From Streptomyces soli (lineage in GTDB: Bacteria > Actinomycetota > Actinomycetes > Streptomycetales > Streptomycetaceae): 64,000 nucleotides of DNA. The position numbers and the translations under genes are program-made. Each line of letters opens with the position of its first letter. Position 1 is the first letter of the stretch. The notes under the pieces were generated by a model. It did not search any database. It was not told the origin of the DNA and was given only the letters and a program-made list of their open reading frames with translations. Shown piece after piece: positions 1-64,000 of this stretch. Location: contig NZ_RJVR01000254.1 of the NCBI RefSeq assembly GCF_003999195.1, forward strand, positions 1-64,000, written 5' to 3'.

Positions 1-685
1 CGCCGTCGCCGGCCCCGAGGACCGCCCCGAACTGCTGACCGCCGCCCGCAGCGGCCCGGACGCCGCCCGCGCCGCCGCCCTCCGGCACCTGGCCGACCGC
101 CAGGACCCCGACATCCTCGACCTCATCGAAGCCGCCGCCGCCGGCCCGGCCGACATCGTGACCCGCGCGGCCCTCGAATCCTTCGAACGCATGCGCAGCA
201 CTGCCGCCATCGCCCGCGCTCGCGCCTGGTCCTCCCGAGAAGACGCCCTCGGCTCCGCCGCCGCCCGCGTCCTCGCCTGCCGTGGCGGCACCCATGACTC
301 GCAGCGCGTACTCGGCGCCCTCCGCCGCCTCGTCCAACAGGACGGCGCCGACGCGGACGGCCTCGCCGCCCTGGTCGAAGGCACCGGACGCCTCTCGATC
401 GACTGCGCCGCGCCCGTCCTCCGCCACATCTACCGCGAGACCTCCTCATCCCAGCTCCGCGGCATCGCCGCCCAGGCCCTCGCCGCCACCGACCCCTCCT
501 TCCCCTCCGGCTTCGCCGTCGAATGCCTCTGGGACTGCGAAGAAGCCACCCGCGGCCTCGCCGCCCACCACGCCGCCACCGCCGACATCCGCGTCCTCGC
601 CCAACTCCGCCGCCTCGCCGCGGACCCCGCGGAAGAAGCCGACGTCCAAACCGCGGTCCGCGGCCGCCTCCGCACCGACATCTGA
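1..685 (+). CDS. HEAT-repeat-like protein, C-terminal part (5' end outside window)
   Basis: The reading frame is open from base 2, with no stop before 685, and shows strong G/C third positions, so the gene begins upstream. The visible 227 residues are alanine- and leucine-rich helical pairs with segments such as AALRHLADRQDPDILDLI and LRGIAAQALAATDP, the pattern of HEAT/armadillo solenoids, which usually act as protein-binding scaffolds. There is no catalytic motif, membrane segment or signal peptide in the visible part. The internal GTG near 158 is not needed as a start because similar repeats continue upstream of it. Function cannot be assigned. Confidence 0.75.
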   Translation, partial: AVAGPEDRPELLTAARSGPDAARAAALRHLADRQDPDILDLIEAAAAGPADIVTRAALESFERMRSTAAIARARAWSSREDALGSAAARVLACRGGTHDSQRVLGALRRLVQQDGADADGLAALVEGTGRLSIDCAAPVLRHIYRETSSSQLRGIAAQALAATDPSFPSGFAVECLWDCEEATRGLAAHHAATADIRVLAQLRRLAADPAEEADVQTAVRGRLRTDI

Positions 686-712
686 CCCCCCACCCCGCCC
701 CTTCCCGAAACC
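686..712. repeat. Dispersed intergenic 26-mer, copy 1
   Basis: The bases right after the HEAT-gene stop contain CCCCACCCCGCCCCTTCCCG followed by AAACC. The same 26-mer recurs near 53.23 kb and, inverted, near 53.48 kb. It is followed by C-rich inverted segments (to about 780). Such repeats are common after Streptomyces genes and may act as transcription terminators or mRNA 3' ends. Confidence 0.7.
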
Positions 713-1102
713 AGGGGGCTCCGCCCGCTGGACCCTCCCCCAGAAGGGTGCCCCCAGGTCCTCAAACGCCGGACGGGGGGCGAGCTCTTTGGGGACGTCG
801 CACCCGATACGGCTGCTGTCCTGGGAGTCGTTGGCCTGCTTTGGACCGACCCAAGCCACGGTTGGGGCCACCCCAATCGTCGCCACGTGACCTAGCCATC
901 AGACCCCGGCGAGGGATCGACTGGGGTGGATGCGGGGTGCGGACGCCTGATGTTTTCGAATCTGCAGGTGACACACGGTGAGCCGCGCGGTCGGTAAACC
1001 GGTCGGTACGCGGACTTGAGAGCCGGGGTGTGCTGTAGCAGTTCGCCCCATGGACGAGCTTTACGCCGACCGTTGGTACCGTACCGCGCTCTACCGCGGC
1101 GG
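713..1102. other. 390-bp intergenic stretch without a gene
   Basis: No frame has coding character here. The first 70 bases continue the C-rich inverted-repeat block. The rest is lower in GC, with short inverted segments close to the stop of the minus-strand lipoprotein gene (a 5-bp CCGCG/CGCGG stem near 1085) that could form a weak terminator. I see no RNA gene or convincing promoter. Confidence 0.5.
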
Positions 1103-1936
1103 TTAAAAGGCGCCGACGAACTTGAAAGCCTGGTTGACGAAGATGTGGTGCGGCCATTGCGTGCCGATGTTGTGGACCTCGTACTCGCCGTTGCTGAGCT
1201 TCACAACACGGTCGACGACGCCTCCCGAGTAGGGGGAGGTCAGCGAAGCTTCCGTTGCCTTGGTCGCTGCCGTTCCGATGACGAGCGTCCCGTCCCCCTC
1301 GGTGTAGTTCGCCGGGATCTGACCGACCTTCTTTGACACGGCCTTTGCACCCTGCTTGAAGGGGATCGCCGAGGAAGTCGCGGATACGCCGCCCGTCGGT
1401 TGCACGATGACCTGCGTGGCCGTGATGATCGTGCTGCTGGCCCACCCAATTACGAGGACGGGGTCGCCTTTTGTAACGGCACTCGCCGAGGTCGAGCTCG
1501 TCCCCTTCTGGAATGTCGTGGAGGACGCCTCGTCGACGGTCACCTTCTGACCCGTTGCTGTCGACACTGTGAAGGTCGACTTGGACACGCTGGCGACCGT
1601 TCCGGCCACTCCCCCCGGGGCCGGTCCAGACCGAGCGTTGGATGCCCCGCCGGCAGCTCCGGGACCGCCAGGGAAGCCGCTCGCCCCGGGCATGTGGCCC
1701 CCTGCTGGCGCCGAGGAGGACGCGGCTGGTGCCGAGGAGGACGCGGCTGGTGCCGAGGGGGATGCGGCGCAACCGGCGGAAAGTCCGATCACCGCACACA
1801 TCAGCGCAGCGGCCCCGATCCATCCACTTCTTGTGTTCGACAGCGACCGCCGTACGGCGGCACCGGAACTTCCAGCAACCGACGGCCCTGACGTAGCGCT
1901 CGCCTCGTGGGGGCTTGTTGGGTCGTAAACGTTCAT
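1103..1936 (-). CDS. DUF5666-type secreted lipoprotein
   Basis: This 277-residue protein has an N-terminal cytoplasmic tail of about 35 residues, one hydrophobic segment (WIGAAALMCAVIGLSAGC) ending in a lipobox-like LSAGC, and a Pro/Ala/Ser/Gly linker with the repeated unit PAASSSA. After it comes a beta-rich domain starting at GGVAGTVASVSKSTFTV that resembles DUF5666. The last 40 residues (GGVVDRVVKLSNGEYEVHNI) form a second small domain. The start at 1936 was chosen because GGAG lies 10 bases upstream; an in-frame ATG at 1999 lacks a ribosome site. It is probably anchored outside the membrane; function unknown. The linker repeat is an 18-bp DNA duplication around 1725-1760. Confidence 0.7.
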   Translation of the reverse strand: MNVYDPTSPHEASATSGPSVAGSSGAAVRRSLSNTRSGWIGAAALMCAVIGLSAGCAASPSAPAASSSAPAASSSAPAGGHMPGASGFPGGPGAAGGASNARSGPAPGGVAGTVASVSKSTFTVSTATGQKVTVDEASSTTFQKGTSSTSASAVTKGDPVLVIGWASSTIITATQVIVQPTGGVSATSSAIPFKQGAKAVSKKVGQIPANYTEGDGTLVIGTAATKATEASLTSPYSGGVVDRVVKLSNGEYEVHNIGTQWPHHIFVNQAFKFVGAF

Positions 1937-2150
1937 AATTGCGTTTCTCCTGCTGTTTCTCCGGCTCAGGAAGCTACGCAGAGAGTGCCAGCCGTTCATG
2001 TGAGGACCCTGTCGGCCGCCTGTGGCTATTCTGAACTCTCCTGTCCCTTATAAGGATGGAACGCGAGTTAGGGGCGACTGCGAGCCCCCCACTGAAAAGC
2101 CGTCCCTGGCTCTCCTGGAGAGGTGAGGGAAGACAGCGTCCGCACGCGGG

Positions 2151-2357
2151 TTGCTGCTCGAGACCCGCCCACCCGAGCAGGTGCTACGGGAGTGGATGGA
2201 CCGCCTGGCCCGGTACGCCATGACCGAAGCCGGCCTGGCCGGCGCGATGCGCAGGGCGACCTGCTCGCAGTGCAGCCTGGCCGGCGTGGGACACGGCCCA
2301 GTGCCCCGAATGCTCACCGCGGGACCCGCCGACCGCTGCGAGGTTGCCGCCGCATAG
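2151..2357 (+). pseudogene. TetR-family regulator C-terminal remnant
   Basis: The frame from the TTG at 2151 reads LLLETRPPEQVLREWMDRLA and continues RYAMTEAGLAGAMRRAT, which looks like the ligand-binding half of TetR/AcrR regulators (a PP-x-x-LREWMDRLARY helix pair). No helix-turn-helix region precedes it, and after about residue 37 the sequence becomes Cys/Gly/Pro-rich and unrelated. It lies just upstream of an MFS exporter, the usual partner of such a regulator, so I infer that a once complete regulator-exporter pair lost its repressor. The family call rests on pattern recognition only. Confidence 0.45.
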
Positions 2358-2410
2358 GATCGCCGGTAATTCCCGGATCGCTGGCGACCTTCGAAGCGAG
2401 GCCTTGGCAG

Positions 2411-3715
2411 GTGAAGTCACGGCAGGTGTCCCTCGCCGGCATGGCGCCGGCTGTTTTCCTGCCCGCGCTGATATTCGAGACCGGCATGGGTGCGCTCGCT
2501 CCGATCATCGCGCTGAGCGGGCGTGCGCTGGGCGCCTCGGTGAGCGCGGCCGGGCTGACGCTGGCGCTCCTCGGGGTCGGGCAGATTCTGGGGGACGTAC
2601 CGGCGGGGGCTCTGGCGGCCCGGGTGGGCGACCGCAAGGCCATGCTCATCGCCGCCGCGGTTGCCGCGATGACGCTGGTCGGTTGCGCGGAGGCCCGCGC
2701 CCTCTGGCAACTGGCACTGGCCATCACGGCCACAGGGGCGACGAACGCTGTGTTTGTCCTGGCCCGGCAGTCCTATCTCACCGAGGTCATCCCGTCGCAC
2801 CTGAGAGCCCGCGCGCTGTCCACGCTCGGGGGCATGTCCCGGGTCGGCGCGTTCATCGGGCCGTTCATCGGCGCGGCGGTGGTGTACGACCGCCCGGTGC
2901 GGGACGTGTACTGGCTGGCCCTGACGTGCACGATGGCCGCGGGTCTGGTTGTCCTGCTCGTCCGCGACGTCTCGGAACCGGGCAGGGTGCAGGAGCGCCG
3001 CTCCGCACCCGTCTCGGTGCGGACCGTGGTCGCGCGGCACCACAGGGTCTTCCTGACCCTGGGGACGGCCGTCTTCCTGGTGGGTTCGGTGCGCGCGACG
3101 CGGCAAACGGTACTGCCGCTGTGGGCCGAGCACCTCGGTCAGGCCCCCTCGACAACGAGCATCGTCTTCGGGATCGCCGGACTCGTGGATACCTTGACGT
3201 TCTATCCCTCGGGGATGGTCATGGACCGCGCTGGCAGGCTGTGGATCGCCGTGCCGTCGATGCTCGTACTGGGACTGACACAGGCCCTGCTACCGCTCAC
3301 CCACGGACTGCTCTCGCTTACCGTTGTCGCGATGCTCATGGGGTTCGGCAACGGGATCGGCAGCGGGATTCTGATGACTCTCGGCGCGGATGTCGCGCCG
3401 CCGGAGACCCGCTCGCAGTTCCTCGGGGTGTGGAGACTGTGCGCCGACTCCGGGAGCGCCGGAGGACCGCTGGTGGTGTCCGCGGCCGCCGGGCTGGGTA
3501 GCCTGGCCTCCGGAATCGTCCTGATGGGCGGGGTGGGGGTGTTGGCCGCGGCGGCGCTGTTGCGCTGGGTGCCGCGATACTCGCCCTTCGCCACCACGGG
3601 TTCGGGTTCGCGCCGAGCCGTGGTAGCGGGCTCGGCTGAACCGCCGGGCACCGGCATGGCGTACGAGGAGTCACCCGGCGGGCGCGGAAGACCGGGCCCG
3701 CCCGCGCAGCGGTGA
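2411..3715 (+). CDS. MFS transporter (multidrug-type)
   Basis: The 434-residue protein has about twelve hydrophobic helices. The MFS signature between helices 2 and 3 is visible as ALAARVGDRKAMLIA, and a cytoplasmic loop after helix 6 contains RRSAPVSVRTVVARHHR. The start is uncertain: GTG 2411 gives VKSRQVSLAGMAPAVFLPAL with a weak upstream GCGAGG, and an ATG at 2441 has no ribosome site. The frame is open upstream to 2123 but that stretch is Arg/Pro-rich and non-coding in character. The C-terminal 45 residues are hydrophilic. Substrate unknown; the adjacent TetR relic suggests an efflux pump that has lost its repressor. Confidence 0.8.
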   Translation: MKSRQVSLAGMAPAVFLPALIFETGMGALAPIIALSGRALGASVSAAGLTLALLGVGQILGDVPAGALAARVGDRKAMLIAAAVAAMTLVGCAEARALWQLALAITATGATNAVFVLARQSYLTEVIPSHLRARALSTLGGMSRVGAFIGPFIGAAVVYDRPVRDVYWLALTCTMAAGLVVLLVRDVSEPGRVQERRSAPVSVRTVVARHHRVFLTLGTAVFLVGSVRATRQTVLPLWAEHLGQAPSTTSIVFGIAGLVDTLTFYPSGMVMDRAGRLWIAVPSMLVLGLTQALLPLTHGLLSLTVVAMLMGFGNGIGSGILMTLGADVAPPETRSQFLGVWRLCADSGSAGGPLVVSAAAGLGSLASGIVLMGGVGVLAAAALLRWVPRYSPFATTGSGSRRAVVAGSAEPPGTGMAYEESPGGRGRPGPPAQR

Positions 3716-3752
3716 GCGGCGGCTCGTGCTCTGACCGGGATGGTTCCCCAGG

Positions 3753-4043
3753 TTGCGGCTCGCGTTGGTGGGTGCGGGGCCGCTTGGACGTGAGCCGGTG
3801 CGCGGACCAACCCCCGGTTGGCGAGGTGGGTTTCGTCACGGGGTGGTTGCACGTCGGGTACCAGGTGAAACAGGTCAACGGGCATGCGGTCTTCGCGCCC
3901 CGAAGGGCGGCAAGGTGCGCGACGTGCCACTGTCCGAACAGGTGGCGCGCGTGCTTGCTGCGCACGTGGCCCAGTTCCCGCCGGCCGAAGTCACCCTGCC
4001 GTGGCTGACACCGGACGGGCCACCGGCCCTTGACGGCATGTAG
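3753..4043 (+). pseudogene. Tyrosine integrase remnant, frameshifted
   Basis: Two adjacent frames together read like the catalytic domain of an actinobacterial phage or plasmid integrase. One gives WLHVGYQVKQVNGHAVFA (about 3845-3898); the other continues PKGGKVRDVPLSEQVARVLA then AHVAQFPPAEVTLPW (about 3900-4010). The switch of frame at about 3897 and the lack of the N-terminal domain and of the Arg-His-Arg-Tyr catalytic set show it is dead. It sits downstream of the MFS gene and the TetR relic, so the block 2.1-4.1 kb may be the remains of an integrated element. Confidence 0.65.
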
Positions 4044-4145
4044 CGGACCGCTGGTCAAGCGCACGACGGCCCCAACACGGCACAGGCGGCACGAGGAGTG
4101 CCCCTATCGGCGGCACAGCTGCTGGTAAAGGCACCTTTACGGCCC

Positions 4146-4649
4146 CTATACCAGCTTCTTCTCGAAAAAGTGATCCGCGAACGGGTCGTCGTGATACGCC
4201 GGGATCTCCCGGTAGCCCAGCCTGGCGTACAGCGCCCGGGCCTCCACCAGGTCCTTTCGCGTGTCGAGCCGCATCACGCTCGCGCCGAACACCTCGCGCG
4301 CCGCCTGCTCGGCCGCTCGGACCAGGGCCGGGCCGCCGCCGGTGCCACGGGCGGCGGCATGGACGAAGACGCGCTGCAGTTCGGTCATACCGGGGCCGAG
4401 CGCCTTCAGGCCCACGCAACCGACGGGGGCTCCGGCGTAGTGCCCGACCAGGAACAGCCCGGTGGGCGGGGCGAGTTCCGCGCTGGTGAACTCGGCGAGG
4501 ATGTCGTCGATCTCGGCGACGGTCATCCGGCGGCCGTAGTAACGGCTGACGATGTCCTCGAAGTACTGCCGGAGCAGGCCCGCCGAGACGGGATCACCGA
4601 CCGGCAGGGGCAGGACGTTCCAGCTCGCGGCGCTCTGTGCTGATCTCTC
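4146..4649 (-). CDS. GNAT-family N-acetyltransferase
   Basis: The protein is 167 residues, normal for a single GNAT domain. The acetyl-CoA binding loop appears as QRVFVHAAARGTGGGPALV (R/Q-x-x-G-x-G/A pattern), followed by RLDTRKDLVEARALYARLGY, the classic GNAT C-terminal motif. GTG 4649 was chosen because AGGA lies about 8 bases upstream; an in-frame GTG at 4700 would overlap the promoter region of the divergent gene. Substrate unknown. It is divergent from the mosaic ORF beginning at 4727. Confidence 0.8.
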   Translation of the reverse strand, partial: ERSAQSAASWNVLPLPVGDPVSAGLLRQYFEDIVSRYYGRRMTVAEIDDILAEFTSAELAPPTGLFLVGHYAGAPVGCVGLKALGPGMTELQRVFVHAAARGTGGGPALVRAAEQAAREVFGASVMRLDTRKDLVEARALYARLGYREIPAYHDDPFADHFFEKKLV

Positions 4650-4726
4650 CACAAGGCCATCCTGGCAGGGCCCGGCACGGCTATCCTCCGGTTTATTCAC
4701 GGACAGTTCGAGGCCACGGGGGCACG

Positions 4727-6118
4727 ATGCCGACGACGTATCCGATAGCGACGACCGAGCAGACCACGAACGACGTCATCGTCTTCGACCAGGAAGGCGA
4801 CTGGGCGGACGCGTCCTCGGTCGTCTGGCGCTGGAGCGCGCCCGGCGGGTCGGGGACGCCCTGGTACAACCTGTCCGACGTACGGCTGCGCAGCACTAAG
4901 GCGTACGGGTCGGTCGTGCTGGTCGCCGCGTCCGGCGGGAGGACCGCGATGCTGCGCAAGTCCACCCGCCAGATCCTCTGGCAGGTCAGCACCCCGGAGG
5001 ACAATCCGCACGCCATCGAGCGGCTCCCGGGCGGCGTGATCGTCACCGCCAGTACCAAACCGGGCCGGCTGCGCTTCTACGCCGACTCCACCCACACCAA
5101 ACCCTTCAGGACCGTCGGCCTGGCCTTGGCGCACGGCGTGCTCTACGACCCGGCGCGCAAAGCCCTGTGGGCTATCGGCGACAAGCAGCTCATCCGCTAC
5201 TCGCTGTCCGGCAAGGGGGCGGGCACCAAGCTCGCCGTGCACAGCCGGGTGACCTTCAAGGGCGTCCTGCGGACCGAGGACGGCGGCGTGACCTGGACGG
5301 AGACCTTCCGCAACACCGACCCGAAAGCCTTCTACGACTGCGTCACCTTCTTCGACGACAAGCACGGCCTCGCGGTGAGCGACCCGGTCGACGGCAAGTA
5401 CCGGATGCTCTCCACCCGCGACGGCGGCCTCAGTTGGGCCGTGCTGCCGTCCGACGGGATGCCGGCCGCGCTGGACGGTGAGGCGTCCTTCGCAGCGAGC
5501 GGCCAGTGTTTGGTCGGCTCGGGCGGCCACGACGTTTGGCTGGCGACCGGCGGCGGCGCGACCGCGCGGGTGCTGCACTCCGGCGACCGGGGCCTGACCT
5601 GGACCGCGGCCGGCACCACCGTCCCGGCGGGTGACTCGGCCAAGGGCGTCTTCGCGCTGGCCTTCCGCGACGGGTGGCACGGCATCGCGGTCGGCGGCGA
5701 CTACCGGGCGGACCAGGCCTCCCCCGACGCGGCGGCGGTCAGCCGGGACGGCGGGGCGACCTGGACCGCGTCGGCGCAGCCCCCGCCCGCGTACCGCTCG
5801 GGCGTCAGCTGGCTTCCGTACGCCCCTTCCTCGGCGGTCGCGGTCGGGCCGACCGGCAGTGACCTGTCCACGGACGGCGGGCGCACCTGGCGGACTTTCG
5901 ACACCGGCTCGTACGACACGGTGCGCTGCGCCGCGGACGGCGGCTGCTGGGCCTCGGGCGAGCAGCGCGGCTGGGTATTTCCTCGTCGTAGACCCCTTCA
6001 CGTACCCGGTGCCGGCCGGCGCGTGGCTGACCGACACCGGTCACTACAACGTCCCGGGACCGGGACCGGGTATCTCAGCCCTGGAGTCTCCGTCGACGCG
6101 ATCGATCTCCTCGCGTGA
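4727..6118 (+). pseudogene. Mosaic ORF: DUF6528-like head, BNR-repeat middle, out-of-frame tail
   Basis: The open frame encodes 463 residues but joins unrelated pieces. Residues 1-177 (to about nt 5258) look like a DUF6528-type beta-propeller protein (TTEQTTNDVIVFDQ, HAIERLPGGVIVTASTKPG, GVLYDPARKALWAIGDKQL) without the expected signal peptide. Residues 178-415 (to about 5972) are the later part of a BNR-repeat, sialidase-like propeller with repeated S-x-D-x-G-x-x-W motifs, ending SGEQRG. The last 48 residues are Arg-rich and non-coding in character, while another frame over 5975-6090 reads VVDPFTYPVPAGAWLTDTGH, a third conserved-looking piece. The 3' end overlaps the convergent gene by 44 bases. 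I infer two deletion junctions; the product may not be functional. Confidence 0.6.
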
Positions 6119-6920
6119 GGGTGTAGCCGCCCACGCCCGCCAGTGCGCCGAGCACTCCCCCGGCGGCGGTCCAGATCCAGCGGTCCGACCACCACCCCGG
6201 GGACCAGCCGCCGTCGGGCGCGGCCAGCGACGCGGGGGCCTCGGACACGGTCTCCGACGGGGAGGCGCTGGGCTCCGCGCTCGGGTCGAGCGTGGCGCCG
6301 GCCTGCTCGACCGGGGTGAGCGGAGCGGCCAGTTCGCCCCCGGCGGCCTTGGCGCCGCCGGCGTCCTTGGCGGTGGCCAGGATCTCGGTCTTCACGGCGA
6401 GGCCGAGGTCCTGGTCGGGCAGATCGGCCACGGTGAGCCGTACGTAGTACGCCCCCGGCAGCGGGTCGTTGGCCCAGGCCTCGGACCAGGGGCGTACGGT
6501 GCGCAGCGTGCAGCGCAGCGACACGTCGGCGGCCGCGGCCGTCGCCGTCCGCGAGGGGTGTCCGGCGGCGCAGGCCTGGTGGCGGCGGAGGCCGTCGTAG
6601 ACGTCGAGCCGCCAGGTGGCGGAGCCGTGCCGGGCCGAGGAGTCGGGCAGGGTGACGGTGGCCTCGACGGTGGCGTTCTGGCCCGCGGTGGCCGGGAACA
6701 TCCAGTACAGGTAGTCGCCGGTGGAGGCGGTGGCGGTCGCCGTCTGCCCCTGCTGCAGGGCGGTGGCGGTACGGAAGCTGGTGCCGGCCTCGGTCGGCGC
6801 GGCGACGCTGCCGCTGGGACTGGGGCTCGGGCTCGCGGTGTCGGCGGCGGCCATGGGGGCGCTGCCGAGGACAGCGGCGGCCGCCGCCAGTGCAGCGGCT
6901 GTCAGACGTGTCGTACGCAT
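6075..6920 (-). CDS. Secreted, membrane-anchored protein coupled to vWA gene
   Basis: The 281-residue protein has a signal peptide (MRTTRLTAAALAAAAAVLGS, then APMAAADTA), a Ser/Pro stalk, and a beta-rich extracellular domain. In it, TASTGDYLYWMFPATAGQNA resembles the prepeptidase-like beta-sandwich that also occurs in the partner protein. A second Ser/Pro linker follows, then one C-terminal membrane helix (WTAAGGVLGALAGVGGYTL) and an Arg-rich cytoplasmic tail. Its ATG shares one base with the TGA of the upstream vWA gene (TGATG), so translation is probably coupled and the two products likely work together on the outer face of the membrane. Function unknown. Confidence 0.75.
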   Translation of the reverse strand: MRTTRLTAAALAAAAAVLGSAPMAAADTASPSPSPSGSVAAPTEAGTSFRTATALQQGQTATATASTGDYLYWMFPATAGQNATVEATVTLPDSSARHGSATWRLDVYDGLRRHQACAAGHPSRTATAAAADVSLRCTLRTVRPWSEAWANDPLPGAYYVRLTVADLPDQDLGLAVKTEILATAKDAGGAKAAGGELAAPLTPVEQAGATLDPSAEPSASPSETVSEAPASLAAPDGGWSPGWWSDRWIWTAAGGVLGALAGVGGYTLTRGDRSRRRRLQG

Positions 6921-8176
6921 CAGTTGGTCCTCCAGACGGCGACGCGCCAGCGGGTCAGCCAGCCCCAGAGCAGTCCGGCGAGCAGGCCGGTGAGGGTCAG
7001 AACGGCGAGCATGATCCAGCCGCGGCCGAGACCGAAGGAGGCGACGTCCGAGGCGTTGTCGGGGGACGAGACGAGGCCGACGGTCAGCTCGACCGGCAGG
7101 CCCGGGGTGGTCTTGACGAAGGCCGGGGCCGAGAAGGAGTTGCTGAGCTCCAGGCAGACGGTCCGGGACGCGGGGGTGTCGGCTCCGCTCGCCGGCCAGG
7201 CGTAGCGCAGTCCGGTGGAGATGTCGTCGGTGCGTCCGCTGCCCGCGTCGCTGCCGCGTACGAGTTCCCGGTCGCCGGTCACCGCCCGCAGCAGCACTCC
7301 GTAGTCGTTGTTGACGGCGCGGTCGGCGCCGACGCTGACGGAGGCACGCAGTTCCTGTCCGTCGGCGACGTTGACCCGGTACCAGCGGTGTTCGGCGAAG
7401 GTCTCGCGGTCGGTGTAGACGCCGGCGCCGAGCAGGGGGGCGGTGGAGCAGGTGGAGGTGCCTTCGGTGGCGGTCGGGGTGACGGTGTTGTCGGCCGCGC
7501 GGTGGACCAGTTGCTTGGTCCGGTCGGCGAGCTCTTCCTTGTGGGAGACGGTGGTGTAGGTGCCACCGGTGGCCTCGGCGATGCAGGTGAGCTGCTTGCG
7601 CATCTTGTCGGTGGAGGCCAGGCCCAGGGTGTCGATCACCAGGTTGGTGCCCTCGGCGGCGAGTTCGCGGGCGACGACGCAGGGGTCGAGCGGAGCGCAG
7701 GTGTCCTCGCCGTCGGTGATGAGGACGATCCTGCGGGTGGCGTTCCCGCCCGCGAGGTCCTTGCCGGCGGCGCGCAGCGCGGGCCCGATGGGAGTCCAGC
7801 CGGTGGGGGCGAGGGTGGCGACGGCGGTCTTTGCCTCGGTGCGGTCCAGCTGACCCACGGGGTAGAGCTGTTCGGTGTCCTTGCAGCCCTCCACCTTGCT
7901 CTTGCCGGGGTAGTTGGCGCCGAGGGTGCGTATGCCGAGCCGTACGTCCGCGGGAACGCTGTCGAGGACTTCGTTGAAGGCCTGCTTGGCGGCGGTCATC
8001 CGGGACTGTCCGTCGATGTCGCGGGTGCTCATCGACCCGCTGGCGTCCAGTACCAGTTCGACCTTGGGGGATTCCGGCTGCGGCTCGTCCGCTACGGCAC
8101 CGGCCGGGAACAGGCCGGTCGCCAGCACGGCGAACAGGGCACACAGGCCCATCGCCGGCCGTCTTCTTATGATCAT
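6920..8176 (-). CDS. Secreted von Willebrand factor A domain protein
   Basis: This 418-residue protein starts with a signal peptide (MCALFAV-type hydrophobic run ending AVADE), then a vWA domain. Its metal-ion site is complete: DASGS (D-x-S-x-S) near residue 44, the Thr in LAPTGWTPIG, and Asp in LITDGEDTC. Paired cysteines (GCKDTE, DTCAPLDPC, TCIAEA) fit an exported, disulfide-bonded protein. A beta-sandwich domain follows (HRWYRVNVADGQELRASVSV), then one membrane helix near the C-terminus and a short basic tail. It is the first gene of a two-gene unit with the coupled protein at 6075-6920. Likely an adhesion or assembly factor at the cell surface; ligand unknown. Confidence 0.85.
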   Translation of the reverse strand: MIIRRRPAMGLCALFAVLATGLFPAGAVADEPQPESPKVELVLDASGSMSTRDIDGQSRMTAAKQAFNEVLDSVPADVRLGIRTLGANYPGKSKVEGCKDTEQLYPVGQLDRTEAKTAVATLAPTGWTPIGPALRAAGKDLAGGNATRRIVLITDGEDTCAPLDPCVVARELAAEGTNLVIDTLGLASTDKMRKQLTCIAEATGGTYTTVSHKEELADRTKQLVHRAADNTVTPTATEGTSTCSTAPLLGAGVYTDRETFAEHRWYRVNVADGQELRASVSVGADRAVNNDYGVLLRAVTGDRELVRGSDAGSGRTDDISTGLRYAWPASGADTPASRTVCLELSNSFSAPAFVKTTPGLPVELTVGLVSSPDNASDVASFGLGRGWIMLAVLTLTGLLAGLLWGWLTRWRVAVWRTN

Positions 8177-8185
8177 TGGCGGATC

Positions 8186-8593
8186 TTATTGATGATCGCC
8201 CGCAGGTCCCAACTCGGCCCAGACGACCCGTCCGCGTCCGCCCTCGCCGAGCGTCACGCCCCACGCCTTGGACAGCGCGCTGACCAGCAGCAGTCCGCGT
8301 CCGCCCTCCTCGTCCGTACCTGCCAAGCGAGGCTGAGGCACCGTCAGGCCACGTCCTTGTTCTGCGACTTCGATGCGTACGACGCCGTCGCAGAGCCGGA
8401 CCGCGCAGGCTATCTTCTCGCTGTCGCTGTAGCGCAGGGCGTTGGTGAAGAGCTCGGACACGATCAGCCCCGCGTCATCGGACAGCTCTCCGTCGATCCC
8501 CCACTCGCGCAGCCGCGCCCGGACGCGCCGTCGCGCCTCGGCGACCGCGGCGCCCTGCGCGGTCAGCCTGAACGCGTCATGGGAGGATGCCAC
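8186..8593 (-). CDS. RsbW-like ATP-binding (HATPase) regulator
   Basis: The protein (about 135 residues from GTG 8593) is a single GHKL ATPase domain. The N-box reads VSELFTNALRYS, a G1-like motif VRIEVAEQGRGLTVP replaces the usual D-x-G-x-G, and the G2-type GGRGLLLVSALSKAWGV is present. Such small Streptomyces proteins resemble anti-sigma kinases. The start is uncertain: GTG 8593 has only GGA next to it, and the frame is open to 8758, overlapping the divergent regulator gene. Together with the XRE-DUF5753 protein and the DUF574 methyltransferase it makes a gene set often found together in Streptomyces. Confidence 0.8.
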   Translation of the reverse strand: MASSHDAFRLTAQGAAVAEARRRVRARLREWGIDGELSDDAGLIVSELFTNALRYSDSEKIACAVRLCDGVVRIEVAEQGRGLTVPQPRLAGTDEEGGRGLLLVSALSKAWGVTLGEGGRGRVVWAELGPAGDHQ

Positions 8594-8636
8594 TCCGCTA
8601 CTATGCGCGTCGCGCCGAACGGATGACAAGATGCGA

Positions 8637-8651
8637 TCTGCAAATTGCAGA
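8637..8651. promoter_or_regulatory. Perfect palindrome in divergent promoter region
   Basis: TCTGCAAATTGCAGA is a perfect 15-base palindrome around a central A. It lies between the HATPase gene (start 8593) and the XRE regulator gene (start 8728), in an AT-richer patch. A dimeric HTH regulator such as the neighbouring XRE protein is the natural candidate ligand; this is inference from position and symmetry. Confidence 0.5.
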
Positions 8652-8727
8652 GTCGAAAGCAACAGGCTGCGATTCGTACTGACGTCATGACAGACTGCCG
8701 CTGAGCCAGGGGTGTTGGAGGAAAGTC

Positions 8728-9597
8728 GTGAACGATGCGCGTCCGGCGGGTGCCGCACCGACCGTCCTGCGAGTGGTGCTCGGCAAACGTCTCCAGGATC
8801 TCCGGGAGCGGGCGGGGCTGAGCTACGAGCAGGCCGCCCACGCGCTGGATGTCACCCACGCCACCATCCGCCGCATGGAGAAGGCGGAGGTCGGCCTGCG
8901 GCTTCCGTACGTCGAGAAGCTGTTGCAGGTCTACGGCATCACCGACCCCTTGGAGGTCGAGAGGTTCCTCGACCTCGTCAAGGAGGCCAACCGGCCGGGC
9001 TGGTGGCACCGCTTCCGCGACGTCCTCCCTGACTGGTTCAGCGCCTTCGTGAGCCTGGAGGGCTCCGCCGTGCTGATCCGCGCGTACGAGCCACATTACA
9101 TACCCGGGTTGCTGCAGACCGACGACTACGCGCACGCCGTGCTGCGCGCCGGCCGCCCGCAGGCCTCCCAGGCGGAGATCGACCGCTCGGTGGCGCTGCG
9201 CCGCGAGCGGCAGGCGCTACTGACACGCGAGGAACCACCCCTGCTGTGGGTGGTGATGGACGAAACGGTCCTGCGCCGCCCGATCGGCGGAGCCGGTGTC
9301 ATGCGCGCCCAGATCTCCCGGCTGATCGAGGCCTGCGACATGCCGCAGATCCGGCTGCAGGTCCTGCCGTTCTCGCTGGGACCACACCCGGCGATGTACG
9401 GGCCGTTCCACATCTTCCGCTTCGCGCAGCCCGAACTGCCCGATGTCGCCTACGTGGAGAGCCTGGTCGGCGCCATCTATCTCGACGAGCGCAACGACGT
9501 CTCCGCCTTCCGCGAGGCCCTGGACCGGATGAGCGCCCAGGCCCCGCAGGCGACCAGGACCCAGGAATTCCTCGACGCCCGGCGCAAGGAGCTGTGA
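8728..9597 (+). CDS. XRE-family HTH regulator with DUF5753 domain
   Basis: The 289-residue protein begins with a helix-turn-helix of XRE type (LGKRLQDLRERAGLSYEQAA, HALDVTHATIRRMEKAE, residues about 17-60), followed by a DUF5753 domain (YEPHYIPGLLQTDDYAHAVL, then LLWVVMDETVLRRPIGG and AYVESLVGAIYLD). The GTG start at 8728 has GGAGG 7 bases upstream. This architecture is greatly expanded in Streptomyces, with members controlling development and antibiotic production, usually beside a small DUF397 protein or an ATPase. Here the partners are the divergent HATPase and the downstream methyltransferase. Confidence 0.9.
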   Translation: MNDARPAGAAPTVLRVVLGKRLQDLRERAGLSYEQAAHALDVTHATIRRMEKAEVGLRLPYVEKLLQVYGITDPLEVERFLDLVKEANRPGWWHRFRDVLPDWFSAFVSLEGSAVLIRAYEPHYIPGLLQTDDYAHAVLRAGRPQASQAEIDRSVALRRERQALLTREEPPLLWVVMDETVLRRPIGGAGVMRAQISRLIEACDMPQIRLQVLPFSLGPHPAMYGPFHIFRFAQPELPDVAYVESLVGAIYLDERNDVSAFREALDRMSAQAPQATRTQEFLDARRKEL

Positions 9598-9670
9598 CGT
9601 GACCTTGACGTCGTCGCACAGGCCGTCACCCGCGCCAACGCAGCACCACCCCCCACCGGAGGACCCGCAC

Positions 9671-10477
9671 ATGACCGACCGCCCCTTCTCCGCCGAGGAG
9701 ATCGACACCAGCCGCCCGCACCCGGCCCGGATGTACGACTACTACCTGGGCGGCAAGGACAACTACGAGGTCGACCGCGAGGCCGCCGAGCAGGTCATCA
9801 AACTGGTTGCGGACGCCCCCGCCAGCGCCCGTGCGAACCGCGCCTTCATGCACCGCGCGGTCCGCACGGTGGTCTCGGGCGGGATCCGCCAGATCATCGA
9901 CATCGGCACGGGGATCCCCACCTCCCCCAACACCCATGAGGTGGCCCGCGAGATCGATCCCGAGGTCAAGGTCGCCTACGTCGACAACGACCCCATCGTC
10001 TCGGTCCACGCGGGCGCCAAGCTCACCAACACCGGCAACACGGGATTCGTACTCGCCGACCTGCGCGACCCGCAGGCGATCCTCGACCACGAGGTGATCC
10101 GCGGGCTGATCGACTTCGACCAGCCGGTGGCCCTGATGCTGATCTCCGTCGTGCACTTCGTCACGCACGAGGAGGACCCGGTCGGCATCATCGCCACCCT
10201 CAGCGAGGCCTTCCCGGCGGGCAGCGCGCTCATCGTCACGCACGCCACGGCCGACCTCCGGCGCCAGGAGCACGGCGACGCCCGGAACGTCTACAAGAGC
10301 GCCACCGTCCCCCTCACCACTCGCACGCAACAGGAAGTCGAGGGGCTCTTCAGGGACTTCGACCTGGTCGAGCCCGGAGTCGTCCAGCTGCCGCTGTGGC
10401 GTCCCGACGGGCCGCAGCCGACCGAGTACGAGCTGGAGAGAGTGCACATCTACGGCGGCGCCGGCTACAAGAAGTAG
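9671..10477 (+). CDS. DUF574-type SAM-dependent methyltransferase
   Basis: The 268-residue protein shows the DUF574 hallmarks: N-terminal SRPHPARMYDYYLGGKDNYE, SAM-binding IRQIIDIGTGIPTSPNTHEV, acidic loop VAYVDNDPIVSVHA, and C-terminal PLWRPDG. ATG 9671 is preceded by GGAGG 8 bases upstream, so the in-frame GTG at 9599 is unlikely. It lies 73 bases behind the XRE-DUF5753 gene on the same strand and is probably co-transcribed. Streptomyces have many such enzymes next to XRE-DUF5753 regulators; the methyl acceptor is not known. Confidence 0.88.
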   Translation: MTDRPFSAEEIDTSRPHPARMYDYYLGGKDNYEVDREAAEQVIKLVADAPASARANRAFMHRAVRTVVSGGIRQIIDIGTGIPTSPNTHEVAREIDPEVKVAYVDNDPIVSVHAGAKLTNTGNTGFVLADLRDPQAILDHEVIRGLIDFDQPVALMLISVVHFVTHEEDPVGIIATLSEAFPAGSALIVTHATADLRRQEHGDARNVYKSATVPLTTRTQQEVEGLFRDFDLVEPGVVQLPLWRPDGPQPTEYELERVHIYGGAGYKK

Positions 10478-10498
10478 GCGGCCGCTCGCAGGAGCCGC

Positions 10499-11713
10499 TC
10501 AGAGGAAGTGAAACCCCGGGCGGGGGTGCATCAGGAAGTCGTGGTGGGAGATGTTCCAAGCGTAGGCCCCGGCCAGCGCGAACACTACCCGGTCCCCCGC
10601 CCGCAGCTCCCCCACCGGCGCCCGCCGGGCCAGCAGGTCCTTGGGCGTGCACAGTTGCCCGGCCAGCGTGACCCGGCCGTCCCGTACGGCGGGGCGCGGC
10701 CACGGATGCGGCCAGTCGTCGGCGGGGAGCACCGTGAAGGGCTGGTCGTGCTGCCGGGTCGCCGGGGTACGCAGGTGGTGGGTGCCGCCGCGCAGGACGG
10801 CGAAGTCCTCGCCGTGGCTGCGCTTCACGTCCAGCACCCCGGTGGCGTACCAGCCGCAGTACGCGGTCAGGGCGCGGCCCGGCTCGATGCGCAGGGTCAC
10901 CCCGGGATGCCGGTCCAGGATCCCGGAGAGCCCGGCGCCGAAGGCCGCCCAGTCGAAGCGCGCCGCCGGGTCGGCGTAGTCCACGGCCATGCCGCCGCCC
11001 ACGTTGACCTCGGGCAGCGCGATCCGGTGGCGGGCCGACAGCCACGCCGCCCAGTCCGTGATGCGCCCGGCCAGCGCCACCTGGGCGGCCGCGTCGAGGC
11101 CGCTGGCGAGGTGGGCGTGGATCCCGCGAAGCCGTAGCCCGCACTGCGGCTCCCCCAGCAGCCGCAGGCATCCGTCGACGTCCGCCGGGTCGATGCCGAA
11201 CGGGGTGGGCCGACCGCCCATCGCCAAGGGCACGCCCTCCAGCGCCTCCGGGGCCACGGGCAGGTTCACCCGCAGGAGTACGTCCACGGTCCGGCCCGCC
11301 GCGTGGCGAGCCGCGAGGGCGCCGAGCAACCGCAACTCGTGCTCGCTCTCGGCGTGGAAGCGCCCCACGCCCAGCCGCAGCGCCGCCTCGATCTCGGCGG
11401 GCGTCTTTCCGGGCGCGCCGAAGGCCAGCGGCGCTTCGGGCAAGGCCGTGCGCACATGGGCCAGTTCGCCGCCCGACGAGACCTCGTAGCCGGTCACGAC
11501 GCCGCTCAGCGCGGCCAGGACCGGGGCTTCGGGGTTGGCCTTGGCCGCGTAATACAGCTCGACGCGGCCGGGCAGCGCGGCGCGCACGGCGGTCGCGTGC
11601 TCGCGCAGCGCCGTCAGGTCGTAGAGGTAGGCGGGCAGGTCGTCGGCGGTCAGCTCGGCGAGGCGGGCGCGGACCGGGGCGGTCATCGTCGCGGCCGTCA
11701 ATGGTGCGTTCAC
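10499..11713 (-). CDS. PLP-dependent (type III fold) decarboxylase of NIS siderophore operon
   Basis: The 404-residue protein is a diaminopimelate/ornithine decarboxylase-like enzyme. The PLP-lysine motif is YYAAKANP (residue about 58), the glycine-rich phosphate site is VNVGGGMAVDY, and EPGRAL and GQLCTPKDLL follow. The latter holds the active-site Cys of this family. It is the last gene of the operon, 19 bases after the NIS synthetase gene. GTG 11713 has GAGG about 9 bases upstream. In staphyloferrin B biosynthesis SbnH, of the same family, decarboxylates a citryl-diaminopropionate intermediate. By analogy this enzyme makes or trims the diamine part of the siderophore. Confidence 0.88.
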   Translation of the reverse strand: MNAPLTAATMTAPVRARLAELTADDLPAYLYDLTALREHATAVRAALPGRVELYYAAKANPEAPVLAALSGVVTGYEVSSGGELAHVRTALPEAPLAFGAPGKTPAEIEAALRLGVGRFHAESEHELRLLGALAARHAAGRTVDVLLRVNLPVAPEALEGVPLAMGGRPTPFGIDPADVDGCLRLLGEPQCGLRLRGIHAHLASGLDAAAQVALAGRITDWAAWLSARHRIALPEVNVGGGMAVDYADPAARFDWAAFGAGLSGILDRHPGVTLRIEPGRALTAYCGWYATGVLDVKRSHGEDFAVLRGGTHHLRTPATRQHDQPFTVLPADDWPHPWPRPAVRDGRVTLAGQLCTPKDLLARRAPVGELRAGDRVVFALAGAYAWNISHHDFLMHPRPGFHFL

Positions 11714-11732
11714 TCAGTGTCGCCTCGCGATG

Positions 11733-13460
11733 TCACGCCGGATCGGCCCGGGGGCCGCTTTTCGTGGGGGTACGGGCGTCGCCCCCCGGGGAAATGCAGG
11801 ATTCGTCGCTCCAGGGCGCGAGGGGCGAGGGGACGCCGACGTAGCCGCTGCTGCGGTCGGCCTGGCGCCGCCAGCGGGTGAGGAGGTTGGCCTTGGCCGG
11901 CAGCGGGGCCCCGTCGAGCAGGGCGCGGAGCCTGGGCGGGCAGCCGTGTTCGGCTCCGTACTCGCGCAGCGTGGCGTGGACCCGGGCCCATAGGGCGGGT
12001 TCCAGGTCCGGGTGCAGGTCGGCGAGGGCCGCCGCCAGCTCGGCGAGGTGGTTGACGAACAGGCAGTACACGACGCGGTCCCAGCCACGGCGCTCGTCGT
12101 AGGCCATGGGCCCTGCCACCTCGGCGGGCAGTGACGCGAGCAGGGTGGCATGGTGCCCGGGCAGCAGCTTGGTGCCCTCCATGTCGCGGAAGAGCGCCTG
12201 CGCGGGCCGGCCGTCGCCGTCCACGCCGATCAGCGCGTTCTGCAGATGGGGTTCGAGGACGACGCCGTGCTCGAAGTACGCCGCCATCACCGGCGGCACG
12301 AGCAGCCGCAGGTACGCCGACCACCACTCCAGGGCGGCGCCGGGCCCGGCGCCTTCCAGCAGCCGGGTGATGTGGCCGGAGCTGGTGGGGTACTCGTCGG
12401 CCACGGCGGCGGCGAGCAGCGGGGTCACCCCAGTGGGCAGGCGGCGTTCGGGCCCTTCCCTGACGATCACGCCCAGGCCTTCGAGCAGCGCCGGGTCGCC
12501 GGGCATCCCGAGGGCGAGGCTGCGGTAGGCGGGCTCACGCAGCACCCCGTGGCCGGGGAAGCGGGCGGCCAGCTTGTCCAGCACGGGGGCCAGGGCCCGG
12601 GTGAGGGTGACGGCGCCGGTCAGCTCGTACGAGGCGTTCTTGCGCAGGCAGTTGGTGATGCGGACGTTGAGGCTGAACTTCAGGAACATCCCCTCGCCGT
12701 GCAGGGTGCGTACCGACGCGGTGGGCGTGAAGGGCGCCCCGGCGGTCCCCAGGTCGAGGATGTCACCGGCGGCGAGGGCGGCCCGCAGCAGCGGATGGCC
12801 GCTCAGCAGCTCGTACTGCCAGGGGTGGGCGGGCAGCAGCCGGTGACCTTCGGGCACTGGGCGGAGACGGTCGAGCGCGGCGGCCGCCCACGGCTCCGCG
12901 CTCTCCTCGGCGACGAGCCGGGACCGTACGGCGAGATGGCGCAGCGGGAAGGCGGCGCCGGCCTCGGGCGCGTAGGCGGACCAGGCGTCCGGGCCGCCGG
13001 TCCGGGCCTTGGGGGTGGGATGGAAGCGGTGCCCGAAGACCAGGGCCTGTTCGGATTCGAGGTAGCGGGAGCCCGGCGCGGGCCGCTGCGCGTCGAGGGC
13101 GGCGGCGACCCCCTCGTGGCTGGAGGCGAGCTGCGCCAGGAACTCGTCATTGGCCACACCGGTACGCGCGGTCAGCTCGGCGTGCACCTCCTCGGCGAGC
13201 TGCCGCCAGCCCAGTTCGGTCCAGCCGTCGCCCTGCTGGCGCCACGCGGGTCCGGCGAAGCGGTGGGCGCCGGTGAGCGACATGCGGCGAAGGGCGACGC
13301 GCAGCACCGTCCCGTGGGCGGGCAGCCGCAGCAGCAGTTGGCCGTCGGTGACTGCGGTGCTGTGTTCGGGCCCGCACACCTCGCGCAGCAGGCAGTTGAG
13401 CAGGGTGTGGGCGACGACGTGGTCAGCGGTGGGCAGCCCGGTGGGCACGGTGGTACTCAT
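11733..13460 (-). CDS. IucA/IucC-family NIS siderophore synthetase (second)
   Basis: The 575-residue protein is full length for the family. Typical stretches are LLPAHPWQYELLS, MFLKFSLNVRITNCLRKNAS (ATP/carboxylate binding), EPHLQNALIGVDGDG and FRDMEGTKLLPGHH. These enzymes use ATP to adenylate a citrate or dicarboxylate carboxyl group and couple it to an amine or alcohol. Its ATG overlaps the TGA of the preceding synthetase gene (ATGA, 4 bases), so the two are translated together. Two synthetases in one operon imply two condensations, on the two ends of a citrate-like core or on two amines. The last 25 residues are a disordered tail. Confidence 0.92.
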   Translation of the reverse strand: MSTTVPTGLPTADHVVAHTLLNCLLREVCGPEHSTAVTDGQLLLRLPAHGTVLRVALRRMSLTGAHRFAGPAWRQQGDGWTELGWRQLAEEVHAELTARTGVANDEFLAQLASSHEGVAAALDAQRPAPGSRYLESEQALVFGHRFHPTPKARTGGPDAWSAYAPEAGAAFPLRHLAVRSRLVAEESAEPWAAAALDRLRPVPEGHRLLPAHPWQYELLSGHPLLRAALAAGDILDLGTAGAPFTPTASVRTLHGEGMFLKFSLNVRITNCLRKNASYELTGAVTLTRALAPVLDKLAARFPGHGVLREPAYRSLALGMPGDPALLEGLGVIVREGPERRLPTGVTPLLAAAVADEYPTSSGHITRLLEGAGPGAALEWWSAYLRLLVPPVMAAYFEHGVVLEPHLQNALIGVDGDGRPAQALFRDMEGTKLLPGHHATLLASLPAEVAGPMAYDERRGWDRVVYCLFVNHLAELAAALADLHPDLEPALWARVHATLREYGAEHGCPPRLRALLDGAPLPAKANLLTRWRRQADRSSGYVGVPSPLAPWSDESCISPGGDARTPTKSGPRADPA

Positions 13461-15160
13461 GGCCGTCCCCCGTCCGGGCGCCGCAGGTAGTTGGGGCCGG
13501 TGGTGTAGTGCTTGTTGATGTCGGCCACCCCGGACCGCTCCTTGCTGAGCAGCGTGCCGGCGGTGACCATCGCCTTGACCGGGAGGCGGGCCGAGTCCAG
13601 GACATGGGCGCGCAGCCGGGGGCAGGCCATGGCGTCGAGCCGGTCGCGTACGAGGTCGAGGATCCGGTCGCGGTGTTCTGGCAGGCCGAAGGCGAAGGCC
13701 GCCGCGCACAGGTGGACGGTGATCGTGGTGAAGAGGTCGGCGAGCGGCTTGTCGCCGTCGGTGAAGGTGCGCGGGTCGGCGAAGCCGGGGACGAAGCCGA
13801 TGGCGTCCTTCAGGCGGTGCGGGTTGATGCGGGGGCCGTCGTTGTCCTTGAGGAGCAGCCGGGCGCGGGACCGGCCGGAGACCTGGTCGAGGACCAGGGA
13901 GATGTTCTGCTGGTGCGATTCCAGGGCGATACCGTACGTGAAGAGGCTGGTCTGCCAGTCGATGAGCGGCGTGAGAAAGGCGTCGTACAGGGCCGGGACA
14001 TCACCGTCGTGGAAGCGGTCGGCCAGCCGATCGACGACCCGCCCCCCGCCGGGTTCCTCGGCGAGCAGCGCCGCCAGCGGGACGATCACGGCGCCTTCGA
14101 GGTCTGGCGGGTAGCGGCGGCGCAGCACGGCGAGGAGTTCGTCCCCGGCGTGGAGGTGCTGCTGCTCGTCGGCCAGGAGGATCCGGCCCCGGAAGCGCGG
14201 TTCGCGGTCCAGGACGGTCCGCAGGAGCCGTTCCGTGGTGGCGCCGTCCTCGAAGGTGCCGGCCTTGACGGTGCGCCGGTTGCGCAGGCCGAGGGTGGCG
14301 GTGGGCAGCGGCAGCTTGAGGTGCACGGACGGATCGTCGGCGAGGGCGAGGGTGCGCATGGACAGGGTGGGCACGACGGTGAGCCGGGACGCCTCGGCGC
14401 GGACGGCGTGCTCGGGCAGATGCCCGAAGGCCAGGGGGTGGACGGGCATGGTGATGTGGCTGTCGTCCAGGTGCGTCAGTCCGAGGTCGCCGGGGACCGG
14501 CCACCCGTCGGAAACCCCGGGGACCGGTGAGGTCACGTCGGCCCGCGGTACCACAGTCCAGCGCAGTTCGAAGGACGGATGGAACTCCGGTGCGTACCTG
14601 CGCAGTTGGGCTTCCCCCAGGTCGGCCCGCCCCCGTGCCGTCGGGTAGACCGGGTGGTCGCGGTAGGCCGCGAGGGTGTCGAAGGCGAGCGAGGCGGCCC
14701 AGCCGGTCCAGTCCGCCGGGTCGGCGCCGTAAGTGGCGGCCAGCCGTTCCCGTACGGGCCCGGCGGCACCGGCCTGGAGCCGCATCGTGGCCACCGTCTG
14801 CCGGCACTCGGCGGCGAAGGCCGCGAACCCGCCCCGGTCCTGGGGATCGGCCAGGTCGCCGAGGGCGCCGATGACGCGGTCGAGGCCGGTGAGTGAGGCG
14901 CCGTCCGGTTCGCTTTCCAGGAGCGGGAGCCGGGCGGCGTACTCGCACTGGAAGCCGTCGTCGGCGACCGGCAGCAGCAGCGCGCAGCGCGCCGGCGAGG
15001 CCGCCACGGGCAGCCGCAGCCACAGCCCGTCGGCGCGCCGAAGCGGTGTACTGCGGGTGCGCAGGCCGACCGTGTCCTCGCGCAGCAACGCGCTGAGCAC
15101 CCGCAACAACAGCTCGTCCTCGGCCGATTCCGCCGTCGGGTCGGCGGCCGTGGTCGTCAC
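13457..15160 (-). CDS. IucA/IucC-family NIS siderophore synthetase (first)
   Basis: The 567-residue protein is a complete NIS synthetase with HPSFELRWTVVPRADV, MPVHPLAFGHLPEHA, VHLKLPLPTATLGLRNRRTV, ALESHQQNISLVLD and LLLKDNDGPRINPHRL. The LKLPLPTATLG segment differs from the FSLNVRITN of the other synthetase, so the two belong to different specificity groups. Its GTG overlaps the TGA of the ATP-grasp gene by 4 bases, and its own stop overlaps the next start. The closest described groups are those for achromobactin/staphyloferrin-like assembly; the exact acyl substrate cannot be read from sequence. Confidence 0.92.
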   Translation of the reverse strand: MTTTAADPTAESAEDELLLRVLSALLREDTVGLRTRSTPLRRADGLWLRLPVAASPARCALLLPVADDGFQCEYAARLPLLESEPDGASLTGLDRVIGALGDLADPQDRGGFAAFAAECRQTVATMRLQAGAAGPVRERLAATYGADPADWTGWAASLAFDTLAAYRDHPVYPTARGRADLGEAQLRRYAPEFHPSFELRWTVVPRADVTSPVPGVSDGWPVPGDLGLTHLDDSHITMPVHPLAFGHLPEHAVRAEASRLTVVPTLSMRTLALADDPSVHLKLPLPTATLGLRNRRTVKAGTFEDGATTERLLRTVLDREPRFRGRILLADEQQHLHAGDELLAVLRRRYPPDLEGAVIVPLAALLAEEPGGGRVVDRLADRFHDGDVPALYDAFLTPLIDWQTSLFTYGIALESHQQNISLVLDQVSGRSRARLLLKDNDGPRINPHRLKDAIGFVPGFADPRTFTDGDKPLADLFTTITVHLCAAAFAFGLPEHRDRILDLVRDRLDAMACPRLRAHVLDSARLPVKAMVTAGTLLSKERSGVADINKHYTTGPNYLRRPDGGRP

Positions 15161-16380
15161 GGTGTGATCTCCCAGCGCTGTGCCGCGATGAAGTCCGCCA
15201 CGGCCCGGTTGACGGTTTCCTGTTCGGTGCCGGTGGCCCGGACCACGCCGAGAAAGTCGCGGTTGGTGCCGTACACCTCGTGCCGCTCACCGATGCTCCG
15301 CAGCGGCCGGTACGTCAGACGAACGCCGTCCACCGTGAGTTCCTGGGCACCGGGTGCGGCGGTCAGGGTGCCCGCGCGGTCGGCGCAGGGGTAGTCGAGC
15401 CGGGCCCTTGCGTCGGTGCGGGCACCGAGGTCTGCGGGCAGAGGTTCGCCGAGGTGGGTGCGCAGGACGGTCTCGAAGTACAGGATGCCGAGGAGCCCGG
15501 CGAGCAGCAGGTCGCACTGGTCGCCGATGGCCCGGTAGTTCACCTCGACGAGGCGGGGGCGGCCGTCGGTCTGGAGGATGAACTCGGTGTGGCAGGCGCC
15601 GAATCCCACGCCGAGGGCCTTGAGCTGGGTGAGCAGCTCGTCGACGACGGCCGGGTCGTGGGCGGGGACGAAGTCGAGCCGCTCCTCGATGAAGTGCGGC
15701 GGGACGGACAGCCAGGTGTGGAAGCCGCCGAGGACGTGCAGGGTGCTGCCGTCACCGAGGGTTTCCAGGGTGTAGAGCTCGCCGGCCAGGAACTCCTCGG
15801 CGACCAGGGCCGTTCCGGGCCTGCGGGCACGAATTCGCGCGCAGTACCGCAGCAGTTCCTCCGGTCCGGTCGCGAGGAGGACGTCCTCGCTGGCCACGCC
15901 TTCACGCGGTTTGACGACCAGCGGCCACGGGAGGTCCTGGCCGAGCAGTGTGGCGGGGTCCTGGTCCGGGCCGAGTTCGGCCGAGCGGACGGTGTCCGCG
16001 CCGGTGGCGGCGAGGTGGCGTCGCATCTGCGCCTTGTTCTTGGTGCGCAGGGCCGCCTTCCAGTCCTTGGCGGGCAGTCCGAAGTACTCGGCGGCCAGCG
16101 CGGTCTGGGTCTGCAGATGGTCGCTGTTGGAGAAGACCGCGTCCGGGGCGTGGTGCCGTGAGATCCGGCCGATCACCTCGCGGAAGTCCCGGACCTCGCA
16201 GGCGAGGACCTCCACTCCCGGCAGACCGGCGTACGCGCGCCGGTGGGCGGCGGCGTGGCCGGGTCCGGTGAGGACGGTGACCTCGAGGCCGAGGAGGTCC
16301 GCGGCCGGGAGGAAGCCTTCGGTGACGGAGTCGGTCGGATTCTGGGCGAGCGCGTAGAGCCGCCGTCGGGGCATTGACAC
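15157..16380 (-). CDS. ATP-grasp ligase, first gene of siderophore operon
   Basis: The 407-residue protein has the ATP-grasp arrangement: a Rossmann-like N-terminal domain, LPWPLVVKPREGVASEDVLL (ATP-binding lysine and flexible loop, near residue 155-175), ALVAEEFLAGELYTLETLGD, and metal-binding PRLVEVNYRAIGDQCD. Such ligases form amide bonds between an amino acid and a carboxylate. GTG 16380 and an ATG two codons later (16374) are both possible; neither has a Shine-Dalgarno sequence, so the transcript may be leaderless or nearly so. Iron boxes lie 10-28 and 61-79 bases upstream. In this operon it probably adds or builds an amino-acid unit of the siderophore. Confidence 0.87.
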   Translation of the reverse strand: MSMPRRRLYALAQNPTDSVTEGFLPAADLLGLEVTVLTGPGHAAAHRRAYAGLPGVEVLACEVRDFREVIGRISRHHAPDAVFSNSDHLQTQTALAAEYFGLPAKDWKAALRTKNKAQMRRHLAATGADTVRSAELGPDQDPATLLGQDLPWPLVVKPREGVASEDVLLATGPEELLRYCARIRARRPGTALVAEEFLAGELYTLETLGDGSTLHVLGGFHTWLSVPPHFIEERLDFVPAHDPAVVDELLTQLKALGVGFGACHTEFILQTDGRPRLVEVNYRAIGDQCDLLLAGLLGILYFETVLRTHLGEPLPADLGARTDARARLDYPCADRAGTLTAAPGAQELTVDGVRLTYRPLRSIGERHEVYGTNRDFLGVVRATGTEQETVNRAVADFIAAQRWEITP

Positions 16381-16389
16381 GAGATCAAC

Positions 16390-16408
16390 TTAGGGTTGCC
16401 ATACCTCA
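16390..16408. promoter_or_regulatory. Iron box (IdeR/DmdR1-type), degenerate copy
   Basis: TTAGGGTTGCCATACCTCA keeps the outer TTAGG and ACCT parts of the 19-bp IdeR/DmdR1 operator but the centre and last bases deviate. It lies 10 bases upstream of the ATP-grasp start, where an iron-loaded repressor would block transcription. Confidence 0.6.
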
Positions 16409-16440
16409 GTGTGTCAAGTTGCTTCCCGCGAGCAGAGCAT

Positions 16441-16459
16441 TAAGGTTAGCCTTACCTTA
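16441..16459. promoter_or_regulatory. Iron box (IdeR/DmdR1-type), consensus copy
   Basis: TAAGGTTAGCCTTACCTTA fits the known IdeR/DtxR/DmdR1 operator TWAGGTTAGSCTWACCTWA at every position, with near-perfect dyad symmetry. It sits between the divergent siderophore operon (start 16380) and the fhuF-like gene (start 16509), so one site can silence both when iron is plentiful. Confidence 0.92.
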
Positions 16460-16508
16460 ATCGGCTCTTCCGCCTGCGTGTTGAACCCTGTGTGTTGAAC
16501 GGAGTGCC

Positions 16509-17315
16509 ATGCTCACCCTGCCTCCCCCGGCCCGGGCCGCCACGCCCGCCCCGGCGGCCTACGCCTTCCGGCTGCTGGCCGGAATGTGCGAGGCGCTTCC
16601 CCTGGAGGTGACGGACGGCGGCCACCCCACGGACACGTTCGGCGGCACCTGGTGGGACACGGCTCAGCTGACCGGCCGCCCGGAGGCCCTGCGTGCCGTC
16701 CTCGACGGCGAGTCCGTCCGCATCCTGAACGCGTACGGGCACACCGCCCGCCCCGATGTCGCCGCGTCGCGCGTCCTGCACCACTACCTGTGGTCCACCG
16801 GGCTCCTGCTCGGCGGCCCCTGGTACCTGCAGCGGCGGATTCCCCTGATCCGCCCGCAGGAGCTCTGGATCGAGCCCCGGACCGGCACCTTCGCCATCGC
16901 GCCCGGCTCGTTCGCCTCGCCGCCCGGCCGGGAGGCCTCGCATGCCGCGCTGCGGGCGGCCTTCGCGGAGTTCGTGACGCCGCTGCTGGCCGCCTTCCGG
17001 CCCGAGATCAGGCGCGGACCCCGGGCGCTGTGGGGCATGGCCGGCGACGATCTGGTCTCCGCCGTCTGGTACCTCGGCCGCCTCCTCGGCCAGGAGCGGG
17101 TCGCCGTACGCGAGGCGGCCGCCCTTCTGCCGGACGACACCCCGCCCTTCCCCTCCGGCGCGGGCTTCCGCGACCTGCGGGGCGCTTCCGGCCGCTCGTA
17201 CGCGACCCGGACCAGGGCCGGGTGCTGCCTGTTCTACGTCATCCGCCCCGGCGAGGCCTGCCTCACCTGCCCGCGCGCGGCCGACGCGGAGCGGCTGCGC
17301 CGACTGGAGGGGTAG
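16509..17315 (+). CDS. FhuF-like [2Fe-2S] siderophore-iron reductase
   Basis: The 268-residue protein ends with GCCLFYVIRPGEACLTCPR, the C-C-x10-C-x2-C cluster ligand set that defines FhuF-type ferric-siderophore reductases. The middle has the usual LWGMAGDDLVSAVWYLGR helix. ATG 16509 follows GGAGTG at good spacing. It is divergent from the siderophore operon and shares the iron boxes, so its expected role is to release iron from the imported ferric-siderophore in the cytoplasm. No siderophore ABC importer or exporter lies in this neighbourhood. Confidence 0.9.
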   Translation: MLTLPPPARAATPAPAAYAFRLLAGMCEALPLEVTDGGHPTDTFGGTWWDTAQLTGRPEALRAVLDGESVRILNAYGHTARPDVAASRVLHHYLWSTGLLLGGPWYLQRRIPLIRPQELWIEPRTGTFAIAPGSFASPPGREASHAALRAAFAEFVTPLLAAFRPEIRRGPRALWGMAGDDLVSAVWYLGRLLGQERVAVREAAALLPDDTPPFPSGAGFRDLRGASGRSYATRTRAGCCLFYVIRPGEACLTCPRAADAERLRRLEG

Positions 17316-17391
17316 CCAGGGACCAGGGATGTCAGCGGGCTGACACCGCGTCTTCGCCCGGCGCTCACCTCGGGGGCCGATGCTCTGACGT

Positions 17392-17769
17392 ATGATCAGA
17401 TTACGTATCGCAGCTGCGGCGGCGCTCGTCTGCTCAGTGCTCACCCTCGCGGCGGCCACTCCCGCGGAAGCGAGCCGTCAACCCGTGAAGCACCGGACGT
17501 TCGACCTGCAGGCCCACCGGGGCGGCCTCGGCCTACGGCCCGAGAGTACCCTCGCCTCCTTCGCCAACGGCCTGGAGACCGGGGTCAGCAGCCTCGAACT
17601 CGATGTGCAGATCACCAAGGACGGCCAGGCCGTCGTCACCCACGACCGCAAGGTCGACGGCCGCAAGTGTCTCGACACCGGACCCGCCTTCCCCGGCGAC
17701 CCGCAGTACCCCTACGTCGGCAAGCCAGAAGCGACCGCAGTGATACGGCGGTGCTCCGCACCGCCGTGA
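17392..17769 (+). pseudogene. Glycerophosphodiester phosphodiesterase, truncated
   Basis: The first 28 residues are a signal peptide (AAAAALVCSVLTLAAATPAE). Then comes the start of a GDPD domain with its two catalytic motifs, LQAHRGGLGLRPESTLASF (H-R-G-x9-E-N/S-T) and LELDVQITKDGQAVVTHD (E-x-D, H-D). The family is normally 280-380 residues, but here the homology stops after GDPQYPYVGK at about 17722. The next 15 residues are encoded by what looks like the end of an IS200/IS605-type element. The gene is thus broken by insertion and subsequent loss; a secreted stub would lack most of the barrel. Confidence 0.75.
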
Positions 17770-17815
17770 CTCAGGAAGCGATTCCTCCCAGGCCTGAAGG
17801 CCTGGGGTTCCTCGC
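17725..17815 (+). mobile_element. IS200/IS605 (TnpB-type) right-end scar
   Basis: Two consecutive perfect hairpins occur here: CGGCGGTGC/GCACCGCCG (17746-17766, 3-base loop) and CCCAGGCC-TGAA-GGCCTGGG (17787-17806), the latter in the context ATTCC-hairpin-GGGTTCCTCGC. This hairpin-rich end is typical of subterminal ends of Streptomyces IS200/IS605/IS1341-type elements, which are recognised by structure. No transposase or TnpB gene is present, so only the end remains. Its left boundary is where the GDPD homology stops (about 17725). The second hairpin may now serve as a terminator between convergent genes. Confidence 0.5.
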
Positions 17816-18678
17816 TAGATCCTGCTGAACTCCAGGCTCGCCACGGTCAGCATGAGCAGACCGGCCGCCGCCACGATCAGCAACTCCAGCCAGATCGGCA
17901 CGTGATAGCTCCCCCAACTGACGCCCGGCGCGTAGGCGGCGCGCGCCGCGGCGCTGATGTCGAGGTGGTCGAAGACCGCCCGGCGGATCGGGTCGACGGC
18001 GTACGTCAGCGGGTTGAGCCGGGTCACCCAGGTCAGCCACGCGGGGAGGCCGGACAGCGGGAACATGGCGCCGGAGGTGAAGAACAGCGGCATCAGCAGC
18101 ATCTGGGTCAGGCCCATGAAGCCCTGGAAGGTGGGGATCCGGGCGGCCATCATCACGCCGAAGGCCGTGAGGGTGAAGGCCAGCAGCGCCATCATGCCGA
18201 GCAGCTTCAGCATCAGCATCGCGCTGTACGGCACCCCGACCAGCCCGGCCATCGCCAGCACCACCACGCCCTGCGCGGTCGCCGTCGTAGCACCGCCCAG
18301 GCACTTGCCGATCACCAGGGCGGTCCGGCTCACCGGGGCCACCAGCATCTCCCGCAGAAAGCCGAACTCCCGGTCCCAGACGATGGACCCGGCCGAGAAG
18401 ACCGCCGTGAACAGCACCGACATGGCCAGCGCGCCCGGGTAGACGAAGGTCTTGAAGTCGACCCCCGGCACACCCTTGGTGAGCGATCCCAGCCCGGTGC
18501 CGAGCACGAAGACGAAGAGCAGCGGCTGGATCAGCGCGGTGACGATACGCAGCCGGTCGCTCCAGAACCGCAGCAGCTCGCGGTGCCAGACGATCTTCAC
18601 GGCGCGCACGCCGCTGTTGAAGCCGCCGCGCGGGACCGCGACCGCCGCTACGGCCGTGCTTGCCGCTGCCATGGTCAT
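17815..18678 (-). CDS. ABC-2 type transporter permease
   Basis: The 287-residue protein has six predicted membrane helices of the ABC-2 (DrrB-like) family: VTALIQPLLFVFVLGTGLGS, TFVYPGALAMSVLFTAVFSA, VGVPYSAMLMLKLLGMMALL, MLLMPLFFTSGAMFPLSGLP and a last helix near the C-terminus. WDREFGFLREMLVAPVSRTA is the conserved cytoplasmic loop. ATG 18678 follows GGGAGG, and it overlaps the TGA of the ATPase gene (ATGA), so the two subunits are co-translated. The TAG stop lies at the edge of the IS-like scar, so its C-terminus could have been altered, but the length is normal. Confidence 0.9.
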   Translation of the reverse strand: MTMAAASTAVAAVAVPRGGFNSGVRAVKIVWHRELLRFWSDRLRIVTALIQPLLFVFVLGTGLGSLTKGVPGVDFKTFVYPGALAMSVLFTAVFSAGSIVWDREFGFLREMLVAPVSRTALVIGKCLGGATTATAQGVVVLAMAGLVGVPYSAMLMLKLLGMMALLAFTLTAFGVMMAARIPTFQGFMGLTQMLLMPLFFTSGAMFPLSGLPAWLTWVTRLNPLTYAVDPIRRAVFDHLDISAAARAAYAPGVSWGSYHVPIWLELLIVAAAGLLMLTVASLEFSRI

Positions 18679-19658
18679 CGCCTCCCTCGGGCCATCATGG
18701 CCCGCATGAAGTCGCCCGCCCCGTTGGAGGACTCGGCGTCGCGGATGGTCTTGCCGGTGTACGTCATGAAGACGTCGTCCAGCGACGGCCGCGAGACGCT
18801 GACCGACCGGATCGGCACGTCGAGCCCGCCGAACAGCTTCGGTACGAACTCCTCCCCGGAGGCGACGTGGAAGGTCAGCTGGCCCTCGCTGATCCGCCCC
18901 TCGATCCCGAAGCGCTCCCGCAGCTGAGCCGCCGCGGCCGTGTCGTCGGCCGTCGACACCCGCACCCGGTCCTCCCCCACGCTGGCCTTGAGTGCTTCGG
19001 GAGTGTCGATCGCCACGATGGTCCCGTGGTCGATGATCGCGATCCGGTCGCAGTACTCGGCCTCGTCCATGTAGTGGGTCGTCATGAAGATGGTGATGTC
19101 CTCGGTGCGCTTGAGCTCGTCGATGTACTCCCAGATCGAGCTGCGGGTCTGCGGGTCGAGACCCACCGTCGGCTCGTCCAGGAACAGCACACGCGGGGAG
19201 TGCAGAAGCCCGCGGGCGATCTCCAGCCGGCGCTTCATGCCGCCGGAGAAGGTCATCACCTTGCCCTTGCGCCGGTCGGCGAGGTTGACCATCTCCAGCA
19301 CCCGGTCCATGCGCGGGCCCAGCGCCGCGCGCGGGACGCCGTACAGCTCGGCGTGGAAGCGCAGATTCTGCTCGGCGCTGAGATACCCGTCGAGGGTGGT
19401 GTCCTGGAAGACCAGCCCGATGTTGCGGCGTACGGTCCCCTGGTCCCGTACGACATCGTGTCCGGCCACCGTCGCCGAGCCGCCGGTCGGGGTCACCAGC
19501 GTGCACAGCATTCCGATCGTCGTGGACTTGCCCGCGCCGTTGGGCCCGAGGAACCCGAAGGTCTCCCCTGCCGCCACCTCGAAGTCGATTCCCCGGACAG
19601 CCTCGACCTCGGCGTAGGTCTTCCGCAGCCCGCTCACCGCCACCGCCGGTTCCGCCAT
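18675..19658 (-). CDS. ABC transporter ATP-binding protein (DrrA-type)
   Basis: The 327-residue protein contains Walker A GPNGAGKS, Q-loop VFQDTTLDGYLS, signature FSGGMKRRLEIARGL, Walker B RVLFLDEPTVGLD and the switch histidine in FMTTHYMDEAE. A C-terminal extension of about 100 residues matches DrrA-type export ATPases. The ATG at 19658 is followed by MAEPAVAVSGLRKTY, the usual domain start. It pairs with the coupled ABC-2 permease to form an exporter of drugs or lipids; the substrate is not evident. Confidence 0.92.
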   Translation of the reverse strand: MAEPAVAVSGLRKTYAEVEAVRGIDFEVAAGETFGFLGPNGAGKSTTIGMLCTLVTPTGGSATVAGHDVVRDQGTVRRNIGLVFQDTTLDGYLSAEQNLRFHAELYGVPRAALGPRMDRVLEMVNLADRRKGKVMTFSGGMKRRLEIARGLLHSPRVLFLDEPTVGLDPQTRSSIWEYIDELKRTEDITIFMTTHYMDEAEYCDRIAIIDHGTIVAIDTPEALKASVGEDRVRVSTADDTAAAAQLRERFGIEGRISEGQLTFHVASGEEFVPKLFGGLDVPIRSVSVSRPSLDDVFMTYTGKTIRDAESSNGAGDFMRAMMARGRR

Positions 19659-19710
19659 AGTCGCGAGCGTACGTCTCCAGGGGGCCCGTCGGTGGGGCGG
19701 ACCCGGCGCT

Positions 19711-21219
19711 TTACGTGCCTTTTGCTGCGTACCGGTCGCGCAGCTCCCGCTTGAGGATCTTGCCGCTGGCGTTGCGCGGCAGGCCCTCCACCAGCAGCAC
19801 CCGCTTGGGTGCCTTGAAGTTCGCCAGCTGCTCGCGGCCGTACGCCACCAGCTCCTCCGCGGTGATCGCCCGGCGCGGCACGACGATCGCCGTGACCACC
19901 TCGATCCAGCGTTCGTCCGGCAGGCCGACGACGGCGACTTCGGCGACCGCCGGATGGCCGTACAGCACGTCCTCGACCTCGCGTGAAGCGACCAGTACGC
20001 CACCGGAGTTGATGACGTCCTTCACCCGGTCGACGACGGTGAAGTACCCCTCGCTGTCGCGCACCGCCAGGTCGCCCGAGCGGAACCAGCCGTCGCGGAA
20101 GGCCTCTGCGGTCTCCTCGGGCTTGTCCCAGTAGCCCTCGCACAGCTGCGGCGAGCGGTAGACGACCTCGCCGGGCGTGCCGTCGGGTACGTCCTTGCCG
20201 GCCTCGTCGACCACCTTGGCCTCGACGAAGAGCACGGCCCGGCCGCAGGAGTCCATCCGGCCCTCGTGTTCGTCCGGTCCGAGAACGGTCGCCAGCGGAC
20301 CGATCTCGCTCTGACCGAAACAGTTGTAGAAGGCCAGCTCCGGCAGCCGGTCGCGCAGCCGCTCCAGAACGGGCACGGGCATGATCGAGGCGCCGTAGTA
20401 CGCCTTGCGGAGTCCCGACAGCTCGCGGGTCGCGAAGTCCGGGTGGTTGGCCAGTCCGATCCAGACCGTGGGCGGCGCGAAGAGGCTGTCGGCACGGCCC
20501 GCCTCCACCAGGTCGAAGACGGCCCCCGGCTCGGGCGCGGGGATGATCGTGTTCTCGGCGCCGACCGCCAGGTAAGGCAGCAGGAAGACGTGCATCTGCG
20601 CCGAGTGGTAGAGCGGCAGCGAGTGCAGCGGCCGGTCCCGTTCCCCCAGGTCCAGGGCGGTGATGGCGCTCGCGTACTCGGCCACCAGCGCGCCGTGCGT
20701 CATCATCGCGCCCTTCGGCAGCGCGGTGGTCCCGGAGGTGTAGAGCAGCTGCGCCAGGTCCTCGTCGACCACCGCCGGCCAGCCGCGTGGCGGCACGGCC
20801 GTGCGCAGCCGGTCGAGCAGCGAGTCCTCGGTGTCGCGCAGCGGCAGGGTCCGTACGCCGAGCGGCAGCCGGTCGATGAGCTTGGGGTCGGCGAGAACCA
20901 GGGAGCTGCCCGACTGCTCGACGAGATAACGCAGGTCGTCGCCCTCGAGATGGTGGTTGAGGGGTACGTGGATCAGGCCGGCCCGCGCGCAGCCGAGGAA
21001 GCCGATCAGATAGGCGTCTGAGTTGTGCCCGTAGGCCGCCACCCGGTCCCCGGGCCGCATCCCCTCGGCCAGCAGCACGGCGGCGGCTCCCGAGACGGCC
21101 TCGTCCAGCTCGGCGTACGTCCAGGCACGGTCCCGGTAGCGCACCGCCGTACGCCGCGGCACCCGCCGCGCGCTGCGCCGCAGCACCCCGTCGACCGTGT
21201 TGCCGCGCACCGCGAGCAT
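19711..21219 (-). CDS. AMP-dependent acyl-CoA synthetase
   Basis: The 502-residue protein is a class I adenylate-forming enzyme. It has P-loop-like YTSGTTALPKGAMMTHG, A5 motif FYNCFGQSE, A7 WFRSGDLAVRD, A8 FTVVDRVKDVINSGG and the C-terminal catalytic lysine in NASGKILKREL. ATG 21219 follows GGAGG. It is transcribed towards the ABC exporter genes with a 52-base gap and could share their message. It activates a fatty or carboxylic acid as CoA ester; chain length cannot be told. Confidence 0.9.
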   Translation of the reverse strand: MLAVRGNTVDGVLRRSARRVPRRTAVRYRDRAWTYAELDEAVSGAAAVLLAEGMRPGDRVAAYGHNSDAYLIGFLGCARAGLIHVPLNHHLEGDDLRYLVEQSGSSLVLADPKLIDRLPLGVRTLPLRDTEDSLLDRLRTAVPPRGWPAVVDEDLAQLLYTSGTTALPKGAMMTHGALVAEYASAITALDLGERDRPLHSLPLYHSAQMHVFLLPYLAVGAENTIIPAPEPGAVFDLVEAGRADSLFAPPTVWIGLANHPDFATRELSGLRKAYYGASIMPVPVLERLRDRLPELAFYNCFGQSEIGPLATVLGPDEHEGRMDSCGRAVLFVEAKVVDEAGKDVPDGTPGEVVYRSPQLCEGYWDKPEETAEAFRDGWFRSGDLAVRDSEGYFTVVDRVKDVINSGGVLVASREVEDVLYGHPAVAEVAVVGLPDERWIEVVTAIVVPRRAITAEELVAYGREQLANFKAPKRVLLVEGLPRNASGKILKRELRDRYAAKGT

Positions 21220-21391
21220 CTCCGACCTCCCGACTCCGTGCGTACCGCTACCGCTAGCTCCACCGTTGCCGTTCCCGCTGCGTCAGCGTCGCACCCCGTC
21301 GGCCGCTTGGCGAGAGCCACGACATGCCGCGGCCGGGCGGGGAGAGCGACGGGCCCGAGCATTCTGCGGTGCCCCGGACGTGCCGGGAGCG

Positions 21392-21832
21392 TCACTTCCT
21401 CATCAGTCGCACCACCGGAATGTCGCGGGAGGTCTTCGTCTGGTAGTCCGCGTACGGACCGTAGACGTCGACCAGGTGCGGCCAGACGCGCGCCTTGTCC
21501 GCGGGCGGAAGGGTCTCGGCCATGGCCTCGAAACGCTCGGTGCCGACCCGCAGCCACACCTGGGGGTTGATCTCGATGTTCCGGTACCACTGCGGGTGCT
21601 CGTCCGCTCCGCCCTGGGAGGCCACGATGAGGTAGTCATCGCCGTCCCGGCCGTAGATGAGCACGGTGCGGTGCCAGTCGCCGCTGCGGCGTCCCTGGTA
21701 GTCCAGCAGCAGGCAGGGCGAGCCCTTCATGTCGGTGGCTTCGGTACCACCCGACTCCTCGTACCGACGGGCCTGTTCGGCCACCCAGTCGGAAGGGCTC
21801 TGCTTCACATTGTCCGGATCGTAATCAGTCAT
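21392..21832 (-). CDS. Deazaflavin (F420)-dependent nitroreductase family protein
   Basis: The 146-residue protein matches the small split-barrel F420-binding family (DUF385, Ddn-like): LLLDYQGRRSGDWHRTVLIY, DDYLIVASQGGADEHPQWY and NPQVWLRVGTERFEA are characteristic. WRT/HRT-type residues and the GG-A-x-x-HPxW motif bind the cofactor phosphate and deazaflavin. ATG 21832 begins MTDYDPDNVKQSPSDWV, a common N-terminus for this family. Likely reduces nitro, quinone or unsaturated lactone compounds with F420H2. Confidence 0.9.
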   Translation of the reverse strand: MTDYDPDNVKQSPSDWVAEQARRYEESGGTEATDMKGSPCLLLDYQGRRSGDWHRTVLIYGRDGDDYLIVASQGGADEHPQWYRNIEINPQVWLRVGTERFEAMAETLPPADKARVWPHLVDVYGPYADYQTKTSRDIPVVRLMRK

Positions 21833-21945
21833 ACGTCCACCGTACGACTCGGGTGGGCAGAAAGCGGCGTGGCGTGCCCGGTCGTCGCGAGGGGCACCGT
21901 TGACTGGTGATGCTCCGTCAACTCTGTCTGCCATCTGGGGGGACT

Positions 21946-23184
21946 GTGACACGACACGCGGGACGGGCGCGAGTGGCGCTTTCGGCGCTGGCGACGCTGG
22001 GCGCCCTGATCGCCGGGACCGGCACGGCGGGCGCCGCGGAGGCGCCTGCTTTCCGGTACGACGGCGACGCCACGCGGCTCGCGCAGGGCGTGCAGTACCG
22101 GGAGTTCTCCTACGACGCATCGCACGGGCAGGCGCACGGCCACCTGCTGACGGTCGACCTGCGCGACCCACGGGTGAGCGTGGACCTGCTCACCCCCGGG
22201 GCGGTCGCCGCCCGGGCCCCGGTGTCGCGGCTCGCCGACGCCCGGGGTGCGGTCGGCGGGGTGAACGCGGACTTCTTCAACATAAGCGAGACCCAGCACC
22301 CCGGCGTCGACGCGACCGGCGCCGCCGACGGCCCGGAGATCGCCTCCGGCAAGCAGCTGAAGGCCGCCGTCCCGGACGGCCAGCGCTTCGGCCCGTCGCT
22401 GCCGCCCGGCACCACGGCCGAGGACGTGCTCGGCGTGGGCACCGACCGCACCGCGCGGCTCGACCGGCTCACCCTCAGCGGCACCGTCCACTCGCCCCTC
22501 GGCGACCTGAAACTGAGGGGCTTCAACCAGTACGCCATCCCCGTGGACGGCGTCGGCGCGTACACCCCTGCCTGGGGCACCGCCTCGCGGGTCCGGGCGA
22601 CCTGCGGCACCGACACCGTACGGGCGGCGCCGTGCAGCGACGACACGTACGAGGTGACGGTGCGGCACGACCGGGTGACCGGGGTGGCCGGCTCCCCGGG
22701 GCGCGGGGCGATCGCCGCCGGGTCGGTCGTCCTGGTCGGCCGGGAGGCCGGCGCGGACGCCCTGCGGAAGCTGGAGGTCGGGGACAAGGTGTCGGTCAGC
22801 CGTCGCCTCCTCGCCGCCCGGCACAGCGGTTACCGCTTCGCGGTCGGCGGCTTCCCCGTGCTGCGCGGCGGAAGTCCATTGTCCGGACTGGACAACGGCA
22901 CGGCGGCGACCCGTACATCGGCGGGCTTCGGCGATGGCGGCCGGGTGCTGTATCTGCTGGCCCTGGACGGCAACGCCGAGACCGGGGCCGGACTGACGAT
23001 CCTTGAGCTCGCCTCCCTCATGAGCGACATCGGGGCAAGCGCCGCCGTCAATCTCGACGGCGGCGGCTCCTCGACCCTGGTCTCCCGGGATCCTGGCGCC
23101 TCGCATGTGACGGTACGCAACCATCCCTCGGGCGGCGCCGAGCGGGCGGTGCCCAACGCCATCGGGGTGTTCTCCCGCCCCTGA
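21946..23184 (+). CDS. Secreted phosphodiester glycosidase family protein (DUF2233/NAGPA)
   Basis: The 412-residue protein starts with a Sec signal peptide (ARVALSALATLGALIAGTGT, cleavage near AGAAEA). The NAGPA-type domain is seen in GAVGGVNADFFNI near the N-terminal third and ASAAVNLDGGGSSTLVSRDP near the C-terminus; these carry the conserved N-x-D-F-F and D-G-G-G-S-S motifs. GTG 21946 follows GGGGGGA; upstream in-frame starts at 21907/21910 lack a ribosome site. The family cleaves phosphodiester-linked sugars, so it may act on cell-wall or exopolysaccharide phosphodiesters outside the cell. Confidence 0.88.
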   Translation: MTRHAGRARVALSALATLGALIAGTGTAGAAEAPAFRYDGDATRLAQGVQYREFSYDASHGQAHGHLLTVDLRDPRVSVDLLTPGAVAARAPVSRLADARGAVGGVNADFFNISETQHPGVDATGAADGPEIASGKQLKAAVPDGQRFGPSLPPGTTAEDVLGVGTDRTARLDRLTLSGTVHSPLGDLKLRGFNQYAIPVDGVGAYTPAWGTASRVRATCGTDTVRAAPCSDDTYEVTVRHDRVTGVAGSPGRGAIAAGSVVLVGREAGADALRKLEVGDKVSVSRRLLAARHSGYRFAVGGFPVLRGGSPLSGLDNGTAATRTSAGFGDGGRVLYLLALDGNAETGAGLTILELASLMSDIGASAAVNLDGGGSSTLVSRDPGASHVTVRNHPSGGAERAVPNAIGVFSRP

Positions 23185-23367
23185 TCACAGCCCCGGGGCG
23201 CCCCAGACCGGGAACCAGCGGGACAGGTCCTCCTCGACCCGCAGGTCATTGCCGATCAAGGCCTTGATCGGCAGCCCCAGGGCACTGTCCCGCTTCTCCC
23301 CCTCCAGGGGCGCGAAGGGGCCGTCGCCGAGCCGCTTGACCCGGCGGGCCAGTGGCTCGTCGCGCAA
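23185..23367 (-). pseudogene. pspAB 3'-end fragment
   Basis: About 40 residues (EKRDSALGLPIKALI, then NDLRVEEDLSRWFPVWGAPG and L, stop) are closely similar to the C-terminus of the intact PspAB encoded at 32730-33317 (KRDNALELQVAALLR, then the same NDLRVEEDLSRWFPVWGAPG). Upstream homology fades into unrelated Arg-rich sequence, so this is only the 3' end of a gene. Orientation is the same as the intact copy 9.5 kb away, which makes the two ends a direct repeat flanking the intervening region. Confidence 0.75.
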
Positions 23368-23465
23368 CCTCGACCGGCTCGCGACGCGCCCCCACGCACC
23401 ACACCTCGCTGCGTTGTCGCATCACCCGAGCACATCCAGTACGAGGGCAATCTCCCCAGACTTCG

Positions 23466-23512
23466 TCCGGTGGGGGTCCCCCCGGCCGAAGGCTGGGGGA
23501 GCGCCCCCACCG
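23466..23512. repeat. Nested G/C-rich inverted repeat
   Basis: Outer arms CGGTGGGGG and CCCCCACCG enclose an inner GGCCGAAGGCT stem region followed by GGGGGAG. The same inner motif (CCCGGCCGAAGGCCGGGGGA) occurs near 53392-53412, so this is a dispersed intergenic hairpin family rather than a gene-specific terminator. Confidence 0.6.
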
Positions 23513-23687
23513 CCTTGCGATGCACGGCACCAGACGCCGCTCGTTACCCGGCCAAGGTCGCACGACCAGCCACTAGCAGGCCGGCGCTGACTCGGTAGCG
23601 CTTCGTCTTGTCGTCGTTCCAGATCGCCTCGGGGATGGCGGCGATCGCCTGGCTGCGGACATGCAGAACGCCGTTGGCGACATGCAG

Positions 23688-23717
23688 CGCCCCGGCTACC
23701 CGCGGATAGCCGGGGCG
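23688..23717. terminator. Hairpin, possible terminator of the lactonase operon
   Basis: CGCCCCGGCTA and TAGCCGGGGCG form a perfect 11-bp stem with an 8-base loop, about 185 bases after the stop of the last gene of the minus-strand operon. There is no T-run, as is usual in Streptomyces. Confidence 0.5.
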
Positions 23718-23901
23718 CTGCAGAGCCTGGCCGGCCCTGGCGCCGGGCCCGGTCGGCCGGCACGCACCCTCGCCGCGTTGCCGACCACCCCATCATCGGC
23801 TGGGGCCGCGGACGCGAGCGGCTCCGCTAGGAGTGTCGGCGCCTTGCGATCACATGAACCGGCGACCCGGGCCGATCCGCCGTCGGCATACGTCCAGGCA
23901 C

Positions 23902-24750
23902 TCAGGCATGGACATGTGACCCGTGCACATGTGAATGCGTGACCGCGAAACGGTCCGCGAGCTCGTTGGTCAGCGCCGGCCACACGACCGGGTCGTGCCC
24001 GGGAATGAGGCGGTAGCCGCGCTCGGCGGCGATCCGCTTCAACCGGCGGATCGGTTCGACGGTTTCGGCCGGATCAACGCCGATCACGCCTCCGACGGGC
24101 AGCTCGTGCTCGATGTTCTCGGTCAGATCGGCGGCGTCGAAGGCGAAAACAAAGCCGCCGCCGCCAACCGACTCGTCCAGATCGACCACAAAGCTCTGGT
24201 GCCCCGGCGTGTGCCCAGCGGTGAGCACGGCGGTCACCCCCGGAGCGATCTCGACGTCGCCCGTGGCGGTGCGCCAGTCGATCCGCGGGTCGTCGAAGTC
24301 GATCCGGAATATCCCGTGCTGCTCGGGCTCGGGGTGGTTCGAGAGCCCGTACTCGAGCTCCGCGCCCTGCACATGCACCGGTACCCGGCCGGCGAAGTGC
24401 TTCAGCCCGCCGGCGTGGTCGAGGTGCAGGTGGCTCAGGCCAACCGCGTGAATATCGTCCATGTCGATGCCCGCCCTGCCCAGCGCCTCCTCCAGCGGCT
24501 CCCCCGGGCCGGGCAGGATCGCCCCGAAGCCGGGCTTGCCGTGGAAGCGGCGGCGCAGGACGGGGTCGTTGATCAGCGCCGAGTTGAAGCCGGTGTCCAA
24601 CAGGAGCCAGCCGCCGTCGCAGCGCAGCAGCACTCCGGGGACTGGTTCACGCATCCGTTGCTCGGGCGGCGCGCCATGCACGGACACCGACTTCGGCAGG
24701 TCCTCCCAGCCCAGGGTGAGCAGCACGATCTCCCGCACGCCAGTGGCCAT
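23902..24750 (-). CDS. N-acyl homoserine lactonase-like MBL-fold hydrolase
   Basis: The 282-residue protein has the metallo-beta-lactamase zinc motif SHLHLDHAG (H-x-H-x-D-H, residue about 115), later ligands in TAGHTPGHQS, FAFDAADLTEN and LIPGHDPVVW, and the DTGFNSAL strand, the layout of AiiA/AttM-type lactonases. ATG 24750 was chosen because AGGAGGA lies 6 bases upstream; an ATG at 24756 would be too close. It is the last gene of the ABC/hydrolase operon and is separated from the binding-protein gene by a 15-bp hairpin. The expected reaction is hydrolysis of a lactone ring (acyl-homoserine lactone or gamma-butyrolactone); the real substrate is unknown. Confidence 0.82.
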   Translation of the reverse strand: MATGVREIVLLTLGWEDLPKSVSVHGAPPEQRMREPVPGVLLRCDGGWLLLDTGFNSALINDPVLRRRFHGKPGFGAILPGPGEPLEEALGRAGIDMDDIHAVGLSHLHLDHAGGLKHFAGRVPVHVQGAELEYGLSNHPEPEQHGIFRIDFDDPRIDWRTATGDVEIAPGVTAVLTAGHTPGHQSFVVDLDESVGGGGFVFAFDAADLTENIEHELPVGGVIGVDPAETVEPIRRLKRIAAERGYRLIPGHDPVVWPALTNELADRFAVTHSHVHGSHVHA

Positions 24751-24771
24751 GTTCATTCCTCCTGTCTTGGC

Positions 24772-24803
24772 GGCTCCGCCGTCCGCGTGCGGACGGCGGA
24801 GCC
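24772..24803. promoter_or_regulatory. Perfect 15-bp intra-operon stem-loop
   Basis: GGCTCCGCCGTCCGC and its exact complement are separated by only two bases, between the binding-protein stop (24822) and the lactonase start (24750). Such stems after solute-binding-protein genes commonly act as a partial terminator or protect the upstream mRNA, raising the amount of binding protein relative to distal genes. The lactonase ribosome site follows 15 bases later and stays free. Confidence 0.65.
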
Positions 24804-24821
24804 GATGGGGATGGTGAGCGG

Positions 24822-26435
24822 TCAGCCGACGGAGAGAGTCGCCAGGTTCAGCGTGGCCGGCGTGCTCACCACATGTGACTCGGCGACGCCCTTCAGCCAG
24901 GGCTGGGCGACCATGAAGTCGTCCTCGTTGATCAGGTTGTCCCAGCAGCCGGACTGCGCGGCGAGCTGCCCGACCTGGGAGAACACAGAGGTGCTGCCGG
25001 TCGACAGCCCCTGGTCGACCAGCTTGTTGAGCTGGGGCGTGGAGCACTGGAAGTAGTTCAGACCGCCGCCGGTGACGTAGCTGATGTGCGCCCACATGTA
25101 CGGCGGCGCGGCGTCAGGCCAGCCTGTCGTCAGCAGCATGTCAGGTGCGCCTTGGAGGTTCGTGACCCAGCCGAAGATCTGCGAAGTCGGGTAGCTCTGC
25201 ACCTTTACGGTGACGCCGTAGTTGGCCAGCTGCGCCGAGAGCAGGTTCGCTACCACCTGGTTGTCCGACTGGCTGGAGTCGTAGCCGACGGTCAGCGCGC
25301 GCTGGGATGCAGGCAATGACTGCACGATCTTCTGGAGCGCGGATGGGCTGTAGGGGATGTTCTGCTTGGCCAGGCTCGGCGCCATCACGTTCGCCGGGTA
25401 AGCCTGGCTCGCTTTCTGCGCCCGGCCGGCGAAGACCTGGTTGTAGATCTGGTCGACGTTGACGGCCTGGAGGAGCGCCTGCCGGTTCGCCTGGTTGGCG
25501 AGCATCCCGTTGTGCGGATTGACGTACAGGAAGTCCGAGATCATCGACGGCAGCGAATAGGACTTCAATGCCTTGCTCTTGCGGTAGGACTGCACCGCGG
25601 ACTGCGGCAGATCGTGCAGGACGGCCGCCAGGTCGCCCTTGTTCAGCAGCAGCTGCTGGGTGGAGGTGTCGGCCACCACGGGGAGGTCCACGGTGGTGAA
25701 GTAGGGCTTGGCACCCCAGTACTTCGCATACGCCGTGAGCTGGTACTGGGAACCGGTCTTGGCCTCGGTGAGCTGGTAGGGGCCGGTGCCCAGATCGTGG
25801 GTGCGCAGATAGGTCTGGGTATGGTCCTTGCCGGCATGCTGGGCCAGCCCGGTCGGGCTCATCATCTTCGGCCCGTACGGCGAGGCCATGTAGTCCGGGA
25901 ACTGGGCGTTGGACTGCTTGAGCGTAACGGTCACACCGTAGGAGCCCTGGGCGGTGACCGATTTGACGTTCTGGACCATATAGGCCGGCCCTGAGTTGAC
26001 CGCCAGCCGGCGGTCGAAAGAGGCTTTGACGGCCGCCGAGGTGAAGGGCGTTCCGTCGTGGAAGGTCACCCCGTGGCGCAGCTGGAAGGTGAAGACGCTG
26101 TTGTTCTTCGATGCCTTCCAGCTGGTGGCGAGGTTGCTGATGATCTTCGGCTGGGCGGTTCCGGGCTGGTACTGCAGCAGCCCCTGATAGGTGTTGTTGG
26201 TGAGCAGCAGCCCCTGCCCGGCGTAATAGATGTCCGGGTCCGGCGGCTGTCCGGGGTCCTGCAGGAAAGAGAGCTTCAGCACATGGTCGGTGGGTGCCGC
26301 ACCGCCCGTCGGCTGCGATGAGCTGGACTGCGATGAGCACGCGCTCGCGAGAAGCATGCCCAGACCGGCGGCGATGGCACCGGCCATTCGGATCCGGGAT
26401 GTGCGCTTGGTCAATGGAGTGTTGCTGGTCGTCAT
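24822..26435 (-). CDS. Peptide/opine ABC transporter substrate-binding lipoprotein (family 5)
   Basis: The 537-residue protein has a lipoprotein signal (AGAIAAGLGMLLASACSS, Cys about residue 33) and the SBP family 5 signature: TYQGLLQYQ, SWKASKNNSVFTFQLRHGVT, FHDGTPFTSAAVKASFDR, TGPYQLTEAK and PALNQANRQALLQAV-type region (ANRQALLQAVNVDQIY). It captures a di- or oligopeptide-like ligand outside the membrane for the two permeases and fused ATPase of the same operon. Its start overlaps the end of the hydrolase gene by 4 bases (ATGA-type). Asn/Gln/Ser content is higher than in neighbours, and codon use is slightly less GC-biased. Confidence 0.9.
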   Translation of the reverse strand: MTTSNTPLTKRTSRIRMAGAIAAGLGMLLASACSSQSSSSQPTGGAAPTDHVLKLSFLQDPGQPPDPDIYYAGQGLLLTNNTYQGLLQYQPGTAQPKIISNLATSWKASKNNSVFTFQLRHGVTFHDGTPFTSAAVKASFDRRLAVNSGPAYMVQNVKSVTAQGSYGVTVTLKQSNAQFPDYMASPYGPKMMSPTGLAQHAGKDHTQTYLRTHDLGTGPYQLTEAKTGSQYQLTAYAKYWGAKPYFTTVDLPVVADTSTQQLLLNKGDLAAVLHDLPQSAVQSYRKSKALKSYSLPSMISDFLYVNPHNGMLANQANRQALLQAVNVDQIYNQVFAGRAQKASQAYPANVMAPSLAKQNIPYSPSALQKIVQSLPASQRALTVGYDSSQSDNQVVANLLSAQLANYGVTVKVQSYPTSQIFGWVTNLQGAPDMLLTTGWPDAAPPYMWAHISYVTGGGLNYFQCSTPQLNKLVDQGLSTGSTSVFSQVGQLAAQSGCWDNLINEDDFMVAQPWLKGVAESHVVSTPATLNLATLSVG

Positions 26436-27070
26436 ATCAGTGTCTCCGCTGGGGCCGGGCTTCGCTCGGCGGCCAGCCGAGCGAAGGCATCAAGAATCTG
26501 CGCGGTTGTCCGGCGCGCGCCCGCCTGCAAGTACTCCATGGCCTCCAGCGCCGCGTCGTGCCGGGCCTGGTTGGAACCGCCGACGCAGTCCTCGACCACG
26601 CGGACGTAGTAGTCGCGCTGGTGCGCGTCGGCGAAGGTGTAATGGACGCACACATCCGTGTAGACACCGATGAGCACCAGCGTGGAGACTCCCAGACCGC
26701 GCAGCAGGATCTCGAAGTCGGTGCCGATGAAGCCGGAGTAGCGGCGCTTGACGATATGGGCCTCACCCTGCGCGGGCCGCAGAGTCGGCCACAGCTCGGT
26801 CGCCTCCTCCCCCTCCACGCAGTGCGGCCCCTCGGCACCGTCAAGCTCACGGCCGAAATCCACGCCGCTGCGCCGATGCACCTCCTGGAAGAAGACGACG
26901 GGCACCTGCGCCTCGCGGGCAGCCGCGACGAGCTGTTCGGCCCGTTCGACGCGCTCCTGCCAGCCAGGCATATGTGTGATGCCGGCGATGTCGGGCGACA
27001 TCGAGATACCTTGCTGGATGTCGACGACGATCAGCGCGGGGTCGCCGACGAACAGGGGTTGCTGGGGCAA
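26432..27070 (-). CDS. Isochorismatase-like cysteine hydrolase
   Basis: From the TTG at 27070 the protein is 212 residues, normal for the family. The catalytic triad is complete: Asp in ALIVVDIQQG, Lys in AHIVKRRYSGF, Cys in LIGVYTDVCVHYTFADA. TTG is preferred because AAGGAG lies 5 bases before it; an ATG at 27124 would overlap the permease gene and has no ribosome site. Enzymes of this fold include isochorismatase, nicotinamidase and N-carbamoyl or ureido amidases. Its place between transporter genes suggests it hydrolyses an amide bond in the imported compound. Confidence 0.87.
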   Translation of the reverse strand: MPQQPLFVGDPALIVVDIQQGISMSPDIAGITHMPGWQERVERAEQLVAAAREAQVPVVFFQEVHRRSGVDFGRELDGAEGPHCVEGEEATELWPTLRPAQGEAHIVKRRYSGFIGTDFEILLRGLGVSTLVLIGVYTDVCVHYTFADAHQRDYYVRVVEDCVGGSNQARHDAALEAMEYLQAGARRTTAQILDAFARLAAERSPAPAETLI

Positions 27071-27116
27071 GTGATCTCCTTGCGGTCTGGGGTGTGGTGC
27101 CGGGTCGCGCGCCTCG

Positions 27117-28112
27117 TCAGACATCGATCCGCGGATCCGCGGCGGCCTGGAGCAGGTCCACCACCGTGTTGATCAGGACGTAACCGATTCCCAGTACAAG
27201 CGTCACGGCGGCGATGGCGGGGAAGTCCGCGACCGGGATGCTCTGGGTCATGTACTGGCCCATGCCGGGCCAGGAGAAGACCTGCTCGATGACGAGCACA
27301 CCGCCGAACATCAGACCCGCCTGAAGGCCTGTCATGGACAGTGCGGGGCCGATCGCGTTGCGGATCACATGCCGGATGAGCACCTGCCGCTCCCGCTGCC
27401 CCTTCGCCCGCGCGGTCCGCGCGTAGTCGCTGCGGAGCTCGCTGACCAGACTCGACCGCAGCACCCGGCCGATCGAGACAGCGGGGCCGATCGCCAACGC
27501 CAGGGCGGGCAACAGCAGGTGGCTCAGCGCGTCGGTGACGACGTTGAACTGGCCGGCAAGGAGCCCGTCGATGGTCAGCAGGCCGGTGGGGCCGGTTGGC
27601 GGATTGTGGATGCTGGTCCGCCCTGTCGCCGGTAGCCACCCAAGGTTCACGAAGAACAGCAAGATGCCGCCGATCGCGAGCAGGAACGGCGGCATCGACG
27701 CGCCGACGAACAGGATCAGCCGGAACAGCCAGGAGCCCGGCCACCGCAGGGTCGTCGCGACAGCCAGCAGCACGGCCAGGATGAGCGCGAATATCAATCC
27801 GTACAGCGTCAGCTCGGCGGTGGCGGGGAAGGCCGTCCCCAGGTCGGAGCTGAGCGGATTGCGCGTGCGGTAGGAAGTGCCGAGATCGCCGTGGAGCAGC
27901 CCGGCCAGGTAGTGCAAGTACTGCGCGGTTATCGGCTGGTCCAGGCCGAGAACGTGCCGCTCCGCGGCGACTGCCTGGGCCGACGCGCTCTGGCCGAGCA
28001 TGGCGTGGACCGGGTCGAGCGGCGAGATCTTCTGCAGCCCGAACATCACGGCGGTAAGAGCCAATATGATCACGACCATGGCGCCTAGGCGCTTGCCTGC
28101 CAGTTGGAGCAC
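27117..28112 (-). CDS. Dipeptide/oligopeptide ABC permease (DppB-like)
   Basis: The 331-residue protein has six membrane helices. Typical features are the long first periplasmic loop with HVLGLDQPITAQYLHYLAGL and GDLGTSYRTRNPLSSDL, the EAA-type loop RSDYARTARAKGQRERQVLI, and the ending FPAIAAVTLVLGIGYVLINT then DLLQAAADPRIDV. GTG 28112 is preceded by AAGGAG at 6 bases. It pairs with the DppC-like permease upstream in the operon. Confidence 0.92.
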   Translation of the reverse strand: MLQLAGKRLGAMVVIILALTAVMFGLQKISPLDPVHAMLGQSASAQAVAAERHVLGLDQPITAQYLHYLAGLLHGDLGTSYRTRNPLSSDLGTAFPATAELTLYGLIFALILAVLLAVATTLRWPGSWLFRLILFVGASMPPFLLAIGGILLFFVNLGWLPATGRTSIHNPPTGPTGLLTIDGLLAGQFNVVTDALSHLLLPALALAIGPAVSIGRVLRSSLVSELRSDYARTARAKGQRERQVLIRHVIRNAIGPALSMTGLQAGLMFGGVLVIEQVFSWPGMGQYMTQSIPVADFPAIAAVTLVLGIGYVLINTVVDLLQAAADPRIDV

Positions 28113-28153
28113 AGGGGACTCCTTGGGTAGTGGGAGTGGTGGGACGGCGTGAC

Positions 28154-29026
28154 CTATCGGTCTTCCATGAGGTTGCGGATGGCGTCGCCCGCCAGGTTTC
28201 CGACCATGGCCAGCACCAGCACGGCCAGGCCCGGCATCGTCGGAATCCACCACTGCTGCAGCAGGTACGACAGGTTGCGCGCGGCGTCGGCGCCGAGCTC
28301 CGGGGTAGGGGCCGGCTGCCCCAGCCCGAGGAACGACAGCGCGGCCAGGGTGAGAACGAGGTTCCCCACGTCCAGGCTCGCGGTGACCACGGTCGCGGGC
28401 ACCGCGCCGGGGGCCAGGTGCCGTAGCGCGACGCGGAACGTTCCCGCACCGGCGAGCCGGGCGGCCTCCACATGTGGCCTGGCGGCCAGCGCCCGGACCT
28501 CACCACGGACGATTCGGGCATAGAACGGCCACCACACGATGGAGACGGCGAGCAGCGTGTGGACGAACCCGGGGCCGAGCGCTGCCACGATGGCGATCGC
28601 CAGTACCGGAGCGGGCAGTGCCAGGAACCCGTCGGTGATGCGCATCAGTACGTTGTCCACGATGCCGCCGAAGGTCCCGGCGACCACGCCGATGATCCCG
28701 CCGATGATCACGCCGCCGACTATCACGAGCAGCGCCGCGAACCAGCTGGCTTGCAGACCGTACAGCACTCGGCTGAGCACATCGCGGCCGATGCCGTCCG
28801 TGCCGAGGAGAAATCCGCCCTGCCCTGGGGCGAGTTGCGGCTGACCCACCGGTTGCAGGGGGTCATGCGGGGCGAGCACGGGTGCAAGGAGGGCCACCAG
28901 CGTGACGACGCCCAGCAGCCCCGCGATCGACCAGTTGGCCCACCGGGCGGCATTCGCCGGCAGCAGCCGGGCGCTTCGCCGCCGGGCCGCCAGCGGAGCG
29001 GCCAGTTGAGGTTCGGCCACGGCCAT
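28154..29026 (-). CDS. Dipeptide/oligopeptide ABC permease (DppC-like)
   Basis: The 290-residue protein shows the DppC pattern: cytoplasmic N-terminus, one helix, then LGTDGIGRDVLSRVLYGLQ, four helices and an EAA-type loop VRALAARPHVEAARLAGAGT. ALSFLGLGQPAPTPELGADA and PGLAVLVLAMVGNLAGDAIR close the domain. Its ATG directly follows the TAA of the fused ATPase gene with no gap, and the next permease starts 41 bases after its stop, so all are co-transcribed. Confidence 0.92.
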   Translation of the reverse strand: MAVAEPQLAAPLAARRRSARLLPANAARWANWSIAGLLGVVTLVALLAPVLAPHDPLQPVGQPQLAPGQGGFLLGTDGIGRDVLSRVLYGLQASWFAALLVIVGGVIIGGIIGVVAGTFGGIVDNVLMRITDGFLALPAPVLAIAIVAALGPGFVHTLLAVSIVWWPFYARIVRGEVRALAARPHVEAARLAGAGTFRVALRHLAPGAVPATVVTASLDVGNLVLTLAALSFLGLGQPAPTPELGADAARNLSYLLQQWWIPTMPGLAVLVLAMVGNLAGDAIRNLMEDR

Positions 29027-31108
29027 TTAGATCAACTCCGGTTTCAGACAGGCCACAGCGCGATCGTGGGCCGTGCGCAGCCGCACCGGCCGCAGCCTGA
29101 GCTCCGAGTCGGCGCAGGCGTCGTCGGCCAGCGGGCAACGGGGGTGGAAGGCGCAGCCGGACGGGGGAGCCAGCGGGCTGGCCGGCTCGCCGGTCAGCAC
29201 CATGGGGGCGGCTCCTGCCTCGGGAACCGCGCTGAGCAGCGCCTTGGTGTACGGGTGCGCGGGCTGGCTCACCACGCGCTCGGCCGGCCCCAGCTCAACG
29301 ATATTGCCGAGGTACATCACCGCAATGCGGTCGCCGACGACGCGGGCAACGGACAGGTCGTGCGTCACAAAGACCACCGACATGCCCAACTGGCGCCGCA
29401 GCCGGCCGATGAGATTGAGCACGCCTGCGGCCAGCGACACGTCCAGTGCGCTGGTCGGCTCGTCGCACAGCAGCACCTGAGGAGGGATCACCGTCGCCCT
29501 GGCCAGGGCGACGCGCTGTCGCTGGCCGCCGGAGAGCTGGCGGGAGCGCGCCTGCGCCACCTCGGCAGGCAGCCCGACCTGCGCCAGGGCAGCCACGACG
29601 CGCTCCTGGCGCTCGGCGCGGGACAACCCCTCGCCGCGCAGCCGTTCATCGATCAGCGCGCCGACGGTCATCCACGGGGTCAGGGACGCGCCGGCATCCT
29701 GGAACACCATCTGCGGGCGGGTGCTTCCACCCAGCACGACCTCTCCGTGGTCGGCCCGCTCCAGTCCGGCCATGACCCGCAGCAGTGTCGACTTGCCCGA
29801 GCCGCTCTCCCCGACGATCGCCACCGACTCCCCGGCCGCCACGTCGAGGTCGATCTCGCGCAGCGCTTGCAGGTCCTTGCGCCGGCCGCGCCCGGCCTTG
29901 ACCCGGAACGTCCTGCGGATCTGCCGCACCCACACGGCCGACGCCGCACCCGGGGCGTCGGCTGCGGCCGGTACGGCGGATTCGGGGTCGGCTGCATCGG
30001 CCTGAGGCGCGTCCTGCCCGCCGGCATCCTGCTCGCCGGCGTCCTGCTCGCCGGCGTCGGGGGCCGGGCGACGGGCCCGGACCACCTCGGCCGGGAGCAC
30101 ACACGCGCTCAGGTGCCCGGGGATGACCGGTACCGGATCGGGCAGGAGTTGGGTGCAATCGTCGGTGGCCAGATCGCACCGTGGCTGGAAGGGACATCCG
30201 GGTGGCGGTGCGACCGGGCTCGGCACCTCACCACGAAGCGTCGACAGCGTCCCGGTCCTGGGCGAGGTCAGCGACAGTCGGGAGCGCATCAGCCCCAGGC
30301 TGTACGGGTGTGCTGCGCTGCGCAGCACGGTGTCGGTCGGGCCGGACTCGGCCAGTCGGCCCGCGTACATCACGGCGATCCGGTCCGCCACCTGTGCGGC
30401 CACGCCCAGGTCGTGGGTGATGAGCAGGAAGCTGCACCCGATTTCGTCGACCAGGGACCGCAGCAGGGTCAGTACCTGGCTCTGCACCATGACGTCCAGA
30501 GCTGTGGTGGGCTCGTCGGCAATCACCAGCGATGGGTTGCCGGCCACAGCCATGGCGATCATGACGCGTTGCCGGAGCCCGCCGGACAGCTCGTGCGGGA
30601 AGCTGGACATCCGCCGTTCGGCGTCGGATATGCCGACGGCGCGCAACAGCCGTACGGCCTCCTCGGTCGACCCAGCGGCCTCGATGACCTGCCGGCCGAC
30701 GCGCATCGTCGGATTCAGCGATGTCATCGGGTCCTGGAATACCGAACCGAGATGCTCCTTCCGTACCCGCCTGCGAAGGTCCGCGGAGCCATGCAGCATG
30801 TCCTTGCCAGCAACCGCGACCCGGCCGGAGGTGTGCTCCAGCGTGTCCTCAGGCAGCAGGCCCAGCAACGACATGCCCAGCACGCTCTTGCCTGAGCCGG
30901 ACTCGCCCACCAGGCCGAGGATCTCCCCGGGCCGGATGTCCAGGCTGACCCCGCGCACGGCGTGGATCCGCCGATTGCCCCGCCGGAAGGTCACCGCGAG
31001 GTTTTCGACCTCGGCGACCGTCCCGGGCCGCGCGGGGGAAAAGGACACGTCCGGATGCGGCGGCGCCGCACCGGCCTCCTCTTCACCCGAGCTGACATGA
31101 CGCATCAT
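29027..31108 (-). CDS. Fused peptide ABC ATPase (DppD-DppF in one chain)
   Basis: The 693-residue protein has two complete ABC domains in tandem. Each has Walker A GESGSGKS, a signature (LSGGLRQRVMIAMA in the first, LSGGQRQRVALARA in the second), Walker B and switch His (ITHDLGV, VTHDLSV). Each half ends with the oligopeptide-binding zinc-like region (PPGCPFQPRCDLATDDC and PSGCAFHPRCPLADDAC). A linker rich in DAGEQDAGEQDAGGQDA repeats joins them. ATG 31108 follows GGGAG; the open frame continues to 31375 without coding character. It is the first gene of the operon and energises both permeases. Confidence 0.93.
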   Translation of the reverse strand: MMRHVSSGEEEAGAAPPHPDVSFSPARPGTVAEVENLAVTFRRGNRRIHAVRGVSLDIRPGEILGLVGESGSGKSVLGMSLLGLLPEDTLEHTSGRVAVAGKDMLHGSADLRRRVRKEHLGSVFQDPMTSLNPTMRVGRQVIEAAGSTEEAVRLLRAVGISDAERRMSSFPHELSGGLRQRVMIAMAVAGNPSLVIADEPTTALDVMVQSQVLTLLRSLVDEIGCSFLLITHDLGVAAQVADRIAVMYAGRLAESGPTDTVLRSAAHPYSLGLMRSRLSLTSPRTGTLSTLRGEVPSPVAPPPGCPFQPRCDLATDDCTQLLPDPVPVIPGHLSACVLPAEVVRARRPAPDAGEQDAGEQDAGGQDAPQADAADPESAVPAAADAPGAASAVWVRQIRRTFRVKAGRGRRKDLQALREIDLDVAAGESVAIVGESGSGKSTLLRVMAGLERADHGEVVLGGSTRPQMVFQDAGASLTPWMTVGALIDERLRGEGLSRAERQERVVAALAQVGLPAEVAQARSRQLSGGQRQRVALARATVIPPQVLLCDEPTSALDVSLAAGVLNLIGRLRRQLGMSVVFVTHDLSVARVVGDRIAVMYLGNIVELGPAERVVSQPAHPYTKALLSAVPEAGAAPMVLTGEPASPLAPPSGCAFHPRCPLADDACADSELRLRPVRLRTAHDRAVACLKPELI

Positions 31109-31162
31109 TCTTTGACTCCCTTGCTCCGCCACTGGCGTCCATGGCGACCGCGATGCCGGGCG

Positions 31163-31226
31163 CCCATTCCGCTTGCGCGGGAATGGGTGCGGCCCGCGGG
31201 TCGACGTGCTGCCGGGAGACAGCACG
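31163..31226 (-). promoter_or_regulatory. Two small hairpins in the leader of the ABC operon
   Basis: CCCATTCC/GGAATGGG (31163-31187) and CGTGCTG/CAGCACG (31205-31226) lie 55-118 bases before the ATPase start. They could be operator-like dyads or leader RNA stems. Nothing ties them to a known riboswitch. Confidence 0.35.
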
Positions 31227-31390
31227 ACCCGTGACGTCCGCCCGTCCCGTGGGCAGAATTCCGAACAGCAGCAAGGGACTTTGGGGCCATTCGTCCGGCA
31301 GTGCCCTGCTCGTCGGTCAGATGAAGATCCAACGGCCGTCGTATTACCGGCCACTATTGGACGCGTTTCGGACAAGTAAATGAGACGGTC

Positions 31391-32170
31391 TTACCGCGTC
31401 AATCGCATTAACTGCCTGCGGCCCGGATCGCGACGTGCCCTGCTACGGCACTCGAGCGGCTGGCCCCCAACTCCGGACCGTCTAACGTTTTGCCCAGCAT
31501 TTGGCGGGCATTTGGCCGCCCGCATACCTGCCGAGGCACGGGCCCACTTCAGCATCTTGTGCCGCCGCAGGTGAGCCCGTATGCGGACGAGCATCTGCGC
31601 CCGGGAGGCGGCGCGCTGCTGCCCCTGTGGAGCACGGCGCCGGGGGTTCGCGGCAGACGGCTGGGCGGTGGTTGGCGGCAGGGTGTGCATCTGCTGCGCG
31701 CCGCCGCGCCAGGCCGCGTCGGCGAACCAGTCAGCCACCCCTTGTGCGTTGGGACGGTCCTCGGGCCGCTTGGCCAGCATCCGGAGCAGGTACTGCTCGA
31801 ACGCGCCGGGCAGCTGAGGGCACCGTAGTGAAGCGGGCGGGGGCGGGGCGTCGACGTGCAGGTGCAGTACGGCGGGGGCGGTGTCCGCCTGGAAGGGGGG
31901 TTCGCCGGCCAGCAGTTGGTGGAGGACACAGCCGAGGGCGTAGACGTCGGAGCCGGGCCCGGCGGGCTTGCCGAGCGCGCGCTCGGGAGCGAGGTTGGGC
32001 TGGTGCCCACGATCTGGCCGGTGCTGGTAAGCGCCGGCCGAGGCATCGTCAACGAACCGGGCGATGCCGAAGTCGCCTACCTTCAACGTCCCGAGGGCAT
32101 CCTGCATCAGGTTGTCGGGTTTGATGTCGCGGTGGACCACTCCCTGGCGGTGGGCCGCGGCCAGGCCGGC
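31391..32170 (-). pseudogene. Ser/Thr protein kinase C-lobe remnant
   Basis: The frame starts directly in the catalytic loop (LAAAHRQGVVHRDIKPDNL) and lacks the whole N-lobe with its ATP-binding glycine loop and lysine. KVGDFGIARFVDDAS follows normally. For about 12 codons around 32010-32045 the conserved activation segment (TSTGQIVGTS) is then in a different frame, after which LAPERALGKPAG, SDVYALGCVLHQLL and RMLAKRPEDRPNA return to the first frame. Two compensating frameshifts plus the missing N-lobe make it inactive. The tail after about residue 180 is basic and disordered, without a membrane helix. Confidence 0.8.
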
Positions 32171-32194
32171 CGGGCAACCAGGCCGCGAGCGGGA

Positions 32195-32237
32195 AGCCCC
32201 GGTCGTCCGCCACGGGGGGAGGCGGACGACCGGGGCT
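32195..32237. terminator. Perfect 17-bp stem-loop
   Basis: AGCCCCGGTCGTCCGCC and its exact complement flank a 9-base loop. It lies immediately upstream of the point where kinase homology begins, so it may mark the deletion boundary as well as act as a terminator for minus-strand transcripts from the pspAB side. Confidence 0.6.
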
Positions 32238-32347
32238 GCCATGTGCCGCACTAGGATGCGGCCCCACCCCGACCGGCATTTCCCCCCACGGGAACGCCAG
32301 ACCGGGACAGAAACCCGCCCACGGGTCAGGTCCGGGGCGAAGGACGG

Positions 32348-32725
32348 TCACTGCCTGAGCAGCGCGTCCATCCACCACAGCGCCGCCGGGCCCAGAAGTG
32401 TCACACCTGGCAGCGGCGATTTCTGAAAAGTCGCAGCGCTCGATGCCCTCGCCGCGCCCGCGAGGTTGTCGATGGCCTTGATGGTGGCCGTCACCTTGAC
32501 TGTTGCAGGGGCGCAATACGGCTCCGCCCCACGCCAGGCTGCCGCCCTGCGAACTTGCTGCACTTGCGGCGGAGACACCTGGCTCGCAGCGCTCGAAGCC
32601 ACGAAAAGTGAGGTAGCCGCCCCAAGCTGGTCCGGCCTGACTCCGCTCTCTGCGAGTAACTTCAAGAGCCGGTCTGATGGACCATCATTGAGGCTGATCC
32701 CCGTCAGCCACTCCCCCGCCTTCAA
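32348..32725 (-). CDS. Small hypothetical protein downstream of pspAB
   Basis: From the TTG at 32725, right after the pspAB stop, a frame of 125 residues runs to 32348 (KAGEWLTGISLNDGPSDRLL, LLAESGVRPDQLGAATSLFV, and so on). It has plausible amino-acid balance but no recognised motif, and the start has only GAGGA about 7 bases upstream within pspAB. Third-position GC is lower than in neighbours (many codons end in A or T), matching the 3' part of pspAB next to it. It may be an island gene or non-coding. Confidence 0.35.
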   Translation of the reverse strand: MKAGEWLTGISLNDGPSDRLLKLLAESGVRPDQLGAATSLFVASSAASQVSPPQVQQVRRAAAWRGAEPYCAPATVKVTATIKAIDNLAGAARASSAATFQKSPLPGVTLLGPAALWWMDALLRQ

Positions 32726-32729
32726 GGTC

Positions 32730-33317
32730 TCAGTCCTCTGTCCCGGGTGCACCCCAGACGGGGAACCAGCGAGACAGATCCTCCTCGACTCGAAGATCAT
32801 TCCTGAGTAGGGCAGCGACCTGAAGTTCGAGGGCGTTGTCACGTTTCTGCTGGCCAGGGCGCTTACACACCGGATAGAACGTGCCGCGTTTGTAGAGGTA
32901 GACCAGCGCCAGCGAGCGGCCCTCCGCATCCCGGAAGCCGGCCAGCGAGCAGAGCAGCTGCGGCCCGAAGCCATGGCTCTCCAGCGCCGAGTTCACCGCG
33001 TGCAGGTCGGTGACCAGGGACGCCATGTCGTCCGGGGCGTGCCGTAGAAGCAGCCAGGTGTAGCCGTATGAATCCCGGGTGGACTCCACGGGCGCGCTGT
33101 CCTCGCCGGTGTCCATGTCCAGGAGCTGCCGTACGTCCTGCTGGACCTCCGCGAAGGCGCCGCCCTCGACGGCCGCGAAGCACACCGAGCCCAGGCCCGT
33201 CGGCTTGAAGCCGGCCGCCGCTTCGAGGGTGATCGCAGCCGACGGCAGCCCGAAGAGCTGGTCGAGGTCCGGCTTGACGGGTTTGCTGCGGCCGAGCAGC
33301 ACATCCAGGAAACCCAT
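32730..33317 (-). CDS. pspAB: PspA-associated protein PspAB
   Basis: The 195-residue protein matches the Streptomyces family found beside htpX (MGFLDVLLGRSKPVKPDLDQ, LFGLPSAAITLEA, GLGSVCFAAVEGGAFAEVQQ). It is linked with the phage-shock/envelope stress protein PspA; molecular role unclear. Its ATG overlaps the htpX stop by one base, so it is coupled to the protease. Oddly, the 3' third (32730 to about 32890) uses more A/T-ending codons than the 5' part, and a second, GC-richer copy of this end lies at 23185-23330, which suggests the 3' end was replaced. Confidence 0.8.
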   Translation of the reverse strand: MGFLDVLLGRSKPVKPDLDQLFGLPSAAITLEAAAGFKPTGLGSVCFAAVEGGAFAEVQQDVRQLLDMDTGEDSAPVESTRDSYGYTWLLLRHAPDDMASLVTDLHAVNSALESHGFGPQLLCSLAGFRDAEGRSLALVYLYKRGTFYPVCKRPGQQKRDNALELQVAALLRNDLRVEEDLSRWFPVWGAPGTED

Positions 33318-34225
33318 CAGTGGCGGCCCAGCTCGACCGAGATCCGCCCGAGTTGCTCCAGGCGCTGCTCGAGCGAGGGGTGGGTGGACAGCAGCTTGGA
33401 CAGGGACTCGCCGGAGGAGAAGGCGGGGGCGAAGTAGAAGGCGTTGAAGGGCTCGGCCTTGCGCAGGTCGCTGGTCGGGATCTTCGCCATCTGCCCGGTG
33501 ATCTTGGTGAGCGCCGAGGCCAGCGAGGAGGGGCGGCCGGTCAGCAGTGCGGCGGAGCGGTCGGCGGAGAGCTCGCGGTAGCGGGACAGCATCCGGGTCA
33601 GCAGGAAGCTGATCGCGTAGACGACGGCGCTGACCAGCGGGATCAGGATGATCGCCATCTGCGTGCCCGGGTCGCGGCTGCTGCGGCCGAGGCTACTCCA
33701 CAGGCCGATGCGGGTGATGAGTCCGGCCAGGACGCCGAGGAAGGAGGCGATGGTCATCACCGCGACGTCCTTGTGGGCCACATGGGACAGCTCGTGGGCG
33801 ATGACGCCCTCCAGCTCGTCCGGCTCCAGGCGGCGCAGCAGGCCGGTGGTGGCGCAGACGACGGCCGCCTTCTGGTTGCGCCCGGTGGCGAAGGCGTTGG
33901 GGACGTCGCTGTCGGCGACGGCGACCTTGGGCTTGGGCATGTCGGCGAGCGCGCAGATCCGGTCCACGACGCCGTGCAGCTCGGGGGCCTCCTCCGGGGT
34001 GACCTCGCGGGCTCCCATGCTGAAGGCGGCGATGCGGTCGCTGAACCAGAACTGGGCGATGAACAGCCCGCCCGCGATGATCAGGATGAACGGCCAGGAT
34101 CCGCGCAGCAGGGCGAGAAGGGCCCCTACGAAGACCACGTACAGCAGTCCGATCAGGAACATGGTGACCGTCATTCTGGTCGTCAGTCCCCGGTCAGGTG
34201 CGAAATGAGACCTGTCCTTGGCCAT
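33317..34225 (-). CDS. htpX: HtpX-family membrane zinc metalloprotease
   Basis: The 302-residue protein has two N-terminal membrane helices (TVTMFLIGLLYVVFVGALLA, FILIIAGGLFIAQFWF), the zinc site VIAHELSHVAHKD (HExxH, about residue 145), another pair of helices, and the third ligand Glu in SRYRELSADRSAALLTG. HtpX degrades damaged membrane proteins under stress. GAGGGG precedes ATG 34225. It forms a two-gene unit with pspAB. Confidence 0.93.
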   Translation of the reverse strand: MAKDRSHFAPDRGLTTRMTVTMFLIGLLYVVFVGALLALLRGSWPFILIIAGGLFIAQFWFSDRIAAFSMGAREVTPEEAPELHGVVDRICALADMPKPKVAVADSDVPNAFATGRNQKAAVVCATTGLLRRLEPDELEGVIAHELSHVAHKDVAVMTIASFLGVLAGLITRIGLWSSLGRSSRDPGTQMAIILIPLVSAVVYAISFLLTRMLSRYRELSADRSAALLTGRPSSLASALTKITGQMAKIPTSDLRKAEPFNAFYFAPAFSSGESLSKLLSTHPSLEQRLEQLGRISVELGRH

Positions 34226-34348
34226 GGCCCCTCCCGATTTCTGCGGGCCGCGGGGTAGCGGTGGTGCGGTGGGTGCGGCTCGTCGTGCTCCGCTGTCGAT
34301 ATCGATTGTGCTCCTACGACAGCGCGTGCGACGAGCCGCCTGCGGGGA

Positions 34349-35302
34349 TCAGCGTGACACGTCGAGGATCAACTTGCCGTAAGTGCGGCGGGCCCGCAGG
34401 TCCTCGTGGGCCTTGGCCGCCTCCGAGAGCGGGTAGACCCCGCCGATCTGCGGCCTGAGGCGGCCGTCGGCGGTCATGGCGAGCAGCTCGGCCATCGGCT
34501 CGCGGTACATGCCGGGGCGGCCGAGGCAGTGCATCAGCCAGAAGCCGACGACGGCCCGGGAGCGGGCCATGAGCTGGGCGGCCTGGATGGGGGTCGGCGG
34601 GACGCGGGAGGCAAGCCCGTACGTGACCAGCCGGCCGAAGGGCGCCAGGGCGGCGAGGGAGGCGTCGAAGACCGGGCCGCCCGTCATTTCCAGGACGATG
34701 TCGACCTTCTTGCCGCCGTTCGCATCGGTCAGACGCTCCTTCAGACCCTCGGCGTCGGCATCGATCGCGACATCGGCGCCCAGTTCCAGGGCCAGGTCGC
34801 GCTTCTCCTTGGAGGAGGCGGTGGCGATGATCCGGCCGGCACCGAAGGTCTTGGCGAGCTGCACGGCGAGCGAGCCGGTGCCGCCCGCGGCCGCGTGGAC
34901 GACCACGGACTCGCCCTCGGCGATCCGGGCCGAGGTGCGCAGCAGGTGCCAGGCGGTCAGGCCCTGGACGACCAGGGCGAGGGCCTGGCCGTCGCTGACG
35001 CCGTCCGGGACCTCGTGGGCCAGGTACTCCTGGACAACGGCCTTCTCGGCATAGCCCCCGTTGTCGGTGAGGGCGACCACGCGGCGGCCGTCGGGGGTGC
35101 GACCGACGACCTCGCCGCCGGGCACCAGGGGAAGGGCCGCCTTGGACAGGTAGGAGTTCTCGACCATGTGGGTGTCGGCGTAGTTCACGCCCGCCGACGA
35201 GACCTCCACCAGCACCTGTCCCGGCCCGGGCACGGGGTCGGGCAGCTCCGCCTGCCGCAGCACTTCCGGCCCGCCGAACTCGGTGATCTGGATCGCGCGC
35301 AC
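34349..35302 (-). CDS. Zinc-independent quinone oxidoreductase / alcohol dehydrogenase
   Basis: The 317-residue protein belongs to the medium-chain reductase family. It has GGPEVLRQAELPDPVPGPGQ at the N-terminus, AGVNYADTHM instead of the zinc-binding Cys of true alcohol dehydrogenases, and the NADPH-binding VVVHAAAGGTGSLAVQLAKT with ATASSKEKRDLALELGAD. The C-terminus YPLSEAAKAHEDLRARRTYG,KLIL is typical of quinone reductases. GTG 35302 was chosen because GGAGGGAG precedes it within the preceding five codons of the longer frame. Single gene, divergent from the glycogen-domain gene. Confidence 0.9.
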   Translation of the reverse strand: MRAIQITEFGGPEVLRQAELPDPVPGPGQVLVEVSSAGVNYADTHMVENSYLSKAALPLVPGGEVVGRTPDGRRVVALTDNGGYAEKAVVQEYLAHEVPDGVSDGQALALVVQGLTAWHLLRTSARIAEGESVVVHAAAGGTGSLAVQLAKTFGAGRIIATASSKEKRDLALELGADVAIDADAEGLKERLTDANGGKKVDIVLEMTGGPVFDASLAALAPFGRLVTYGLASRVPPTPIQAAQLMARSRAVVGFWLMHCLGRPGMYREPMAELLAMTADGRLRPQIGGVYPLSEAAKAHEDLRARRTYGKLILDVSR

Positions 35303-35441
35303 CGCGACTCCCTCCATCGTCTTGCTGGGTACGGGACCACGCTACCGTCAACACCGACCAGTCGGTATGTGACATCCACCGCGACACCGGAGGAATGTGA
35401 GAGCCCGCGCTCTCATCGCCGACCCTCGCAGGGAGTTGCCC

Positions 35442-35717
35442 ATGCTCAGGCGCACCAAGCTCTTCGGCAGGAAAACCCGCGTCACCTTCGCCCTCCCGGC
35501 CGACCAGCCGCCCGGCGCCGTGAGCGTCGTCGGCGATTTCAACGGCTGGGAGCCTGGCCGCCACGCCCTCGTGCCGCGCCGCAACGGCACCCGTACGATC
35601 TCGGTGATCCTCCCTTCGGGTGTACACCGCTTCCGCTATCTGGCCACCGGTTCGTTGTGGTTCGACGACGACACCGCCGACGGCATAGACGGTCAGGGCA
35701 GCCTGCTCGAGCTCTGA
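35442..35717 (+). CDS. Stand-alone CBM48 / AMPK-beta-like glycogen-binding domain protein
   Basis: This 91-residue protein consists of one isoamylase N-terminal (E-set) domain: VTFALPADQPPGAVSVVGDF, NGWEPGRHALVPR, VILPSGVHRFRYLATGSLW. The aromatic and GDFNGW motif bind alpha-glucans in glycogen branching enzymes and AMPK beta. AGGGAG precedes ATG 35442. No catalytic domain is attached, so it may target a partner to glycogen or act as a sensor; partner unknown. Confidence 0.82.
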   Translation: MLRRTKLFGRKTRVTFALPADQPPGAVSVVGDFNGWEPGRHALVPRRNGTRTISVILPSGVHRFRYLATGSLWFDDDTADGIDGQGSLLEL

Positions 35718-35879
35718 CCCCGGACACGGGGGTGAGGGTTGACCCGACCGCCGGTCGCTGACAGAGCGTCCGCGGCCCCCGGCCCGTATGGTCGTGCGTA
35801 GTGCTGGAGCCGGGGCTTGCGATGGGGAGCGACTCGCGGCGGCGCGGGCGACCGCGTGGACCGGAAGGGCGAGAAACCT

Positions 35880-36818
35880 ATGTGGCGTCGCCTCCCTGTG
35901 CGTCAGATCTGCTGCGTGGCTCCTCTGCTGCTGGTCGTCGCGCTGGTGTTCTGGCGGTGGCCGATGGTGGATTCCGGCACCGCCCAGCTGGGCTCCGCGG
36001 ACCGGGAGTGGCTGCTCCTGGCGGCCGGTGCGGCGGTGCTGACCTGGGTGTGCTCGGCGACCGCGCAGCAGGGGGCGGTGCTGGAGCAGTTGCCGCCGTG
36101 GCGGTTGCTGGCGACATCGTTCGCGGCCTCGGCGGCCAATCACATCCTTCCGGCCGGCGTGGGCGGTAACGCGGTCAGTCTGCGCTTCCTGGTCCGCTGC
36201 GGCCTGTCGCCGAGCCGCTCGGCCGCCGCGCTGACGGTGCGGGCGGTGGCGGGCGGGATCGTGCGGGTGGCACTGCTGCTGGTGCTGCTGCTCGCCTTCC
36301 CGCACGCGCTCACCGTGCACCGGGTGGGCGTGCACGGCCGGCCGGACAACTCGCTGGTCATCGGGGTGGCCGTGCTGGTGTGCGCGGTGGTGGCGGGGCT
36401 GGCCGGCGTGCGGCGGGTGCGTACGATGCTGCGTTCCTTCCTCGGCACTCTGGCGACCGATGTGCGGGCGGTCCACGGGCGGTCCGCCCGGGTGGCGGCG
36501 CTGTGGGCGGGCTCGCTGGCCTTTCCGGTGGCGCACGCGGCGGTGCTGGTCGCGGCCGTACGGGCGCTGCACGCGCCGGTGCCGGCCGCACACGTGGCGG
36601 TGGCGTATCTGGCGGGGAGCGCGGCGGCCGCGCTGCTGCCGACGCCGGGCGGGCTGGGCTCGCTCGATGTCGCGCTGGGGCTGGCTCTGGTGACGGCGGG
36701 GACGACGGCGGTCGTGGCGACCTCCGCGGTGCTGGCCTACCGTCTGGTCACCGTATGGCTGCCGCTGGTGCCCGGGGTGCTGGTGCTGGCGGCGCTGGTG
36801 CGTCGGCGGGTGCTCTGA
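35880..36818 (+). CDS. Lysylphosphatidylglycerol synthase-like membrane protein (flippase domain)
   Basis: The 312-residue protein has about eight membrane helices of the UPF0104/LPG-flippase family, with FAASAANHILPAGVGGNAVS, VHGRSARVAALWAGSLAFPV, YLAGSAAAALLPTPGGLGSL as family marks (P-x-P-G-G-L-G). There is no catalytic lysyl-transfer domain. ATG 35880 follows GGAAGGG. It is followed one base later by the channel-like gene, so both form an operon. Probably moves or shields an envelope lipid. Confidence 0.8.
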   Translation: MWRRLPVRQICCVAPLLLVVALVFWRWPMVDSGTAQLGSADREWLLLAAGAAVLTWVCSATAQQGAVLEQLPPWRLLATSFAASAANHILPAGVGGNAVSLRFLVRCGLSPSRSAAALTVRAVAGGIVRVALLLVLLLAFPHALTVHRVGVHGRPDNSLVIGVAVLVCAVVAGLAGVRRVRTMLRSFLGTLATDVRAVHGRSARVAALWAGSLAFPVAHAAVLVAAVRALHAPVPAAHVAVAYLAGSAAAALLPTPGGLGSLDVALGLALVTAGTTAVVATSAVLAYRLVTVWLPLVPGVLVLAALVRRRVL

Positions 36819-36819
36819 C

Positions 36820-37911
36820 GTGCGGGTTCTCTTCGGCGTACTCGGTGCGCTGGTGGTCGCCGGGACCTTCTCCTCGGTCCTGCGCACACTGGTGATCCCC
36901 CGGCCGACCCGGTCCAGCTTCACCCGGACCATTCAGGCGCTGGTCCGCCGGATGTTCCAGACGGTGGCCGACCGACTGGACGATCCCGAGGCGAAGGACC
37001 GGGTGCTCGGACCGGTGGCCCCGCTGTCGATCCTGGTGACGCTGGTGTGCTGGCTGCTGGCCTTTCTGATCGGCTACGCCATGCTCCAGGGCTCGGTCAG
37101 CGAACTGGGGCCTCTGCAGGCCATCCGGGAGGCTGGCTCTTCGCTGTTCACCCTTGGCTTCGCGAGCAGCCACCACGTCGAGCTCACCGTGATCGACTTC
37201 TGCGCCGCGGCCACCGGGCCGATCGTCATCGGGCTCCAGGTCGGTTATCTGCCGACCATCTACAGCGCCTACGCGCGCCGCGAGACCGAGGTGACCCTGC
37301 TCTTCGCCAGGACCGGCACCCCGCCCTGGGGGCCCGAGATCCTTGCCCGGTACGCCCAGGTCCAGCTGCTGGACGAGCTCACGGAGCTGTTCCACAACTG
37401 GGAGCGGTGGAGCGCCGAGGTCAGCGAGAGCCACACCTCGTACCCGATCCTCATCCACTTCCGCTCCCCCAGGGCCGACCGCAACTGGCTCATCGCCCTG
37501 CTCTCCGTCCTCGACGCCGGAGCGCTGCGGCTGGCCTTCAACCCCAGCAGCCCGCAGGCCGAGGTCCGCATGGGACTGCGCGCCGGGTTCATGTGCCTGC
37601 GCGACCTCGCCGACGCCCGGGGCATCCCGTACGACCGCGACCCCACCCCCGACAGTCCCATCGAGCTGACGTACGAGGAGTTCCTGGCGGGGGTGGGCCG
37701 CATGGCGGAGTACGGCTATCCGATGGAGCGCACGCCCGAGGAGGCCTGGCCCCAGTTCCGTGGCTGGCGGGTCAACTACGAATCCGTCGCGCACCGCATC
37801 GCCCGTGACATCGACGCGGTCCCGGCCCCCTGGTCCGGGCCTCGCCGGACGGGCGAGGCGGTGGTGGTGCCCACGACGCCGGTGGACCGTCGGCCTACCG
37901 GGCCGTCATGA
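36820..37911 (+). CDS. Ion-channel-like membrane protein with large cytoplasmic domain
   Basis: The 363-residue protein starts with a helix (VLFGVLGALVVAGTFSSVLR), then helix SILVTLVCWLLAFLIGYAML, a pore-loop-like REAGSSLFTLGFASSHH, and helix VIDFCAAATGPIVIGLQVGY, the layout of two-pore-helix potassium channels. The loop lacks a canonical T-x-G-Y/F-G filter (TLGFA instead). A 200-residue cytoplasmic helical domain follows (RYAQVQLLDELTELFHNWER). The GTG start lies directly after the TGA of the flippase-like gene. Recurrent in Streptomyces; function unproven. Confidence 0.7.
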   Translation: MRVLFGVLGALVVAGTFSSVLRTLVIPRPTRSSFTRTIQALVRRMFQTVADRLDDPEAKDRVLGPVAPLSILVTLVCWLLAFLIGYAMLQGSVSELGPLQAIREAGSSLFTLGFASSHHVELTVIDFCAAATGPIVIGLQVGYLPTIYSAYARRETEVTLLFARTGTPPWGPEILARYAQVQLLDELTELFHNWERWSAEVSESHTSYPILIHFRSPRADRNWLIALLSVLDAGALRLAFNPSSPQAEVRMGLRAGFMCLRDLADARGIPYDRDPTPDSPIELTYEEFLAGVGRMAEYGYPMERTPEEAWPQFRGWRVNYESVAHRIARDIDAVPAPWSGPRRTGEAVVVPTTPVDRRPTGPS

Positions 37912-38179
37912 ACTCCGCGGTGCGCAGCGCCCGTTCGGTCACGCGGACGTCCCCGACGGTGCCGTGCAGGATCTGGTCGATCTTTCCGCCGTACTCGTCC
38001 CGCTGGTCCTCGGTGTCCGGCCGCCAGTCCCCACGCCCGGCGGCGGCCGCCCGCGGCGCGCCGCCCAGCCCCGCCACCGCGACGCCGGCTCCCACCAGCC
38101 CGGCGCCCATGAGCAAGGAACGGCGGCTCGCGCCGACTTGGGGCCCTTCGGGCTGGTGGTGCGGACTGCACATGGCCAT
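37895..38179 (-). CDS. Small Tat-exported protein
   Basis: The 94-residue protein has a Tat signal peptide: SRRSLLMGAGLVGAGVAVAG, with cleavage near PRAAAA. The mature part is only about 48 residues (RGDWRPDTEDQRDEYGGKID, QILHGTVGDVRVTERALRTA) and charged. Its 3' end overlaps the convergent channel-like gene by 17 bases. No cofactor motif is visible, so it may be a Tat-dependent partner or peptide of unknown role. Confidence 0.65.
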   Translation of the reverse strand: MAMCSPHHQPEGPQVGASRRSLLMGAGLVGAGVAVAGLGGAPRAAAAGRGDWRPDTEDQRDEYGGKIDQILHGTVGDVRVTERALRTAEFMTAR

Positions 38180-38291
38180 CTCCGTGTTCCGTGATCGTCA
38201 CAGCGAACCGGAACGGAACGCTACGGTCGGCCGCCCCAAGCGCACGGCGGAGCCCCCGGCAACACCCGGAGAAGACTGCGTGAACGCCCGG

Positions 38292-39434
38292 TCAGACCGC
38301 CGGCACCGGCTGCGGCGCCGGCGGCCCGACGTAACGGGCGGAGGGCCTTATGATCTTGCTGTCCTCCGCCTGCTCAAGGATGTTCGCACTCCACCCGACG
38401 ACCCGAGCGCAGGCGAACGTCGGAGTGAACATCTCCCTTGGCAGGCCGCAGAGTTCCATGACCACGCCGGCGTAGAACTCCACGTTGATGTGCAATTCGC
38501 GGCCGGGCTTGAGTTCGGCGAGGATCGCTTCGACGCGCTCCTCGACCTGGACGGCGAAGTCGACGAGCGGGCCGCCGAAGCTGCGGGCGATCTCCTTGAG
38601 CATGCGGGAGCGGGGGTCCTCGGTGGTGTATACGGGGTGGCCGAAGCCCATGACGCGGTCACCGGCGAGGACGAGTTCGCGGATCCAGGGGTCGATGCGA
38701 TCCGGGGTGCCGATGGCGCCGAGCGTGTCCAGGGCGCGGCTGGGGGCGCCGCCGTGCAGGGGGCCCGAGAGGGCGCCGATGGCGCCGACGAGGCAGGCGG
38801 CGAGGTCGGCGCCGGTGGAGGTGATGACGCGGGCGGTGAAGGTGGACGCGTTGAAGCCGTGGTCGATGGTGGAGATCAGGTACTGCTCGACCGCCCTGGC
38901 CCGGACGGGGTCGGGCTCCTCGCCGGTGAGCATGTAGAGGTAGTTCTCGGCGTACGGCAGGTCGTCGCGCGGCCCGACCGGCGCCAGGCCCTGGCCAATC
39001 CGGTGCAGGGCGGTGAGCAGGGTGGGCACGGCGGCGCAGGCGGCGATGGCGTCGTCGCGGCGCCGGTCGGCGTCGATGTCGTACAGCGGGCGCAGCCCGG
39101 CCGAGGCCCCGTAGAGGGAGAGCGCGGTACGCAGGCCGGTGAGCGGGCCGCTCAGCGCGCAGGAGCGGGCGATGGCGGGGAGCGCGTCGCTGACGTCGGC
39201 GGGCAGGTGGCGCAGGGCGGCGGTGCGGGCGGTGAAGGCGGCGCGCTCGGCGGCGTCCGGCAGCGTGCCGTGGACCATCAGGTGCCAGACGTCCTCGAAG
39301 GTGCGGGTCCGGGCGAGTTCGACGGCCGAGTACTGGCGGTAGTGGTAGAAGCCCTCGCTGCCGCGTACGTCGCCGATTTCGGTCTCGGTGACGACGACGC
39401 CCTTGAGGCCGCGCGGTACGTCGGTGATCGCCAT
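38292..39434 (-). CDS. Citrate synthase / 2-methylcitrate synthase family enzyme
   Basis: The 380-residue enzyme has the catalytic residues of the family: His in GPLHGGAPSRAL, His in GFGHPVYTTEDPR, Asp near the end of FYAGVVMELCGLP. ATG 39434 follows GGGAGGA, and MAITDVPRGLKGVVVTETEIG is the standard N-terminus; the frame open to 39527 runs through the operator region. It is divergent from an HTH-fused paralogue, which probably controls it via the palindromes between them. Confidence 0.92.
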   Translation of the reverse strand: MAITDVPRGLKGVVVTETEIGDVRGSEGFYHYRQYSAVELARTRTFEDVWHLMVHGTLPDAAERAAFTARTAALRHLPADVSDALPAIARSCALSGPLTGLRTALSLYGASAGLRPLYDIDADRRRDDAIAACAAVPTLLTALHRIGQGLAPVGPRDDLPYAENYLYMLTGEEPDPVRARAVEQYLISTIDHGFNASTFTARVITSTGADLAACLVGAIGALSGPLHGGAPSRALDTLGAIGTPDRIDPWIRELVLAGDRVMGFGHPVYTTEDPRSRMLKEIARSFGGPLVDFAVQVEERVEAILAELKPGRELHINVEFYAGVVMELCGLPREMFTPTFACARVVGWSANILEQAEDSKIIRPSARYVGPPAPQPVPAV

Positions 39435-39468
39435 GGTGGTTCCTCCCTTGATGTTGATGCGACTGTCT

Positions 39469-39507
39469 ATGATTGAATCAATGCCTGTCAACATTGATTC
39501 AATCAAT
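39469..39507. promoter_or_regulatory. Twin palindromic operator between citrate synthase genes
   Basis: Box B (39493-39507) ATTGATTCAATCAAT is a perfect palindrome with 7-bp arms around a C. Box A (39469-39482) ATGATTGAATCAAT is the same motif in inverse reading with one base changed. Centres are about 24 bp apart. The AT-rich boxes stand out in 72% GC surroundings and lie 19 and 35 bases from the two starts, fitting autoregulation by the HTH-fused protein. Confidence 0.75.
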
Positions 39508-39525
39508 GTGTGATGAGATGGGGCC

Positions 39526-40776
39526 ATGGCGGATCAATCAACGAGACTGACCACGCGCGAGGCGGCCGAGCGGCTCGGCGTCAAGCCCGAGACGGTGTAC
39601 GCGTACGTCAGCCGCGGGCTGCTGACCAGCCGTCGCGCGGAAGGCGGGCGCGGCAGCACCTTCGACGCCACGGAGGTCGACGCGCTGGCGCGGCGCGCCG
39701 CCCGGCGTCCGGGGGACGACACACCGGGGTCGGGGGGCACGGGGGCCGGGGCGGTGGGGCCCGTCCGTACCGGCATCACCCTGATAGAGAAGGACCGGTA
39801 CTTCTTCCGCGGCGTCGACGCCACCGAACTGGCCGCGCGCTACGGCTACGAGGAGATCGCGGAGTGGCTGTGGACCGGCGTGATGCGGCCCGGCGCGCGC
39901 TTCACCGCGCCGGAGCAGACGCTGGCCGCCGCCCGGCGCTCCGTCGCCGCACTCCCCGCGCACAGCGGCCCCGTGGACCGGCTGCGGGTCACGGCCATCG
40001 CGGCCGCGGCCGCCGATCCGCTGCGCTTCGACCTGTCGCCGGGGGCCGTACTCGGCAGCGCCCGCAGCCTCATTCCGGCCCTGGTCGACGCGCTGCCACC
40101 GGCCGGGCAGCCGCACCGGGGGGAGGGCCGGCTGGCGTGGCGGCTGTGGTCCCGGCTGACGGAGCGCACTCCTGACGATGCGTCACTGCGTGTGCTGGAC
40201 GCCGCACTCGCCCTGCTCATCGACCACGACCTCGCCGCCTCGACCCTCGCCGTACGGGTCGCCGCGTCCGCCCGGGCCCATCCGTACGCCGTCGTCTCGG
40301 CGGGGCTCGGCGCTCTTGAGGGCCCCCTGCACGGCGCGGCGAGCGGGCTCGCCCACCGCTTCCTGGTCGAGGTGCTGGAACGGGGCGGCGCCGCCCCCGT
40401 CGTCGCGGACCACCTGCGCACCGGGCAGCCCGTGCCGGGGCTGGGCCACCGCCTGTACTCCGGCGACGATCCGCGGGCCCGGATGCTCTTCCGGCTCCTG
40501 GACGCGGTGCCGCAGGCCGCGCCCGCCCTCGCCGCCGCCCGCGACGTCGTCGAGACCGCCGCCCGGCACACCCCGCTGCACGCCAACGTCGACCTCGCCC
40601 TCGCCGTGCTGTCCGTCGCCTCCAACATGCCGGCCGAGGCCGGTGAAACGGTGTTCGCAGTAGGCCGGACCGCCGGCTGGATCGCCCACGCCCTCGAGGA
40701 GTACGCCGAGCCACCCCTGCGCATGCGCCCCGTCGGCCACTACGACGGCCCGAAGCCGCCGCAGCCCCTGCCGTGA
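39526..40776 (+). CDS. HTH-citrate synthase fusion protein
   Basis: The 416-residue protein starts with a MerR/excisionase-type helix-turn-helix (RLTTREAAERLGVKPETVYA, YVSRGLL, residues 5-60), then a Gly-rich linker, and a full citrate-synthase fold from about residue 85. Catalytic motifs are GPLHGAASGLAHRF and GLGHRLYSGDDPRARM; the third, LHANVDLALAVLSVA, keeps Asp. Several Streptomyces carry this fusion next to a plain citrate synthase. Since the HTH is attached to a metabolic enzyme, it may sense oxaloacetate or an acyl-CoA and regulate its divergent partner. Whether it still catalyses is open. Confidence 0.88.
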   Translation: MADQSTRLTTREAAERLGVKPETVYAYVSRGLLTSRRAEGGRGSTFDATEVDALARRAARRPGDDTPGSGGTGAGAVGPVRTGITLIEKDRYFFRGVDATELAARYGYEEIAEWLWTGVMRPGARFTAPEQTLAAARRSVAALPAHSGPVDRLRVTAIAAAAADPLRFDLSPGAVLGSARSLIPALVDALPPAGQPHRGEGRLAWRLWSRLTERTPDDASLRVLDAALALLIDHDLAASTLAVRVAASARAHPYAVVSAGLGALEGPLHGAASGLAHRFLVEVLERGGAAPVVADHLRTGQPVPGLGHRLYSGDDPRARMLFRLLDAVPQAAPALAAARDVVETAARHTPLHANVDLALAVLSVASNMPAEAGETVFAVGRTAGWIAHALEEYAEPPLRMRPVGHYDGPKPPQPLP

Positions 40777-40809
40777 CGCGGCGCCGACACCGCAATCGTC
40801 CCGGACGCG

Positions 40810-40832
40810 AATAGTCCCGTAGCGGACCTATT
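40810..40832. promoter_or_regulatory. Imperfect dyad before marR
   Basis: Arms AATAGTCC and GGACCTATT around CGTAGC form a 23-base dyad ending 17 bases before the marR start. The core ATAGTCCC recurs at 41378-41385, upstream of the MFS gene, so both are candidate binding sites of the MarR protein. Confidence 0.6.
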
Positions 40833-40848
40833 TTGTTACGCTCGATCC

Positions 40849-41352
40849 ATGACCACCATTGCACACACACCTCCGCAGCCCGTGTCGGCCGGCCTCGACC
40901 TCACCGGCCTGCTGCAGCACGCGGCCCACGTCCTGACCACGCAGACGACAGCGGCGCTCGGCGAGCTGGACATCTCCCCGCGCGGCTTCTGCGTGCTCGC
41001 CCACGCCCTGCCCGGCGGTCTCACCCAGGCGCAGGTGGCGGAGTTGTCCCGGCTCGACAAGACCACGATGGTCGTGACCGTCGACGAGCTGGAGAAGGCC
41101 GGCCTGGCCGAGCGCGTCCCGTCGCCCACCGACCGCAGGGCGCGCATCATCCGGGTCACCGAGGAGGGCCGCAAGACCGTCGAGGCGGGCCGGGAGATCA
41201 CCGAGCACGTGCACGGCGACGTACTCGGCGCACTGCCCGAGCAGGAGCGGGAGGCCTTCGCCTCGGCGCTCGTACGGCTGGTGAACGGGCATCTCGCGGA
41301 GCCCGTGGAGTGCGAGCGTCCGGTGCGGCGGGCACGGCAGTCGCGAAAGTAA
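40849..41352 (+). CDS. MarR-family transcriptional regulator
   Basis: The 167-residue protein has the MarR winged helix: FCVLAHALPGGLTQAQVAEL, SRLDKTTMVVTVDELEKAGL, AERVPSPTDRRARIIRVTEE (DxR wing). It precedes an MFS drug exporter on the same strand and presumably represses it until a ligand binds. The TAA stop lies inside the first copy of a 14-bp tandem repeat. Confidence 0.92.
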   Translation: MTTIAHTPPQPVSAGLDLTGLLQHAAHVLTTQTTAALGELDISPRGFCVLAHALPGGLTQAQVAELSRLDKTTMVVTVDELEKAGLAERVPSPTDRRARIIRVTEEGRKTVEAGREITEHVHGDVLGALPEQEREAFASALVRLVNGHLAEPVECERPVRRARQSRK

Positions 41353-41367
41353 GGTCGCGAAAGTAAG
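41340..41367. repeat. 14-bp tandem duplication at marR stop
   Basis: GTCGCGAAAGTAAG occurs twice in direct succession. The first copy contains the marR stop codon; the second copy would give the same ending, so the duplication is neutral for the protein but changes the spacing to the MFS promoter. Confidence 0.85.
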
Positions 41368-41442
41368 TCCGAAGTAGATAGTCCCATACAAAACAATCTG
41401 GTAGTGTCCTTCCTGGTACTTCGACGACCAGGAGGCGACCCC

Positions 41443-42918
41443 GTGCCCCAGCACGTCCCCATGACCGTTGGCTCACGTTGGCCGACGCTCTTCGTCCTGT
41501 GCGCAGGCACGCTGATGGTGATCCTGGACGGCACCATCGTGAATGTGGCCCTGCCGTCCATCCAGAGCGATCTCGGCTTCTCGCAGTCGAACCTGACCTG
41601 GGTCGTCAACGCCTACCTGATCGCTTTCGGCGGCCTGCTCCTGCTCTCCGGGCGACTCGGTGACCTCCTGGGCCGCAAGCGCGTCTTCATCACGGGGCTC
41701 GGCGTCTTCACCGCCGCCTCACTCCTCTGCGGGGTGTCCACGAGTCCCGGCACGCTGATCGCCGCCCGCTTCCTGCAAGGCGTCGGCGGCGCGATGGCGT
41801 CGGCCGTGACCCTCGGCATGATCGTCGCGATCTTCACGGAACCCCGCGAGCGGTCCAAGGCGATCGCCGTCTACAGCTTCGTCGGCTCGGCGGGCGCGTC
41901 GATCGGGGTCATCGCCGGCGGCGTGCTCACCCAGGTCATCAGCTGGCACTGGATCTTCTTCGTGAACCTCCCCATCGGCGTCGCCGCCGCCCTCCTCGCC
42001 GGGCGCGTTCTCGACCCCGACCAGGGCGCCGGGCTGCGCCGGGGCGCCGACGCGATCGGCGCGGCCCTGGTCACTGCGGCGCTGATGCTGGGCGTCTACA
42101 CCATCGTCAAGGCCGCCGACTTCGGCTGGGCCTCGGCCCGCACCCTCGGCCTCGGCGCGCTGTCGGTCGCACTGCTCGCCGGTTTCGTCCTGCGCCAGGC
42201 GCGCGCCGCGCAACCACTGCTTCCGCTGCGGATCTTCCGGTCGCGCAATGTGTCGGGAGCGAACCTTGTGCAGGCGGTGATGGTGGCGCCGATGTTCGGC
42301 TTCCAGTTCCTGGTCGCGCTGTATCTGCAGCGGGTCCTGGGGTACGACGCCGTCGGCACCGGTATCGCCTTCCTGCCGATCACCCTCGCAATCGGGGCCA
42401 CCTCGCTCTTCCTCGCCGCCCGGCTCATCGCCCGCTTCGCACTGCGGACCGTGATGGCGGCCAGCCTGCTGCTGCTCGCCGGCGGCTTCGTCCTGCTCAC
42501 CCGGCTTCCCGCGCAGGGCGCTTACGGTGCACACGTACTGCCCGCGTTGCTGCTGCTCGGCGCCGGGGCAGGCCTGGCGCTGCCCACGATCACCACGCTC
42601 GCCATGGCGGACGCGACGCCCGGCGACTCGGGGCTCGTGTCCGGCCTGGCCAGCACCACCCAGCAGGTCGGCGGCGCCCTCGGCCTCGCCGTCCTCAGCA
42701 CGCTGGCCGCGTCCCGTACGGACCACCTGCTCGGCTCCGGCCAGGACACCGCCACCGCGCTCACCGGCGGCTACCACCTCGCCTTCGCCACCGGCGCCGG
42801 GCTCATGCTCGCCGCGGCCCTGCTCACCGCGACCGTCCTGCGGACGGGCGGCCGGTCCCCGCATGCCGCTCCGGCCGAGCCCCTCCCCGATCAACACACC
42901 GCCCGCGCCAAGCGATAG
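41443..42918 (+). CDS. MFS multidrug exporter, DHA2 (14-helix) family
   Basis: The 491-residue protein shows DHA2 marks: LCAGTLMVILDGTIVNVALP (D-x-x-x-V-N-V-A-L-P in helix 1), LLLLSGRLGDLLGRKRVFIT, and motif C VGSAGASIGVIAGGVLTQVI then SWHWIFFVNLPIGV. GTG 41443 follows AGGAGG at 7 bases. Controlled by the adjacent MarR gene by position. Pumps out amphiphilic drugs or dyes with proton exchange; substrate unknown. Confidence 0.93.
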   Translation: MPQHVPMTVGSRWPTLFVLCAGTLMVILDGTIVNVALPSIQSDLGFSQSNLTWVVNAYLIAFGGLLLLSGRLGDLLGRKRVFITGLGVFTAASLLCGVSTSPGTLIAARFLQGVGGAMASAVTLGMIVAIFTEPRERSKAIAVYSFVGSAGASIGVIAGGVLTQVISWHWIFFVNLPIGVAAALLAGRVLDPDQGAGLRRGADAIGAALVTAALMLGVYTIVKAADFGWASARTLGLGALSVALLAGFVLRQARAAQPLLPLRIFRSRNVSGANLVQAVMVAPMFGFQFLVALYLQRVLGYDAVGTGIAFLPITLAIGATSLFLAARLIARFALRTVMAASLLLLAGGFVLLTRLPAQGAYGAHVLPALLLLGAGAGLALPTITTLAMADATPGDSGLVSGLASTTQQVGGALGLAVLSTLAASRTDHLLGSGQDTATALTGGYHLAFATGAGLMLAAALLTATVLRTGGRSPHAAPAEPLPDQHTARAKR

Positions 42919-42927
42919 CCTCGGGGC

Positions 42928-43395
42928 GTGAAGGACGAGAACAAGGTGCCCGCGCCTTTCGAGCGCGGTACGGACGGCCCGAAAGTGATCGTGACGGGCG
43001 TTGACGGCTCCGAATCGTCCTGGCGGGCGGCGGCCTACGCCGCCGGGCTCGCCCGGCGCCAGAACGCCCTGCTCGCCATCGTCTACGTACAACCCGTCAT
43101 CAGCGCCGGCGCCGCTTTCGGCGCCCCCGTCGCCGAGGCCACCGGTGAGATCGCCGAGCAGCTCGTCGCCGAGATCCGCCGCGCCGCCGCCCACGTGGAA
43201 GGCGTCTTCAAGCTCCGCTGGGAATTCCACACCTTCACCGGCGATCCCTTCAACGGGCTCGCCAAGGCCGCCGACGACCTCAAGGCCGACGCGGTCGTCG
43301 TCGGCGCCTCCGAGCAGGCCGGCCACCGCATCATCGGCTCCGTCGCCGTCCGCCTCGTGAAGGCGGGGCGCTGGCCGGTGACGGTGGTCCCGTAA
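42928..43395 (+). CDS. Universal stress protein (UspA family)
   Basis: The 155-residue single-domain protein has VIVTGVDGSESSWRAAAYAA at the N-terminus and VVVGASEQAGHRIIGSVAVR near the C-terminus. The ATP-binding G-x2-G-x9-G-S/T motif is modified (GASEQAGHRIIGSVA), so nucleotide binding is likely but not certain. GTG start, 9 bases after the MFS stop, so possibly read through from that operon. Confidence 0.9.
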   Translation: MKDENKVPAPFERGTDGPKVIVTGVDGSESSWRAAAYAAGLARRQNALLAIVYVQPVISAGAAFGAPVAEATGEIAEQLVAEIRRAAAHVEGVFKLRWEFHTFTGDPFNGLAKAADDLKADAVVVGASEQAGHRIIGSVAVRLVKAGRWPVTVVP

Positions 43396-43510
43396 GGGGC
43401 TGGCCCCAGCGCCCGCCCGGCCCTCGCCGGACGCCGGAATAGGGCGCGGGTCCGTTCCGTTCCTGCCAGTGGGTATTCCGACCGACGACCCGGAAGCAGG
43501 TAAGGGACGT

Positions 43511-43879
43511 ATGAGCACCATTGAGCTCACCAAGGACAACTTCGACGAGGTCGTGTCGGGGAACGACCTCGTGCTTATCGACTTCTGGGCGTCCTGGTGC
43601 GGCCCGTGCCGGATGTTCGCCCCTGTGTACGAGGCGGCTTCGGAGCGGAACAAAGACGCGGTCTTCGCGAAGGTCGACACGGAGGCGCAGCCTGAGCTGG
43701 CGGCGGCCTTCGAGATCCAGTCGATCCCGACGCTCATGATCGTGCGCGACCGTATCGCCGTCTTCGCCCAGCCGGGCGCGCTCCCCGAGCAGGCGCTGGC
43801 GAGCGTGATCGAGCAGGCGAAGGCACTGGACATGGACGAGGTCCGCAAGTCGGTCAGCGAATCGGCGCAGCAGGCCTGA
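43511..43879 (+). CDS. trx: Thioredoxin
   Basis: The 122-residue protein has the active site FWASWCGPCRMFAP and cis-proline IQSIPTLMIVRD. A C-terminal 15-residue tail extends beyond the usual fold. ATG 43511 follows AGGGACG; the longer frame from 43469 has no ribosome site. No reductase gene lies nearby. Confidence 0.94.
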   Translation: MSTIELTKDNFDEVVSGNDLVLIDFWASWCGPCRMFAPVYEAASERNKDAVFAKVDTEAQPELAAAFEIQSIPTLMIVRDRIAVFAQPGALPEQALASVIEQAKALDMDEVRKSVSESAQQA

Positions 43880-43912
43880 TATCTGACGGCACGTCAGCTA
43901 CCGTGCGGCGGC

Positions 43913-44030
43913 ATGGAGACCCTCGCGGAGTTGATGCCGGCGCGATGGGGCGATGACCGCCCCGGCCTGAAGTACCGGAACCATGTGCTCAGCCATCACC
44001 GGGCGGCCGCGGAAGCGGCCGCCCGGTGCC
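43913..44030 (+). pseudogene. Acyl-CoA synthetase N-terminal remnant
   Basis: The frame METLAELMPARWGDDRPGLK then YRNHVLSHHRAAAEAAAR resembles the first 38 residues of an AMP-dependent synthetase. It breaks off inside a perfect 12-bp hairpin at 43999-44026 and is followed by Arg/Pro-rich sequence with no AMP-binding motifs. Confidence 0.5.
43999..44026. terminator. Perfect 12-bp stem with GGAA loop
   Basis: CCGGGCGGCCGC-GGAA-GCGGCCGCCCGG is an exact stem with a stable tetraloop, about 120 bases after the thioredoxin stop. It could terminate that transcript. It lies exactly where the synthetase remnant stops resembling its family. Confidence 0.65.
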
Positions 44031-44629
44031 GCGTTCCCGGCCGATCCGGGCGGCGCCGCGATCCAGCACTCCCCCGGCGAACCACCGGCGCGGTGGGGGC
44101 TGGCCGCGCCGGTGGTGGTCGCTGCCCGGCGCCGGACCATGCGGCGCTGCCTACCGTTTGACGGCGGCTGACCGTGCCGCCCTGCCTGCCCGCTATCGGG
44201 CCCAGGGGCGCGAGGAGCTGCTGGGGCGCTGACCGAGTTGCGCCGCCAGATACCCGAGCTTGTCGGAGCCGCGTCCTGCGGCGTCGTTGCCGCTGCGTCG
44301 TCGTCCATGCCCGGCATGCATGCCACACGGGGGGTGGGGGGGTGTCCCGCTCCTACTTCGCCGGTTCCTGCGGCGGCGCCCCGCCGACCGTCATCAAGCA
44401 GTACATCGAGAGCCAGCAGCGCCCCACGTGACCAGCCGTCCAGCTCACCGAAGCGATGCTGTCTCGCTCCGCGACACAGTGCCAAGGATCACCTTCACCC
44501 CCCGGTAAAGCCGCGGGTACCCGGCGAAGATTAGGGGATGGCAAGTTTGTCGTGATCGAGGCGTGGCGGCACAGCGGTCGTTTCGTCCCCATCGGCACGG
44601 GCAGGCGACCGTTCACCGGAGGGAGCGAC
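44031..44629. other. 600-bp stretch without an intact gene
   Basis: No frame has sustained coding character. A short plus frame ends at 44232 with AADRAALPARYRAQGREELL, which might be the tail of a lost gene. A G-run (ACGGGGGGTGGGGGGGTG) is at about 44328. The final 170 bases should hold the transketolase promoter; no clear motif recognised. Confidence 0.45.
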
Positions 44630-46462
44630 ATGCGACACGATCAACTACAGGAACTGGGACAGCAGCTTCGCGTGGACGCCGTACGGGCGTCGGACGCGGC
44701 GGGATCGGGGCATCCGACGTCGTCGATGTCGGCAGCTGACCTGATGGCCGTGCTGTTCGCGAATCACCTGCGCTATGACTTCGACCGGCCCGACCATCCG
44801 GGCAACGACCATCTGATCTTCTCCAAGGGGCACGCCTCGCCCCTGCTCTACGCCCTGTACAAGGCCGCCGACGCGATCACCGACGACGAGTTGCTGACCT
44901 ATCGCAAGCTCGGCAGCAGGCTGGAGGGCCATCCCACGCCCCATCTGCCCTGGGTGGACGTGGCGACCGGCTCGCTGGGCCAGGGTCTGCCCATCGGGGT
45001 CGGCCTGGCGCTGGCCGGCCGCGACCTGGACCGCGCACCGTACCGGGTGTGGGTGCTGTGTGGGGACAGCGAGATGGCCGAGGGCTCGATGTGGGAGGCC
45101 TTCGAGCACGCCGGCTACGAGAAGCTGGACCATCTGACCGCCATCATCGACGTCAACCGGCTCGGCCAGCGCGGACCCACCCGCCACGAGTGGGACACCG
45201 GCGCCTACGCCCGCCGTATCGAGGCCTTCGGCTGGAACACGATCGAGGTCGACGGCCACGACGTCGTCGCCGTGGACGGTGCCTTCGCCGCTGCCCAGGC
45301 GACCTCCGACCGCCCGACCGCGATCATCGCCCGCACCATGAAGGGGCGCGGCGTCGCCGCCGTCCAGGACCGCGAGGGCGCGCACGGCAAGCCGCTGCCG
45401 GACGCCGAGGCGGCGATCGCCGAGCTCGGCGGCGTACGGGACCTGCGCGTGCACGTGACCCCGCCCACCGACCTGCGGGTGCCGCACCGGCCGCTGGGCG
45501 GCACCGTGGAGCTGCCGCGCTACGACACCGGCGACGAGGTCGCCACCCGCGACGCCTACGGCCAGGCGCTGGCCGCCCTCGGGACGGCGCGGGCCGAGGT
45601 GGTCGCGCTGGACGGCGAGGTCGGCGACTCGACACGCGCGGAGTTCTTCGCCAAGGAGCACCCCGACCGCTACTTCGAGTGCTACATCGCCGAGCAGCAG
45701 CTGATGGCCGCCGCCGTGGGCATGCAGGTGCGGGGCTGGATCCCGTACGTGTCCACCTTCGCGGCCTTCCTGACCCGGGCCTACGACTTCGCCCGCATGG
45801 CCACCATCGGCCGGGCCGACATCGCGGTCACCGGATCCCACGCCGGGGTGTCCATCGGCGAGGACGGCCCGTCACAGATGGGCCTGGAAGACATCGCCGC
45901 CTTCCGCACCCTGCACGGCAGCACCGTGCTCTACCCCTGCGACGCCAACCAGGCGGCCCGGCTCACCGCCGCCATGGCCGACCTGGACGGCATCCGCTAT
46001 CTGCGGACGACCCGCGGCAAGACCCCGGTGATCTACGGGCCCAACGAGGACTTCCCGGTCGGCGGCAGCAAGCTCCCGCGCTCCGGCGACCAGGACCAGG
46101 TCACGATCATCGCGGCCGGCATCACTCTCCTCGAGGCCCTGACCGCCGCCGACCGACTCGCCGAGGAGGGCATCGCGGCCCGCGTCATCGACCTGTACTC
46201 GGTCAAGCCCGTCGACGCCGACGCCCTTCGGGCCGCCGCCGACCTCACCGGCCGCTTCGTCACCGTAGAGGACCACCGCGCCGAGGGCGGCCTCGCCGAC
46301 GCCGTCCTCGAAGCCTTCGACGGCAACCGCCCGCCTCGCCTGACGCGCCTGGCCGTGCGCACGATGCCGGGCTCCGCCACCCCGGAGCAGCAGCTCCACG
46401 AGGCCGGCATCGACGCGGAGGCGATCGTGGCGGCGGCCCGCGATCTCGTACGGAAGGACTGA
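44630..46462 (+). CDS. tkt: Transketolase
   Basis: The 610-residue enzyme joins the TPP-binding half (GSGHPTSSMSAADLMAVLF, GHASPLLYALYKA, VLCGDSEMAEGSMWEAFEHA with the GDSE metal motif) with the pyrimidine half (EQQLMAAAVGMQVRGWIPYV) and a C-terminal domain (RVIDLYSVKPVDADAL). It is shorter than the ~690-residue housekeeping TktA and resembles the second, short transketolase type of actinomycetes. GGAGGG precedes ATG 44630. It transfers C2 units in the pentose phosphate pathway. It is followed 5 bases later by a DUF3140 gene. Confidence 0.92.
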   Translation: MRHDQLQELGQQLRVDAVRASDAAGSGHPTSSMSAADLMAVLFANHLRYDFDRPDHPGNDHLIFSKGHASPLLYALYKAADAITDDELLTYRKLGSRLEGHPTPHLPWVDVATGSLGQGLPIGVGLALAGRDLDRAPYRVWVLCGDSEMAEGSMWEAFEHAGYEKLDHLTAIIDVNRLGQRGPTRHEWDTGAYARRIEAFGWNTIEVDGHDVVAVDGAFAAAQATSDRPTAIIARTMKGRGVAAVQDREGAHGKPLPDAEAAIAELGGVRDLRVHVTPPTDLRVPHRPLGGTVELPRYDTGDEVATRDAYGQALAALGTARAEVVALDGEVGDSTRAEFFAKEHPDRYFECYIAEQQLMAAAVGMQVRGWIPYVSTFAAFLTRAYDFARMATIGRADIAVTGSHAGVSIGEDGPSQMGLEDIAAFRTLHGSTVLYPCDANQAARLTAAMADLDGIRYLRTTRGKTPVIYGPNEDFPVGGSKLPRSGDQDQVTIIAAGITLLEALTAADRLAEEGIAARVIDLYSVKPVDADALRAAADLTGRFVTVEDHRAEGGLADAVLEAFDGNRPPRLTRLAVRTMPGSATPEQQLHEAGIDAEAIVAAARDLVRKD

Positions 46463-46467
46463 CCCGG

Positions 46468-46698
46468 ATGGCGGACGTCGACGCCCTCGAGCTGGACGCC
46501 CTGTGGGAGGAGTTCCAGGGCGTGGTCGACGTGACCTCCCTGGAGCTCGGCCATTGGCTCAGCACGGCCGCCGCCCCGGGAGAGGAACAGAAGACCGGGG
46601 AACAGGTGCTCGCCATCCTGCGCAAGCGCCGCTCGGAGCTCACCGACGAGGACATCGGCGTGATGTACGACGTCGTGGACAAGGGGCGGCTGATGTGA
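46468..46698 (+). CDS. DUF3140 family protein
   Basis: The 76-residue protein (LELDALWEEFQGVVDVTSLE, LGHWLSTA, QVLAILRKRRSELTDEDIGV, MYDVVDKG) matches small DUF3140 proteins, all-helical and acidic, of unknown function and predicted DNA-associated. ATG 46468 follows GGAAGG in the transketolase end. Co-transcribed with transketolase and overlapping the next small frame by 4 bases (GTGA). Confidence 0.8.
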   Translation: MADVDALELDALWEEFQGVVDVTSLELGHWLSTAAAPGEEQKTGEQVLAILRKRRSELTDEDIGVMYDVVDKGRLM

Positions 46699-46832
46699 CC
46701 GACGACGCCGAGGACATGGTCCGCGCGCTGCCGGCCAGGCACGGCCGGACGTACGCCGTGGAAGCGGCCGCCCTCGTGCGCACCACCCTCGACAAACACG
46801 CCGCCGAGGAGGTGACGGCGACGGTCGGCTGA
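46695..46832 (+). CDS. Very small hypothetical protein coupled to DUF3140 gene
   Basis: The 45-residue frame (TDDAEDMVRALPARHGRTYA, VEAAALVRTTLDKHAAEEVT) starts with a GTG that overlaps the DUF3140 stop and keeps high third-position GC. It has no known domain and could be the N-terminal remnant of a longer helical protein. Confidence 0.4.
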   Translation: MTDDAEDMVRALPARHGRTYAVEAAALVRTTLDKHAAEEVTATVG

Positions 46833-47044
46833 CCGTCCCTGCCCTCGGCGGGGGCCGTGTGGGGGACTCGGAGATGCGGGGTCGCGCAAGGCGCGCAAGG
46901 CTGGAGGGAGCCGGACCGCAGGGGACCCCCGATGTCCCATTCGTCATTACCTGTCCCCCCGCTGTTCGTCGGAGGCGCCCTTGAGGGCCGGGCGCCGGAC
47001 GGCTTAGGTGGTACGGAAGCCGCCTGCGACAGGAGGTCCCGGAC

Positions 47045-48370
47045 ATGCCAAGCGGACAGCGGACAGCGGCATCCCCACCGATCACCGAGGACGAGGCGGA
47101 GGCCCATATCCACGGCATCTGCTTCAAGAACGGTCCCCCGAAGAGCGTCGGCGTCGAGCTGGAATGGCTCGTGCACGACCTGCACGACCCCACCACCGCC
47201 GTCGACCCCGACCGGCTGACGGCGGCCGTCACCGCAGTGCGCGGGCTCCCGATAGGGTCCGCGCTCACCCAGGAGCCCGGCGGGCAGCTGGAGCTCAGCT
47301 CCCTCCCGGCCGGCTCCCTCACCGCGTGCGTGGAGACCACGTCCACCGAGCTGGCCGCCGTACGCGGCACGCTGCGGGAGCATGGTCTGGGTCTGGAAGG
47401 CTCCGGCCTCGACCCGTGGCAGCCCCCGCGCCGTCTCCTGGACCATCCGCGTTACTGCGCGATGGAGTCGTACTTCGACCGGGCCGGTGCGGCCGGCCGC
47501 ATCATGATGGGCAGCTCCGCCTCCGTACAGGTCTGCCTCGACGCGGGAACCGAGGAGCCAGGGCCCTTCAGCATCGGCCGGCGCTGGCTGCTGGCCCATC
47601 TGCTCGGCGCGGTCCTGGTCGGCGCCTTCGCCAACTCGCCGTTGCGGGAGGGCCGGCCGACGGGCTGGCGGTCCACCCGGCAGGCCGTGTGGGCGGATCT
47701 CGACGCGGAGCGCACCAACGCACCGGCCGCAGGCCCCGACCCGCGCACCGCGTGGGCGTTGTACGCGCTGGACGCGCCGGTGCTGTGCGTCCGGCCCGGG
47801 AACGGGAACGGGAACGGGAACAGGAACAGGAACGGCGAGAGGCACCGGGACCAGCCCTGGGCCGTGCCGCCCGCCGGGCTCACCTTCCGCGACTGGGTCC
47901 GCACCAAGTCGCCCCGCCCACCGGGCACGGCGGACCTCGACTACCACCTCACCACGCTCTTCCCGCCGGTCAGGCCGCACGGACACCTCGAACTCCGCAT
48001 GATCGACGCCCAGTCCGGCGACGACGGCTGGATCGTGCCGCTGGCCGTCACCATGGCGCTGTTCGACGACGCGGCCGCCTCCGAGGTCGCGTACCGGGCC
48101 GTGAAGCCGCTGGCCGACACGGCAGGCACCGCGCCCGCCCCCCGCAACCCACTGTGGCGGACGGCCGCCCGCCTCGGGCTCACCGACCCCGAGCTGCAGT
48201 CCACCGCTGCCACCTGCTTCGGTGCCGCGCTGGAGGCGCTGCCCCGGCTCGGCGCGAGTACGCGGATCCAGGCGGCCGTGGCCGAGTTCACCGACCGCTA
48301 TGTCCTGCGGGGCCGATGTCCCGCCGACGACGTGCTCGACGTGCACACATGTAAGGAGAGCAACACGTGA
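47045..48370 (+). CDS. egtA: Ergothioneine biosynthesis glutamate-cysteine ligase EgtA
   Basis: The 441-residue protein is of the GCS2/EgtA type: SVGVELEWLVHDLHDPTTAV, LTQEPGGQLELSSLPAGSLT, CAMESYFDRAGAAGRIMMGS, HGHLELRMIDAQ. It makes gamma-glutamylcysteine, the sulfur donor for EgtB. ATG 47045 follows AGGAGGTCC. Odd: an Asn-Gly/Asn-Arg stretch near residue 252-264 is encoded by six 6-bp tandem units and sits in a variable surface loop. First gene of egtABCD, with GTGA-type overlap to egtB. Confidence 0.95.
   Translation: MPSGQRTAASPPITEDEAEAHIHGICFKNGPPKSVGVELEWLVHDLHDPTTAVDPDRLTAAVTAVRGLPIGSALTQEPGGQLELSSLPAGSLTACVETTSTELAAVRGTLREHGLGLEGSGLDPWQPPRRLLDHPRYCAMESYFDRAGAAGRIMMGSSASVQVCLDAGTEEPGPFSIGRRWLLAHLLGAVLVGAFANSPLREGRPTGWRSTRQAVWADLDAERTNAPAAGPDPRTAWALYALDAPVLCVRPGNGNGNGNRNRNGERHRDQPWAVPPAGLTFRDWVRTKSPRPPGTADLDYHLTTLFPPVRPHGHLELRMIDAQSGDDGWIVPLAVTMALFDDAAASEVAYRAVKPLADTAGTAPAPRNPLWRTAARLGLTDPELQSTAATCFGAALEALPRLGASTRIQAAVAEFTDRYVLRGRCPADDVLDVHTCKESNT
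47798..47833 (+). repeat. Intragenic 6-bp tandem repeat in egtA
   Basis: Four GGGAAC units and two AGGAAC units stand in direct succession, encoding alternating Gly/Arg-Asn. The length is a multiple of three, so unit gain or loss keeps the frame and only changes loop length. Confidence 0.95.
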
Positions 48371-49698
48371 CCGCCCCGCCTCTCGACACCGAAGCGCTGC
48401 GCCGGCGCGCGCTCGATGCGCTGCTGGCCGCCCGTGACCGCACCCGGGCCCTCACCACCTGTGTCGACGACCGCGAACTCACCGCCCAGCACTCCCCCTT
48501 GATGTCCCCGCTGGTCTGGGATCTGGCCCACATCGGCAACCAGGAGGAGCAGTGGCTGCTCCGCACCGTCGGCGGACGCGAGGCCCTGCGCCCCGACATC
48601 GACCCGATCTACGACGCCTTCGAGCACCCGCGCGCCGCGCGGCCCAGCCTGCCGCTGCTGCCGCCGGCGGAGGCGCACGGCTACGCCGCCGACGTTCGCG
48701 GCCGGGTACTGGACATCCTGGAGAACAGCCCCCTGGAGGGGGGCAGCCGGCTCACCCACGCCGGTTTCGCCTTCGGGATGATCGCCCAGCACGAGCAGCA
48801 GCACGACGAGACCATGCTCATCACCCATCAGCTGCGGCGCGGTCCCGCCGCCCTCACCGCACCCGCCCCGCCGCCCGCACCCGCCGATGCGGCGCTGCTG
48901 CCGGCCGAAGTCCTTGTCCCCGGCGGCCCGTTCACCATGGGTACGTCGACCGAGCCGTGGGCGCTGGACAACGAACGCCCCGGTCATGTGCGGGACGTCG
49001 CGGCCTTCTTCATCGACACGGTGCCGGTCAGCAACGGCGCCTATGCCCGCTTCATCGAGGACGGCGGCTACGACGACCCCCGGTGGTGGACCGAGGCCGG
49101 GTGGGCGCACATCCGCGAACACGGCGTGACCGCACCGCTGTTCTGGCGGCGCGAGAGCGGCGACCTGTGGCTGCACCGCCGCTTCGGGGTCACCGAGCCC
49201 GTCCCGCCGGACGAGCCCGTGCTGCACGTCAGCTGGTACGAGGCGGACGCCTACGCCCGCTGGGCCGGCCGTCGGCTGCCCGCAGAGGCCGAGTGGGAGA
49301 AGGCCGCCCGCCACGACCCGGTCACCGGTCGCTCCCTGCGCTACCCGTGGGGCGACGCCGATCCGGGCCCCGGGCACGCCAATCTGGGCCAGCGGCATCT
49401 GCGTCCGGCGCCTGTCGGCTCGTATCCCGAGGGTGCGTCGCCGCTCGGTGTACGCCAGCTCATCGGGGACGTCTGGGAGTGGACGGCCAGTGACTTCCTC
49501 CCCTACCCCGGCTTCGCCGCCTTCCCGTACAAGGAGTACTCAGAGGTGTTCTTCGGGCCCGAGTGCAAGGTCCTGCGCGGCGGCTCCTTCGCCGTCGACC
49601 AGGTCGCCTGCCGTGGCACCTTCCGCAACTGGGACTACCCCATCCGCCGCCAGATCTTCTCCGGCTTCCGTACGGCCCGCGACGCGCAGGTTCTTTGA
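48367..49698 (+). CDS. egtB: Ergothioneine sulfoxide synthase EgtB
   Basis: The 443-residue iron enzyme has the DinB-like half with the Fe ligands: His in VWDLAHIGNQEEQ and H-x3-H-x-E in IAQHEQQHDET. The formylglycine-generating-enzyme-like half follows (VPGGPFTMGTSTEP, RRLPAEAEWEKAAR, GDVWEWTASDFLPYPGF, LRGGSFAVDQ). It uses O2 to join gamma-glutamylcysteine to hercynine (trimethylhistidine). GTG start overlaps the egtA stop by 4 bases; its TGA shares a base with the egtC ATG. Confidence 0.96.
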   Translation: MTAPPLDTEALRRRALDALLAARDRTRALTTCVDDRELTAQHSPLMSPLVWDLAHIGNQEEQWLLRTVGGREALRPDIDPIYDAFEHPRAARPSLPLLPPAEAHGYAADVRGRVLDILENSPLEGGSRLTHAGFAFGMIAQHEQQHDETMLITHQLRRGPAALTAPAPPPAPADAALLPAEVLVPGGPFTMGTSTEPWALDNERPGHVRDVAAFFIDTVPVSNGAYARFIEDGGYDDPRWWTEAGWAHIREHGVTAPLFWRRESGDLWLHRRFGVTEPVPPDEPVLHVSWYEADAYARWAGRRLPAEAEWEKAARHDPVTGRSLRYPWGDADPGPGHANLGQRHLRPAPVGSYPEGASPLGVRQLIGDVWEWTASDFLPYPGFAAFPYKEYSEVFFGPECKVLRGGSFAVDQVACRGTFRNWDYPIRRQIFSGFRTARDAQVL

Positions 49699-50453
49699 TG
49701 TGCCGACATCTGGCCTACCTCGGCCCCGCCGTGCCGCTGGGCAGCGTCGTCATGGAGCCGCCGCACTCGCTCTACCGCCAGTCGTGGGCGCCGCGCCGGC
49801 AGCGCCACGGCACCGTCAACGCGGACGGCTTCGGGGTCGGCTGGTACGCGACCGACGACCCCGTCCCGGCCCGGTACCGGCGGGCCAGGCCGATCTGGGC
49901 GGACCGGTCGTTCGCGGACGTCGCCCGGGTGGTGCGCTCCGGCGCACTGCTCGGGGCCGTACGGGACATCACCGACGGGTGCGTGGCGGAGGAGTCGGCG
50001 ACGGCGCCGTATGCGGCAGGGACCTGGCTGTTCAGTCACAACGGGGCGCTCAAGGGCTGGCCCGGGTCGGTGGCGGACGCGGCGGAGACCCTGCCGGTGG
50101 AGGAACTGCTGGCGCTGGAGTCACGCTGCGACTCGGCGCTCGCCTGGGCGCTGACCCTGCACCGGTTGCGGGCGGGGGCGAGCCCGGACGAGGCGCTGGC
50201 CGACACGACGGGCCGGCTGGCCGCGCTGACCCCCGGCTCACGTCTCAACTTCCTTCTCACCGACGGCAGTTCCATCGCCGCCACCGCCTGGGGCGACACG
50301 CTCTGGTATCTCGCAGAGCCTGACCGCTCCTTGGTCGTCGCGTCCGAACCGTACGACGACGACCCCCGCTGGACCGAGGTCCCCGACCGGCATCTGCTGA
50401 CCGGTGATCCGGCGGAAGTCCTGCTCATCCCGCTCAAGGAGCCGCACCTGTGA
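49698..50453 (+). CDS. egtC: Gamma-glutamyl hercynylcysteine sulfoxide amidohydrolase EgtC
   Basis: The 251-residue protein starts MCRHLAYLG; after Met removal Cys-2 is the N-terminal nucleophile of class II amidohydrolases. Further marks are NADGFGVGWYATDD and SHNGALKGWP. It removes glutamate from the EgtB product. TGATG overlap with egtB and GTGA overlap with egtD make the four genes one translation unit. Confidence 0.95.
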   Translation: MCRHLAYLGPAVPLGSVVMEPPHSLYRQSWAPRRQRHGTVNADGFGVGWYATDDPVPARYRRARPIWADRSFADVARVVRSGALLGAVRDITDGCVAEESATAPYAAGTWLFSHNGALKGWPGSVADAAETLPVEELLALESRCDSALAWALTLHRLRAGASPDEALADTTGRLAALTPGSRLNFLLTDGSSIAATAWGDTLWYLAEPDRSLVVASEPYDDDPRWTEVPDRHLLTGDPAEVLLIPLKEPHL

Positions 50454-51424
50454 GCCCGTTCGACCTGACCCGCACCCTGCCGGCCGATGCCATGTCCGCC
50501 GCGCTGCGCGCCGACGTGCGCGAAGGCCTGACCCATGATCCCAAGCAGTTGCCGCCGAAGTGGTTCTACGACGCCCAAGGCAGCGAGCTGTTCGAGGAGA
50601 TCACCCGGCTGCCCGAGTACTACCCGACCCGCGCCGAGCGGGAGATCCTGGAGGAACGTGCCAAGACCATCGCGGACATCACCCGCGCCCGGACCCTGGT
50701 CGAGCTGGGCTCGGGCTCCTCGGAGAAGACGCGCCTGCTCATCGACGCGCTGGGCACCCCGCTGACGTACATCCCGGTGGACGTCAGCGAGTCCGCCCTC
50801 AACGGGGCCGGCCGGGCCCTGCTGGCGGACCATCCCGGGTTGACCGTGCACGCCCTGGTCGCCGACTTCCAGCGCGGCCTGGAGCTGTCTCCCACGCCGG
50901 GGCCGCGTCTGGTGGCGTTCCTGGGCGGCACGATCGGCAACCTGCTGCCCGAGGAGCGGGCGGCGTTCCTGGCGTCCGCACGGGCCATGCTGGCGCCTGA
51001 AGATACGTTTCTGCTGGGCACCGACCTGGTGAAGGACGAGGCCACCCTGGTCGCCGCGTACGACGACGCGCAGGGCGTCACCGCCGCCTTCAACAAGAAC
51101 GTCCTGACCGTCATCGACCGCGAGCTCGGCGCGGACTTCGATCCTGCCGACTTCGACCACCTCGCCCTGTGGGACCGGGAGAACGAGTGGATCGAGATGC
51201 GGCTGCGCGCCCGGCGGGATCTCACCGTCAAGGTCCCCGCACTCGACCTAACGGCCGACTTCGCGGCGGGCGAGGAGATGCGCACCGAGGTGTCCGCCAA
51301 GTTCCGCGAGGAGGGCATCCGGGCGGAGCTGGCGGCGGCCGGAATGCGGCTGCGGCACTGGTGGACGGACCGGAAGGGCCGGTTCGCGCTGTCGCTGGCT
51401 TCCCCCGCGTCGCCGGAAGGATGA
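50450..51424 (+). CDS. egtD: L-histidine N-alpha-methyltransferase EgtD
   Basis: The 324-residue SAM enzyme has KQLPPKWFYDAQGSELFEEI, TRLPEYYPTRAERE, LVELGSGSSEKTRLLIDAL (SAM site) and FLGGTIGNLLPEE. It trimethylates histidine to hercynine, the first intermediate. GTG start overlaps the egtC stop by 4 bases. The PLP lyase EgtE, the last step, is not adjacent, as usual in Streptomyces. Confidence 0.96.
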   Translation: MSPFDLTRTLPADAMSAALRADVREGLTHDPKQLPPKWFYDAQGSELFEEITRLPEYYPTRAEREILEERAKTIADITRARTLVELGSGSSEKTRLLIDALGTPLTYIPVDVSESALNGAGRALLADHPGLTVHALVADFQRGLELSPTPGPRLVAFLGGTIGNLLPEERAAFLASARAMLAPEDTFLLGTDLVKDEATLVAAYDDAQGVTAAFNKNVLTVIDRELGADFDPADFDHLALWDRENEWIEMRLRARRDLTVKVPALDLTADFAAGEEMRTEVSAKFREEGIRAELAAAGMRLRHWWTDRKGRFALSLASPASPEG

Positions 51425-51461
51425 ATCCTTCACGAATAAAACACCTGTTAAGCTTGCAGTC

Positions 51462-52453
51462 ATGACGATGCAAGCCCTGCCCGTGCGCGGCGCGCTCACG
51501 CTGCGCCCCGGCGGCGACATCTGGCACAAGCCGGCCCTCAGCGTGGTGATCACGCTCGCCATCCCCGAGGTGGCGCTGCTCCTCGCGGGCCGGCTCGACC
51601 TGGCCTTCTATGTCGCCGCCGGCGGGCTGTGCGCCCTGTACGCGCACGGCCTGCCGTACGCGGCCCGCGCCCGCACCCTGGTGTGGGTGGTGCTCGGCAT
51701 GCTGGCCAGCATGCCGAGCACGCCGGCGTCGGGGCGGAACGGCGGCCCGACGCCGGCCTGCGGGCCTTCGCGCCTGGCTCGCCGCTGCTGCCGGTCGCGG
51801 GCCGGGTCGCGCTCGGCGGGGCCCTCGCCGGGTGGGCCTCGATGGCGCTGGGTGTCGACCGTCCGTACTGGGCGGTGGTGACCGCCGCCGCGGTCTTCCA
51901 GGCCAACACCACCCTGTCCTGGCACCGGGCGCTGCAGCGCGCCCTGGGCAATCTGCTCGGGGTGCTGCTGTTCACCGCGCTGGTGCCGCTGACCAGCACC
52001 GGTCATGCCGCCCTGGTGGCGGTGGCCCTGGCCTGCCAATTCGGCGCCGAGGCGACGATCGCCCGGAACTACTGGCTCGGCACGGTCTTCGTCACGCCGA
52101 TGGCCATGATCATGGTCCAGTTCGCGGGCCCCCAGCCGGTCGGCCGGCTGATCACCGACCGCTGGCTCGACACCCTCGTCGGCGTCGCCGCCGGCCTGCC
52201 GGCCTGCTACCTCGTCCCTAACCGCCGTGCCTCGGGCCGCGTCGACACCGCCCTGGCCCGCCTCGACGACGCCGTCGCGGCCGGCTCGCGGGACCGGCTC
52301 GCGGTGGCTCTCCTGGAGCTGCGCGAGGCCGCCGACACCGCGTCCGGCGAGTGGTTGAGCACCGCCCTCCCGGAGGAACGCATCGCCGCCGCCGAACGCC
52401 AGGGGCACCGGGTGCTCGCGGCGCTGACCTCGCCGTCCGGCCGGGTACGGTGA
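51462..52453 (+). pseudogene. FUSC-family transporter gene with internal deletion and frameshift
   Basis: The first frame (51462 to about 51705) gives the N-terminal membrane region (LSVVITLAIPEVALLLAGRL, RARTLVWVVLGMLA). The C-terminal half is in another frame from about 51735 to 52453 (GSPLLPVAGRVALGGALAGW, RPYWAVVTAAAVFQANTTLS, NYWLGTVFVTPMAMIMVQFA, GEWLSTALPEERI). The family is normally about 550-700 residues, so roughly half is missing between. The join lies exactly at two consecutive palindromes (51692-51757). Together with the frame change this means no functional exporter is made. Confidence 0.82.
51692..51757. repeat. Two adjacent perfect palindromes at the FUSC break
   Basis: 51692-51719 is a perfect 28-bp palindrome with no loop, centred on CTGGCCAG. 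51722-51757 has 12-bp arms GCCGGCGTCGGG and CCCGACGCCGGC with a 12-base loop. They can form cruciforms and mark the point where the reading frame and the protein homology break. Confidence 0.9.
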
Positions 52454-52494
52454 CGGCGCGTACGATCAAGAAGTCCGGAAGGAAGGAACCGCGC

Positions 52495-53007
52495 GTGGAG
52501 GACGCCGAAGATGCCGTCGCAGGCGTGCTGCGGCAATGGCAGCAGGAGCACCCCCACCTGGACTTCGCGCCGGTCGCCGTGATCGGGCGGCTCAACCGCT
52601 GCACCGCCCTGCTCCATCAGGTAGCCGACGCCCCGCTCGGGCGTGCCGGCCTCACCCGGCCCGAGTACGACATCCTGTGCGCCCTCAGCCGCGTCGGCGG
52701 CGAGCTCACCCCCGGCCGGCTGGCCCGCGAGACCTTCGCCTCCGGCGCCGCCGTCACCAAACGGATCAAGCAGCTCGAAGAGCGCGGCCTCGTCTCCCGC
52801 CGCCCCGACAGCCGCGACCGCCGGGTCTCCCACCTCTCCCTCACCGACACCGGCCGCGAGCTCGTCGACCGCCTCCTGCCCGACCAGCTCGAGTACGAGA
52901 ACGCCCTCCTCTCCGGCCTCCCCTCCGACCGCCGCCAGGACCTCGCCGCCATCCTCGGCGACCTCCTCCTGCTGCTGGAAGGCCGCCTCGGCAGCGTCTC
53001 CGGCTGA
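52495..53007 (+). CDS. MarR-family transcriptional regulator
   Basis: The 170-residue protein contains the winged helix LTRPEYDILCALSRVGGELT, PGRLARETFASGAAVTKRIK, QLEERGLVSRRPDSRDRRVS. GTG 52495 follows GGAAGGA at 7 bases; an earlier GTG at 52450 overlaps the FUSC stop but lacks such a site. It follows the broken FUSC exporter on the same strand and was probably its regulator, so it may now be orphaned. Confidence 0.9.
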   Translation: MEDAEDAVAGVLRQWQQEHPHLDFAPVAVIGRLNRCTALLHQVADAPLGRAGLTRPEYDILCALSRVGGELTPGRLARETFASGAAVTKRIKQLEERGLVSRRPDSRDRRVSHLSLTDTGRELVDRLLPDQLEYENALLSGLPSDRRQDLAAILGDLLLLLEGRLGSVSG

Positions 53008-53054
53008 CGCCGGCCCCTGCGTATACCCTCGCCCCTCCCGGGTAGCCGCCCGGC

Positions 53055-53216
53055 ATGAACGATCACCACGCCGGCCCCGTCCCCCGCGACCTCCCCGACC
53101 AGCAGTCCGGCTCCACGCCCTTGCCCGACCTCTGGCAGCACGAGGAGCCCCGCGACGACACGGACGCCCCCACCCCCGACGACCCCACGCCCACCCCGGA
53201 CGAACCCACGGACTGA
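53055..53216 (+). CDS. Small acidic proline-rich protein
   Basis: A 53-residue frame (NDHHAGPVPRDLPDQQSGST, PLPDLWQHEEPRDDTDAPTP) starts at ATG 53055. Nearly every codon ends in C or G, and it is preceded by a compact spacer without a strong ribosome site (GGGTAG). Disordered, about 12 acidic residues, with PTPDDPTPTPDEPTD at the end. No family recognised. It could be real because of its codon use; function unknown. Confidence 0.4.
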   Translation: MNDHHAGPVPRDLPDQQSGSTPLPDLWQHEEPRDDTDAPTPDDPTPTPDEPTD

Positions 53217-53231
53217 TGCCGGGGGCGTTGT

Positions 53232-53508
53232 TCCCCCACCCCGCCCCTTCCCGAAACCGGGCTCCGCCCGGACACGCCGGGCGCTCCGCCCCTGGACCCC
53301 CAGTCCCCAAATGCCGGACAGGCTGATTTTGCCCAACCGGGTTGTGGGTAGGCCGTCCGCCTGAGGCGAGCGAAGCGAGATGGGGGCACCTCCCGGCCGA
53401 AGGCCGGGGGAGGCCGGCACAACCCGACCACGGACCCGCACCCGACAACGCACCCAGTCGGGGTCCAGGGGCAGAGCCCCTGGTTTCGGGAAGGGGCGGG
53501 GTGGGGGA
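53232..53508. repeat. Large inverted repeat made of dispersed Streptomyces intergenic elements
   Basis: A 27-base arm at 53232-53258 (CCCCACCCCGCCCCTTCCCG core) is repeated exactly and inverted at 53482-53508, with further inverted similarity inward (GGGGCTCTGCCCC-like stems) and a central GGCCGAAGGCC hairpin near 53392-53412. The same 26-mer follows the HEAT gene at 686. The structure separates the MarR gene from olsB and has no coding frame. Confidence 0.85.
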
Positions 53509-53717
53509 GGCAACCGGCCACCGAGCCGCGTCCGGACGAACAGCAGACGGCCGCCCCGGCACCCGGACGGAGTCCGGCGCAGCCGGCGCAGTCCGGGAGC
53601 CCCTCCCCCGGGGCTTCAGCGAGCGCACATCTCCGCGATCCGCGATGGTCACGCCAAGGCAAGGGCGTGGCGGAAGACATAGAGGTGTCACCCTCCCCCG
53701 GCTTCGGGAAGTCCGCC

Positions 53718-54518
53718 ATGACCGCAACGCACGACCTCGCAACGGCTCCTGCCGCCGCCCACTCGCCGCTCACCGATGACCGCCCGCGCTACTCCGTCGG
53801 CCTCGCGAAGGACGAGGCCGGCGTTCGGGCCGCACAGCTCCTGCGCCATCAGGTGTTCGCGGGGGAGATGGGGGCGGTGCTCGATACGCCGGTCCCCGGC
53901 CTGGACATCGATCCGCTCGACGCGTACTGCGACCACCTGCTGGTCCGCGACGAGCGTACCGGCGCGGTGGTCGGCACGTACCGGCTGCTGTCCCCCGCGA
54001 ACGCCCGCCGGGCGGGCAGCGGTTACTCGGAGTCGGAGTTCGACCTGAGCCGGCTCGTCGGGATCCGGGAGGACGTGGTCGAGGTGGGCCGCTCGTGCGT
54101 GCACCCGGCGCACCGGGACGGCGCCGTGGTGGCGCTGATGTGGGGCGGCATCGTCCAGTACCTCACCACCACCGGCCACACCTGGGTCGCGGGCTGCTGC
54201 TCGATACCGCTCGGCGACGGCGGGGCGCTGGCCGCAGGCGTATGGGACCGGGTGTCGGCCAAGCACCTCGCACCGGAGGAGTACCAGGTCACGCCGCACC
54301 GCCCCTGGGACCCGACGGGAATCCAGCGGGCCGCGCGGACGCCGCTGCCGCCGCTGCTGCGCGGCTATCTGCGGCTGGGCGCCTGGGTGTGCGGGGAGCC
54401 GGCGTACGACCCGGACTTCGGGGTGGCGGACCTGTTCGTGCTGCTGTCCCTGGACCGGACCGACCCGCGTTATCTGCGGCACTTCGGGTCGCTGGGTTCC
54501 CTCGGCGGGCCCGTCTGA
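53718..54518 (+). CDS. olsB: Ornithine N-acyltransferase (OlsB-like, GNAT/autoinducer-synthase fold)
   Basis: The 266-residue protein matches OlsB-like acyltransferases: QLLRHQVFAGEMGAVL, LDAYCDHLLVRDERTGAVVG, TYRLLSP, SEFDLSRLVG, VVEVGRSCVHPAHRDGAVVA, WAGCCSIPL-type segment. It attaches a 3-hydroxy fatty acid to the alpha-amine of ornithine, giving lyso-ornithine lipid. ATG 53718 follows GGAAG. TGATG overlap with the olsA-like gene means the two steps are coupled. Confidence 0.85.
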   Translation: MTATHDLATAPAAAHSPLTDDRPRYSVGLAKDEAGVRAAQLLRHQVFAGEMGAVLDTPVPGLDIDPLDAYCDHLLVRDERTGAVVGTYRLLSPANARRAGSGYSESEFDLSRLVGIREDVVEVGRSCVHPAHRDGAVVALMWGGIVQYLTTTGHTWVAGCCSIPLGDGGALAAGVWDRVSAKHLAPEEYQVTPHRPWDPTGIQRAARTPLPPLLRGYLRLGAWVCGEPAYDPDFGVADLFVLLSLDRTDPRYLRHFGSLGSLGGPV

Positions 54519-55324
54519 TGTCCGCCGCATGGTGGTCGCCGGTCGCCCCGTGCACGCCGCAGGCCTGCGTGGCCGGCGGGGTGCCGTCGGTGGGCCCGCC
54601 GCGTCGGCTCGTACGGTACGCGGCCGGGCTGGCGGTGCTGCTCGCCGGGCTCGCGGTGTCGGTGCCGGCCGGGCGGTGGTGCCGGCCGGCGCGGCGGGAC
54701 GCGCTGATCCGGTGGGGGGTGCGCGCGGTGGTGGCGGCCTTCGGGGTACGGGTTGTCATGCCGCCCAAGCCAGAGCGCCGTTCGGCCGGCGTACTGGTGG
54801 TCTCCAACCACGTCTCGTGGCTGGACATCCTGCTGGTGGCCGCCGTCTGCCCGGGGCGGATGCTGGCGAAGCGCGAGGTGGCCGCATGGCCGCTGGTGGG
54901 GCGGCTGGCCGTCCGTGGCGGCACGCTGTTCATCGACCGTGAGCGCATCAGGGCGCTGCCGGGCACGGTGGCCGAGATCGCCGGGGCGCTGCGGAGTGGC
55001 GCGACCGTCGTGGCGTTCCCCGAGGGCAGTACCTGGTGCGGCCGGGAGGAGGGCCGTTTCCGGCCTGCGGTGTTCCAGGCGGCGCTGGACGCCGGGGTGC
55101 CCGTCCGCCCGGTGGCGATCCGCTACCGCCTGGCGGGCGGGGAGCCGACGACCGCGGCCGCGTTCGTCGGCGACGACACCCTGCTGGCATCCCTGCGCCG
55201 CGTCGTGGCCACCCGGGGGCTGATCGCCGAGGTGACCGTTGATCAGGAGATACCGGTCGGTGCCTACGCCGACCGGCGTGCGCTGGCCCGGGCCGTCAGG
55301 CGTGCGCCGGCATCTCGTCCTTGA
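54518..55324 (+). CDS. olsA: Lysophospholipid acyltransferase (OlsA/PlsC-like)
   Basis: The 268-residue protein has one N-terminal membrane helix and the acyltransferase motifs NHVSWLD (H-x4-D), GGTLFIDRERIRALPG, VAFPEGSTWCG (F-P-E-G-S/T) and VPVRPVAIRY. In the OlsBA pathway it adds the second fatty acid to the hydroxyl of lyso-ornithine lipid. Its stop lies inside the convergent DUF1059 gene (29-base overlap). Confidence 0.88.
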   Translation: MSAAWWSPVAPCTPQACVAGGVPSVGPPRRLVRYAAGLAVLLAGLAVSVPAGRWCRPARRDALIRWGVRAVVAAFGVRVVMPPKPERRSAGVLVVSNHVSWLDILLVAAVCPGRMLAKREVAAWPLVGRLAVRGGTLFIDRERIRALPGTVAEIAGALRSGATVVAFPEGSTWCGREEGRFRPAVFQAALDAGVPVRPVAIRYRLAGGEPTTAAAFVGDDTLLASLRRVVATRGLIAEVTVDQEIPVGAYADRRALARAVRRAPASRP

Positions 55325-55487
55325 GGTCGCCGCGGATCATCTGACGCAGCTCGGCGTCGTCCTCGTGCTCGTCCACGGAGACGGCGTGCTCGGCGGCGGC
55401 CCGGACGACTTCTTCTTCCTCTCCGCTGATGGTGAGGGTGCACCCGCTGACGTTCGGGTGGTCCCGGCAGTCGGCTACCTTGCGCAT
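55296..55487 (-). CDS. DUF1059 family small protein
   Basis: The 63-residue protein (MRKVADCRDHPNVSGCTLTI, SGEEEEVVRAAAEHAVSVDE, HEDDAELRQMIRGDLKDE) matches DUF1059. The two cysteines and His residues are conserved in the family. Function unknown; small, acidic, cytoplasmic. Convergent with olsA. Confidence 0.88.
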   Translation of the reverse strand: MRKVADCRDHPNVSGCTLTISGEEEEVVRAAAEHAVSVDEHEDDAELRQMIRGDLKDEMPAHA

Positions 55488-55511
55488 AACTACCTCACAT
55501 ATCAGGACTTG

Positions 55512-56153
55512 TCACCTCATCCTGGTCCTGACCCACGCCAGCAGACCTCCGCTGACGACGGCCGCGAAAGCGCACCAGGTGGAGATGAACTCCAGCCTCC
55601 ACAGCACGGCACAGAGCGCGGCGCCCACCGCCACGACCGTCCCCAGCATCCGCAGCAGCCGGTCTCCGCTGACCAGCAGCGATCCCACGGTGGCCACGAG
55701 GTATCCGGCGATCAGCGGCGGCGCGACGCCGGCGCTGATCGGCAGGCCGACGCCGTAGCCGAGCGTGTGACCCCGAACCTGGGCGCCGACCGGCTCGGAG
55801 GCCAGCGCGACGCCGAGGACGGCCGCCGTGGCAACTCCCACCACGCAGAAGGGGACCACCCGTCGCCGTACGGGAGGCGCCACCGCAAGCAGCACACCGA
55901 ACGGCAGCAGCACCGGGAGCACGGGGAGGGCGATGACGGCCCAGGCGATCCGGGCGGCGGCCGCCGTGCCTTCCGTCACCTCGCCGAGTTCGCCGCGCCA
56001 GACCACCGACTCGATCATCTGGTGCACGCCCAGCAGCAGGGGAAGCGCCGCGAGCGGCAGATCCCGCAGGCGGCGCACCTGGGCGACGCAGGCCACTCCG
56101 ACGGCCGTGACAGCGCCTCCCGCGACCAGGTCGGCGGTGGCGCTCCAGCACAT
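55512..56153 (-). CDS. Integral membrane protein (DUF6629-like)
   Basis: From ATG 56153 (MCWSATADLVAGGAVTAVGV) the protein is 213 residues with about seven membrane helices. HQMIESVVWRGE is a conserved polar stretch between helices, as is RLEFISTWCAFAAVVSGGLL near the end. MCWSATAD starts are typical of the family. Topology suggests a small transporter or sensor; no known activity. Confidence 0.8.
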   Translation of the reverse strand: MCWSATADLVAGGAVTAVGVACVAQVRRLRDLPLAALPLLLGVHQMIESVVWRGELGEVTEGTAAAARIAWAVIALPVLPVLLPFGVLLAVAPPVRRRVVPFCVVGVATAAVLGVALASEPVGAQVRGHTLGYGVGLPISAGVAPPLIAGYLVATVGSLLVSGDRLLRMLGTVVAVGAALCAVLWRLEFISTWCAFAAVVSGGLLAWVRTRMR

Positions 56154-56281
56154 GGGACTCCGTTCGCATAAGGAATGGAACCGTACAGGCCCGGCAAATG
56201 TCTCACACAGTAACCGCACAGCCCCCGACGTCTCACAAGGGGGACGCCATGCACAACCGTCTGCGCCTCACAGCCATCGCC

Positions 56282-56389
56282 GCTCACGCCCTCCTCGCCC
56301 TCGATCGCCAGGTCGGCCCGGTGCGCTTCCTTGAGCTCGTCGGCGGTGATGCCCTTCATCCCGTGATGCACGTCCATGAACTTGCCCAT
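56282..56389 (-). pseudogene. Nickel-binding DUF4242-type protein, N-terminal fragment
   Basis: From ATG 56389 the frame reads MGKFMDVHHGMKGITADELK then EAHRADLAIEGEEGVS, the first 36 residues of the SCO4226-type nickel-binding ferredoxin-like family (about 80 residues when complete). The sequence then switches to Cys/Arg-rich, unrelated frames. GGAAG lies upstream, so the truncated 5' part may still be translated, but the gene is broken. Confidence 0.65.
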
Positions 56390-56499
56390 GACTTCCGCAC
56401 TTCCTTCCGAACGGCTCCCCACGTTCGATGCTGCCCCTGCGGGCGCATTATGGAAATAGGCCAATAATCCAGGCATTTCTTCCAGGTCGGAGAGCCCTC

Positions 56500-56865
56500 A
56501 TGATCGAAGTCAAGAACACCGGCAAACCCGACGAGCGTCGCGACTTCCCCCGCGGCCACCTCGACGTCCTCGACCTCACCGGACTGACCTTCGGCGTCGC
56601 CACCTTCGACCCTGGCTGGCGCTGGTCTCAGTCACTGGGCCCGCTCGTCGGCACCGAGAGCTGCCAGACCCATCACAACGGCTATGCCCTCCAAGGGAGT
56701 TTGCACGTCCGCATGGACGACGGCGAAGAGGCGGAGATACACCCCGGCGACGTCTTCGTCATCCCGCCGGGCCACGACGCGTGGGTCGTGGGCGACGAGC
56801 AGTTCCTCGCCTTCGACTTCGCCGGCGGTGCGGCCGAGTACGGAAAGGCCACCCAAGGAGGCTGA
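56500..56865 (+). CDS. Cupin-domain protein
   Basis: The 121-residue protein has one cupin barrel: SCQTHHNGYALQGSLHVRMD (motif 1 with His residues) and HPGDVFVIPPGHDAWVVGDE (motif 2, P-G-H). GGAGAG precedes ATG 56500. Probably binds a metal or a small ligand such as a sugar or hormone-like molecule. Hairpin terminator follows at 56882. Confidence 0.88.
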   Translation: MIEVKNTGKPDERRDFPRGHLDVLDLTGLTFGVATFDPGWRWSQSLGPLVGTESCQTHHNGYALQGSLHVRMDDGEEAEIHPGDVFVIPPGHDAWVVGDEQFLAFDFAGGAAEYGKATQGG

Positions 56866-56881
56866 GTCTCCGGATCACCTC

Positions 56882-56910
56882 GGCGCGGGACACCCCGGGT
56901 GTCCCGCGCC
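56882..56910 (+). terminator. Hairpin terminator of cupin gene
   Basis: GGCGCGGGACACC and GGTGTCCCGCGCC form a perfect 13-bp stem with a 3-base loop, 17 bases after the cupin stop. No T-run follows. Confidence 0.7.
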
Positions 56911-56939
56911 GACGCACGCGCAGGCAAGGCAGCCGACGC

Positions 56940-56972
56940 ATGCGCAGGCCATGCACAGGCCATGCACAGGCC
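56940..56972. repeat. Three 11-bp tandem units
   Basis: ATGCGCAGGCC is followed by two ATGCACAGGCC units, in the leader of the protease gene. Likely replication slippage; a role in expression is possible but unsupported. Confidence 0.85.
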
Positions 56973-57048
56973 CTCTTGCCGCCCGCCTCTCGGGTCATGA
57001 CAATGCACATGACAATTCGAACCTTCGGTCTCCGAGAGGACCCCCCAC

Positions 57049-57915
57049 ATGAACAAGCCTCTCCTTGGCATGCTCGCGGCAATCCTTGCGGGCGCAGCGG
57101 CCATCGCGGGCTTCACCGTCCAGCCCGCCTCGGCCACCAGCCGTACGACAACGACCGCCGCACCGCACGCCCAGGTGCAGGCCACGGTGAGCTTCGCCGG
57201 CGCGGTGTCGCTGAGCAACTGCTCGGGCTCGATCATCAAGCTGCCGACCTCGGTATCCACCGACCCGGCCCTGGTGATGTCCAACGGCCACTGTCTCACC
57301 AGTGGTTTCCTCAACCCGGGCGAGGTCGTCGTCAACAGCTCGTCCACCCGCAGCTTCGGGCTGCTCAACTCCTCCGGTACGAAGATCGCCACGCTGAGGG
57401 CCACCAAGATCGCGTACGCGACGATGACGGACACCGACATCTCGCTGTACCAGCTGAGCAAGACCTACGCCCAGATCCAGTCGACGTACGGGATCACAGC
57501 GCTGGACCTGTCCGCGGCCCACCCGGTTCAGGGCACCGCCATCAAGGTGGTCTCCGGCTACTGGAAGACCATCTACTCCTGCAACATCGACGGCTTCGTC
57601 TACCGCCTGCGCGAGGGCGACTGGACCTGGAAGGACTCGGTCCGCTACACCTCCGCCTGCAACACCATCGGCGGCACATCGGGCTCGCCGGTGATCGACG
57701 CCTCCACCGGCAAGGTGGTCGCGATCAACAACACCGGTAACGAGAGCGGCGAGACCTGCACCGTCAACAACCCGTGCGAGGTCGCCGCGGACGGCACCGT
57801 CACCGTCCGCCAGGGCATCAACTACGCCGAGGAGACCTACGGGATCACCCAGTGCTTCGGCGCCGGCAACCAGCTCGACCTGAGCCTGAGCGGGTGCACC
57901 CTGCCCAAGCCGTAG
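57049..57915 (+). CDS. Secreted trypsin-like serine protease
   Basis: The 288-residue protein has a Sec signal peptide (LGMLAAILAGAAAIAGFTVQ, cleavage near ASA). The catalytic triad is visible: His in VMSNGHCLTSG, Asp in TMTDTDISLYQL, Ser in IGGTSGSPVIDAS. Cysteines in SNCSGS, GHCL, SCNID, SACNTI, ETCTVNNPC fit disulfides. AGGA precedes ATG 57049. Single gene; probably released to digest extracellular protein. Confidence 0.88.
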   Translation: MNKPLLGMLAAILAGAAAIAGFTVQPASATSRTTTTAAPHAQVQATVSFAGAVSLSNCSGSIIKLPTSVSTDPALVMSNGHCLTSGFLNPGEVVVNSSSTRSFGLLNSSGTKIATLRATKIAYATMTDTDISLYQLSKTYAQIQSTYGITALDLSAAHPVQGTAIKVVSGYWKTIYSCNIDGFVYRLREGDWTWKDSVRYTSACNTIGGTSGSPVIDASTGKVVAINNTGNESGETCTVNNPCEVAADGTVTVRQGINYAEETYGITQCFGAGNQLDLSLSGCTLPKP

Positions 57916-57921
57916 GGACCC

Positions 57922-59748
57922 TCAACTCCCGTACAGGGCCTCGATCTCCGGGGAGAAGGCCTGCTCTATCGACCGCCGCTTGAGCTTGCGCGACGGCGTG
58001 AGCAGGCCGAGCTCCTCGGTGAAGGAGAAGGGCAGGATACGGAAGGCGCGGATCGACTCGGCCTTGGAGACCTGGGTGTTGGCGGCGCTGACCGCCCGCC
58101 GCACCTCGGCCTCCAGGTCGGGGTCGCGCACCAGCTCGACCGGGTCGGTGGCCATCGCCTTGTTGCGGAGCCGCAGCCAGTGCCGCACCGCTTCGGGGTC
58201 GAGGGTCACCAGCGCGGCGACGTACGGCCGGTCGTTGCCGAGCACGATGCAGTGCTCGACCAGCGGATGCTCGCGAACCCGCTCCTCCAGGACCCCCGGG
58301 GTGAGGTTCTTGCCGCTGGCGGTGACGATGAGCTCCTTCTTGCGGCCGGTGATGGTCAGGTAGCCGTGGTCGTCGATGCTGCCCAGGTCGCCGGTGTGCA
58401 GCCAGCCCTCCCGCAGCGCCGCCGCCGTCCCGTCCGGATCGCCCAGGTAGCCGGAGAAGATGCCGCCGCCGCGCAGCAGGATCTCGCCCTCATCGGTGAG
58501 CCGTAGATCCGTCCCCGGTACGGGCCGGCCCACGGTGCCGTGGCGCACCCGGCCGGGCGGGTTGACGGTGGCCGCCGAGGTGGACTCCGTGAGGCCGTAG
58601 CCCTCGTAGACCGGCACGCCGGCCCCGGCGAAGAACAGGCCCAGCCGGCGCCCCATGGTGGAGCCGCCGCTCACCGCGTTGCGGACCCGGCCGCCCATCG
58701 CGTCGCGCACCCTGCCATAGACGAGCCGGTCGAAGAACCGGTGGCTCAGCCGCAGCGCCGGGCCCGGCCCCGGCCCCTCGCCGAAGGCCTTCCGTTCCCG
58801 GGCCTCGGCGTAGCGCACCGCCACCTCGACCGCCCGGTCGAAGATGTGCAGGTTCCCGTCCTGTTCGGCCTTGGCCCTGGCGGCGCCGAAGACCCGCTCG
58901 AAGACATACGGCACGGCCAGGACGAAGGTCGGCCGGAAGGTGGCCAGGTCCGGCAGCAGCGCCCCGGCGGACATGTCGGGCTGGTGGCCGATCCGTACGT
59001 CGGCTCGGACGGCCGCGACCTCCACCATGCGGCCGAAGACGTGCGCGAGCGGCAGGAAGAGCAGCGTCGAGGGGGCCTCGCCGTCGACGGGGTCGAAGAC
59101 GGCCCGCATGCCCGCGATGAGGTTGTCGCACTCGGTCATGAAGTTGGCATGGGTGAGGACGCAGCCCTGCGGTCGGCCGGTCGTCCCGGAGGTGTAGATC
59201 ACGGTCGCCACGGCGTCCGGGGTGACCGCGAGCCGGTGCCGGTGCACCAGGCTCTCCGGGATCCGCTGCCCCGCCTCGCCGAGCCGCTCCACCGCCCCGG
59301 CGTCCAGCTGCCACACCCGCGTCACGCCGTTCAGCCCGCCGATCACCGAGCCCAGCGTCATCGCGTGGTCCTCGTCCTCGACCACGCAGGCCACCACCCC
59401 GGCGTCCCGCAGGATCCAGCCGAGCTGCTCGGCGGAGGCCGTCGGGTAGACCGGCACCGGCTGGGCGCCGACCGCCCAGAGCGCGAAGTCGAAGAGCGTC
59501 CACTCGTAGCGGGTGCGGGACATGATCACGACCCGGTCCCCGAACCGTACGCCCTCCGCGAGCAGGCCCCTGGCCAGCGCCATCACCTCGTCGCGGAACC
59601 GGGCGGCGGTCACGTCCTGCCACTGGCCGGCGACTTTACGGCCGAGCTGGACGCGGTCCGGCGCCTCGGAAGCTTTTTCGAATACGGCATCGGCGAGACC
59701 ACCGACAAGAGGTGCTGTCGCCAGGGCCGGCACGGTGAACTCGCGCAC
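57922..59748 (-). CDS. Long-chain fatty-acid-CoA ligase (FadD15 type)
   Basis: The 608-residue enzyme contains ATVIYTSGTTGRPQGCVLTH (P-loop), VPYVFERVFGAARAKAEQDG, VYEGYGLTESTSA, WLHTGDLGSIDDHGYLTITG and RKKELIVTASGKNLTPGVLE, all marks of the FadD15/AMP-forming long-chain group. GTG 59748 follows AGGAG at 6 bases; the longer frame to 59856 has no ribosome site. It activates long fatty acids for lipid synthesis or degradation. Convergent with the protease gene. Confidence 0.93.
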   Translation of the reverse strand: MREFTVPALATAPLVGGLADAVFEKASEAPDRVQLGRKVAGQWQDVTAARFRDEVMALARGLLAEGVRFGDRVVIMSRTRYEWTLFDFALWAVGAQPVPVYPTASAEQLGWILRDAGVVACVVEDEDHAMTLGSVIGGLNGVTRVWQLDAGAVERLGEAGQRIPESLVHRHRLAVTPDAVATVIYTSGTTGRPQGCVLTHANFMTECDNLIAGMRAVFDPVDGEAPSTLLFLPLAHVFGRMVEVAAVRADVRIGHQPDMSAGALLPDLATFRPTFVLAVPYVFERVFGAARAKAEQDGNLHIFDRAVEVAVRYAEARERKAFGEGPGPGPALRLSHRFFDRLVYGRVRDAMGGRVRNAVSGGSTMGRRLGLFFAGAGVPVYEGYGLTESTSAATVNPPGRVRHGTVGRPVPGTDLRLTDEGEILLRGGGIFSGYLGDPDGTAAALREGWLHTGDLGSIDDHGYLTITGRKKELIVTASGKNLTPGVLEERVREHPLVEHCIVLGNDRPYVAALVTLDPEAVRHWLRLRNKAMATDPVELVRDPDLEAEVRRAVSAANTQVSKAESIRAFRILPFSFTEELGLLTPSRKLKRRSIEQAFSPEIEALYGS

Positions 59749-59904
59749 GCGTGCTCCTAGTGGGGGAATTGGAGCGTGGGTGCGTAAATTAGCCGATCTT
59801 CGGTGCCCTGTCGGCCGATAGGACCATGGGAAAGGCGAATACGCGGGGATCTTCACTGCGTGTTCGACGCACGAGCGCGATCATTGATATGGGAGGTGAC
59901 CTCC

Positions 59905-60147
59905 ATGACCACCAGGATCCGACTCCACGGAGGCCCCGGCGACGGCCTCATTCTCGGCATTGTCGTCGCCGGCGGAGGGCAGCCGCCCGAGGGCATCCTG
60001 TACGACCCGCTGGCGATCACCGTGCAGGACGCCGCCGCCCACCAGGCCTGGCCCGACAGTGCCGCGTACTACAAGCGCGTCGAGCACATCGCCGACGAGC
60101 CGTGGGACTACGAGTACGAGAGCGAGGCCACCGCCCCGCTGGAGTGA
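59905..60147 (+). CDS. Small conserved hypothetical protein
   Basis: The 80-residue protein (TTRIRLHGGPGDGLILGIVV, YDPLAITVQDAAAHQAW, YKRVEHIADEPWDYEYE) begins at ATG 59905 behind a near-perfect GGAGGTGA site at 6 bases, so it is well expressed. No domain recognised; soluble, slightly acidic. Neighbour of the SDR gene but with a 94-base gap. Confidence 0.75.
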   Translation: MTTRIRLHGGPGDGLILGIVVAGGGQPPEGILYDPLAITVQDAAAHQAWPDSAAYYKRVEHIADEPWDYEYESEATAPLE

Positions 60148-60241
60148 GACACCCTCCGCGTTCCCCGCCGCGTTCCCGGCCGCCGGAACCTCCTGGTTTG
60201 GCCGGGGCCTCGTCTGCTACGTAGAGTTCCGCCGGGAAGAG

Positions 60242-61750
60242 ATGGAACACGCGATCCACGAAACGACGGCGGGCATGACGGCGATCGACCACGGCCAGAG
60301 CATCACAGCGCAGCAGGAGCAGGTCCCGGGTATCGACCCGGCACGCCTGGAGCTGTGCCTGAGTGTGCTCAAGGAGCTCGACGAGCTGCCGGTCGACCAC
60401 CCGGACGCCATCGCCGTCCGCCTGGCCACCGCCGGCATCTACCGGTCGGTGAAGCAGCGCCGCCGCCAGGAGCGCCGGGCCGCCAAGACGGCCAACGACA
60501 AGTCGGTCACCGAGGCCACCGCGACCGGCTCGGCCGAGCGGATCGACGACGAGACGGAAGGCCTGCTGCCGAGCTCGTCGGTCAGCGGCGAGATCGCCGG
60601 GATCCTGGAGCGGCCGCGCTCCTGCTACATCTGCAAGACCCGCTACGTCGAGGTGGACGCCTTCTACCACCAGCTCTGCCAGGCCTGCGCGCACGAGAAC
60701 CGCGCCAAGCGCGAGGCACGTACGGATCTCAGCGGCAAGCGCGCTCTGCTCACCGGCGGTCGCGCGAAGATCGGCATGTACATCGCGTTGCGCCTGCTGC
60801 GCGACGGCGCGCACACCACCATCACCACTCGCTTCCCCAATGACGCGATCCGCCGCTTCAAGGCGATGCCGGACAGCGCCGAGTGGATCCACCGCCTCAG
60901 GATCATCGGCATCGACCTGCGCGACCCGGCGCAGGTCGTGGCGCTGGCCGACTCGGTGGCCGCGCAGGGCCCGCTGGACATCCTGATCAACAACGCGGCG
61001 CAGACCGTACGCCGCTCCCCCCAGGCGTACGCGGAGCTGGTGTCCGCCGAGTCGGCGCCGCTACCGGCCGGGGAGCTGCCCGCCTCCGAGGTCATCGGCA
61101 CCTTCGGCAGCGGTGCCCAGGCCGCCCTGCCCGGCCCGCGCCGGGACGACGCGCTGACCGCCCAGGACGTCACCGCGCTCGCGCTGACCACCGGCTCGGC
61201 CACGCCGGCCCGTATCGAGGCCGGCACCGCGATCGACGCGGGCGGCCTGGTGCCGGACCTGACCCCCGTCAACAGCTGGATCCAGAAGGTCGACGAGGTC
61301 GACCCGGTGGAGCTGCTCGAAGTGCAGCTGTGCAATGTCACGGCGCCCTTCGTCCTGGTCAGCCGGCTGCGCCCGGCGATGGCGGCCTCCGCGGCCCGCC
61401 GGAAGTACGTCGTGAACGTCTCCGCCATGGAAGGCCAGTTCAGCCGCGGTTACAAGGGCCCCGGCCACCCGCACACCAACATGGCCAAGGCCGCGCTGAA
61501 CATGCTGACCCGCACCAGCGCCCAGGAGATGCTGGAGTCCGACGGCATCCTGATGACCGCCGTCGACACCGGCTGGATCACCGACGAGCGCCCGCACCCC
61601 GACAAGATGCGGCTGGCCACCGAGGGCTTCCACGCCCCCCTGGACCTGGTCGACGGCGCCGCCCGCGTCTACGACCCGATCGTCCGCGGCGAGGCCGGCG
61701 AGGACCTGTACGGCTGCTTCCTGAAGGACTACTCGCCCTCCGCCTGGTAG
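60242..61750 (+). CDS. SDR oxidoreductase with N-terminal zinc-ribbon-like segment
   Basis: The 502-residue protein is about twice a normal SDR. Residues 1-100 are helical; a C-x2-C ... C-x2-C cluster (SCYICKTRYVEVDAF, LCQACAHENRAK, about residues 123-145) suggests a bound zinc. The Rossmann part follows with GKRALLTGGRAKIGMYIALR (G-x3-G-x-G variant), ILINNAAQTV (N-N-A-A) and catalytic YKGPGHPHTNMAKAA region after NVSAMEGQF. The canonical Tyr-x3-Lys is seen as H-x-N-M-A-K, so the usual tyrosine may be displaced or absent. Substrate unknown. GGGAAG is close to ATG 60242. Confidence 0.8.
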   Translation: MEHAIHETTAGMTAIDHGQSITAQQEQVPGIDPARLELCLSVLKELDELPVDHPDAIAVRLATAGIYRSVKQRRRQERRAAKTANDKSVTEATATGSAERIDDETEGLLPSSSVSGEIAGILERPRSCYICKTRYVEVDAFYHQLCQACAHENRAKREARTDLSGKRALLTGGRAKIGMYIALRLLRDGAHTTITTRFPNDAIRRFKAMPDSAEWIHRLRIIGIDLRDPAQVVALADSVAAQGPLDILINNAAQTVRRSPQAYAELVSAESAPLPAGELPASEVIGTFGSGAQAALPGPRRDDALTAQDVTALALTTGSATPARIEAGTAIDAGGLVPDLTPVNSWIQKVDEVDPVELLEVQLCNVTAPFVLVSRLRPAMAASAARRKYVVNVSAMEGQFSRGYKGPGHPHTNMAKAALNMLTRTSAQEMLESDGILMTAVDTGWITDERPHPDKMRLATEGFHAPLDLVDGAARVYDPIVRGEAGEDLYGCFLKDYSPSAW

Positions 61751-61825
61751 TTCCGGCTGGTAGCTCCGGCAGCTCCACGAGAGGCCGCCGCGCGCCCCGT
61801 CGCCTCAGGGTCTAGGCTCTGGATC

Positions 61826-64000
61826 ATGGGTGAGCGGCACTTCGCGCCCGACGCGCCCGAGCTTGTCCTTGAGACCGATGACGGTCAGCAGGTCATCGTC
61901 CCGGGGCGGACCTACCATGTCGGACGCGATCCGCTGAGCGAGGTCGCGTACGAGGATCCCCGGGTGTCGTGGCACCACGCGCTGCTGCGGGCCGACGACA
62001 ACGGCTGGATTCTCGAGGACAGCGGCAGCACCAACGGCACATACGCCGACGGCAAGAGCGTCCGCCAGTGGGGCGTCGGCCCCGGCAGCATGATCCGCTT
62101 CGGCCACCCGGCGGACGGCCCCTGGGCCAAGCTCAGCGGCGTCGCGCACGGTCCCGAGACGCAAGCCTTCAAGCCGGAGGCGTACGAGCCCCCCCTCACC
62201 GGCCCGGTGGCCACCGGCACCTTCCGGCAGCCCACGTCGATCCGGTCGCTGCCCGCCCGCACCGTACGGATCGGCCGCGCCGCCGACAGCGACGTGGTCG
62301 TCGATGACCTGGTGGTCTCCCGGCACCATGCCGAGCTGCGCGCGGCCCCGGGCGGCGGCTACGAGATCGTCGACCTGGGCAGCCACAACGGCACGTATCT
62401 CAACGGCCAGCCGGTCACCCGGGCCGCCATCCATGCCGGTGACATCGTCGGCATCGGGCACTCGGTCTTCCGGCTGGTCGGCGACAAGCTGGTGGAGTTC
62501 ACCGACACCGGCGAAGTCTCGCTGCAGGTCAGGGACCTTGCGGTGGAGGTCGACGGCGGCCGCAAGACACTGCTGGACCACGTCTCCTTCCCCGTCGGCG
62601 AGAAGTGCCTGCTCGCGGTGGTCGGCCCGAGCGGCTCGGGCAAGTCCACCCTCCTCAACGCCCTTACGGGGCTGCGCCCGGCGGACCACGGCACCGTGCT
62701 CTACGACGGCCGCGACCTCTACCGCGAGTACGCCGAGCTGCGCCAGCGCATCGGTCTCGTACCGCAGGACGACATCCTGCACCTGCAATTGCCGGTGCGC
62801 CGGGCCCTGGGCTACGCGGCCGAGCTGCGCTTCCCCGGCGACACCGCGAAGGCCGAGCGGCGGGCGCGGGTCGACGAGGTGATCGGCGAACTGGGCCTGG
62901 AGGCGCGGGTCGACCAGCCGATCCACAGCCTGTCGGGCGGCCAGCGCAAGCGGGTCAGCGTCGCGCTGGAGCTGCTGACCAAGCCGTCGCTGCTCTTCCT
63001 GGACGAGCCGACCTCCGGCCTGGACCCGGGCATGGACCGCTCGGTGATGAACATGCTGCGCGGCCTCGCCGACGACGGCCGCACCGTCATCGTGGTCACC
63101 CACAGCGTGCTCAGCCTCGAAGTCTGCGACCGGCTGCTCGTCATGGCGCCCGGCGGGCGGATGGCCTACTACGGCCCGCCCGAGGACGCCCTGGACTTCT
63201 TCGGATTCAAGGAGTGGCCCGAGGCTTTCGAGGCCTTCGAGAACGACCAGCAGCGCGACTGGGCCGGCCAGTACCAGGCCTCCTCACTGCACTCCAAGTA
63301 CATCGCCTCGGCCGACGACCGGCCGGGACCGGCGCCGGACTCCGCCCAGCACGGCGTCAAGCCGCCCAAGCCGCAGAGCTGGGGCGGGCAGTTGCGTACG
63401 CTGGTCCGCCGCTACACGGCCTCGCTGGTCGCCGACCGGACCTTCCTGGCCATCATGATCGCGCTTCCGTTCGTGATGGGCGCGATGGCGCACGCGCTGG
63501 CCGGGGGGAAGCTGACGGAGAAGAACGCCTTCAACGTCCTGCTGATCCTGTGCGTCGGCGGGGTGCTCACCGGCGCGGCCAACGCGGTACGTGAGCTGGT
63601 CAAGGAACGGGTGATCTATCAGCGGGAGCGGGCCGTCGGGCTGTCCCGGTCCGCGTATCTCTGCTCGAAGATCGTCGTGCTCGGAGTGATCACCGTCATC
63701 CAGGCGCTCGTGCTGACCATGGTCGGGCTCTTCGGCGTCAAACTCAGACCGCAGGGCGGCGGCGGGGTGTTCCTGCCACCGCTGGCCGAGATCGCGCTGG
63801 CCGTGGCGCTGCTGTCCTTCACGGCGATGATGCTGGGCCTGCTGGTCTCGGCACTGGTGAGCAAGGAAGAGGTCACCATGCCGCTGCTGGTGCTGCTCGC
63901 CATCGTCCAGGTGGTCTTCTGCGGCGCGCTGCTGCCGCTCAACGGGACGCCGGGACTTGAGCAGTTCGCCTGGCTGATCCCCTCCCGCTGGGCGCTCGGC
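61826..64000 (+). CDS. FHA-domain ABC transporter (ABCG/Rv1747-like), 3' end outside window
   Basis: The frame from ATG 61826 stays open to the window end (725 codons). Two FHA domains come first: YHVGRDPLSEVAYEDPRVSW then SGSTNGTYADG, and VRIGRAADSDVVVDDLVVSR then GSHNGTYLNG. An ABC domain follows with VVGPSGSGKSTLLNALTG, LSGGQRKRVSVALELLTKPS and LFLDEPTSGLD, and an ABCG-type membrane domain (FLAIMIALPFVMGAMAHAL, GVLTGAANAVRELVKERVIY, LVLLAIVQVVFCGALLPLNG). FHA domains bind phosphothreonine, so a Ser/Thr kinase likely regulates export. In mycobacteria the homologue exports a cell-wall lipid. Confidence 0.94.
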   Translation, partial: MGERHFAPDAPELVLETDDGQQVIVPGRTYHVGRDPLSEVAYEDPRVSWHHALLRADDNGWILEDSGSTNGTYADGKSVRQWGVGPGSMIRFGHPADGPWAKLSGVAHGPETQAFKPEAYEPPLTGPVATGTFRQPTSIRSLPARTVRIGRAADSDVVVDDLVVSRHHAELRAAPGGGYEIVDLGSHNGTYLNGQPVTRAAIHAGDIVGIGHSVFRLVGDKLVEFTDTGEVSLQVRDLAVEVDGGRKTLLDHVSFPVGEKCLLAVVGPSGSGKSTLLNALTGLRPADHGTVLYDGRDLYREYAELRQRIGLVPQDDILHLQLPVRRALGYAAELRFPGDTAKAERRARVDEVIGELGLEARVDQPIHSLSGGQRKRVSVALELLTKPSLLFLDEPTSGLDPGMDRSVMNMLRGLADDGRTVIVVTHSVLSLEVCDRLLVMAPGGRMAYYGPPEDALDFFGFKEWPEAFEAFENDQQRDWAGQYQASSLHSKYIASADDRPGPAPDSAQHGVKPPKPQSWGGQLRTLVRRYTASLVADRTFLAIMIALPFVMGAMAHALAGGKLTEKNAFNVLLILCVGGVLTGAANAVRELVKERVIYQRERAVGLSRSAYLCSKIVVLGVITVIQALVLTMVGLFGVKLRPQGGGGVFLPPLAEIALAVALLSFTAMMLGLLVSALVSKEEVTMPLLVLLAIVQVVFCGALLPLNGTPGLEQFAWLIPSRWALG

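Follow-up and report, generated by a model that had tools for sequence, protein, structure and literature searches.

Regulators of the MerR family carry a variable C-terminal effector domain, and the MerR activators re-twist long promoter spacers, the MerR operator being a long dyad located in a 19–20 bp spacer between the −35 and −10 hexamers. In several other known regulators (MocR/GabR, PutA, BirA and NadR), which are often autoregulated, a DNA-binding domain is combined with the fold of a metabolic enzyme, which acts as the sensor; to our knowledge, none of them uses the citrate synthase fold. A search of the literature (open-licence PMC papers) found no description of an HTH-citrate synthase fusion as a regulator.

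A different precedent is provided by CitA of Caulobacter, a citrate synthase protein which, according to the available part of the report, moonlights in a regulatory role that is independent of catalysis (PMC7083601). The fusion protein analyzed here resembles CitA in joining a citrate synthase to a regulatory function, which is proposed in the case of the fusion; the term HTH does not occur in the text of the CitA paper (PMC7083601). The accessible sections also describe the consecutively numbered citB and citC genes and the failure of CitC to complement E. coli gltA (PMC7083601), features that recall the gene pair described below.

The divergent gene pair and the domains of the fusion protein

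Within the window (the whole 64-kb stretch of DNA that was analyzed), the gene encoding the HTH-citrate synthase fusion (416 aa; positions 39526–40776, plus strand) and a gene for a plain citrate synthase, its divergent partner and presumed target (380 aa; 38292–39434, minus strand), are arranged as given in the preliminary description, and Pfam searches confirmed the domains of both products. The N-terminal DNA-binding domain (residues 8–57; 39547–39696, plus strand) matched PF00376 MerR (31.0 bits, cut-off 28.2; residues 9–42), PF12728 HTH_17 (30.8 bits, cut-off 27; residues 8–57) and PF13411 (25.9 bits, cut-off 21.6), and has a strand-helix-helix-hairpin-helix topology in the AlphaFold2 model, i.e. 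that of a MerR-type winged HTH. It is followed by a citrate-synthase domain, the proposed sensor (residues 80–395; 39763–40710, plus strand; PF00285 Citrate_synt, 197 bits), and citrate and methylcitrate synthases were the best among the listed Foldseek matches of the fusion.

PF00285 is the sole Pfam match of the plain synthase (369 bits), which also matched NCBIfam PRK12350 (338 bits, cut-off 332). In the divergent partners the catalytic Asp is replaced by Glu, within the motif NVEF (165/185), NVEY (8/185) or NLEW (1/185), the remaining 11 of 185 having no match to the pattern.

The fusion shares its fold and active-site residue set with citrate and 2-methylcitrate synthases (PF00285; e.g. 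3hwk, 6abx, 2c6x), but differs from them by the extra HTH, by its own predicted operator and by its phylogenetic position: in the tree constructed in this study, 42 fusions formed a single clade (100/99) separate from 16 plain synthases. As in the MerR family, an N-terminal MerR winged HTH is accompanied by a predicted inverted-repeat operator; in contrast to that family, an entire citrate synthase forms the C-terminal domain, and the predicted operator appears to be an array of TTGAY/RTCAA half-sites instead of a single long dyad in a 19–20 bp spacer. The likeness to MocR/GabR, PutA, BirA and NadR lies in the joining of a DNA-binding domain to an enzyme fold (the proposed sensor), and, as expected of an enzyme-fold one-component regulator, the gene of the fusion is accompanied by a conserved site.

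The solved HTH nearest by sequence, although weakly similar (E 0.075), was that of BldC, a MerR-like protein of Streptomyces (PDB 6AMA/6AMK) which, as the fusion, has a single wHTH; the value for SoxR (2zhg) was E 0.077, and the score of the fusion against the BldC model NF033787 (21.8 bits) was below the cut-off of 77. In the available part of the relevant study, BldC is reported to bind 9-bp direct repeats arranged head to tail (PMC5859096), whereas the conserved half-sites at the fusion locus, as read from the DNA sequence, are inverted.

In all 193 fusion proteins compared, the recognition helix residues T23, Y25, Y27, S29, R30 and G31 are invariant. By Pfam, Foldseek and conservation among these proteins, the fusion has both the fold and the catalytic/oxaloacetate residues of a citrate synthase: H234, R317, R381 and R401 (the last located directly past the end of the Pfam Citrate_synt match) are present in 193/193, H269 and D356 in 192/193, and H308 in 188/193. 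Retention of this set makes the sensing of acyl-CoA, oxaloacetate or citrate, as initially suggested, plausible, and the same residues would be equally expected in a working enzyme.

A conserved half-site array that accompanies the fusion gene

The 91-bp region between the two genes (39435–39525), which contains the predicted operator and presumably both promoters, has a GC content of 45%, compared with 71% for the window. The two AT-rich palindromes described earlier as lying about 24 bp apart were found in their expected places: ATGATTGAATCAAT at 39469–39482 and ATTGATTCAATCAAT at 39493–39507 (24 bp from start to start), which jointly contain a perfect 14-bp inverted repeat (39470–39483 and 39492–39505). 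The sequence TGATTSAATCA occurs twice in the window, both times in this gap, and TTGATTSAATCAA occurs once.

The comparison of 109 homologous intergenic regions, which are related and hence non-independent sequences, revealed that relatives retaining the gene pair preserve just one of the two palindromes, that on the fusion side. A dyad of the form TTGAY-N2-4-RTCAA is present on this side in 103/109 regions (mean 0.3 and maximum 3 of 109 in dinucleotide shuffles), and corresponds in the window to TTGATTCAATCAA (39494–39506), composed of half-sites h3 (39494–39498) and h4 (39502–39506). In contrast, the exact plain-synthase-side palindrome (about 39469–39483) was found in 1/109 regions, that of the window itself. 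What is conserved at this position is a half-site (39473–39477), TTGAY in 103/109 regions and TTGAA in the window, the looser form TTGA-N0-3-TCAA being present in 25/109. The idea of a matching twin operator is therefore not supported; conservation instead extends over an array of TTGAY/RTCAA half-sites (39473–39506) around a 12-bp core, GTCAACATTGAT (RTCAAYRTTGAY; 39487–39498), formed by half-sites h2 and h3.

The 350 bp preceding the fusion gene contained the exact 12-mer core at 182/197 loci (4/3342 control windows), and TTGAY-N2-7-RTCAA was present at 183/197 (10/3342 control windows). The analysis of 207 loci, of which 185 have a divergent plain synthase gene, intact or broken, and 22 do not, employed the core loosened to RTCAAYVTTGAY, or TTGAY-N2-7-RTCAA, at most 350 bp upstream of the fusion. 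So defined, the operator was found at 182/185 loci with a whole or partial divergent synthase and at 18/22 loci without one (on average 0.7 of 185 and 0.12 of 22 after shuffling), these counts being non-independent because the loci are phylogenetically clustered. The controls gave 28/6776 half-overlapping windows from the same loci and 2/180 low-GC windows.

At the 22 synthase-less loci the divergent genes encode HMGL-like proteins (8), DUF2332-type proteins (6, one distant), 2-hydroxyacid dehydrogenases (2), an FAH hydrolase, a CoA transferase III, an FAD oxidoreductase (1 each) and one product without assignment; CobW-like neighbors occur at 2 of the 22 loci, both lacking the operator. Fusion genes facing non-synthase genes were also identified in Deinococcus and Proteobacteria. 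With the exception of family code f56 (0/1), at least one locus of each family code sampled contains the operator, which was detected, partly as incomplete arrays, in records of Deinococcus, Comamonas, Cupriavidus necator, Niveispirillum, Paraburkholderia, Tsukamurella, Embleya and Nonomuraea. In three phyla the operator remains with the fusion gene, even at loci whose divergent gene encodes something other than a citrate synthase.

In the 9.4-Mb genome that contains the window, the exact core occurs once, in this intergenic region, and the full operator pattern with up to two mismatches has a single site; the latter pattern was absent from the 10 fusion-less genomes of the family that were searched.

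These data bear on the explanation that the fusion merely serves as an auxiliary citrate synthase of the ordinary kind, with an incidental HTH, the palindrome being bound by another regulator (e.g. MtrA or an unknown factor). We take the fusion and the plain synthase to be the probable counterparts of SCO5831 and SCO5832 of S. coelicolor, respectively. In the available part of one report, sco5831 and sco5832 are treated as the citrate synthase genes citA3 and citA4, and MtrA shifts a probe from their intergenic region (PMC12323332), which indicates that another regulator acts there too; in the part of a proteomic study that was available, SCO5831 is placed among TCA enzymes (PMC8981147). The intact catalytic residues of nearly all members point in the same direction. 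However, the reported MtrA site, as given in the accessible text, is the ACTGTC block and not the TTGATTNAATCAA block (PMC12323332), so that it does not explain the palindrome. The invariant recognition helix, the persistence of the site beside the fusion gene through changes of neighbor and across phyla, and its absence from the fusion-less genomes further argue against the auxiliary-enzyme explanation, which we regard as improbable. The MarR protein encoded downstream in the window was also considered as the conserved binder and rejected, since a similar MarR is encoded in the examined flank of just 3/207 fusion loci.

Judging from sequence, it is very probable that the fusion functions as a transcription factor for both its own and the divergent gene. 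The original proposal that one protein controls both promoters thus gains from the linkage of the operator to the fusion gene in three phyla, but loses its twin-operator form. The HTH-citrate synthases are best read as a family of one-component transcription factors that act locally and regulate their own genes.

Candidate promoters and the proposed mode of action

A strict sigma-70 scan found no promoter, and the assignments given here are therefore putative. For the plain synthase (minus strand), a candidate −35 hexamer TTGACA (39486–39491), which includes h2 (GTCAA, 39487–39491), may be paired with a −10 hexamer TAGACA (39464–39469; 16-bp spacer) or, alternatively, GACAGT (39462–39467; 18-bp spacer). 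Of the 94 regions matching the anchor pattern (15/109 regions have no match), 91 show a distance of 24 bp from ACTGTC to TGTCAA. The candidate −10 overlaps the block given as the MtrA site in the available part of the S. coelicolor report (PMC12323332). For the fusion gene, a candidate −10 hexamer TGAGAT (39514–39519, plus strand) precedes the ATG by 6 nt, so that the mRNA would be leaderless; a TACGGTG block is present within 12 nt of a start codon in 97/109 regions of relatives, and the window has only the TGAGAT variant.

The conserved block might instead be core promoter only, namely back-to-back −35 elements (TTGACA/TTGATT) of the two divergent promoters, since the minus-strand sequence at h2 is TTGACA, at a constant distance from the candidate −10, and in several f58 loci the fusion gene has, by eye, a −10-like hexamer approx. 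17 bp after h3. However, h4 is conserved though it lies outside both −35 hexamers, and h3 starts 19 to 105 nt before the TACGGTG block (97/109 Streptomycetaceae-type regions) and in 0/97 regions at −35 distance from it (22–24 nt). Moreover, a core found once in 9.4 Mb is far too rare for a general promoter motif, an interpretation that was rejected on account of this rarity and of the spacing. We consider the core-promoter explanation highly improbable; h2, and in f58 loci perhaps also h3, could still double in part as −35 elements.

We infer DNA binding, dimer geometry, repression and ligand as follows. A pair of MerR-type winged HTHs, kept symmetric by the dimeric citrate-synthase fold, would bind the half-site array with its core and regulate the fusion gene and the divergent plain synthase gene. 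Repression would be the most likely outcome, because h2 coincides with the candidate synthase −35 and h1 lies within its spacer. The citrate-synthase domain, with its complete oxaloacetate pocket and catalytic residues, would be the likely sensor, with oxaloacetate or a different 2-oxo acid, an acyl-CoA, or both as probable ligands, and ligand binding may free (or re-order) the fusion on DNA, so that synthase expression would track substrate supply. We have considerable confidence that the fusion acts locally as a one-component transcription factor of this kind, most likely repressing its own and the divergent gene and equipped with a citrate-synthase-fold sensor.

The same transcription factor could instead activate the divergent gene in a MerR-like or class-I-like manner, as its MerR-type HTH and the position of the core, at or slightly upstream of the candidate synthase −35, would allow. 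Against this, the candidate spacer is 16–18 bp, not the long spacer of MerR activators, and h1 and h2 overlap the putative promoter itself; activation therefore appears rather unlikely to us.

Beyond local repression by the fusion, we tentatively suggest that the HTH-citrate synthases would be a family of transcription factors sharing one operator code (TTGAY/RTCAA) across phyla, and that their still-competent active site would be the switch: binding of a 2-oxo acid and acyl-CoA, or even turnover, would close the enzyme domains and alter DNA binding, and diverse 2-oxo-acid/acyl-CoA operons would be controlled by a repurposed TCA enzyme. If the regulatory reading is correct, genes annotated as spare citrate synthases (citA3 of S. 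coelicolor) would represent a widespread family of transcription factors that may respond to the supply of oxaloacetate or acyl-CoA, which would explain the two extra divergent "citrate synthases" of many actinobacteria; the predicted operator is short and directly testable by gel shift.

Several loci depart from the common arrangement. In two Streptomycetaceae genomes (L134 and L136) the fusion and its HTH are kept, while the partner and the operator are both absent; no operator was found beside the fusion at L202, and it is degenerate at L170 and L186. These loci speak against the proposed regulation. The split plain-synthase genes of genomes G076 and G106 have no exact repeat of at least 16 bp shared between their flanks. 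Two observations favor the proposed regulation. In the case of the Cupriavidus oxalaticus member (n=1), the recognition helix is altered (YAYVGRKG) and the array is replaced by an 18-bp palindrome, ATATATGGATCCATATAT. Genome G106 contains a second plain synthase gene, with no adjoining fusion, which has an operator copy of its own.

The HTH-citrate synthase gene and its partner

The fusion gene (39526-40776, forward strand) encodes a protein of 416 aa in which a MerR/HTH_17 domain is joined to a citrate-synthase domain, and diverges across 91 bp (39435-39525) from the gene of a plain citrate synthase of 380 aa (38292-39434, reverse strand). These are two of the four PF00285 genes of the S. soli genome (9.4 Mb, 412 contigs); the others are located on contigs C104 (the top-scoring gene) and C39. 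Directly 3′ of the fusion gene (40849-42918) there are a MarR-type regulator and a transporter resembling MFS drug exporters; a similar MarR gene was found near the fusion in only 3 of 207 fusion loci.

In overlapping samples of genomes, the fusion was detected in 34/35 members of the genus (the exception is G020; G015, G016 and G032 are counted on contig-end pieces only) and in 78/150 members of the family. Matches to it (E ≤ 1e-35) occurred in 65/394 genomes of the class (18/138 genera), including G347, G386 and G483, whose hits (only 33-34% identity, starting at residue 50 or later) may be plain synthases rather than fusions. In the phylum sample there were matches in 28/296 genomes, that of G613 covering residues 184-402 only. 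The plain partner (E ≤ 1e-120) was present in 69 of the same 150 family genomes: 68 contained both genes, 10 the fusion alone (G032 and G058 match over part of the gene only), one the partner alone and 71 neither. The two genes were divergent in 80/80 named loci (the best 80 of 264 relatives, nearly all Streptomyces). The pair is conserved as a unit.

In a tree of 60 sequences, 42 fusions formed one clade (100/99), separate from 16 plain synthases. The HTH is ordered in the AlphaFold2 model of the fusion (mean pLDDT 86.7), the linker (residues 61-79) has low confidence, and all 50 Foldseek matches listed were citrate or methylcitrate synthases. Among 193 unique fusion proteins (including that of the window, excluding the plasmid relatives), helix residues T23, Y25, Y27, S29, R30 and G31 were constant. 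The residues which we take to correspond to the oxaloacetate/catalytic set of pig citrate synthase (H238, H274, H320, R329, D375, R401 and R421) were conserved as follows: H234 in 193, H269 in 192, H308 in 188, R317 in 193, D356 in 192, and R381 and R401 in 193 each. A Paraburkholderia fusion (L214) has Leu at the place of H274, a substitution hinting that some members may do without catalysis. In the plain partners, Glu replaces the catalytic Asp in all 174 proteins in which the motif was found (185 examined; motif missed in 11); 2c6x, a citrate synthase of B. subtilis, likewise reads NVEF.

A predicted operator linked to the fusion gene

The preliminary description had proposed that the intergenic region holds two matching palindromes, forming a twin operator for one protein. 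Both palindromes are present (39469-39482 and 39493-39507), and comparison of 109 intergenic regions (29 of 30 fetched genus loci plus 80 named loci; L030, a contig-end piece, was left out) revealed that the fusion-side one is kept as TTGAY-N2-4-RTCAA in 103 of them (in the strict form TTGATTNAATCAA in 76), whereas the one on the plain-synthase side is exact in the window alone (1/109), which speaks against a twin arrangement. The TTGAY half-site of the latter persists in 103/109 regions, and the core RTCAAYRTTGAY was found in 108/109. In some relatives the dyad is preserved despite changes in both arms (e.g. TTGACTGGTCAA in L024 and L032). Of the 94 regions with the anchor pattern (the other 15/109 do not match it), 91 have 24 bp between the ACTGTC block and TGTCAA, and three have 23 bp. 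Base frequencies at 198 sites, with the core letters TCAA and TTGA fixed by the search pattern, defined three informative blocks: the 12-mer, the next RTCAA and the upstream TTGAC. The core and the half-site that follows it are 3 bp apart in 126 sites, 4 bp in 18 and 6 bp in 16, other gaps being rarer, and G009, G028, L203 and L204 have 12-mers repeated in tandem at 15-16 bp. Since only one of the two palindromes is kept whole, and in view of the gaps and tandem 12-mers, the predicted operator is better described as an array of TTGAY/RTCAA half-sites, h1 (39473-39477), h2 (39487-39491), h3 (39494-39498) and h4 (39502-39506), with h2 and h3 forming the core 12-mer (39487-39498).

A search of the 350 bp upstream of each fusion in 197 loci (whole-genome and named) gave the exact core in 182 of them and the dyad in 183, with both present in 174; of 3342 control windows elsewhere in the same loci, 4 had the core, 10 the dyad and 1 both. 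With ten plasmid-borne relatives added (207 loci) and YV allowed at the centre of the core, the operator was found in 182/185 loci with a divergent plain synthase (paired; L035, L042 and L049 keep only part of this gene beside the operator) and in 18/22 without one (unpaired). The controls yielded 28/6776 half-overlapping windows and 2/180 low-GC windows, and shuffle means were 0.7 (of 185) and 0.12 (of 22). The paired loci failing this search were L103 and L193 (one mismatch each) and L202 (no operator); the unpaired ones were L134 and L136 (none) and L170 and L186 (degenerate). The operator goes with the fusion gene, not with the synthase gene.

The S. soli genome contains one full operator site (≤2 mismatches) and one exact 12-mer. 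Eight genus relatives carry 1-4 12-mers per genome, and a few additional targets elsewhere are therefore possible. No full site was found in the 10 examined family genomes lacking the fusion, or in G042 and G079 (fusion present, partner absent); G106 has two, the second fronting a plain synthase copy without an adjoining fusion. Because of the single site in S. soli and the counts in family genomes, the fusion looks like a dedicated local rather than global regulator at this search stringency.

In G076 and G106 (Streptomycetaceae; L216-L221, L223) a break at around residue 31-34 divides the plain citrate synthase, whose C-terminal part lies on the same contig at a distance of ~163 kb and ~115 kb, respectively. 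The fetched flanks had no exact repeat of at least 16 bp in common. Between the two parts, G106 carries its second plain synthase, which is full and has an operator of its own.

Exchange of the divergent gene and distant members

The divergent gene of the 22 unpaired loci is HMGL-like/homocitrate-synthase-like in eight (L163, L164, L166, L186, L187, L206, L209, L212) and encodes DUF2332 in five (L178-L181, L183), with a distant DUF2332 homologue further away in L169. Elsewhere it encodes a 2-hydroxyacid dehydrogenase (L207, L213; an FAH hydrolase comes next), an FAH hydrolase (L214; a cupin comes next), a CoA transferase III (L215), an FAD-dependent oxidoreductase (L170) or an unassigned product (L204). 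L134 and L136 (Streptomycetaceae) retain the fusion with its HTH, without partner or operator, divergent from what, judging by its sequence, looks like a CobW-like GTPase gene. Swapping of the divergent gene while the operator stays is typical of divergent local regulators. Several of the neighbour enzymes act on CoA thioesters or 2-oxo acids, substrates that would suit a sensor of the citrate-synthase type.

The HTH part is kept in 11 of 30 listed matches, and TTGAY/RTCAA half-sites occur just upstream in 10 of these (Deinococcus, Proteobacteria, other actinobacteria), the array being partial in L211, L213, L214 and L215. The eleventh, the plasmid-borne fusion of Cupriavidus oxalaticus (L224, 2483-3727), whose divergent neighbours are a porin gene and, beyond it, an MFS transporter gene, has the recognition helix YAYVGRKG in place of YAYVSRG, and is preceded by isolated TTGAC and GTCAA only, plus an 18-bp palindrome, ATATATGGATCCATATAT. 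This is a single case, but a changed helix together with a changed palindrome is as expected if helix and operator co-evolve.

Proposed regulation and related systems

We consider it fairly probable that the fusion represses, and, with slightly less confidence, that its ligand belongs to the substrate/product set of citrate synthase. Because h2 is a candidate −35 hexamer (TTGACA) of the synthase promoter, with h1 in the spacer, occupancy would block that promoter; the fusion would also repress its own gene, since its start codon is 20 nt past h4 in the window. A promoter scan found no strict consensus, and so we infer these elements and the mechanism based on them. The distance between h3 and the TACGGTG block that precedes the start codon indicates that h3 is more than a −35 hexamer of the fusion promoter: it ranges from 19 to 105 nt in the 97/109 regions having this block and is never 22-24 nt (0/97).

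A literature search limited to open-licence papers listed none that treats an HTH-citrate synthase as a regulator. BldC is described in PMC5859096. SCO5831 is called citrate synthase-like, with abundance or expression data, in PMC9739823, PMC7324645 and PMC8981147. According to PMC12323332, MtrA shifts a probe from between sco5831 (citA3) and sco5832 (citA4), the site TTGACTTAACTGTCCA being the conserved ACTGTC block; the positions stated there, −92 and −16, put SCO5832 on the plain-synthase side. Judging by annotation and the shared block, SCO5831/SCO5832 are probably the counterparts of the pair in the window. PMC7083601 describes a regulatory citrate synthase of Caulobacter and the consecutively numbered citB/citC genes (CCNA_03757/CCNA_03758), CitC failing to complement E. 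coli gltA; citB/citC are possibly a proteobacterial version of the fusion-partner pair.
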